Source of the DNA: Desulfurococcaceae archaeon
GTDB lineage: Archaea; Thermoproteota; Thermoprotei_A; Sulfolobales; NBVN01
Reading direction: 5' to 3'
DNA length: 34,269 nt
NCBI GenBank assembly: GCA_020833415.1
Contig: JAJHQJ010000012.1
Location: 1 to 34,269, forward strand
Numbering within the stretch: position 1 is the stretch's first letter; each line of letters opens with the position of its first letter. A program made the translations under genes and the position numbers. Below are positions 1 through 34,269 of this stretch, in pieces. The notes below the pieces were generated by a model. That model ran no database searches and was not told the DNA's origin. It saw only the letters and a program-made list of their open reading frames with translations.

Positions 1-1011
1 GACCTAGCCATAATCAAGGCTGTGGACGGTGTCGCCCGGGGGGTTAACCCGGAGGTAGGTATGTTCGGTATAATTGACGGGGTCAACCCAGTTGACGACC
101 CTGAGATATACGAGATACTTACCTCACCTAGTACCGAGGTGATATTCTCCAACGTCCTCCTAACCGACGACGGTACTGTATGGTGGCGCGGGAAACCCGA
201 GGAGCCGAGACCCGGGGTAAACTACGCCGGTAGGTGGTGGCCGGGTAAGAGGGATGAGCAGGGTGCTGAGGTACTCCCCTCCCACCCCAACGCACGGTTT
301 ACAACGTCCATTAGGTACCTTAAGAACCTGGACCCGGCAATAGATGACCCGAGGGGTGTTCAGATAGGTGCTATGGTATTCGGGGGTAGGGACCCCTACA
401 CACTACCTCCAGTAGAGGAGTCCTTCGACTGGGTACACGGAATCATAACTAAGGGTGCCTCCCTGGAGTCCGAGAAGACTGCTGCGATACTTGAGAAGGT
501 TGGCGAGATGGAGTTCAACCCGTTCGCCATTCTAGACTTTCTCTCAATATCGGTAGGTAGATTCGTAGAGCTCCACCTTAGGTTCGGTGAGAAGCTTAAG
601 GTTAAGCCTAAGATCTTCGGGGTTAACTACTTCCTAAAGGACGAGAGTGGGGGGTACATAGCCGATAAGGTCGATAAGAGGATCTGGCTTAAGTGGATGG
701 AGCTGAGGGTTCACAATGACGTTGATGCTATCGAGACCCCTACCGGCTACATACCCATATACGAGGACCTCGTTAAGCTCTTCGATAGGTACCTAGGTAA
801 GCAGTATAGTGAGGAGCGTTACGTAAAGGAGTTCTCCGCTAGGGTCGATAGGTACCTGGAGAAGGTGGACAGGATACTGAAGATTTACTCCCAGATCCCC
901 GATACTCCGCCGAAGCTCTTTGAGGTACTGAGGGAGCAGAGGAGGAGGCTGGAGGAGGCTAGGTCCAAGTACGGGAGCGTCATACCACCGTTTAAGCTAG
1001 ATAGGCGCTGA
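1..1011 (+). CDS. pckG: Phosphoenolpyruvate carboxykinase (GTP), C-terminal part; 5' truncated by window edge
   Basis: Frame is open from base 1 (DLAIIKAVDGVARGVNPEVGMFGIIDGVNP...). GRWWPGKRDEQGAEVLPSHPNARFTT and GAMVFGGRDPYTLPPVEESFDWVHGI are typical of GTP-dependent PEPCK. Confidence 0.93.
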   Translation, partial: DLAIIKAVDGVARGVNPEVGMFGIIDGVNPVDDPEIYEILTSPSTEVIFSNVLLTDDGTVWWRGKPEEPRPGVNYAGRWWPGKRDEQGAEVLPSHPNARFTTSIRYLKNLDPAIDDPRGVQIGAMVFGGRDPYTLPPVEESFDWVHGIITKGASLESEKTAAILEKVGEMEFNPFAILDFLSISVGRFVELHLRFGEKLKVKPKIFGVNYFLKDESGGYIADKVDKRIWLKWMELRVHNDVDAIETPTGYIPIYEDLVKLFDRYLGKQYSEERYVKEFSARVDRYLEKVDRILKIYSQIPDTPPKLFEVLREQRRRLEEARSKYGSVIPPFKLDRR

Positions 1012-1064
1012 CCGGATCAGATCCCTGGGAAGCTACTCAGTCTCTACCTAGGCGTTCCCTGGGG

Positions 1065-1550
1065 TTGCTCATGTCGGTCCGCATGGTCGACGTAGGGAGT
1101 AAGGAGGACGTTGTACGTATAGCTGTAGCTGAGGGTATAATAAGGTTGAGGCCCACCACAGTTAAGGCTATCCTAGAGGGTAGGGTTGAGAAGGGGGATG
1201 TCTTCACCGTAGCTAAGGTAGCAGCTATAGCAGCTGTTAAGAAGACCCCCGAGCTCCTACCGCTGTGTCACAACGTACCTATAACACACGTTGACGTGGA
1301 GTTTAAGGTTCTAGACGACTCTAGGGTAGCCGTTCGGACTACGGTTAAAGCCGTAGCTAAGACCGGGGTAGAGATGGAGGCCCTAGTAGGTACATCCGTA
1401 GCTCTCCTAACCATATGGGATATGGTTAAGAAGTACGAGAAGGACGAGCTGGGCCAGTACCCTGAGACCCGTGTAGAGCTTGTGAGAGTAGTCGAGAAGG
1501 TTAAGGGGGCGGCGGCCGGGGGTCCAGAGCCCCGCATCCTTGGCCGCTAG
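1065..1550 (+). CDS. moaC: Cyclic pyranopterin monophosphate synthase MoaC
   Basis: LLPLCHNVPITHVDVEF, KTGVEMEALVGTSVALLTIWDMVKKYEKD motifs. Start may be the downstream ATG at 1071 or 1083. Confidence 0.93.
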   Translation: MLMSVRMVDVGSKEDVVRIAVAEGIIRLRPTTVKAILEGRVEKGDVFTVAKVAAIAAVKKTPELLPLCHNVPITHVDVEFKVLDDSRVAVRTTVKAVAKTGVEMEALVGTSVALLTIWDMVKKYEKDELGQYPETRVELVRVVEKVKGAAAGGPEPRILGR

Positions 1551-1721
1551 ACGACCCGGCTACCAATACATGCCCACCTAAGGAGGCTTATAAGCTCTTA
1601 GGTAGCTAGTTATGCCGTCTCTACGTAGAGCTACAGCTCCTGAGAACTACCTCCATCGATACCTACTTCGGGATTAGAAGCACTGAAGCGGTACCGTAGC
1701 GGAAGCTAGCAAAATGTAGTC

Positions 1722-2201
1722 TCAGCCGATGGCCCTTATTAGTGTTGCCAATCTCTCCGACGCTCTTACCTTCCTAGTTTGAAATACGTACCTAACCCTA
1801 ATGTCCACTATATCGCTATGGGATGAGATTCTCTCTATAGCCCTTGCTAGAGCTAAGTCATCTGTAGCTACTACCTTAGCTACTATCGGGTAGTCCCCGC
1901 TAACTTCGTAGAGGTCAATAACCTCTACGTGCTTTAGGAGGTCTTCGATAACCCTAGAGAGACTCTGGGGTCTGGGCTTGACTTCGATCAGTGCCTGGGC
2001 ACCTAGTCCGAGCTTACCTAGGTCTAGATCTACCGTAAAGCCCTCTATTATGCCGGTTGCTAGGAGCTTCCTTACCCTCATGTACACGGTAGAGATACCT
2101 AGGTTTAGCTTAGAAGCTATACTCCTTAGTGAGGTCCTAGAGTTTCTAACTAACTCAACCAGTATAACCCTATCAACGTAGTCAACCCTCTTCAGGGACA
2201 C
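1722..2201 (-). CDS. Lrp/AsnC family transcriptional regulator
   Basis: N-terminal HTH (DRVILVELVRNSRTSLRSIASKLNLGISTVYMRVRKLLATGIIEGFTVDLD) followed by RAM-like domain. Confidence 0.88.
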   Translation of the reverse strand: MSLKRVDYVDRVILVELVRNSRTSLRSIASKLNLGISTVYMRVRKLLATGIIEGFTVDLDLGKLGLGAQALIEVKPRPQSLSRVIEDLLKHVEVIDLYEVSGDYPIVAKVVATDDLALARAIERISSHSDIVDIRVRYVFQTRKVRASERLATLIRAIG

Positions 2202-2293
2202 CTAGCCCACCGCGGAAGTACTCTAGGAGGAAATAAGTACCTAAGCTGGAGGTCCGACCCCCTAAGGCTTATTAGCTTCTACATACGTAGTTC

Positions 2294-2352
2294 TGTGGAT
2301 GATGTCTACGACGGGCGGCCTGATGTTGATGAACCACTGTAGCTCTGACAGC
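2294..2352 (+). ncRNA. C/D-box sRNA (dual guide), predicted 16S rRNA 2'-O-methylation guide
   Basis: Box C ATGATGT (2299-2305), guide CTACGACGGGCGGC (2306-2319), D' CTGA (2320-2323), C' TGATGA (2327-2332), 12-nt guide ACCACTGTAGCT (2333-2344), D CTGA (2345-2348). Canonical order and spacing. Ends approximate. Confidence 0.85.
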
Positions 2353-2361
2353 TAGCCCTAC

Positions 2362-3411
2362 TCACTCCTTCACTAGCTTTACCCCGTACACGTACTTCCT
2401 GGGTGCGTAGTCGAGGACCCTCCTGAGCTCTACCAACCTGTAGGGGGCTCTACCTACTCTACTAACAATTTCGGAGGGGTCCTCACCGCCTACTACGTAG
2501 AGGTGTATGTAGCCCCTGCGCTCTACGAAGCTAGCGGCTAGCTCTAGGTAGTCCAGGGACCTGTGGGGTAGGTCTACTATAGCCCTAGTGAATGACTCCC
2601 TAGGGAGGAGCTCCCCCAGTTCTTCAACTCTTGAGACAACCGGTACTATGCGACCTCTGAGCTTATTGAGCGTCGTCGACCTTACTAGAGCAACTATAGC
2701 GTATGGGTTCGAATCTACCGCAACACACGTAGTGTGCCTCCTGAAGGCTATGTGGAGACTAAAGCCCCCTACACCAGAGAAGAGGTCGAGTACCCTCTCA
2801 CCATCCCTAACCTCCTCCGAAACCCTCCAGTGCTCGTAGGAGAGCGTTGGGTTAAAGTAGGACTTCGATATATCTACGTATATCCTGACTCCGTACTCCC
2901 TATGGACTGTCTCGGTCCCACCCTCACCCCAGAGCTTCAGCACCCTCCTAACCCTGAACTCCCCCTCAGTTACTGAGACCGCGTAGACTGCTCTCACCCT
3001 AGCAACTCTAGCTAGAGCCTCACCGATTACCATACCATAAGGTAGGATCTCCTCAGGTAGGTGGATTAGGGCTAGATCCCCCACTATCTGGTAGGACCGC
3101 GGAAGTGCGGTGAGAACCTCCTCGGGGACCTTACCACGTAGAAGGTCGACGTACCTAACCCCTCTACTACCTAACTTAAAGATATCTCTACACCTCACTA
3201 CCTCTATACCCAGAGCCTCTAGAGTTGCTACAGCATCGTCCACTAGACCCTCCGGTACTGGTATCCTAACCCTCCTACTACCCTCTACCTTAGAGGCCTT
3301 AGCACCCCTAGCGAGGAGACCCTTACTCCTCAGTACTCTAATAGCATCCTCGGCAATCGAACTCGGAACCTCAACGCAGTAAAGCTCTTTGTAGGATAGG
3401 GGGTTACCCAA
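2362..3411 (-). CDS. tRNA (guanine37-N1)-methyltransferase, Trm5-like class I SAM methyltransferase
   Basis: YFNPTLSYEHWRVSEEVRDGERVLDLFSGVGGFSLHIA; ...AIVDLPHRSLDYLELA (DLPH at NPPY position); Trm5/TYW2 family architecture. Confidence 0.85.
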   Translation of the reverse strand: MGNPLSYKELYCVEVPSSIAEDAIRVLRSKGLLARGAKASKVEGSRRVRIPVPEGLVDDAVATLEALGIEVVRCRDIFKLGSRGVRYVDLLRGKVPEEVLTALPRSYQIVGDLALIHLPEEILPYGMVIGEALARVARVRAVYAVSVTEGEFRVRRVLKLWGEGGTETVHREYGVRIYVDISKSYFNPTLSYEHWRVSEEVRDGERVLDLFSGVGGFSLHIAFRRHTTCVAVDSNPYAIVALVRSTTLNKLRGRIVPVVSRVEELGELLPRESFTRAIVDLPHRSLDYLELAASFVERRGYIHLYVVGGEDPSEIVSRVGRAPYRLVELRRVLDYAPRKYVYGVKLVKE

Positions 3412-3433
3412 AACCTCCAGCTCCCTAAGTTAG

Positions 3434-5545
3434 CTACTCTACAACCATATAGCAACCGGGTCTCTTCTCGTAGATATCCCCGGACTTCCTCAGATCCGCT
3501 ATGATCCTCTCGAGTGCTGGGCGGTCCAGCCCCAGACCCTGCCCTAGCTTCTCGAGCTCACCGTACTTAACACACTCACCCTTCCTACTCGCATCCCTGA
3601 TGTACTCTAGTATCGTTACCTCCTTATCCCTTAAGCTCTTAGCCTTACCAGTCATTAGTGTATCTATGTCCATCAACCCCGTCTCAACGTCCATACCGAC
3701 CTTCTCCAGTACAGCGTTCATAAGTCTTATGGCCTCAAGAGCATCCTCCGCATCCACCTCCTCCTTGAGAGCTACCTTAGCATGGGCCTCCGCAAGCCTT
3801 ACCAGAGCCTCGAGTTGCCTAGTAGTTATCGCGAGGGGTGCGTTGGGGTCCATGGCACTCCTCTTCCTCAACTCTATGTAGTACCTCTCTATGATCTCCC
3901 TAGCCTCCCTCGTTAGCCTAGGTCTTACGTACTTCCTCGCATAGGCTATGTACTTCCTCAGGAGGTCGGGCTCTATCTCTGCCCTAACCCCCTCCGTACC
4001 GTGGACCTCCAGAACGTGCCTTACGATCTGCCTATCCCTACTTACGTCTGCTACGTCCTTAATTATGAATATCAGGTCAAACCTGGATAGGATAGTCACC
4101 GGGAGGTTTATGTTGCCAGCTAGCCCTAGGCTATCTACGTACCTACCCCTCTTCGGGTTCCCGGCCGCTAACACCGATGCCCTAGCACTAAGCCTAGCGT
4201 GTATACCGGCTTTAGATATGGTTACCGTCCCCTGCTCCATGGCCTCGTGAATTGCTACTCTATCCTCATCCCTCATCTTATCTATCTCGTCAATAGCTAC
4301 CACACCCCCGTCGGCTAGGACCATAGCCCCGGCCTCCAGGAAGAACTCGCCGCTCTGCTTATCCCTAATAACAGCAGCTGTAAGACCCGCAGCCGACGAC
4401 CCCCTACCCGTAGTGTAGAGCCCCCTAGGAGCTATCCTAGCCGCGTACTGGAGTAGCTGACTCTTAGCCGTACCCGGGTCACCTATTATCAGTACGTGAA
4501 TCTCCCCCCTAATCCTAGTACCGTCCTTAAGTACCTTAGGTACCCCACCGAAGAGTAGTAAAGCTATGGCCTCCTTGAGATCCCAGTAGCCGTGTATTGC
4601 TGGAGCTATGCTAGCAACGAGCTTCCTCCTGACTAGGGGGTCCCTAGCCAGCTCCTTGATCTTCGCTTCATCCTCTGGACCTATGTTAACCTCCTCCAGA
4701 AGTCTCTGAGCCGGTATGACGTTGTTGGCCTCTATGTAGAAATCGAACACTGAGGAGGTCTTCCTACCACCCCTCAGCAGCTTTACGATACCTATTAGTG
4801 AGACCCTATCGCCTGGTCTCACAACATCCACTAGGTCCTCGGTAAGGACTACGTCTACAGACCTAGGTAGTTGCCCGGGGGGTATATCCTCGGGCCTCTC
4901 CTGTAGGGATATCATCTGCCAGTCCATGAAGGTGGACTTCTCGAGGACCAACCTAAACGCACCTCTCCTCAAGGAGCCCACCTCCTCAGATACCTCGGCT
5001 ACGCACACCGGGCAGTACGAGGGCTTCTCAAGCTCCTCAAGCTCCCTCTCATCCGGAGGCCACGCGAACTCATGCTGAGAGCCATCGGGTAGTACGTGGA
5101 CGTAGGTTGCTCTAACCATTCTCTGCTTAGGTGGTGTAGCTCTGACAACTATACCCTCTAGAAGGACTAGCCGGTTTAGTAGGTCACTCCTGAGCTCCCT
5201 TATTGGAGTAGGTTTAACCCACCCTGTTAGCCTACCGTAGAACCTCCTAACTCTACTCGCGTAGCTCTCGTTTATACTCTCAACTATGCTCTTTATAGCT
5301 ACTGAGAGGGCCTCCAGGGCCTTCTGTGACTCCCTATCTAGGGCTAGTACGAGTTCATCACTAAACCTAGCCAGGTCCTCGAAGTCTATAGCTATGGACT
5401 TACCCTCGTAGAAGACCATCTCCCTTATCCTATTCATGTACTTCCTCTCTCCCCTCTCGTCAGTAAAGCTCTGCAGGAAGTCCTGGAAGAGGGTTACGTA
5501 GTCCACTACCATGCTCTCCGGATTACCTTGGCCAGAGCTCGGCAT
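3434..5545 (-). CDS. mcm: Replicative DNA helicase MCM
   Basis: Walker A GDPGTAKSQLLQYAARIAPRGLYTTGRGSSAAGLTA, Walker B GVVAIDEIDKM, arginine-finger region LSRFDLIFII. Confidence 0.98.
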   Translation of the reverse strand: MPSSGQGNPESMVVDYVTLFQDFLQSFTDERGERKYMNRIREMVFYEGKSIAIDFEDLARFSDELVLALDRESQKALEALSVAIKSIVESINESYASRVRRFYGRLTGWVKPTPIRELRSDLLNRLVLLEGIVVRATPPKQRMVRATYVHVLPDGSQHEFAWPPDERELEELEKPSYCPVCVAEVSEEVGSLRRGAFRLVLEKSTFMDWQMISLQERPEDIPPGQLPRSVDVVLTEDLVDVVRPGDRVSLIGIVKLLRGGRKTSSVFDFYIEANNVIPAQRLLEEVNIGPEDEAKIKELARDPLVRRKLVASIAPAIHGYWDLKEAIALLLFGGVPKVLKDGTRIRGEIHVLIIGDPGTAKSQLLQYAARIAPRGLYTTGRGSSAAGLTAAVIRDKQSGEFFLEAGAMVLADGGVVAIDEIDKMRDEDRVAIHEAMEQGTVTISKAGIHARLSARASVLAAGNPKRGRYVDSLGLAGNINLPVTILSRFDLIFIIKDVADVSRDRQIVRHVLEVHGTEGVRAEIEPDLLRKYIAYARKYVRPRLTREAREIIERYYIELRKRSAMDPNAPLAITTRQLEALVRLAEAHAKVALKEEVDAEDALEAIRLMNAVLEKVGMDVETGLMDIDTLMTGKAKSLRDKEVTILEYIRDASRKGECVKYGELEKLGQGLGLDRPALERIIADLRKSGDIYEKRPGCYMVVE

Positions 5546-6083
5546 AGCCCAACACCGAGGACCTCCAGACCTCCAGAGCCCTCTTAAGGAACTTGAATAG
5601 GAGTACCTCCTCGAGTACGGAGGTTATTTCGCTCGGTTGCTTATCACCTACACTTACAACAGCGTTAACAAGCTTACCTACCCTCATGTCCAGCAGGTTA
5701 GCTAGAACGCTCCTCATCCTGTCAGCCCTTACGAGGGACTCTCCGGAGCCTTCCCCGTAGAGCTTACTTAGTGCTAACCCAGCTACTAGGTATAGGTCCT
5801 CCCTAACCTCAGCTAGCTTACCTCCCTTACTACCCCGCTCAAGTAGGTGGTACCTGTGGAGCTCCGTATCCCTTAAACCCCCCTCGCGGAACTCAACACA
5901 GCCCTTCCTAGAGAGCTCCAGAGCTAGCCATAGGGGGAGGCTGACCTCGTCCCCCCTCCTAACCTCGATCCACTCCCTATCCACTGGTAGCTTACCCAGG
6001 TCCCTGAGGGCTAGAACCCTAACACTACTCATAAGTCTCCTAGCCTTAACTAACCCTAGATACGACTCTAGAGGTAATACCAC
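5523..6083 (-). CDS. GINS complex subunit (DNA replication)
   Basis: GINS-like segments (EWIEVRRGDEVSLPLWLALELSRKGCVEF; MRSVLANLLDMRVGKLVNAV); overlaps the mcm start, the usual archaeal arrangement. Confidence 0.8.
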   Translation of the reverse strand: MVLPLESYLGLVKARRLMSSVRVLALRDLGKLPVDREWIEVRRGDEVSLPLWLALELSRKGCVEFREGGLRDTELHRYHLLERGSKGGKLAEVREDLYLVAGLALSKLYGEGSGESLVRADRMRSVLANLLDMRVGKLVNAVVSVGDKQPSEITSVLEEVLLFKFLKRALEVWRSSVLGYAELWPR

Positions 6084-6191
6084 CAGCCTACCCAGTCCAG
6101 AACTACTTCTGAGAAAGATATTAACAGCTGAACCACGTGGTTAGCAGTGTAGCACAGCTCTACGTAGGGTCCCCCTAGTGAGTTGGGTACC

Positions 6192-6890
6192 TTACTTGTA
6201 GATCGCGTATACCATCGCGTGGTCCTTGTCATAGGGGTCTAGGTGAACTACATCCACTATCTCGAAGTTCCCGGCCTCTAGGGTCTTGATCTCCCTGACG
6301 TATATCTCGTCAGGCTCCTTAGTTACGTCTATACTCCTAGCCTTTATAGCTAGGTACAGAGCCCCACCGCTCCTCAGGAACATCCTAGCGTTGGCGTTCA
6401 CTATACTCGCCTGCTCGGGCTGTGCTATATCAGCGTAGAGTACGTCCACCTGGGGGACTAGGTAGGAGTACCTCTCCGGGAACCTAGCGTCGGCGAGTAC
6501 TGGGACTACGTTCCTCCTATACTCAACTACCGTAACCAGCTCCCTCATTACCCTCGGTGCGAACTCGACTGCGTAAACAACCCCCTTCGGCCCTATAATG
6601 TCGGATACGTGGCTTACCGTCGTACCGCTCCCAGCTCCTAGGTAGAGTACTCTACACCCCTCCGATATGGCTAGTTCCTTAATACCCTTGTAGAGGGCTG
6701 CAGCTAGCTTACTCCTTATGTGGTTCCACTCCCTATACTCCACGTTCTTGTAGACGAAGAGGTACTCACCGTAGACCCTCCTCCCGGGGGTTAGGTTCCT
6801 AGTTGCTAGCCTAACCGAGCCGTCCTCCAGCTCTACTATGTAGACACCCCTGTAGCTAGGGTGCTCCTTAACGGAGACTACCTCGATCAC
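6192..6890 (-). CDS. flpA: Fibrillarin-like rRNA/tRNA 2'-O-methyltransferase
   Basis: YREWNHIRSKLAAALYKG, VLYLGAGSGTTVSHVSDIIGPKGVVYAVEFAPRVMREL. Confidence 0.97.
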   Translation of the reverse strand: MIEVVSVKEHPSYRGVYIVELEDGSVRLATRNLTPGRRVYGEYLFVYKNVEYREWNHIRSKLAAALYKGIKELAISEGCRVLYLGAGSGTTVSHVSDIIGPKGVVYAVEFAPRVMRELVTVVEYRRNVVPVLADARFPERYSYLVPQVDVLYADIAQPEQASIVNANARMFLRSGGALYLAIKARSIDVTKEPDEIYVREIKTLEAGNFEIVDVVHLDPYDKDHAMVYAIYK

Positions 6891-6928
6891 AGCTCTACCC
6901 CTTTACACTCACTTAGGTAGCTTATAAT

Positions 6929-8131
6929 CTACCTCTCAGACCTCCTGGGCTTCTTAGCTGGCTTAGGTGGGGGAGCCTTTGGCGGTGGCTTAGCGTAGAG
7001 GGTCTTGACCTCCTTGATCCTGTCCTCGAGGATCTTCCTAAGCCTGTCGGCTATGAACCGCCCGGTGTAGTAGTCAGCCCTTGCAGCTATAGCTAGCTTA
7101 GTAGCTAGGGCCCTAGCGATCTTACCTCTCTGCCACTTAGGTGACCTATGGATGTCCGGGTACTGGAATATCACCCCGTGCTTAGGTGGCTTACCACCAG
7201 TTCTCAGAGCTCTGAAGAGCGCCTTCTCAGCCCCGAGAACCTGGATGGTACTAGCCGGTAGCTTAGCTAGGTCGGCTAAACTCCCAGCTAGGCTTAGAAG
7301 TCTAGCACCCAGTAGAGGGCCTACGAGCTCTGTTATATTTGGAGCTACCTCCTTCATAACCTGCTCTAGGTACTCCGAGAGCTCCCTCCTAAGCTCGTAG
7401 AGCCTTAAGATCAGGTCACTGAACTCCCTGATCTTGCCTAGATCCAGCTCCGGGACGTCGGCCCCGATACTCTCCCCAGCTACCTTAGCTATCTTCTCAG
7501 CTCTACTACCCTTAACTCCCAGTTTAGCTAGGTTCTCCATAGTGAAGGTGTCTCTGGAGCCTAGCTTAGATACTAGGGTAGCGTACTCCTCGTGCTCCTT
7601 AATCAGGTCGTCAAGTTCCGGGAAGTGGATGCTGTACCACTCCCTAAGCCTAGAGGCGAACAGGTTTATCGTCTTATCCAGGTCGTCTATAGCCCTAATA
7701 GCCTGGATGGCCATCAGGTCCCGCTTCAGGGCCTCACGCCTTAGCTTATACCTAGTTACAGCTAGCGATATCTCATACGTAAACTCACGGAACCTCTCCT
7801 CGCTATCCACCAGACCGGTCTTAACCGCTAGGCTGGGCAGTAGTTCCCTAGCCTTCAGTATGAGGGGGTCCCTAGGGTCTAGCAGGTACTTCAACCCCCT
7901 CTGGGCTAGGAATGAGGCCTCAACCTCTGTTGAGACTACGAAGACCGTGTCGGGTTTAACTAGCTTACCAACTAGTTCAGCTAGTTCTGAGCTTACCTCA
8001 CCACCCTCGATCTTAAGGGCCCTCTCAATTATGTAGCCCCTATCCTCCTTAGGTACTGCAACGTACTCTACACTACCGTCCTCAGCAACAGCTATAGCAC
8101 CGGCTAGAGTATCTAATAGAGCTACCTTCAC
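6929..8131 (-). CDS. Nop5/Nop56/Nop58-like C/D RNP core protein
   Basis: NOP domain: APNITELVGPLLGARLLSLAGSLADLAKLPASTIQVLGAEKALFRALRTGGKPPKHGVIFQYPDIHRSPKWQRGKIARALA; basic C-terminal tail; adjacent to fibrillarin. Confidence 0.97.
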   Translation of the reverse strand: MKVALLDTLAGAIAVAEDGSVEYVAVPKEDRGYIIERALKIEGGEVSSELAELVGKLVKPDTVFVVSTEVEASFLAQRGLKYLLDPRDPLILKARELLPSLAVKTGLVDSEERFREFTYEISLAVTRYKLRREALKRDLMAIQAIRAIDDLDKTINLFASRLREWYSIHFPELDDLIKEHEEYATLVSKLGSRDTFTMENLAKLGVKGSRAEKIAKVAGESIGADVPELDLGKIREFSDLILRLYELRRELSEYLEQVMKEVAPNITELVGPLLGARLLSLAGSLADLAKLPASTIQVLGAEKALFRALRTGGKPPKHGVIFQYPDIHRSPKWQRGKIARALATKLAIAARADYYTGRFIADRLRKILEDRIKEVKTLYAKPPPKAPPPKPAKKPRRSER

Positions 8132-8204
8132 TTCCAGGTCCCCGGAGCTTTACCTTTCCCATAATATAAGCTCACAAGTAGGAGCTCCTCACAACTCCTC
8201 TGGG

Positions 8205-8355
8205 GATGCGGGTCAGGTAACTACGTAAAACTAACTAAAATGGGGGGTTCCTCCACTCCCGACTGCCCCGCGGATGGTGTACTCTTTTCCGAGTAGATGC
8301 GGAGAACCTACGAACCTCCTAAGGGAACCCTCGCCTTTCAGGGCGGGGGAGGAGA
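8205..8355 (+). mobile_element. Solo relic of IS200/IS605-type tnpB 3' end / omegaRNA-RE hairpin (site A)
   Basis: GGGAACCCTCGCCTTTCAGGGCGGGGGAGGAG (8324-8354): CCTCGCC-TTTC-AGGGCGGGG hairpin typical of archaeal tnpB element right ends; upstream GGGGATGCGGGTCAGG; no tnpB ORF attached. Confidence 0.55.
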
Positions 8356-9150
8356 TTAGAGGACCCGACTATCCCTAGCTAGATCCACGGGTATGAGTAC
8401 CCTCCTCCCACGTACCTCAGTCTCCTCTACGACGACGCCGTAGACAGGTTCTACGACGTCCTTTCTAAGTACCTCCTCAGGACTACCTACGGCTACCACC
8501 CTACCGCCCTCCAGTAGTACGACGAGGTCTGAGTACAGTGAGGCTAGGTAGAGGTCATGTAGGGCTACTACGGTTACCTTACCCAACCTCGCAGTAACTC
8601 TTTTAACGGTGTCGAGAACCTCTAACCTGTACCTAATGTCCAGGTACGCCGACGGCTCGTCCAGTAGTAGGACCCTGGGCTCCTGGACTAGAGCCCTGGC
8701 TATCAGGACCCTCTGCAGTTCACCACTACTAAGCTGGTCGAGCCTCCTACTGAGTAGGTGGTATACGCCTAGCTCCTTAGACACCCTCTCAACTACCGCT
8801 AGGTCCTCCTCCCCGTACCCTACGCTGAGCACCTCCTGGTGGGGGTACCTACCGGTAGCTATGAACTCGAAGACTGTTGATGGTATGGTCCTAGAGATGT
8901 AGGGGTCTACGTAGGCTACGAGCTTAGCCAGCTCCCTGGGTCTGTAGTACCTGTAGTCCCTACCGTCTATGTAGACAGCCCCCCTCGTTGGGGTTACTAG
9001 CCTAGCTATGGTCTTCAGTAAGGTGGTCTTACCAGCCCCGTTGGGCCCTATGACACAGGTCACCCTACCAGCTTCGAACTCTACGGTCACCCCCCTGAGA
9101 GCTGGGGTGGAGTCGTACTCTACCTCAACACCCTCTACCCTGATCCTCAC
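8356..9150 (-). CDS. ABC transporter ATP-binding protein, iron/cobalamin (FecE/BtuD-like)
   Basis: GPNGAGKTTLLKTIARL, QLSSGELQRVLIARALVQEPRVLLLDEPSAYLD. Confidence 0.93.
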   Translation of the reverse strand: MRIRVEGVEVEYDSTPALRGVTVEFEAGRVTCVIGPNGAGKTTLLKTIARLVTPTRGAVYIDGRDYRYYRPRELAKLVAYVDPYISRTIPSTVFEFIATGRYPHQEVLSVGYGEEDLAVVERVSKELGVYHLLSRRLDQLSSGELQRVLIARALVQEPRVLLLDEPSAYLDIRYRLEVLDTVKRVTARLGKVTVVALHDLYLASLYSDLVVLLEGGRVVAVGSPEEVLRKDVVEPVYGVVVEETEVRGRRVLIPVDLARDSRVL

Positions 9151-10172
9151 CTCCTAAACCACCTCAGTAGTACGTAGGCTACGAAGGGCCCCCCGATAGC
9201 ACTGGTGATCGTCCCTAGGGGTAGCTCACCGTACGGGGACCCCATGGATATGAGCCTAACCACGATGTCAGCCGCCAGGGTTATCACACCCCCGACTAGG
9301 AAGGAGGTCTGTACCAGGAACCTGTGGTCCGAGCCGACTAGGAAGCGGGATACGTGTGGTGCTGCTAGACCTACGAACCCCACTATACCTACCACAGCTA
9401 TCGTTACCCCAGTACCTAGGCTCGCCGTAGCTGAGGCAGCTAGGGAGAGGAACCTGGGGTTGAAACCCAGCTGCTGCGAGTACTCATCGCCGTAGAGGTA
9501 GGCGTTAAGCCCCTTCGAGATAGCTAGGGAGATTCCTAGGCAGGCGGCCGCTGAGGCTATGAGGTAGGGGACGTCCTTAGATAGTGCGTTCGAGGCCGAA
9601 CCTGCCAGTAGGAGTACGTAGGGCATACCGGTAACCCGCTGGACAGCGTAGAGAAGTACGTGGGATACCCCCGAGAAGAAGGCCGATACAGCTATACCCG
9701 AGAGTACGAGCGACGTACTGCCCCCACCGGCTAGCCTACTCAGAGCTACCGTTAGGCTATAGCCCAGTAGGGCCCCGGCGAACGCTAGTGCCATGAGGTA
9801 GTACCTCATAGCTAGTAGTTCTGGTCTTAGGACTACAGCTGCGGATACCATGGCTAGGGCCGATGAGGAGAGGCCCAGTATGAAGGGGTCTGCTAGAGGG
9901 TTCCTAGTTATACACTGCATTAGGACTCCGGAGAGACCTAGTATGCCCCCGGTGAGGTAGCTGACCGCAGCCCTCGCTAACCTGTAGGAGAGCACTACCA
10001 CTACCTCCCGGGGCGCCCTACCGGAGACTACCTCCGGGAGCCAACTAAGGGAGAAGCCCGCGGGACCTATACCTAGGGAGACTAGGAGCGTAGCTAGCGA
10101 GGCCAGTAGGAGTGCGGATACCGAGGTAAGAAACCTCCTAAGCTGGGACCTGTATACCTGCACGTAGCGCAC
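9147..10172 (-). CDS. ABC transporter permease, FecCD/BtuC family
   Basis: QCITRNPLADPFILGLSSSA; GIVGFVGLAAPHVSRFLVGSDHRFL; overlaps the ATPase gene. Confidence 0.93.
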   Translation of the reverse strand: MRYVQVYRSQLRRFLTSVSALLLASLATLLVSLGIGPAGFSLSWLPEVVSGRAPREVVVVLSYRLARAAVSYLTGGILGLSGVLMQCITRNPLADPFILGLSSSALAMVSAAVVLRPELLAMRYYLMALAFAGALLGYSLTVALSRLAGGGSTSLVLSGIAVSAFFSGVSHVLLYAVQRVTGMPYVLLLAGSASNALSKDVPYLIASAAACLGISLAISKGLNAYLYGDEYSQQLGFNPRFLSLAASATASLGTGVTIAVVGIVGFVGLAAPHVSRFLVGSDHRFLVQTSFLVGGVITLAADIVVRLISMGSPYGELPLGTITSAIGGPFVAYVLLRWFRR

Positions 10173-11291
10173 CTAGGTAGCTACTAGAGTCTCCGCCGCA
10201 GTAGCCTGAGTTGGGGTTGCCACAGCTTTAACTAGGTTTATGACGTCCACCCTCGTGGGCTCTCCGAAGATCTCTGGGTGTATTAGCTGGGCCAGTAGCT
10301 CCAGGGCCCTACCGATCCTAGGTCCGGGTCTAGATACCATGTCGTCAGCCTCCCCGGTGATGAGGTAGACCCTGCCGTTCCTCCACGCGGTAGTCTCGAG
10401 GAGCTCCGGGAGGTTGGTTAGGATGTCCGTGTAGATAGCCTTCGCGTCTGCCCCCATAACGCTTATTATCACTACCTCAGGGTCCTGGCTAACTATGAAC
10501 TCCCTGCTTAACCTAGGCCACGAGCTGTAGACTCTGGCTACGTTACTCCCCCCGGCGGCCTCTATGAGCCACCCTATGAAGGTATCTCCACCTGCACTGT
10601 ATAGACCCCAGGAGGGTGGTCCTATCAGGTAGAGTACCCTAGGTCTACCCGCGCTGGCTACAGCTGACCTAACCCTAGCTACCGAGTCCTCTATAGCTTT
10701 GACCACCGGCTCGGCCCTCCCCTCTACCCCGAAGATGGCGGCTACGAGCCTTATGGTAGCTATGACGTCGTCGACGTTTCTCGCATCCGGGAGGAAGAAG
10801 ACCCTTAGGCCGAGCTCAGCAAACTTCTCCTTAAGCTTCGCGTGGGGGGATACCATGGCTAGTACTAGGTCCGGCTTGAGGGATAGCACCTTCTCTAGGT
10901 CTACAGTCCACGGACCCCCGACCGTCGATACCCTACCCTCCTTGACTAGCTCAACGACTTCTGGTGGGTAGTTGCAGTACGTCGTAACGCCGACTACGTA
11001 CTGGCCTAGACCTAGGGCGAACAGTATCTCCGTTATACTGGGCATTAGTGATACCACCCTCGTAGGTACTGAGGCGATCTCTACCTCACGCCCTAGAGCA
11101 TCGAGGAACTTCCTAACTACCGTAGTTCTCGAGATCTCGACGGTGACCGTTCTCGGTACCTCCGTTAGGTAAACCGTTACCGGGGTTACTGTTCGAGTTC
11201 CCTGAGTACCTACTGAGAAACCTGCTAGACCTGCTAGTACGGCTACCACTACCACTACTACGGGTAGTAACCACCTCCTACTAGCTACCAT
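10173..11291 (-). CDS. ABC transporter substrate-binding protein, BtuF/FecB-like
   Basis: N-terminal signal/TM segment, then DALGREVEIASVPTRVVSLMPSITEILFALGLGQYVVGVTTYCNYPPEV; first gene of the operon. Confidence 0.9.
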   Translation of the reverse strand: MVASRRWLLPVVVVVVAVLAGLAGFSVGTQGTRTVTPVTVYLTEVPRTVTVEISRTTVVRKFLDALGREVEIASVPTRVVSLMPSITEILFALGLGQYVVGVTTYCNYPPEVVELVKEGRVSTVGGPWTVDLEKVLSLKPDLVLAMVSPHAKLKEKFAELGLRVFFLPDARNVDDVIATIRLVAAIFGVEGRAEPVVKAIEDSVARVRSAVASAGRPRVLYLIGPPSWGLYSAGGDTFIGWLIEAAGGSNVARVYSSWPRLSREFIVSQDPEVVIISVMGADAKAIYTDILTNLPELLETTAWRNGRVYLITGEADDMVSRPGPRIGRALELLAQLIHPEIFGEPTRVDVINLVKAVATPTQATAAETLVAT

Positions 11292-11310
11292 TTGGATACC
11301 CTATCCAAAT
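11290..11310. promoter_or_regulatory. Perfect inverted repeat ATTTGGATA-CCC-TATCCAAAT, candidate operator of the ABC importer operon
   Basis: Two 9-nt arms are exact reverse complements around a 3-nt spacer. It abuts the start codon of the binding-protein gene and lies about 20-25 nt downstream of TATA-like GCTTAAATAC on the minus strand. Confidence 0.75.
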
Positions 11311-11353
11311 GATAGGCTAGAGTATTTAAGCTTTTCAGCCTACCCCGGGCTAC

Positions 11354-12823
11354 CTAGAAGGTCAGCCTCTTTAGGTAGTAGGCTCCTACAGCTGCGTAAA
11401 GTGGGAGGAACTCTATCCTACCTAGGTACATGCAGACCATTAGGATAGCCTTAGCTGATGGAGGTGCCGTAGCTGTGATACCCACGGAGAGCCCTACGCA
11501 GGAGAGAGCTGAAGCGGTTTCGTATAGTGAGTCCAGGTAGCTAAACCCCGCTAGGCCTGAGCCCACTAGAGCTATGTGTAGGGCTACCGAAGCCGCGGTG
11601 AGCGTGGTTAGGTAGAGGAATACGTAGGTAAGAGCTGACCTCACCTCATCGTCTCTAACTACGTCCCCACCGACCTTCTTAACTAGTACGACCGCCCTGG
11701 GTAGTGAGGGTTCGACCATCTCCCACACTATGCTCTTTAAGGCTATGGCTACCCTCCTCATCTTTATCCCGCCAGCTGTTGAGAATGTTGCTCCACCTAC
11801 GACCATAGCTACTACGGTAATTACCTTCACAATGTCCGGGTCTTCACCTAGTGGGGTGACGGAGAAGCCTGTAGTAGTTAAGGCTGATACTAGGTGGAAC
11901 AGCCATACGGGGAGCTTATCCACGAAGCCGTAGACTAGGGAGGTTACTGCTAGGAGGACTGATAGTGCTACGAGTACTGCGAGGAAGCCTCTAACCTCAA
12001 CGGATCTCGCGAAGTCCTTGAGTCTACCTACAGTTAGATTGTAGAGGTCTGAGAAGTTAAGGGCTCCTAGGACCATGGGTACCGATGCTGCTACGAGTAA
12101 CGCGTAGTTACTACCCCTAAACCAGTAGCCTAGGCTCTCGGAACGAGTTGACATGCCACCAGTAGCTATGGCCGTCATGGAGTGTGCTAGGGAGTTGAAT
12201 GGGTCGAGGCCTACCGCGATTAGGAGTACAGTACCTATTACTGTGTACACTAGGTATATCAGGGATAGCCTCCTAGCTGTCTCGACTACCGATGGGACTA
12301 GCCTAACCCCTCTCTCAGCTACGTAGATGCTCCTTATAGCTCTATGTAGGAACGGGAATAGAGCACCGGAGACCACCACAATACCTAGCTCACCAACCCA
12401 CTGAGTTACCGCCCTCCACATCAGGACTATGGGTGGGTAGGACTCAGGTATGCTAATAACGCTAAGCCCCGTCCCCGAGAAGCCGCTTAGGGACTCGAAG
12501 AACGCGTCGAGAGGGGTTAGGTCGGTTGTGTAGAGGTATATAGTTGTAGAAAACAGAGGCGCTAGTAACCAGAAAATTGAGACCACTATGTAGGCATCTA
12601 GTAACTCCGTTACAATAAACCCCCTACATACCAGGAGGACTAACAGAGAGGTTATAGTAGCTAGGGAGGATACGACGACCATCCTAACACCAGTGCTAGC
12701 CGTGTACGGATCTGCAGAGAGTGCGTACCCCAGGACCCCGATAGTTAAGGCAATTAACGAGAGGGTCAGCATGAGGGCGGAAACGGTGAAGCCTATAGCC
12801 TTAACTCTGTGGACTATCGTCAC
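11354..12823 (-). CDS. trkH: TrkH-family potassium uptake protein
   Basis: Polytopic; repeated P-loop/TM motifs (FSGFSGTGLSV, HSMTAIATGGMSTRS, ALTTTGFSVTPLG, SALSCVGLSVG). Confidence 0.9.
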   Translation of the reverse strand: MTIVHRVKAIGFTVSALMLTLSLIALTIGVLGYALSADPYTASTGVRMVVVSSLATITSLLVLLVCRGFIVTELLDAYIVVSIFWLLAPLFSTTIYLYTTDLTPLDAFFESLSGFSGTGLSVISIPESYPPIVLMWRAVTQWVGELGIVVVSGALFPFLHRAIRSIYVAERGVRLVPSVVETARRLSLIYLVYTVIGTVLLIAVGLDPFNSLAHSMTAIATGGMSTRSESLGYWFRGSNYALLVAASVPMVLGALNFSDLYNLTVGRLKDFARSVEVRGFLAVLVALSVLLAVTSLVYGFVDKLPVWLFHLVSALTTTGFSVTPLGEDPDIVKVITVVAMVVGGATFSTAGGIKMRRVAIALKSIVWEMVEPSLPRAVVLVKKVGGDVVRDDEVRSALTYVFLYLTTLTAASVALHIALVGSGLAGFSYLDSLYETASALSCVGLSVGITATAPPSAKAILMVCMYLGRIEFLPLYAAVGAYYLKRLTF

Positions 12824-12944
12824 CGCGACACCGATATACCTTAGAAACCTCTAGATAAATGAACAACCTAAAGTACCGGTCTATAGCTCAGAGACACGCA
12901 TCCTATAAACTTTATTACTCTCTACTCTACCTAGTTTCTATGGT

Positions 12945-13029
12945 GCGGGGGTGCCCGAGCCAGGTCAAAGGGGTCGGGCTGAGGCCCCGATGGCGTAGGC
13001 CTGCGTGGGTTCGAATCCCACCCCCCGCA
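12945..13029 (+). tRNA. tRNA-Leu(GAG)
   Basis: Acceptor GCGGGGG/CCCCCGC, anticodon stem TCGGG/CCCGA with loop CTGAGGC (anticodon GAG 12981-12983), long variable arm, T arm GTGGG-TTCGAAT-CCCAC. CCA not encoded. Confidence 0.95.
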
Positions 13030-13061
13030 CCTCATTAACACCCCAATCTCATTGCAAGGAC

Positions 13062-13841
13062 CTAGCGGTGTAGACCTCTCCTCTGATTACTGACTCTCTG
13101 GAGTACTAGTGTGGTTGCTGCTAGTGGGTAGGTAAGGAGTGCTGTGAGTACCAGTGAGGAGAACTCCCTAGTGCTTAGCACACCTAGGTTAAGGGCTGTT
13201 AGGGCTATGGCTGATTCTAATGCTCCCCTAACTGCAACTAGGGAGGCTACCTCGGTCTTGGAGAAGACGCGTAGTAGCCCGGTCCTACTGAGTACTGCTA
13301 CTACGGCTACCTTCCCGGCTACAGCTCCTGCTAGTCCAGCAACCACCAGTACCGGGTCTGCCGATGCTGGGCTAACTGCGTAGCCTACGTACGTGAATAC
13401 CAGGGGTGACGTAATGAGGTTGTTCACTACCTCCAGGCTATCAGCTATTGCCTCTACGTGACTAGTTACCCTAAGGAGGGGGTCCCCCGAGGACCTAGCT
13501 AGCCCTAGGGTCATACCTATGAAGTACCCCCTAGAAGAGGGCCTACGCTATCTACGGATAGACCTACCGCAGTGAAGAGCACAGCCATGGTGACTGCGTT
13601 GAGGATACCTACGCTAAGGCCCCGCCTTAGAGTTGCGGTGAGTACAGCTACACCTAGAGCTACCGACACTAGGGATATGGTAAGGCTTACCGTATCGACG
13701 TCGACCTCACTAACCCTTATCGATATCCTTCTAACACCGGACTCCCTAACGATCATCTCGGCTAGCTCTACTAGGGACGTCCCCCTAATAGTCTTGAGGA
13801 CGTCCAGGATCAGCTTCTTAAGGGGCTGTTTCCGTAAATAA
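13062..13841 (-). pseudogene. 5'-truncated, frameshifted CPA-type cation/H+ antiporter remnant
   Basis: ORF 13517-13756 (plus upstream in-frame LKKLILDVLKTIRGTSLVELAE) and ORF 13062-13514 join as ...GLSVDSVGPLLG | GYFIGMTLGLARSS... by a -1 shift at a 5-nt G run (minus strand). N-terminal half absent; upstream boundary is the TnpB-like gene. Confidence 0.75.
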
Positions 13842-13847
13842 GGTGGG

Positions 13848-14924
13848 CTAGGGTTGTTTAAGTCCTTTTAGGGCTATGAGATATGCTGATGCTGTGTGCC
13901 TGTCTAGCCTATACCTTTTCATTATCTCGTCGTGTTCCCTGGAGTTTGTTGTGCCTCTTGGGTCTACGTACTTGACTTCTATGCCGTATAGCGGTGCCTT
14001 CAGGGCTACCATCTCGATGACAGAGCTCCTAAAGACCGAGACCCTGTAGTTGTAGTTCTCACGCCTCCTGTCGTTGCTCCTAACCCAGAGAAGCTTTAGC
14101 TTTCCCAGAACCTCTGGGTTTTCGAGGAACAGTACTCTGACTCCGTGGTTGTATGCGTACTCCAGCATCTCGTGGACTTTCATACCGATAATGCTCCTAG
14201 CCCTGTGCCTATCGCAACCCTTTCTGGAAGCCTCTTCGAACCAGAAGGTATAGGTGTCTCTGAGCCTCCCATCACCATCGACTACCGCTAGGTTTACCCT
14301 GTCTACATTTACGTCTACACCGCCATAGAGTCTGCCATTATTTGCTCTAACTCTGGTCGCGTGGCTGTAGTAGAAACCCACAGGTATCGCTATCTGTAGC
14401 TCCCCTCTAACATACAGCTTCCCATCTCCGGTATTCCAAGACTTCACGTATATTCTCGGCATATACGGTTGCCTCTCCCTGAGGATAGCGTCGAGCAACT
14501 TCTTGTAGGCACCTGACGTGCTGACTCTTAGAGCCATTCTCTCACTCTCCTTGCTGAAGCTGAAGACTGTGACTTCTACTTCGCTCGGTCTTTTAAGCGT
14601 TATGCTCCTGGGCGGGTACTCCTTCTCACTCTGCTGAAACATCAGCCAGCCAGACAGTTCGACACTCCTAAGGTCTATGCCAAGCTGTCTGCACGATTCG
14701 TAAACACTTCTAACTAGTGTAATCGCTCCATAGGAGTACCTCCTATTTGGTATCACGTTGTAGACAGTCTTATAGAACGTGCTTTTCCAGCCTATGTCCG
14801 AGGCTGGGAGGGCGGAAGATTGCTTAACGATATTAAATAGCCTATGTGTGGCCACTTTGAAGAGCCACGCAGTCGATAATAGGAGCTTCGCATTTTCCAC
14901 CAGATGCGTTAAAACCCGCCGCAA
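13848..14924 (-). CDS. tnpB: TnpB-like (IS200/IS605 OrfB family) RuvC-domain protein, zinc-finger-less variant
   Basis: RuvC-like motifs GVDVNVDRVNLAVVD, VLFLENPEVLGKLK, DPRGTTNSREHDEIMKRYRLDRHTASAYLIALKG. No CxxC...CxxC ribbon. TTG start. No TnpA in window. Confidence 0.85.
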   Translation of the reverse strand: MRRVLTHLVENAKLLLSTAWLFKVATHRLFNIVKQSSALPASDIGWKSTFYKTVYNVIPNRRYSYGAITLVRSVYESCRQLGIDLRSVELSGWLMFQQSEKEYPPRSITLKRPSEVEVTVFSFSKESERMALRVSTSGAYKKLLDAILRERQPYMPRIYVKSWNTGDGKLYVRGELQIAIPVGFYYSHATRVRANNGRLYGGVDVNVDRVNLAVVDGDGRLRDTYTFWFEEASRKGCDRHRARSIIGMKVHEMLEYAYNHGVRVLFLENPEVLGKLKLLWVRSNDRRRENYNYRVSVFRSSVIEMVALKAPLYGIEVKYVDPRGTTNSREHDEIMKRYRLDRHTASAYLIALKGLKQP

Positions 14925-14984
14925 TAGTTACGTAGCTCACTTTTAGCCCGCTACTAGGGTATATACCTGGTATATACCTTTAGG

Positions 14985-14992
14985 TTTATAAA
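14985..14992 (+). promoter_or_regulatory. TATA box for the 15011 structured RNA
   Basis: GGTTTATAAACC; centre about 22-24 nt upstream of the 5' end of the predicted terminal stem. Confidence 0.55.
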
Positions 14993-15010
14993 CCTACTGC
15001 TCAACTATTA

Positions 15011-15158
15011 AGGTAGTGGGTGCCGAGTCCCAAGACCCGCAGCTTAACCGCGGTGCGCGGCTCAGCACCGTGCCGTGAGGAGCCCGGGGGTGGTGCTAAG
15101 CGACCCTAAAGTGCCATAAACAACCACTCTCGGGTGAACGGCAAGCCCTCTCCTACCT
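15011..15158 (+). ncRNA. Candidate structured non-coding RNA, family not identified
   Basis: Terminal pairing AGGTAG(15011-15016)/CTACCT(15153-15158), GGG/CCC, GCCG(15022-15025)/CGGC(15139-15142); hairpin CGGTGC(15051-15056)/GCACCG(15065-15070); 12-bp stem CCCGGGGGTGGT(15083-15094)/ACCACTCTCGGG(15123-15134); own TATA box. Confidence 0.55.
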
Positions 15159-15338
15159 AATCCTAATCCTATTTACCTTTCTAGAGGACCAGGAGTACCT
15201 CCTCAACCTCTTAGACCTACCGAAGCCGCAGGCAGCGCAGTACCCCTTAGCTACGTTGAAGGCGTGCCTACCGCACCTCCTACACCTTATGTGGGTCTTA
15301 CCCTTACTCCTCTTACCCATCGATGGGGTGCCCTTCAC
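15153..15338 (-). CDS. rpl37e: 50S ribosomal protein L37e
   Basis: [49 protein letters not shown]. Confidence 0.97.
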
Positions 15339-15344
15339 CTAGGT

Positions 15345-15572
15345 TCACCTCTTAGCTACCGGTGTTATCAGTACTATGTTCTCCCCCCGGATAACCACCG
15401 TCCCGAGTTTCCTGGGCTTATCCTCCACTATCTCGTAGGCATCCTCCAGGACTATATTCAGGTGCTGGTCGAAGCTCTTCAACCTACCCCGGACAACCTC
15501 GTTAGACCTGAGCTTAACCATTACGTCCTGACCCAGGTTCTCCCCAAGTAGTCTCTGAGCTGCGTCACTCAT
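15345..15572 (-). CDS. Archaeal Sm-like (LSm) protein
   Basis: QDVMVKLRSNEVVRGRLKSFDQHLNIVLEDAYEI...GTVVIRGENIVLITP; Sm1/Sm2 motifs. Confidence 0.95.
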   Translation of the reverse strand: MSDAAQRLLGENLGQDVMVKLRSNEVVRGRLKSFDQHLNIVLEDAYEIVEDKPRKLGTVVIRGENIVLITPVAKR

Positions 15573-15614
15573 CTAGAGCTCTCCCCACATAATTCCCAGG
15601 TACCTTAAAAGCCT

Positions 15615-16271
15615 TTATCCTCCGCTAAACCTCTTGATGACCTCCAGGGACGCCTCCCAGATCCTGTCACCGGCGTAGTGGAGGTTCTCTATAGCCCTAC
15701 CTCTCCTAATCCTCAGTACCTCCTCGGAGCTCATCAAAGCCTTACCAACCGCGATTGGGCTTACCTTACCCGGAGCCCACACTGCTACCACATCACCGAC
15801 GGCGAACCCGCTCACCTCAACGATCCCGGGGGCCATAACGTCAGCACCTCTCAGTATATGCTTAACAGCACCCTCATCAACCACCGCGTAGTGGGTAGAG
15901 CCCACCCCGGCAGTCTTAACCGCAACTAGGGTCGGTACGAACTCCTCCCTAAGCCTAAATGCCAGCGGGATACCCCCTATAGCGAAGATCTCCACATCCT
16001 CGTAGACAACCCTAAGCCCCTCAGAGCTCTCCCCAACTCCAAGCACTGCACACAACCTCTGATACTTCGAGCAGAACGTACTTACGAAGTTCTTAACGTC
16101 CTTCTTCCTCAAGTTCGAGTACACCAGTTTAACCACAGCGAGCTCCGACCCTAGCTCACGGCCTAGAGTATATAAACCTCCTCCAGGAGTTAGAGCCTCA
16201 ACTACTAAGTCCTCGTTCCACAACAAACTTCCTTTAAGTGGGATGGATGTAGGGAGCTTGGGGGCAATCAT
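15615..16271 (-). CDS. PUA-domain RNA-binding protein
   Basis: C-terminal PUA signature VDEGAVKHILRGADVMAPGIVEVSGFAVGDVVAVWAPGKVSPIAVGKALMSSEEV. Confidence 0.8.
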   Translation of the reverse strand: MIAPKLPTSIPLKGSLLWNEDLVVEALTPGGGLYTLGRELGSELAVVKLVYSNLRKKDVKNFVSTFCSKYQRLCAVLGVGESSEGLRVVYEDVEIFAIGGIPLAFRLREEFVPTLVAVKTAGVGSTHYAVVDEGAVKHILRGADVMAPGIVEVSGFAVGDVVAVWAPGKVSPIAVGKALMSSEEVLRIRRGRAIENLHYAGDRIWEASLEVIKRFSGG

Positions 16272-16304
16272 GAAAACATCAAAGAGCTTATAGGCTTCCC
16301 CTTC

Positions 16305-16345
16305 ATCCCCACCTTAAAAGACGAGGCTTTCAGTTGTAACCGCCC
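16305..16345 (-). mobile_element. Solo tnpB-type RE/omegaRNA hairpin relic (site B)
   Basis: Minus strand ACAACTGAAAGCCTCGTCTTTTAAGGTGGGGATGAAGGGG resembles the CTGAAAGCCTCGCCCTTTAGGGTAGAGAGGAGG of site D. Confidence 0.45.
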
Positions 16346-16540
16346 CCAAGTCCATCGCGGGATGCGGGTAGGTCTGAAAACTAAGCAGAGAATTGTGGTT
16401 GAATATCTCTACATAGTAGAAACCCTAGTCCTCACCACTTGCTAGAGACTTCGCTCTTTAATGCGGGAAGCCGTCACCTACACTCCTAGTCGAGACGGTA
16501 TGGGATTGGGCTGTTTCGTAGTTGATGGCTAGGGGTTAGA

Positions 16541-16760
16541 TTTATAAGCTCTGTTTCTGTCTACTCCTCAGGGCCCGCCTAGGCGATGGGGGCCCTGCCC
16601 CGAGCCCGGGCGGGCTAAACCTAGATGGGAGCCCCGTGCCGTTGGGCTCGACGGCCGCCCATGACCCCATGCTGATCGCCCATGAGGTGTGGACGAGGTG
16701 GAAGTCCCTAGGTGCAATGAATGTAGACTGATGAGGGTGAGCATCTAGGGACAAACGGAA
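16541..16760 (+). ncRNA. Candidate GC-rich structured transcript containing a tnpB-tail-like relic
   Basis: TATA TTTATAAG (16541-16548); hairpins GCCCGCC(16573-16579)/GGCGGGC(16609-16615), GGGGC/GCCCC, perfect 12-bp GTCCCTAGGTGC(16704-16715)/GCATCTAGGGAC(16741-16752); block 16624-16662 homologous to 19821-19860 (minus). Confidence 0.3.
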
Positions 16761-17143
16761 CTACAACCGGAAGTCTGCAGACTCCTAGCTTCCATCACTA
16801 GGGGACTAGGTTAGTAGCTTCTAAATCTCTCTTCATTTCTATTCAAAGAGCTTAGTTCTCGGTGTGGGGTTGGGGTTACTCGGAAGTTAATGATCGGGAG
16901 AGGGCTTGTCTGTCTAGGTTATTGATGTGGATGAGAGGTCTTGCCCCAGACAAGCTGGTGAAGTAGCTACCTACGAGGGGCGGTTGAGAAGTTCCTCAAG
17001 TACGACGAGAAGGCATGAACCGGTACTGATGTAGATGAGAATCCGGGGTGAGCGATTCTATAAAAGCTCTCAACACTAGTAGTACCTAGGGATGAGATGG
17101 GTCTATAAGCGCTGAGTAGTGATGTGTAACCCACGCTACGACC

Positions 17144-17200
17144 CGCCGTGATGACTTCCTCCGGCACTGAGACGTGATGTTAAGGCATTTGACTGAGTAC
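17144..17200 (+). ncRNA. C/D-box sRNA (dual guide), one guide complementary to 16S rRNA
   Basis: Box C GTGATGA (17148-17154), 12-nt guide CTTCCTCCGGCA, D' CTGA (17167-17170), C' GTGATGT (17174-17180), 12-nt guide TAAGGCATTTGA, D CTGA (17193-17196). Confidence 0.88.
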
Positions 17201-17205
17201 TCCAG

Positions 17206-17625
17206 CTAAGTACTCCAGCGCACCCTCTTACCTATAGCACTCCTTACAGTGTTGGTGAGGGGGTCTAGGTATAGGTGCCAGTACCTGATAATGTCTGATC
17301 CTATGTAGGCCTCGTACTCCTCTGAACCGCTTAGTATTCTAGCTACGTGGAAGACTGTTGTGTAGGGTATTTCGTAGCCGTTAAGTACTGCTCTATCCAC
17401 AACGCACACCGAATCTAGGAGGAAGGTGCCTATGCCCTCGATCAATAGGGTCACCTCCTCAAGATCTTCAACCCTCTCCACGCACCTAATGTCTTCGGCT
17501 ATAGGTCTTACTAAGAACGAGATGTTAAGCCCGTCGATAACTGCTGTACGTGCGTAGCCAAACCTCTCCCCCTTAAACACCCCAAGTAGTACTGTAGCTA
17601 GTACTCTACTCACCGCAGGTACCAC
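17206..17625 (-). CDS. Hypothetical protein, possibly retropepsin-like aspartyl protease fold
   Basis: Good codon structure; C-terminal YIGSDIIRYWHLYLDPLTNTVRS resembles the second half of clan AA proteases. Weak. Confidence 0.5.
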   Translation of the reverse strand: MVPAVSRVLATVLLGVFKGERFGYARTAVIDGLNISFLVRPIAEDIRCVERVEDLEEVTLLIEGIGTFLLDSVCVVDRAVLNGYEIPYTTVFHVARILSGSEEYEAYIGSDIIRYWHLYLDPLTNTVRSAIGKRVRWST

Positions 17626-17774
17626 GGTCTACAGCTTAGGAGGCTTATAAGGGGGTGGCCTTGAGAAGTACTTATAGGGTTTTCTGTAACTGGTACTAGC
17701 TGAATTATCCAATGAGCTAGGTGAGGGAGATTCCAAGAGACACCTTCGGTGATTAGGATGGGATGAGCCACTAG

Positions 17775-17830
17775 CTAACCTCCTACCGTCCTAAAGGGTA
17801 GCTTTCAGTTGTACGGTGGTAACACACTCC
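17775..17830 (-). mobile_element. Solo tnpB-type RE/omegaRNA hairpin relic (site C)
   Basis: Minus strand ACAACTGAAAGCTACCCTTTAGGACGGTAGGAGGTTAG: same CTGAAAGC-[stem]-CTTTAGG-[stem]-GAGG pattern with a compensated stem (CTACC/GGTAG). Confidence 0.5.
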
Positions 17831-17939
17831 CGTAGCTGGGGGGTGGTTAGTACAAGGACCGCTGAGAGTAGGTGGCGGTTCACCGTTCTTCATGTTTGCT
17901 GGTTCCGACTCCCCGTCATCTACTGAGAAATGGTGTCAG

Positions 17940-18647
17940 CTAAAGACCCCCACTTAGCTCTAGGAAGACGCCGTTGAGGTTAGGGAGCTCTGTAGCTGTT
18001 TTAATTAGACTGCAGATCTCCTCAGGCTCTACGAAGCGGCCGGTAGGTATGGAGCTTAAGGCTCTCTGCCTTAGCCTACTACTAGCCCGCGGGTTATCTA
18101 CCCAGCCTACTGCTATACCTACTACCCGTACCTTAGGTGCCAGCTCTCTAGCTAGGTACTTTACTACAGCCGTCAGAGCCCTCCTGGAGGCTACGTAGGG
18201 TAACGACGGTCTTAGACCTACGTAAACGCAGCGATCCTCTATAGCAACCATATCTGTCAGAAAGACTATCAACCCCTCACTCATCGCAGTACCCAGCTTT
18301 ACAGCTATGTAGAGGGGTGTGGCTAAGTTAACCTTGAGTAAGTAGTCTACTAAGTCCTCGCTTATACCTGTAAGGGGGGTTGAGTCGTAGTAGGATGCCG
18401 AGAGAACTACTAGCCTAGGTACACCTACTGATAGTACCTCCCCTATAAAGGAGTCTAGACCCCCTCTACCGAAGTCCCACCTAATCACCTTAACTGTGGA
18501 CTCCCGCACACTGGGGTCCTTGAGGAGCTCCTCGATGACACTCTCAGAACTCCTATAGTGTAGTACCAGTCTATAGCTCCTAGATAGGCACTGAGCTAGT
18601 CTCCTACCCAGTACCCCGGTAGCACCCGTAAGTAGTGCTAGGTCTAT
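17940..18647 (-). CDS. Short-chain dehydrogenase/reductase-like protein; start codon uncertain
   Basis: In-frame extension above ORF 17940-18509 reads IDLALLTGATGVLGRRLAQCLSRSYRLVLHYRSSESVIEELLKDPSVRES..., an SDR nucleotide-binding N-terminus; ends ...IPTGRFVEPEEICSLIKTATELPNLNGVFLELSGGL. Confidence 0.75.
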   Translation of the reverse strand: MDLALLTGATGVLGRRLAQCLSRSYRLVLHYRSSESVIEELLKDPSVRESTVKVIRWDFGRGGLDSFIGEVLSVGVPRLVVLSASYYDSTPLTGISEDLVDYLLKVNLATPLYIAVKLGTAMSEGLIVFLTDMVAIEDRCVYVGLRPSLPYVASRRALTAVVKYLARELAPKVRVVGIAVGWVDNPRASSRLRQRALSSIPTGRFVEPEEICSLIKTATELPNLNGVFLELSGGL

Positions 18648-19537
18648 TGAGCACCCCCAAGGATTACGTAGTAGACTAGTATAAGGGCGTAGAGGGGGGC
18701 TGTTAGGGGGTCTGTCCTAAGTCTTAGCTCAACCACTCTACCACCTAGCTCAGCCACCCTACTTAGGTGGTACCTCAGGGAGTAGACCTCGACATCTGTT
18801 GTGAAGGCCAGCACATCCCTCGATACCCTCCTTAGGTAAGCGTGTACTGAGGGTAGGTCGGCTAGTACAGCTAAGCTCCTATCAGAGCCGTACACCAGTA
18901 GCTGGGCTGCTACCTCCATGGTTGGGGTATACGTAACTACGTGAGGTCTAACTAAGGTACTCCTCAAGGCATTAAGCTCCTCCCTATACCGCTCAACAAG
19001 TTCCTCAACTACTGTATGGAGAGTTTTACACTCATCTAAAATCCTCGTAGCCCTCCTCTGCAGATCCCTCCTACCTAAGCTAGCTACTGAGTAGGCTAGT
19101 AGCTGAACTAGCCTAAGTAAGCCGAGCTCGTCCCAGGGTACCTCAACGGAGTCTACGTAGCTGAACCTACTTTTAAGCTGCTCCGGGAGGGTTCCTGAGA
19201 GTACCGTCACTCTGTGGCCTGTTAGGATGAGCTGGTCGAGGAGTATGTATAGGTCCGAGTAGCCGTCGGGTGTAGCGGTAACTAGGACATCCACCTCCCT
19301 ACCCTCATCGTAGGGGGCTATATAGTAGGTAAGCTCGTAGGGCTCTACATAGTAAGCACTAGAGGAGGTTAGGGAGTTAACTAGCTGTGCTAGGTACCTC
19401 CCCAAACCTCTAAACATGCCGGTAGAGGTCACCAGTACGTACCTCCTACCCTCAATAGCCCCTCTCAAGACTTGGGAGGACTCCTCAAGCATCTGCTGCG
19501 TACTCAGGGAGCCCCTGACCCTCTCCAAGACCCGCAC
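18644..19537 (-). CDS. SIS-domain-like protein (sugar isomerase related)
   Basis: YVLVTSTGMFRGLGRYLAQLVNSL...VDVLVTATPDGYSDLYILLDQLILTGHRVTVLSG: tandem SIS-like pattern. Confidence 0.6.
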   Translation of the reverse strand: MRVLERVRGSLSTQQMLEESSQVLRGAIEGRRYVLVTSTGMFRGLGRYLAQLVNSLTSSSAYYVEPYELTYYIAPYDEGREVDVLVTATPDGYSDLYILLDQLILTGHRVTVLSGTLPEQLKSRFSYVDSVEVPWDELGLLRLVQLLAYSVASLGRRDLQRRATRILDECKTLHTVVEELVERYREELNALRSTLVRPHVVTYTPTMEVAAQLLVYGSDRSLAVLADLPSVHAYLRRVSRDVLAFTTDVEVYSLRYHLSRVAELGGRVVELRLRTDPLTAPLYALILVYYVILGGAQ

Positions 19538-19613
19538 ACTACCCCACCTTCCTAAGGGCTATACGCAAATAGTACCGCCCCGCCCTAGCAGTACAGGGAA
19601 AACTAGGTAGGTA

Positions 19614-19690
<77 letters not shown>

Positions 19691-19820
19691 ACCGAAATCA
19701 CTTAGGTAAAGCTGAATTATAAGCTTTAACTCCGTAGCACTACACGGATCTGACGTTTCCCCGATGGCGGTACTTAATGAGTTGCACCTCGATGTGGGTT
19801 CGCTAGCCTCACCCACACTT

Positions 19821-19860
19821 TATGGGCTCTCGTCGAGCCTAACAATACGGGGCTCCCATC
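19821..19860 (-). mobile_element. Degenerate tnpB-tail-like relic (copy of 16624-16662)
   Basis: Minus GATGGGAGCCCCGTATTGTTAGGCTCGACGAGAGCCCATA versus plus GATGGGAGCCCCGTGCCGTTGGGCTCGACGGCCGCCCATG at 16624; reads LGWEPRIVRLDESP*. Confidence 0.4.
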
Positions 19861-20140
19861 CGAGTTTAGTCACTTCAATACAATGTCAACCGCTCCTGCA
19901 GCATCTCTTCAAGAACACTTCCGTTCACCTTTGTAACTCTAAGAACGCTCTTCAATATTTTTCACCTTACCAAGTCTCCCTACAGCAGTGCGGATCATTA
20001 AGAGTTCGAACTTCCTAATGCCACCCTCGGGAGAGCCCTCATTTTAATGCCTCAATAACCTCAGGCTCTTCACTCCTCATAGGATTACTCACCGATTTAG
20101 GTACCTACTTTCAAAACTTAAGTGTATGTATTAAAGGTGA

Positions 20141-20366
20141 GGGGTTCAGCTCTTATGTGAGTTTACGTTGTTTTATGGTCATCGCCTCATCTCCTTCCCC
20201 CGCATCGCTCCCTGGGTCTGCATCCGCCTTAGGGGCGTTCAGGGCCACCCTGGGGACCCCACATCTTGAGCTCCTGGAGCTACCCTCAGAGCCTCACAGG
20301 GTAGCTCATCAACGTGGCAGCACCAACCCTTTAAACCTATTAAACCTATGTGAAAACCAAGCAGAG
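20141..20366 (-). mobile_element. tnpB 3'-end/omegaRNA relic, copy 1 (site E)
   Basis: Homologous to 26139-26360; minus reading PRVALNAPKADADPGSDAGEGDEAMTIKQRKLT*; then CTGAACCCC at the end. Confidence 0.5.
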
Positions 20367-20422
20367 TCCACGTAGTAGTAGCAGGAGAATGTCATTAGAG
20401 TAAAACTTAAAACAGTTGTCGG

Positions 20423-20698
20423 GTGGCTAAAGTTCTTGGGGGCGGTATTCACATAGGGATAGCCGTGACAATTAGGGTCTACCTAGGGAGGAGAATTGCC
20501 GAGGCTCTTTCGGTAGCTCTGAAACCTGATGACGTGTCAGCGCCTAGGGGCTTTAGGCTTGTGAACCGTGTAGAGGGCGACTACCTAGTGTATGAAGTAA
20601 CCTGCCCCACCTGCTCTACTGAGGACCTACTGACTCTTGCGTCTATAGTTAGTGAGTTACTACTCCTGATGTACAGTATTCCCAGGGCCTTAGACTAG
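20423..20698 (+). CDS. KEOPS complex subunit Pcc1-like
   Basis: VTIRVYLGRRIAEALSVALKPDDVSAPRGFRLVNRVEGDYLVYEVTC: Pcc1 fold pattern. GTG start; true start may be downstream. Confidence 0.75.
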   Translation: MAKVLGGGIHIGIAVTIRVYLGRRIAEALSVALKPDDVSAPRGFRLVNRVEGDYLVYEVTCPTCSTEDLLTLASIVSELLLLMYSIPRALD

Positions 20699-20774
20699 GT
20701 ACCTTGGGTTGGTCAAGCCGGGTACCGAGATAAGCTTTTAAGCATAGCTGTGCCTTAAAGCTAAGGCGAGAGGG

Positions 20775-21404
20775 GTGTCAACTGCTGTAAGGGGTAAGTG
20801 GAGGGCTAAGAAGTGGTACACCGTACTAGCTCCAGAGGCCTTTAATAGTATACCTATAGGTACTATACCGGCTGACGAGGGGTGGAAGCTCCTCGGTAGG
20901 GTTATTGAGACTACCCTCTTCGATCTAACTGGAGACTTTACTAAGCACTACATACACCTGTACTTCCAGGTCTACAGCTATGACGAAACTAACCTCGTAG
21001 TCTACACTAGGTTTAAGGGACACGAACTTTCAAGGGACTACGTTAAGTCCATAATTAGGAGGAAGTCCTCGAAGATTGCGGGAATAATCGACGTAACGAC
21101 GAGCGATGGTTACGTCCTCAGGGTTACCGGCCTAGTCCTAACTGCGTACAACTGTAACGCCAGCCACAAGAGAGCTATAAGGAAGATCATATTCCAAACC
21201 CTGAGTGAGTGGGCTCAGAAGAATACATTCAACGAGTTCGTTAAGGCCGTGGTACTCGGTAACCTAGCCGTGGAGCTGATGGCCCGCGCTAAGAAGATCT
21301 ACCCGGTAAGGAAGGCTGAGGTATATAAATCTAAGCTCCTGGCAATACCGACCCCAGAGGGTCTGAAGCCTGCTGTTATAGTTGCTAGAAAGCCCTCCAG
21401 CTAA
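20775..21404 (+). CDS. rps3ae: 30S ribosomal protein S3Ae
   Basis: KWRAKKWYTVLAPEAFNSIPIGTIPADEGWKLLGRVIETTLFDLTGDFTKHYI...YVKSIIRRKSSKI. GTG start. Confidence 0.97.
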   Translation: MSTAVRGKWRAKKWYTVLAPEAFNSIPIGTIPADEGWKLLGRVIETTLFDLTGDFTKHYIHLYFQVYSYDETNLVVYTRFKGHELSRDYVKSIIRRKSSKIAGIIDVTTSDGYVLRVTGLVLTAYNCNASHKRAIRKIIFQTLSEWAQKNTFNEFVKAVVLGNLAVELMARAKKIYPVRKAEVYKSKLLAIPTPEGLKPAVIVARKPSS

Positions 21405-21652
21405 ATCTTCTTAGCCCTCCTCTCCTGGGCCTCGACTAGCTTAGACTCGAGCTCCCTAGCTAGTCTAAGGGCGGTACTCATCACCTCTTTCGAGCCCGAA
21501 TCGAGTAGTAGCCTCAGGAACCTAGCTGCACACTTACTACTATGAAATGCCAGTACTCCACCGGATAGCGCAACCACTATGCCCTGACCCTTGGGGAATA
21601 CCCTACCACATACACAGCACCTGAACCTCCCCCCAGAGTTGGCTCCTACCAT
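21401..21652 (-). CDS. Small TRASH/L24e-like zinc-binding protein
   Basis: FRCCVCGRVFPKGQGIVVALSGGVLAFHSSKCAARFLR (CxxC ... SSKC). Confidence 0.6.
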   Translation of the reverse strand: MVGANSGGRFRCCVCGRVFPKGQGIVVALSGGVLAFHSSKCAARFLRLLLDSGSKEVMSTALRLARELESKLVEAQERRAKKI

Positions 21653-21713
21653 ACCCTAGTCACGCCTACCCATAAAGTTGCGGTAGCAGGTTTAAAGAAC
21701 TACTTTAGCAGAG

Positions 21714-22500
21714 CTAGCTACGGTTAATATCCTTAGTGGAGAATATCCCCATAGTCTCGAAGAACTCCACCACCTTCTCTACATCTAGAGGTGAGGATAT
21801 GACCACACCACTAACAAGACCCCGGAGCTCCTCGAGTATCTCGTGAATATCACTTAAGGTAAAGTACTCCTGGTTAAGCTTGTCGAACACCCCCTTACTC
21901 TTACCTACACCTAGAAGTAGGAACGGGTAGACCTCGCTCGATGCTCTAGAGACTACCCCACATACTTCCCCCAGTTTCTCTCTACTACTAGGTCCGTAGT
22001 GTATTACGAAAACGAAGTCGGGTTTGTGCTCCAGTCTCCTAACTATACTCTCTATGGGGTACCTTAAGCTCACAACTAGTCCTAGTCTAACTCTAATACC
22101 CATCTTCCTGATGTACTGCATAACCTCCTCACTAAGTAGCTCACTCCGGCTTGTACCGTACTTCGGGGGATCCCCCTGGGTAAGTAGGACACCGTAGAGA
22201 CCGAACTCCTCGGCTACCTTCACCTTCTCTAGCACGTGGTTGAGGTTTAAATCCCTAAGCCTAATACTGAATATCGTCTTCAACCCGAAGCTCGTACTTA
22301 GGTAGACGCTAGTAGCCAGGCCATCTAGAAGGGGTACCCCAGCTGGAGCACTAGGTACGAAGACCGCGTCGAAAATCCCACCCACTCTAGGAGCTACTCT
22401 ATCGACAAAATTCTTGCTAAACGGCGGTAGCTCTAGTACGTACTTCAGCCTACTCCACCCATAAGGTGTAGATAGTGCTACGGCTACATATAACCTATCT
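21714..22500 (-). CDS. MetF-like (methylenetetrahydrofolate reductase-related) protein; start unresolved
   Basis: LYVAVALSTPYGWSRLKYVLELPPF...AEEFGLYGVLLTQGDPPKYG...PDFVFVIHYGPSSREKLGEVC. The ORF-track N-terminus (22501-22766) is antisense to another gene and low-complexity. Confidence 0.65.
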
Positions 22501-22527
22501 AACGCAACTAATGGGGGGTAATGTCCG

Positions 22528-22911
22528 GTGAAAGCCCTTAAAGCCCTCAGAGAGGTCTTTGAGAGCTGTGGGTATCCCTTCGAACTAGAAGAGAAGCTAA
22601 GATTCCGTGCTGGGAGAGCCCTCGTGGAGGTGGGTGAGGGCGAGGGAGTGCTCATAGTTGAGACCTCGATACCCCTCCCCTCTGCATCCTCCACAGAGGA
22701 GGAGTACGCAGACGCATCCGAGATATTTAGGGACGCTATGACGCTACTCAGTAGGTTGCGGGGCAAGGTGAATTACGAAGTAGACCTAAGCCTTCCGGAC
22801 TACCCGACCCTGAGGATTATAAAGGTGGTTGAGGGGGTTGGAGAGCTAGTAGAGGGTATACGTAGTTACCTGAAGTATAGCAGTAGCTATGTAGAGGGTA
22901 GTGGGGTCTGA
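22528..22911 (+). CDS. Conserved-looking hypothetical protein
   Basis: GTG start preceded by GGGGGGT (Shine-Dalgarno-like) and TATA-like CATATAACC; acidic, non-repetitive composition. Confidence 0.6.
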   Translation: MKALKALREVFESCGYPFELEEKLRFRAGRALVEVGEGEGVLIVETSIPLPSASSTEEEYADASEIFRDAMTLLSRLRGKVNYEVDLSLPDYPTLRIIKVVEGVGELVEGIRSYLKYSSSYVEGSGV

Positions 22912-22918
22912 GAGTAGT

Positions 22919-24559
22919 CTAAAGAACCCTTAGGAGTTCGCTAATTAAGATCTCGAAGAAGGCTAGTGGTGCCCTGAGTTCTAGGAGCTTCAGTACCCTG
23001 GGGTGGGCCTCTCCAACGTAGCCTGTGGTAATGCCCTTGACTACTACCTTAGCGGCTCTCCCAGGTATCGCTATAGGTAGACCATCGAAGGGTTCGAAGA
23101 CGGGTTTAATCCCTAGGATTTCGAGAAGTGTTTTGACCGTAGCTAGTCCATCCGTGAGAGTTACGCCGGAACCGTAGATGGACCCTGAAACCCTCCTAGA
23201 CGTAGTTAGGTTATCGGGGTCCACCGCGTCACCGACCTCGAATACCTTAAGATCCTGTAGACCGTACTTCTTAACGTTCCTAGATACGGTGGCTAGTACT
23301 GAGGGGAGGAGTGATGGTCTTAGAACCGAGTACGTACGCATCTTAGGGTTCTCAATCTCGGTAAACCTTACGTAACCCAGTGAGGTAAGGTAGTCGGGGT
23401 CTGTAAGTATGAAGTTGGCGACCTCGGTAAAGCCCATACCCACCAATATATCCCTAACGAACCTCGTAACTCTCTCCAGCGGGTGTACCGAACCCCTAGC
23501 TGCGGGGACCTCCAGGTACCCCCCTATAGCGTTGTAGTCCATGGAGATCGCTATGTCCTCCACGATATCGTCCTCGTCTATAACGTCGACCCTGTAGGGA
23601 GGTACCCAGACCTTAACGTAACTCTCCGTTACCTCAAGTACTCTGTAACCGTACCTCTCTAGGTACTCTGGGATCTTCTCTAGACCTGGGCTAGCCCCTA
23701 TTAGGTTCTCGACCCTTCTAAGGCCGACGATGAGCTCCCGACCCAGTAGAGTACTGAAGAGCATCTCACCGAGCTCCTCCCGACTTACTACCCTAGCTAC
23801 CTCTATGACCTCACCACCACGCTCGTAGACGGCTAAAGCCATGGTAGCTAAGACGGAGGCCATTAACCTAGGCTCTGTACCGGTTACATCTATTAGGATG
23901 TTCCTACTCCTTTCAGTTATCCTAGTGTCCTCGGAGTTTATTATGGGGGGTAGGGAGAGTACTGTCCCAGCAGAGTCTACCAGTAGGGGGTACTTACCTC
24001 TTCTAACTAGGTGACCATATAGCCTCCCCTTCTCGGTAGTCTCGAGTATGGTCTCGGCACTCATGCTGGTAGAATAGCCCAGTGGTCTGAACTCCGCGGT
24101 AGCTACGGCTCTGTAGTACACTGGGGGCTTTATGGTGTCTAAGTCGTACAATCCTATGGATACCAGCTCCCTGTTTCCGCAGTGGGTTAGGTGGAGTTTC
24201 TCCTGTAGTTGGAATAGCTGGCTAATAGCCTCATCATCCAGCTTCACCCCCCTAACTACCACTACCATTACGTAGGGCCTGTACCTCGGAGCCCCCCTAG
24301 CGTCTACATGTATAGAACTCCAGCCTACTGGATAGACTGTCGGCTTCTTAAGTCCCAGTAGTAGTACGATGGCTCTGGCCAACCCCTCGGCTGAGTAAAG
24401 GTCTAGCCTATCGTGAGGTGCTTCGAAGGTTATGCTATCCCCACGTACTTCCTCAAACTCCAACTTCAGGAAGTCTGCTAGTCTGCGGAGCTCCTCGAGG
24501 TCTATACTCCTCCCAACTAGTCTCTCGAGGTCCCACAGTCTAACTGAGACCACCGGCAC
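22919..24559 (-). CDS. pheT: Phenylalanyl-tRNA synthetase beta subunit
   Basis: HCGNRELVSIGLYDLDTIKPPVYYRA; EDIAISMDYNAIGGYLEVPAARGSVHPLERVTRFVRDILVGMGFTEVANFIL; overlaps pheS. Confidence 0.95.
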   Translation of the reverse strand: MPVVSVRLWDLERLVGRSIDLEELRRLADFLKLEFEEVRGDSITFEAPHDRLDLYSAEGLARAIVLLLGLKKPTVYPVGWSSIHVDARGAPRYRPYVMVVVVRGVKLDDEAISQLFQLQEKLHLTHCGNRELVSIGLYDLDTIKPPVYYRAVATAEFRPLGYSTSMSAETILETTEKGRLYGHLVRRGKYPLLVDSAGTVLSLPPIINSEDTRITERSRNILIDVTGTEPRLMASVLATMALAVYERGGEVIEVARVVSREELGEMLFSTLLGRELIVGLRRVENLIGASPGLEKIPEYLERYGYRVLEVTESYVKVWVPPYRVDVIDEDDIVEDIAISMDYNAIGGYLEVPAARGSVHPLERVTRFVRDILVGMGFTEVANFILTDPDYLTSLGYVRFTEIENPKMRTYSVLRPSLLPSVLATVSRNVKKYGLQDLKVFEVGDAVDPDNLTTSRRVSGSIYGSGVTLTDGLATVKTLLEILGIKPVFEPFDGLPIAIPGRAAKVVVKGITTGYVGEAHPRVLKLLELRAPLAFFEILISELLRVL

Positions 24560-26057
24560 CTAGTACCACCTTAGGTGGTCTACGTATCTCCACCTCCCTA
24601 ATGTCATCGCTGTACAGCTCCCTTATGTCATCTATACCCAGTAGTATCATAGCTATCCTATCGACTCCTATACCCCAGGCCGCTACGTTATACCCGTGGA
24701 GACCTAAGGGCTCTAGGACCTGCCTCCTGAACATACCCCCTGGGAGTACCTCAACCCACCCTAGCTTAGGGTGCTTCACGTAACCCTCGACGCTGGGCTC
24801 TGTGAAGGGGAAGTAGGCTGGCTTGAACCTGACCTCACCTAGGCCTAGGGCTCTAGCAAACTCCCTGAAGAACTGGAGGAGATCCTTGAACGAGATGTTC
24901 CTACCGACCATGATGCCGTCCAGCTGGTGGAACTCCATTAAGTGCGTCGGATCTGGGGTATCCGGTCTGAACACCCTGTCTATCGTAAAGACCCTGTACT
25001 CCCCCTCCCCACGCTCGAATAGTGTCCTAACAGATACAGCCGTACAGTGAGTTCTCAGTATCAGCCTAAGTGCCTTCTCCTGGTCCCACGTATACCCAGC
25101 AAATGCCTCGTGGTATCTCTTAACCTCATTAACTAGACTGACCGGTGCCCCGCCTAAAACAGCAACCTGACCCCCTCCCTTAATTCTGTAAACATCGGTA
25201 GGTCTTCTCGATGGGTGGTACTGCGGTACGAAGAGTACATCGAAGTTCCACAGCTCAAGCTCTACGTGAGGTCCCTTAACCTCCTCGAACCCTAGGGATA
25301 CCATCACCTCCCGCATGTAGTCTATGATGTCGACGAAGAAGTGCTTTCTAGCTAGCCTAAGCTTCGGGGGCTCAACGCTGAGGTCAAAGGGCTTAAACTC
25401 TATGTGGTCCCAATTACTTAGTGATATCACCTCCGGGGTTACTACCGTAACTACCTCTCCTCTAGTGAGTGAGCTAGCTACTGAGAGCAGAACCTCCGTA
25501 GCCTCAACCCTTAAGTCCTTAACCTCCCTAACTGAGATAAGGCCTCTCCTCCTCAGCTCCCTATCGATCTCCTCATCCTTAAACTCCCTAGGGCTCAGGT
25601 ACTCCCTGAGCCTACCCTTAACCCTCTCAACATACTCATTAAGGGCCCTAACTCTCTCCGACTTCAGTGTAATACCCTCCCTACCTATCTCAGCAACTCC
25701 GCACCTCCTCAGAATCCCTATAGCTGCGTTTAACTCATCCTCAGCCATGCCCAGCCCTCTGAGGTCGCTAAAGCTTAGCCTACCAGTCTTGAGGAGCACC
25801 TCAACAAGCCTCTCCTCCGGTAAACCTACATCGAGGTACCTCCTACCACTATCACTTACCTCAGCTACGCGGACTTCCCTCCTTAAGACCCTGATAAAGC
25901 CCCTGGCCTCAAGCTCAGCCAGATCCCTCATTACATCCTGCTCCCTCCTCCCTAGGGCTACCGCTAGCTCCGAGACCGGTAGGGACCTAAATCTAGCTAA
26001 GAGTACCGCAATATCGTAGAGTCTCGGAGGGAGCTTAACTACGCTAGGGCTACCCAT
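24540..26057 (-). CDS. pheS: Phenylalanyl-tRNA synthetase alpha subunit
   Basis: class II motifs: FDVLFVPQYHPSRRPTDVYRIK, RVFRPDTPDPTHLMEFHQLDGIMVG, AWGIGVDRIAMILLGIDDIRELYSDD. Confidence 0.97.
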   Translation of the reverse strand: MGSPSVVKLPPRLYDIAVLLARFRSLPVSELAVALGRREQDVMRDLAELEARGFIRVLRREVRVAEVSDSGRRYLDVGLPEERLVEVLLKTGRLSFSDLRGLGMAEDELNAAIGILRRCGVAEIGREGITLKSERVRALNEYVERVKGRLREYLSPREFKDEEIDRELRRRGLISVREVKDLRVEATEVLLSVASSLTRGEVVTVVTPEVISLSNWDHIEFKPFDLSVEPPKLRLARKHFFVDIIDYMREVMVSLGFEEVKGPHVELELWNFDVLFVPQYHPSRRPTDVYRIKGGGQVAVLGGAPVSLVNEVKRYHEAFAGYTWDQEKALRLILRTHCTAVSVRTLFERGEGEYRVFTIDRVFRPDTPDPTHLMEFHQLDGIMVGRNISFKDLLQFFREFARALGLGEVRFKPAYFPFTEPSVEGYVKHPKLGWVEVLPGGMFRRQVLEPLGLHGYNVAAWGIGVDRIAMILLGIDDIRELYSDDIREVEIRRPPKVVLGAGGLS

Positions 26058-26138
26058 TCCCTACGACCTACCAGCAAATACCACGTGGATAAGAACTAAT
26101 AAGCACCTAGCTAAGCCCCCCACCAGATTCCCCCGTTA

Positions 26139-26360
26139 GGGGTTCAGCTCTTATGTGTTTTATGTGATCATGGCCTCATCTCTATCCCTCCACATCCCAC
26201 TCGGGTTCTCACCGGGCTTGGGGGTGTTCAGGACCACCTAGGAGACCCCGCATCTTGGGTATCTAACCCATACACCTACCTTAGAACTTTAGACGTTTAC
26301 CGATACCTAGCACTAATCAAGGCAAGGGAGCGACATCAAGCTATTAAACCTATATGGAAC
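26139..26360 (-). mobile_element. tnpB 3'-end/omegaRNA relic, copy 2 (site F)
   Basis: 19-nt exact match GGGGTTCAGCTCTTATGTG with 20141-20159, then gapped homology for ~200 nt; minus reading VVLNTPKPGENPSGMWRDRDEAMIT; terminal CTGAACCCCTAACGGGGG hairpin. Confidence 0.5.
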
Positions 26361-26427
26361 TCGAAACGGCAACTAAGGGCTCTCCCGAAGCTTTTAAGCT
26401 GTAGCACATTACTACTTAGAGGGGGTA

Positions 26428-26501
<74 letters not shown>

Positions 26502-26630
26502 CTACACCCGGTGTTCTGAACTCTATCTGAGTGAGACCACCGTAATACTCCATCCTACATAAACTTAGTGTTTCGGGATTAACCGGGTGGCGAGATCCAG
26601 CAATCGAAAGGTAAAAACGGATCCTTAATA

Positions 26631-26849
26631 CTACCCTAGTGCACCTACTCTAATTCTTACACCTCCGTCCGTTCTAGCTATTGTTAGTTCCTGTAGGACT
26701 TCTCTAAACCCGCACGAAGAGCACTTTAGGGTGTACCTCACGATAGCTACACCGTTGGAGACCGTTCTCTCAGTTAGGACAGCGGCCCTATTCTCGCATT
26801 TAGGGCACTTGGGGCCTTCGTTGTACCTCCACGGCATTACCGGTAGCAC
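26631..26849 (-). CDS. Small zinc-ribbon protein
   Basis: CPKCENRAAVLTERTVSNGVAIVRYTLKCSSCGF: two CxxC motifs. Confidence 0.65.
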   Translation of the reverse strand: MLPVMPWRYNEGPKCPKCENRAAVLTERTVSNGVAIVRYTLKCSSCGFREVLQELTIARTDGGVRIRVGALG

Positions 26850-26971
26850 CTCCTTGGTTACCTCTAGACTACCTCTCTGTACCTACACCTATCATGGTAC
26901 TAGCTCTACGCACAGTTTTAAACTCGCTAAAACCCCTAGCCTTAAGTGCTGGAGGTGTACTGTTCTGACCT

Positions 26972-27012
<41 letters not shown>

Positions 27013-27141
27013 TTAAAACACCCTATGGAAGACCCTCTCCTCAAAGACCTCCTCGTAGGCTTTAAGCAGCCTCCTCGTCTGTTTTCCCAGGTTTAGATTA
27101 CCGTAGATAGCTTCCTAGATAGTTATGAGGATGGCTACGGT

Positions 27142-27798
27142 CTATAACCTCTTGAGGCACTCCGGGTTTACTATACACGTATTGCATAGGGGCTTCCTGG
27201 CCTTGCAGGTGGATCTACCGTGCTGTATTAGACTAAGGTGTGCCTTGAGTAGGTAGTTAGCCTCCCTAGGTAGCTCCTCCTCTACGCGCCTCCTTGCTCT
27301 CTCGTAGTTTTCTCTGAGGTCTACTGTTCCGTACCTATGTAGAACCCTCCTTATATGGGTATCAATAGGGAATATGGGGTGGTTCCTGTACATAAGTAGG
27401 AATACATCCGCCGTCTTATAGCCTATACCCGGTATCTTCAGTAGCTTAGTTCTCAGTAGCTCCGGCTCATCATACTCAAGCTCCTCCCTACTTAAGGACC
27501 TCAGTAACTGTAGGATTGTCCTAGCTTTGGCGTAGTGAAGACCCGAAACCCTTATAAGCTCGGCTAGTCTCTCAACCCCTAATTCAAGTATCTTCCCCAC
27601 ATCTACCGGTACCCCAACTACCTCGATAAGCCTAGCTAGTGCTCTAGAGGAGTTTACGTCACTGGTATTCTGAGATAGTATCGTAGCTATTAGGATGTAG
27701 TAAGGGTCTCTGGGAGCTGTAAGTGCTGTGAAGTTCTGGGGGTTTATCCTACTCCAGTAGTATTCGATAACCCTATCGCAGAGGTACCTAACCCTCAT
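27142..27798 (-). CDS. nth: Endonuclease III
   Basis: YILIATILSQNTSDVNSSRAL, LLKIPGIGYKTADVFLLM...PIDTHIRRV, C-terminal Fe-S CKARKPLCNTCIVNPEC. Confidence 0.95.
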   Translation of the reverse strand: MRVRYLCDRVIEYYWSRINPQNFTALTAPRDPYYILIATILSQNTSDVNSSRALARLIEVVGVPVDVGKILELGVERLAELIRVSGLHYAKARTILQLLRSLSREELEYDEPELLRTKLLKIPGIGYKTADVFLLMYRNHPIFPIDTHIRRVLHRYGTVDLRENYERARRRVEEELPREANYLLKAHLSLIQHGRSTCKARKPLCNTCIVNPECLKRL

Positions 27799-27844
27799 CG
27801 TAGGAGCTCTTTTAACCTCAGGTTATAAGCTTCCGGGGATCGTC

Positions 27845-28510
27845 GTGCTAGCTCTACTACTCTCAGACATACACGGTAGGGTATCCCTACTTAGAAGGAT
27901 CGTTAAGACTTCCGACTACGACCTAGCGCTCGTAGCTGGGGATCTATCCAACTACGCCGGCGGGGGCTACGGGGAGGTTCTCGAGCTTCTATCGGAGAGC
28001 TTACCCCTCACTATAGTTGTTCCCGGGAACGTAGATCCTCCGGAGATCCTCAACCTAAGTCTGGGGAACGTCGTTATACTACACACCTCCGTAGTCGATG
28101 TACGCGGCCTACTGGTTGCCGGGGTAGGTGGTGGGATCGGGTTTAGCTTCTGGGGTATACCCTACCTAGCTGAGTACCACATAGCCGACTTCGTTAAGAA
28201 ACTCTCCGAGGAGTTGAGGAGGTCTTCCAGAGCCCTCCACATACTACTTACCCACACACCACCCTACAATAGTGGTGTAGATAAGTTGTACAGCGGAGAA
28301 GTCGTCGGGTCTAAAGCATTGCGGAACTTCCTAGAGGAGTTCAAACCCCTCCTACACGTATGCGGACACGTACACGAGAGTCGCGGAGTCTCTACACTTG
28401 GTAGAACCACCGTAGTTAATCCTGGACCAGCTATGGTTGGCTACTACGCAGTATCCAGGGTAGACCTAGACCGTGGAAGAGTCGATGTAGAACTCGCGAG
28501 AGTTAAGTAG
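27845..28510 (+). CDS. Calcineurin-like metallophosphoesterase
   Basis: LSDIHGRVSLL, LVAGDLSNYAGG, VPGNVDPPEIL, LLTHTPPYN, VCGHVHESRG. Confidence 0.92.
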   Translation: MLALLLSDIHGRVSLLRRIVKTSDYDLALVAGDLSNYAGGGYGEVLELLSESLPLTIVVPGNVDPPEILNLSLGNVVILHTSVVDVRGLLVAGVGGGIGFSFWGIPYLAEYHIADFVKKLSEELRRSSRALHILLTHTPPYNSGVDKLYSGEVVGSKALRNFLEEFKPLLHVCGHVHESRGVSTLGRTTVVNPGPAMVGYYAVSRVDLDRGRVDVELARVK

Positions 28511-28537
28511 CTAATAAGCTCCTAACTGACGTATTTC

Positions 28538-28854
28538 GGGGGTGTGCGGGTAGGGCTGGGAGTTCGCCGCCTCCCCTCGCCGAAGGCGTAAGGCGGGGCC
28601 AGTAACCCGTACCACCCGGAGATCCCCGCTCCCGGAACTCCGCGTCAGCGGTGAAGCCCGCCCCGTGGGGTCGGCGGTGGCGGAGGCCCTCCTGGAGGGG
28701 AGGGTCTACCGCCTTTGCGGGGGGAACCTGGCCAGGCCCGGAAGGGAGCAACCTAACCCCCGACGTCGACGTTCACGGGTCACCGGGTAGAGGACGGCGC
28801 GGAGAGGTCCGGAAGTGGGTTAGCTCCGGGTGGGAGGGGGCCGCACACCCCCTC
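28538..28854 (+). ncRNA. Signal recognition particle 7S RNA
   Basis: Terminal stem GGGGGTGTGCGG/CCGCACACCCCC; S-domain core CTGGCCAGGCCCGGAAGGGAGCAACC; about 317 nt; TATA-like sequence upstream. Confidence 0.93.
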
Positions 28855-28887
28855 TAAAGCTATGATCGACTTACTAGGAGGAGTTCC

Positions 28888-30078
28888 TCAGTATAGTCCA
28901 GGTGCTCTGTAGACCCTAATTAGGGTGTACTTAGCTAGCTTAACTACCCCAGGCTCTAGAATGGTGAAGCCATGTGACTCTGCTATAGGTCTCTGCACAG
29001 GTGAAGGAGCTTCGAAAATCTCTGCAGTACCCTCCTCCTCATTGATCAGCTTAACGAACCTCAGCCTTGTGAAGGCCGTGAACCTCCCCCTGTAAGTGTA
29101 GTCGTGGCCTAGCCTTAGTAGTCCGGTTAGGTAGTGGGCTACTGGGTCACCTCCCTGCATAACCTTAAGTAGGGGCTGGAGTACGAAGACAGCCCCGGAT
29201 ACGGTAGACTGGATAAGCCCGGGTAGCAGTACCACAGGTTTTCCACGTAGGGATACTAGCGACGTCACCCTACCGGGTTGAACTGCTACACCCCTGACTA
29301 GGACCTCAACACCATCTAGAGAGCTTACAGTCCGGAACGTTAGGTCCTTATCCCCTAGTGACGCACCACCTATTGTTACCACAGCATCGTACTCCTCTAC
29401 ACCTACCCCAACCACCTCCCTAATGACCTCGGTAGAGTCCTCCACGGGCTTGGATACGGTGATCCCACCTGCCAGAGGTTCGCACATGCTCCTAACGACT
29501 AGGCTACTGGTCTCCCTTCTAGAGCCCTCAGCAAGCTCTGTACCTACCGGTACTACAAGTACCCTAGGTCTGACGAACACCTTGAGCGTGGAGAGACCCA
29601 GCTCAGCTAGGAGTCTAGCCTTAGCTGGGGTAACTAGGGAGCCCCTCCTAGCTACTATGTCCGACCTGGCTACATCCAATCCCCTACGTATGATCTCAGA
29701 CCCCTCCTCCAGGAACCTCGGAGCTATGACCTCACCCCCCACTACGCGGGCGGCCTCGACTGGAAGCACGGCCACAGTACCCTCGGGGACGGGCTCACCG
29801 GTCCTAACGTAGGTAGCCTCGCACCTACCTAGGGTACTACCCTCTACCAACCTATACGATAGCCCGCTACAGGAAGACAGCGCGAACCCATCTACGTGCG
29901 ATATGTCATACTCCGGCAGGTCCCTAGGAGCCGTCAAGTCCTCAGCTAGGAACCTACCAACCGAGTTAGTTACATCAACCTCCTCCACCCCGAGAGACTT
30001 GAAGTACTTCCTTAGAATACCCCTCAGGTTCGCCAGGTCCACGTACTTGAATAGACCCTCAGGTACTGGGGACGGCAT
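28888..30078 (-). CDS. moeA: Molybdopterin molybdenumtransferase MoeA
   Basis: DLPEYDISHVDGFAL, VRTGEPVPEGTVAVLPVEAARV, VVTIGGASLGDKDLT, VAVQPGRVTSLVSLRGKPVVLLPGL. Confidence 0.92.
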   Translation of the reverse strand: MPSPVPEGLFKYVDLANLRGILRKYFKSLGVEEVDVTNSVGRFLAEDLTAPRDLPEYDISHVDGFALSSCSGLSYRLVEGSTLGRCEATYVRTGEPVPEGTVAVLPVEAARVVGGEVIAPRFLEEGSEIIRRGLDVARSDIVARRGSLVTPAKARLLAELGLSTLKVFVRPRVLVVPVGTELAEGSRRETSSLVVRSMCEPLAGGITVSKPVEDSTEVIREVVGVGVEEYDAVVTIGGASLGDKDLTFRTVSSLDGVEVLVRGVAVQPGRVTSLVSLRGKPVVLLPGLIQSTVSGAVFVLQPLLKVMQGGDPVAHYLTGLLRLGHDYTYRGRFTAFTRLRFVKLINEEEGTAEIFEAPSPVQRPIAESHGFTILEPGVVKLAKYTLIRVYRAPGLY

Positions 30079-30130
30079 ACGTATTCAGTATACTAGACTA
30101 TGCCAAGGCTTTTAAAGTCGAGGAGAGGCC

Positions 30131-32065
30131 CTAGCCCTTCCTAACTATAGAGGCCCTACCCGGTATTAGCTTGGCTATGTTGTTAACGGTGAGTCCACGC
30201 ACGTCCGGGCATCTCTCAACAAGGTAACCCCTTATCTCCTTGGAGATCTCATCAATACCGAGATTCCCCGGGACTACCTCAACCCAGGCAACAGCTCTTG
30301 AGGCTACTAGCTCTGGAGGACCTATAACGATGTCGTAGGTGTCTCCGTAGTATGCTACCCCTATCCCAAGTCTCAGCTTAACCCCCCTAATGTAGTTCCT
30401 CTGCCCGTAGACCATGAAGGAGCCCCTCGGTAAGTACTGCCCGGGGGGTGCCGCTAGCTTAACCTGATCTCCGTAGACCCAGAAGACGTCGACTGAGGCG
30501 AGCCCGGCTTTCCAGGCCTTACTATAGGATGCTGCCAGCGTAGCTACCTCGTAGAGGTCCCTCTCACCTACCTCACGACCCTGGGTCAGTATGACGAACA
30601 CCGCGGCTCCGTGGATGTCCGCGTGCATGAATATGTCCCTAGGCCCTAGGTACCTCCTAACGATAACCTCGTTCTGCGAGGCATCGCGCCCCCCTATAGC
30701 TAGGAAGCCGCTTGAGGTCTCTACCCACAGGAACCTACTGAACCAGGAGACCCTCCTAGGTCTTACCCTAAGGGCCTCCAGGAGGACCCTACGCCTAGCT
30801 AGCTCATCCAACCTCCTCTTAAGCTCCTCAACTACAGCCCTAGCCCTCCCGTACTTCTCAGTTAGGTGGACGTACCTACCCCTAAGCTCGCTGTACTGCT
30901 CCACAAGGTCCTTATACACAAGTAGCTTCAGTTCACCATCGGGTAGCCTAATGAGTACCGAACCCTCGGACGGGTTCCCCTCTACCGGACCGCATCTCTC
31001 TAGACAGCCCCAGCCGCAGTCCTTGATAGCCCTTCTGCAGCACCCCCATATCTCCTCAACGACGTGGTAGTTCCTCTCGAATAGTTCCAACTCCCTGGAT
31101 ACGGCGGCTACGTACTCCTCCAGCCTTCTAAGTTCGCTCTCAGCCTCCTCCAGGGTCTTAGATACCCTAGCCTCCTCCTCCTTAATCCGCGCGAGCTCAG
31201 CCTGCTTCTGCTCGTGGGAGGATAGCTCTCTGAAGTATTCCTCGACTAGCTGGTTCATGGACTTGTACTCCACTACCTCGAGGCCCTCGGCTACCCTACT
31301 CGGGGTGAACGGTAGGAAGCCCACGGGCCTACCTGAGGATATGATGAGGCACGGCCTAGGGGACTCCAGGACCTTCCTAATGAACTCCCTGACCTCATCA
31401 ACGTATTTGAGGACCACGTCGGTGCCCAGCTCCGCAACCTTAGCTGTACGCACCCTAGGGTCTAGGACCTCGTTAACCACCTCCGGGGGTATGCCGAAGA
31501 CCCTTACTAGGAACTGCGCTAGGTTACCCGAGAAGCCCCTCGCAGCTGCGACTACGTCCTCGGGGCTGGCTCTAAGGATATCGGTAGGCGCTGGCGGTGG
31601 CACGTACCTAGTACCGGGGCGTACCTCCCTGTCCCTAACCTTCAGGCCCCTGTTTACAGCTAGAACCCTACCATCACCGTCTACTAAGGCTATGATGCCC
31701 CTCGGTAGGAGTTCGACGTAGAGCTTGAGCCTCCTGCCACCACTCTCAAACTCGAGTACAGCCACCCTCTCCAGACCTAGCTGACCTACACCAACGAGCC
31801 TCGCTCCATCTAGGAACTTCCTGAACTGCCTAGCAACACCTAGGGACTCTGTTGTGAAGATGTGCCTACTTACGTGGATCCTCCTACCCGCCTCAGCCAC
31901 TAAGTAGAGTACGTCATCTCCACACCTAAGCTCCAGCACTAGGAGGTCCCTTAGGGGTACGTAAACATTCCGAACACTACACCCAGAGAGCTTACCCAAC
32001 TCCCTAAGCACTACCGCTAGATCGATCGACGTAAGGACCTCCTTAGGCTTCGCCGAGCTCACCAC
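30131..32065 (-). CDS. RqcH/NEMF (NFACT)-like ribosome quality-control protein
   Basis: SIDLAVVLRELGKL N-terminus, central coiled coil, NFACT-R-like WFSRFLWVETSSGFLAIGGRDASQNEVIVRRYLGPRDIFMHADIHGAAVFVI. Confidence 0.92.
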   Translation of the reverse strand: MVSSAKPKEVLTSIDLAVVLRELGKLSGCSVRNVYVPLRDLLVLELRCGDDVLYLVAEAGRRIHVSRHIFTTESLGVARQFRKFLDGARLVGVGQLGLERVAVLEFESGGRRLKLYVELLPRGIIALVDGDGRVLAVNRGLKVRDREVRPGTRYVPPPAPTDILRASPEDVVAAARGFSGNLAQFLVRVFGIPPEVVNEVLDPRVRTAKVAELGTDVVLKYVDEVREFIRKVLESPRPCLIISSGRPVGFLPFTPSRVAEGLEVVEYKSMNQLVEEYFRELSSHEQKQAELARIKEEEARVSKTLEEAESELRRLEEYVAAVSRELELFERNYHVVEEIWGCCRRAIKDCGWGCLERCGPVEGNPSEGSVLIRLPDGELKLLVYKDLVEQYSELRGRYVHLTEKYGRARAVVEELKRRLDELARRRVLLEALRVRPRRVSWFSRFLWVETSSGFLAIGGRDASQNEVIVRRYLGPRDIFMHADIHGAAVFVILTQGREVGERDLYEVATLAASYSKAWKAGLASVDVFWVYGDQVKLAAPPGQYLPRGSFMVYGQRNYIRGVKLRLGIGVAYYGDTYDIVIGPPELVASRAVAWVEVVPGNLGIDEISKEIRGYLVERCPDVRGLTVNNIAKLIPGRASIVRKG

Positions 32066-32094
32066 AGCCCCCCAGGTGGTAGTTTTCTAACTAG

Positions 32095-32772
32095 TTGAGT
32101 ACTCTCCCAGGGGGTTGTAGGGTGAGGTACATTAGGGCCTCTCTAGGTAGGTACGCGATACGTAATACGGCTGAGGAGGTGGTGCTTTGGGCCCCCTCGC
32201 TACTACTCGGTAGTCCGGAGCCGGGTAACGAGGTGCTGATCTCTGACTGCTCCATCAGCTACCTATTCAGTAGGCGGGACGCTATCCGCGCGCTATCCTC
32301 CGTAGTGGTACCTGGTAGAGCCGTTAGCTTGACCGATAGGATACCCCTAGAGGCGCCGGAGCTAGAGCCTGTCGACTGCAGCCCGGAAGGGCTCGAGAAC
32401 TCCGTTAAGTACCTCCTGGAGCTCCTCCGCGAGTCTGCGGAAGCCGCGCCCCGGTTCCCGGGATTCACTAGACAGCTCCTCTCGCGGTTCCTCTCACCAA
32501 CCAGGCTGGTCCTAGGAGATACGAGGGGGTTCGAGAGGGGTGTTGGTACTGGGATAGCATCGTCCCTAGCTAGAGATATCGTAGCTAGGCTCGCGGAGTT
32601 CCTCGGTAGTGGGGTTAGCGAGGTTGTAAAGGTACTCTACGTAATAGACCTAAGGAAACCCCAGGCTCTTTTAGTGGTTGGAGATATGCTGGTGAGGAAC
32701 TACGTAGTTAGCTCAGAGCTATCCAGAGACCGTGAGGCCCTGCGTAAGATAGCGCAGCTTACTAAGTCTTAG
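32095..32772 (+). CDS. Hypothetical protein, no family recognised
   Basis: Long non-overlapped ORF with plausible composition, divergent from rqcH-like gene; start may be a GTG near 32122. Confidence 0.65.
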   Translation: MSTLPGGCRVRYIRASLGRYAIRNTAEEVVLWAPSLLLGSPEPGNEVLISDCSISYLFSRRDAIRALSSVVVPGRAVSLTDRIPLEAPELEPVDCSPEGLENSVKYLLELLRESAEAAPRFPGFTRQLLSRFLSPTRLVLGDTRGFERGVGTGIASSLARDIVARLAEFLGSGVSEVVKVLYVIDLRKPQALLVVGDMLVRNYVVSSELSRDREALRKIAQLTKS

Positions 32773-33733
32773 AGTAGAGCCAGCAGGCTACCATATGCCC
32801 TTTAGAGCTCTCAAAGAACGGGGGTTCCCTGGTTCTACAGATATCCATAGCGTAGGGGCATCTCGGGTGGAACCTACAGCCAGGTGGTGGGTTTATAGGC
32901 GATGGGGGTTCTCCCTGCGGTTTTACCCTCTTCCTTTCCCTAGATAGCCTGGGGTCGGGTATGGGTACTGATGATAGTAGCATCATCGAGTAGGGGTGCT
33001 TGGGGTCGTTGAAGATGCTCTCAGAATCTCCGACCTCTACTACCTTACCTAAGTACATTACGGCCATCCTGTTGCTCATGTACTTAACTACAGCTATATC
33101 ATGGGATATGAACATGTAGGTCAGGTTGTACCTTCTCTGAAGGTCCTTCAGTAGCTCTAGGATCTGAGCCTGTACTGATACATCCAGTGACGATGTGGGC
33201 TCGTCGAGGACCACGAACTTGGGTCTGAGTATTATAGCCCTTAGGATAGCTACCCTCTGCTTCTGACCTCCCGAAAGCTCGTGAGGATACCTGTAGAGGT
33301 GTTCACTACCTAACCCAACAGTTTCCAGTTGCTTAGCTAAGTACTCCTCTGCGTTACCTACGTTTACTCCGTGCTCTCTGAGGGGTTCCAGTAGGGTCTC
33401 AGCTATGGTGAGCCTCGGGTTAAGCGATGTATGGGGGTCTTGGAAGACCATCTGGGCATTCCTCCTAAACTCCTTAAGCTCCCCACCCCTCAGCTTCGTT
33501 ACGTCCTTACCTTCGAAGAGTATCCTACCAGATGTAGGTTCGTAGAGTCTTAGCACGGTCTTCCCTAGGGTGGTCTTACCGCACCCGCTCTCACCTACAA
33601 CACCCAGAGTCTCTCCCGGGTAGATCTCCAGGTTTACGCCGTCAACAGCCTTAACCTTCTTAGTGAAGGACCCCCTAACGCTGAAGTACTTACGTAGGTT
33701 CTCAACTTTAACTAGAGGCTCCACGTACATCAC
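32762..33733 (-). CDS. Oligo/dipeptide ABC transporter ATP-binding protein (DppF/OppF-like)
   Basis: GESGCGKTTLGKTVLRLYEPTSG, HELSGGQKQRVAILRAI, CRFHPRCPYAMDICRTREPP oligopeptide-ATPase C-terminal motif. Confidence 0.95.
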   Translation of the reverse strand: MMYVEPLVKVENLRKYFSVRGSFTKKVKAVDGVNLEIYPGETLGVVGESGCGKTTLGKTVLRLYEPTSGRILFEGKDVTKLRGGELKEFRRNAQMVFQDPHTSLNPRLTIAETLLEPLREHGVNVGNAEEYLAKQLETVGLGSEHLYRYPHELSGGQKQRVAILRAIILRPKFVVLDEPTSSLDVSVQAQILELLKDLQRRYNLTYMFISHDIAVVKYMSNRMAVMYLGKVVEVGDSESIFNDPKHPYSMMLLSSVPIPDPRLSRERKRVKPQGEPPSPINPPPGCRFHPRCPYAMDICRTREPPFFESSKGHMVACWLYSKT

Positions 33734-34269
33734 CTTCTCTCAACGAGCCAGCACGCAACTCTATGGTTCTTACTTACACTCACTAGAGGGGGTTCCCTAG
33801 TTCTACAGATATCCATAGCGTAGGGGCATCTCGGGTGGAACCTACAGCCAGGTGGTGGGTTTATCAGGGACGGTACAACACCGGGGATACTCTCAAGCTT
33901 CTCGATCCTCCTAGCCGGGTTCGGGACGGACCTCAGGAGTAACTTAGTATACGGGTGCTCTGCACTGTAGAACAGTTCCTCGGTCTCAGCCTCCTCAACG
34001 ATCTTACCGGCGTACATCACGTAGACCCTCTGAGCCATCTCAGCAACTATCCCTAGGTTATGGGTTATCAGTACTATACTCATCCCGTACCTGGACTGGA
34101 GGTCCTTAAGTAGGTCGAGTATCTGTGCTTGAACGGTGACGTCTAGGTTGGTGGTGGGCTCATCAGCTATTAGTAGTCTAGGCCTATTAGATAGACCTAT
34201 CGATATCACAGCCCTCTGCCTCATACCTCCTGAGAGCTCGTGCGGGTAGTTCCTAACCCTGATCTCGGG
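33730..34269 (-). CDS. Oligo/dipeptide ABC transporter ATP-binding protein (DppD/OppD-like), 5' truncated at window edge
   Basis: Frame open to window end (PEIRVRNYPHELSGGMRQRAVISIGLSNRPRLLIADEPTTNLDV...). Confidence 0.95.
   Translation of the reverse strand, partial: PEIRVRNYPHELSGGMRQRAVISIGLSNRPRLLIADEPTTNLDVTVQAQILDLLKDLQSRYGMSIVLITHNLGIVAEMAQRVYVMYAGKIVEEAETEELFYSAEHPYTKLLLRSVPNPARRIEKLESIPGVVPSLINPPPGCRFHPRCPYAMDICRTREPPLVSVSKNHRVACWLVERR

Follow-up and report, generated by a model that had tools for sequence, protein, structure and literature searches.

Known guides at the decoding site and the wobble base

The closest described counterparts of the RNA gene discussed here are the archaeal dual-guide sRNA sets of Sulfolobus, Pyrococcus, Pyrobaculum and Ignicoccus. 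As described in PMC4644070 and PMC7994747, these show the same box order and spacing, the same D/D'+5 rule and a guide to rRNA, in genomes that, as here, also encode fibrillarin and Nop5. The sRNA of our host differs from the usual archaeal dual guides in that one of its guides is predicted to address rRNA and the other a tRNA. Those sRNAs of Pyrobaculum that are directed to tRNA are reported to carry a second guide that lacks a target (PMC7994747).

Methylation of the rRNA residue concerned, C1402, is known from earlier reports in all three domains, archaea, eukaryotes and bacteria. Table 2 of PMC11542601 lists Cm1369 in the 16S rRNA of P. abyssi, the same archaeal site as predicted for our host, and the consulted portion of that paper names no responsible guide; the 18S counterparts given there are human Cm1703, yeast Cm1639 and Arabidopsis Cm1645 with AtU43, and E. 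coli is also listed with ribose methylation at C1402. An earlier note on this DNA had drawn attention to C1402 through the m4Cm of bacteria, which is sound, but Cm1369 places the ribose methylation in archaea as well. In bacteria, RsmI (with RsmH, giving m4Cm1402) adds the same 2'-O-methyl group to the same residue and, unlike our sRNA, is a stand-alone protein enzyme that works without a guide RNA. The eukaryotic guides at this 18S site, of the U43/snR70 type (snR70, human U43), share with the host sRNA the rRNA position and the use of RNA-guided fibrillarin; they differ from it in that its second guide aims elsewhere. For archaeal helix 44, a survey of seven species offers sparse predictions, the part consulted naming the positions equivalent to A1408 and G1494 (PMC4644070).

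Guides to position 34 have been described in archaea for tRNA-Trp, where the intron serves as guide (sR50, Cm34/Um39), and for tRNA-Met and tRNA-Leu (PMC7994747). All of them bring a C/D sRNP to the wobble base, as predicted for the second guide of our host, and in the tRNA-Trp case the action falls on the intron-containing pre-tRNA, as proposed here. Our host is set apart by a guide in the form of a separate sRNA, by tRNA-Cys as the predicted target tRNA and by G34 as the predicted base. In the literature searched, Gm34 of archaeal tRNA-Cys is nowhere mentioned; an earlier prediction of either target in a related species is possible. A study of S. acidocaldarius tRNAs was unable to isolate tRNA-Cys (PMC7668247).

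A dual-guide sRNA gene and its surroundings

The window analyzed is a stretch of 34,269 nt from a Desulfurococcaceae archaeon (contig JAJHQJ010000012.1). As the earlier note had proposed from the letters alone, a C/D-box sRNA with C-D'-C'-D layout lies between an Lrp and a Trm5 gene, and fibrillarin and Nop5 are encoded in the same window; domain matches bear out all four genes (Table 1). The sRNA occupies a 160-base gap (2202-2361) between two neighbors that are both on the minus strand.

Table 1. Features of the sRNA locus and of related genes in the window.
Feature	Position	Strand	Basis or remark
C/D-box sRNA body	2297-2351	+	match to model R1, E 6.0e-17 (host sequence itself part of R1)
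TATA-like box CTTATTAG	2268-2275	+	about 25-30 nt upstream of C box; read by eye
C box ATGATGT	2299-2305	+	sequence reading
D' guide, 14 nt	2306-2319	+	pairing segment CGACGGGCGG at 2309-2318
D' box CTGA	2320-2323	+	sequence reading
C' box TTGATGA	2326-2332	+	sequence reading
D guide ACCACTGTAGCT, 12 nt	2333-2344	+	sequence reading
D box CTGA	2345-2348	+	sequence reading
Lrp/AsnC-family regulator gene (flank, outside sRNA)	1722-2201	-	PF01037
Trm5/TYW2-family methyltransferase gene (flank, outside sRNA)	2362-3411	-	PF02475
Fibrillarin gene, predicted catalytic partner	6192-6890	-	PF01269, E 6.6e-100
Nop5 gene, predicted scaffold partner	6929-8131	-	PF01798, E 4e-73

The four boxes stand in order, lie close to the RUGAUGA and CUGA consensus and are conserved in an alignment of 31 sequences. 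The C box agrees with RUGAUGA at six of seven letters and retains the complete k-turn core UGAUG, and both guide lengths fall within the norm of about 10-14 nt for archaeal dual-guide sRNAs. A dual guide also needs fibrillarin and Nop5, both encoded here, and a target base at D/D'+5, which C1402 of 16S rRNA and G34 of pre-tRNA-Cys provide. These features confirm, at the level of the DNA, a gene for an archaeal C/D-box dual-guide sRNA that is presumably transcribed. Motifs resembling TATATTAG recur about 25-30 nt upstream of the C box in congeners too, which suggests that the TATA-like box could be the sRNA's own promoter.

At its curated cut-offs, Rfam yields no family match at the locus. The best weak match of several homologues is sR3 (RF01133), likewise a C/D-box sRNA; its guide sequences differ from those of the host, and membership was rejected with 16.7 bits for the host and 28.9 bits for the best homologue against a gathering cut-off of 41. 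Elsewhere in the window are an archaeal signal recognition particle RNA (28543-28847, 141 bits in Rfam) and three tRNA genes.

How widely is the element spread? By DNA similarity it turns up in 21 genomes out of 41, one of them the host. The sequence model R1, made from 31 copies, has matches in 158 of the 216 genomes of the order, spread over ten families; eighty of the matching loci were fetched and read, and the weaker ones may include truncated copies or other sRNAs. In several genomes of family f11 the sRNA immediately follows a tRNA gene, by its sequence tRNA-Ala (L302 and L303 in G193 and G198, L239 in G182), an arrangement that suggests a joint transcript.

The D' guide and C1402 of 16S rRNA

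The host's 16S gene was found in the same assembly, outside the window (L001), and its decoding site reads ACACCGCCCGUCGC (C1400 and C1402 are numbered after E. coli K-12 rrsH). Aligning the guide to the host's own 16S, the check that the earlier note had proposed for its 10-nt complementarity with C1402 at D'+5, gives ten of ten Watson-Crick pairs between guide positions 2-11 and CCGCCCGUCG, with the D'+5 base G2315 facing C1402. By energy, this site is the best partner of the D' guide among the host's 16S, 23S and 38 pre-tRNAs (8,593 bases). Since 2.0% of letter-shuffled guide cores also find a Watson-Crick match somewhere in the host rRNA, even before the register is required, the match in a single genome is only suggestive.

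What strengthens it is comparison. Among the retrieved homologues, those whose D' region is complete keep the motif CGAYGGGCRR, and the D' guides of family f5 read GGGCAG in place of GGGCGG, that is, with A at guide position 3. Position 1400 of 16S is U in all six f5 genomes read and C in the other 29 read, so that the pairing in the D'+5 register is kept where the 16S changes. This compensatory change strongly supports the D' target, as far as sequences can speak to it. In family f1, G008 and G017 carry this A too; their 16S is outside the 1400 counts. With R1 matches in 158 of 216 genomes and co-variation of guide and 16S at position 1400 in f5, conservation across the order places the D' finding beyond chance. 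That C1402 is what the D' guide would address is well supported.

A site in 23S was considered as well, where the guide could form nine Watson-Crick pairs in a row plus a G.U at GCCGCCCGUU. It was rejected: in the 31-sequence alignment, position 1 of the guide varies freely but no variation is seen at position 11, where 23S is mismatched, a pattern that the 16S site fits better.

Several observations stand beside this result. C1400, which adjoins the wobble base of the P site, is nearly universal and is replaced by U in all six f5 genomes read (G050, G064, G065, G068, G069 and G083). Altiarchaeota loci (L059, L063, L108 and L112) hold a C/D-box sRNA whose D' guide is of the C1402 type and whose D guide is unrelated; for this sRNA, common descent and convergence are both possible. 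An archaeal-looking C/D-box sRNA with such a guide is also found at positions 3187-3222 of a contig labeled Thermodesulfobacteriota (BQJP01000058.1, L075), which is probably a mis-binned archaeal contig. The host's 16S gene (L001 1501-3365) measures 1865 nt, about 390 nt more than the family model, and one insert, by eye, resembles the remnant of a LAGLIDADG homing endonuclease (LLGVIQGDGYVG); from the extra length and this remnant, the gene probably contains introns.

Two candidate targets of the D guide in the host

For the second guide, the earlier note had pointed to a region of 16S resembling GGCUACAAUGG. Complementarity does exist there, with T2340 facing A1236, but it is broken by a C.A mismatch between C2337 (guide position 8) and A1239, the single mismatch within positions 2-11. 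Pairing around A1236 is thus interrupted in the host and unbroken in most genomes of the families other than f1. A better partner is the host's pre-tRNA-Cys(GCA), where the guide pairs with GGCUGCAG/UGGU at 12 of 12 positions, two of them G.U, at -20.0 kcal/mol against -13.2 kcal/mol on 16S. A1236 is therefore a doubtful target of this guide in the host, judged by base pairing.

The pairing with pre-tRNA-Cys is unbroken, spans the exon-intron junction, reaches four bases into the intron and puts wobble G34 at D+5, opposite T2340 in one of the two G.U pairs. Among the host's 16S, 23S and 38 pre-tRNAs this junction is the best partner of the D guide, and 0.7% of letter-shuffled D guides attain 12 of 12 somewhere among the host pre-tRNAs. 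ARAGORN calls the tRNA in question tRNA-Ser(GCT); this was rejected on its short variable loop and its relatives, which identify a tRNA-Cys(GCA) with an intron at 37/38. Rejected too was 23S, which offers the D guide no uninterrupted partner. Across the genome, CTRCARTGR has 49 matches and its reversed control 48, so mRNA targets are not distinguishable by this search.

The two candidate targets, GGCUACAAUGG in 16S and GGCUGCAGUGG in tRNA-Cys, are themselves alike. They differ at two positions only, with A in the former and G in the latter facing guide positions 5 and 8: a U in the guide fits both, a C fits the tRNA only.

The D guide across the order

Can the history of the D guide be read from its relatives? 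The introns of tRNA-Cys were read across the order against the D guides, with 94 genomes yielding both. All 27 genomes of family f1 with both genes read have C at position 5, position 8 or both, so that 16S is mismatched, and in all 27 the pairing with tRNA-Cys is free of mismatch at guide positions 3-11 (in G008 and G017 position 2 mismatches). Outside f1, most D guides have U at both positions (U5U8), and the majority of these U5U8 guides match 16S perfectly over positions 2-11. Families f2, f4, f5, f7 and f11 also include guides with C at position 5 or 8.

Guides with C5 or C8 change together with the intron. At position 9 an A-U pair is replaced by U-A (G201) or C-G (G184); at position 10 U-A replaces C-G in G035 and G057, and at position 11 it does so in G009, G012, G019, G035 and G201. 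Such complementary changes at positions 9, 10 and 11 are found in f1, f2, f5 and two genera of f11. After removal of identical pairs, none of 20,000 shuffles reached the pairing observed for the 24 distinct guide-target pairs of this class, whereas the 34 distinct pairs of the U5U8 class gave P 0.27 in the same test, whose statistics ignore shared ancestry. Matches at position 12 are at chance level (P 0.33).

For f11 the intron letters were predicted from the guides before the introns were read. Opposite guide positions 9-11, all three intron letters were predicted correctly for G201 and for G184 (in the latter the prediction was wrong at position 37), and two of the three for G187, G186 and G190. 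Several tRNA-class guides of the Sulfolobaceae-like f11 have one or two mismatches to their own tRNA-Cys within positions 2-11, at C33 or at guide position 11. Taken together, co-variation across the order supports pre-tRNA-Cys as the likely partner of the tRNA-class guides. In G201 and G202, both of genus g75, the sRNA and tRNA-Cys genes are convergent and a few tens of bases apart (L349, L350), and their tRNA-Cys appears to have two introns; this neighborhood of sRNA and target gene was seen in these two genomes only and is not a general linkage.

Weighing the readings

Our preferred reading, held with reasonable confidence, is that of a dual guide whose D' half would direct methylation of C1402 and whose D half would act mainly on G34 of pre-tRNA-Cys, with transcription, sRNP assembly, methylation and timing all deduced from the DNA. 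Together with L7Ae, Nop5 and fibrillarin, the sRNA is predicted to form a ribose-methylating sRNP. Its D' half would pair with helix 44 of 16S and place a 2'-O-methyl group on the C1402 equivalent, at the P site in the decoding center. The D half would pair with unspliced tRNA-Cys(GCA), at the end of exon 1 and the start of the 37/38 intron, and methylate wobble G34 prior to splicing; because this pairing spans the junction, the sRNA would have to work while the intron is still in place. The best-working duplexes are reported to have 8-10 base pairs (PMC7089733), and both proposed pairings can give that length.

One detail tempers this picture for the host. The guide base facing G34 is U, giving a G.U pair, there and in most of f1. 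An in-vitro study of an archaeal sRNP reportedly found that the target base must form a Watson-Crick pair. Given this, the host's G34 may be bound but poorly methylated. The same U would pair properly with A1236, on which residual activity may persist in the host.

Does the sRNA then serve both targets in the host, with U5 pairing with A1236 as well as G34? We regard such bispecificity as unlikely, though its probability is not negligible. It agrees with the retention of U at position 5 by the host and most of f1, where C would improve the tRNA pairing, and with the leftover 16S pairing, which has a single mismatch (position 8) within positions 2-11; against it, every f1 guide read mismatches 16S, and nine of the 27 have C5, which cannot pair with A1236. 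We give still less credence to a guide pair devoted to 16S alone (C1402 and A1236), with the tRNA-Cys match as a by-product of the resemblance between targets. Two guides to one rRNA are the common arrangement (PMC7994747), and in most genomes outside f1 the D guide is perfect on 16S GCUACAAUGG. Against this, six families include guides with C5 or C8, letters that fit G34 and G37 of tRNA-Cys but not 16S, and in several lineages the guide co-varies with the intron at three positions.

More improbable again is a D guide in decay, or one with no role beyond that of a folding chaperone, that methylates neither target. Many genomes have a G.U or a mismatched target base, which would agree with this, as would the chaperone roles proposed for sRNAs whose guides bridge sites (PMC4644070); yet the 31-sequence alignment shows no change at positions 3, 4, 6 and 7, and complementary changes keep the pairing, which is unlike decay. 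A chance coincidence of boxes and complementarity in an untranscribed intergenic stretch can practically be dismissed: modest as the single-genome odds are (the 2.0% of shuffled D' cores), boxes and guides are conserved across the order while the flanks diverged, and both guides co-vary.

For the sRNA family as a whole, we lean slightly towards a history in which the D' guide stayed fixed on the decoding-site cytosine throughout the order while the D guide changed its target several times, from A1236 to the wobble base of unspliced tRNA-Cys or back, by way of U-containing guides that fit both, with intron and guide co-evolving. The ancestor of the host's D guide likely paired with A1236 of 16S, U at both differing positions being able to serve either target.

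Implications

The ribose methyl group of C1402 is the work of a protein enzyme in bacteria and of an RNA-guided enzyme in eukaryotes. A guide that spans the order and shows a compensatory change offers a concrete archaeal gene for this modification. If the proposed reading of the D guide is true, it would illustrate how a methylation guide moves from rRNA to tRNA through a form that fits both, and one RNA would link the modification of the decoding site to that of a tRNA wobble base. The intron of tRNA-Cys would become part of a modification signal, and its sequence would gain a selective reason for conservation. As the states of the guide vary between relatives, the idea is testable in cultured species.
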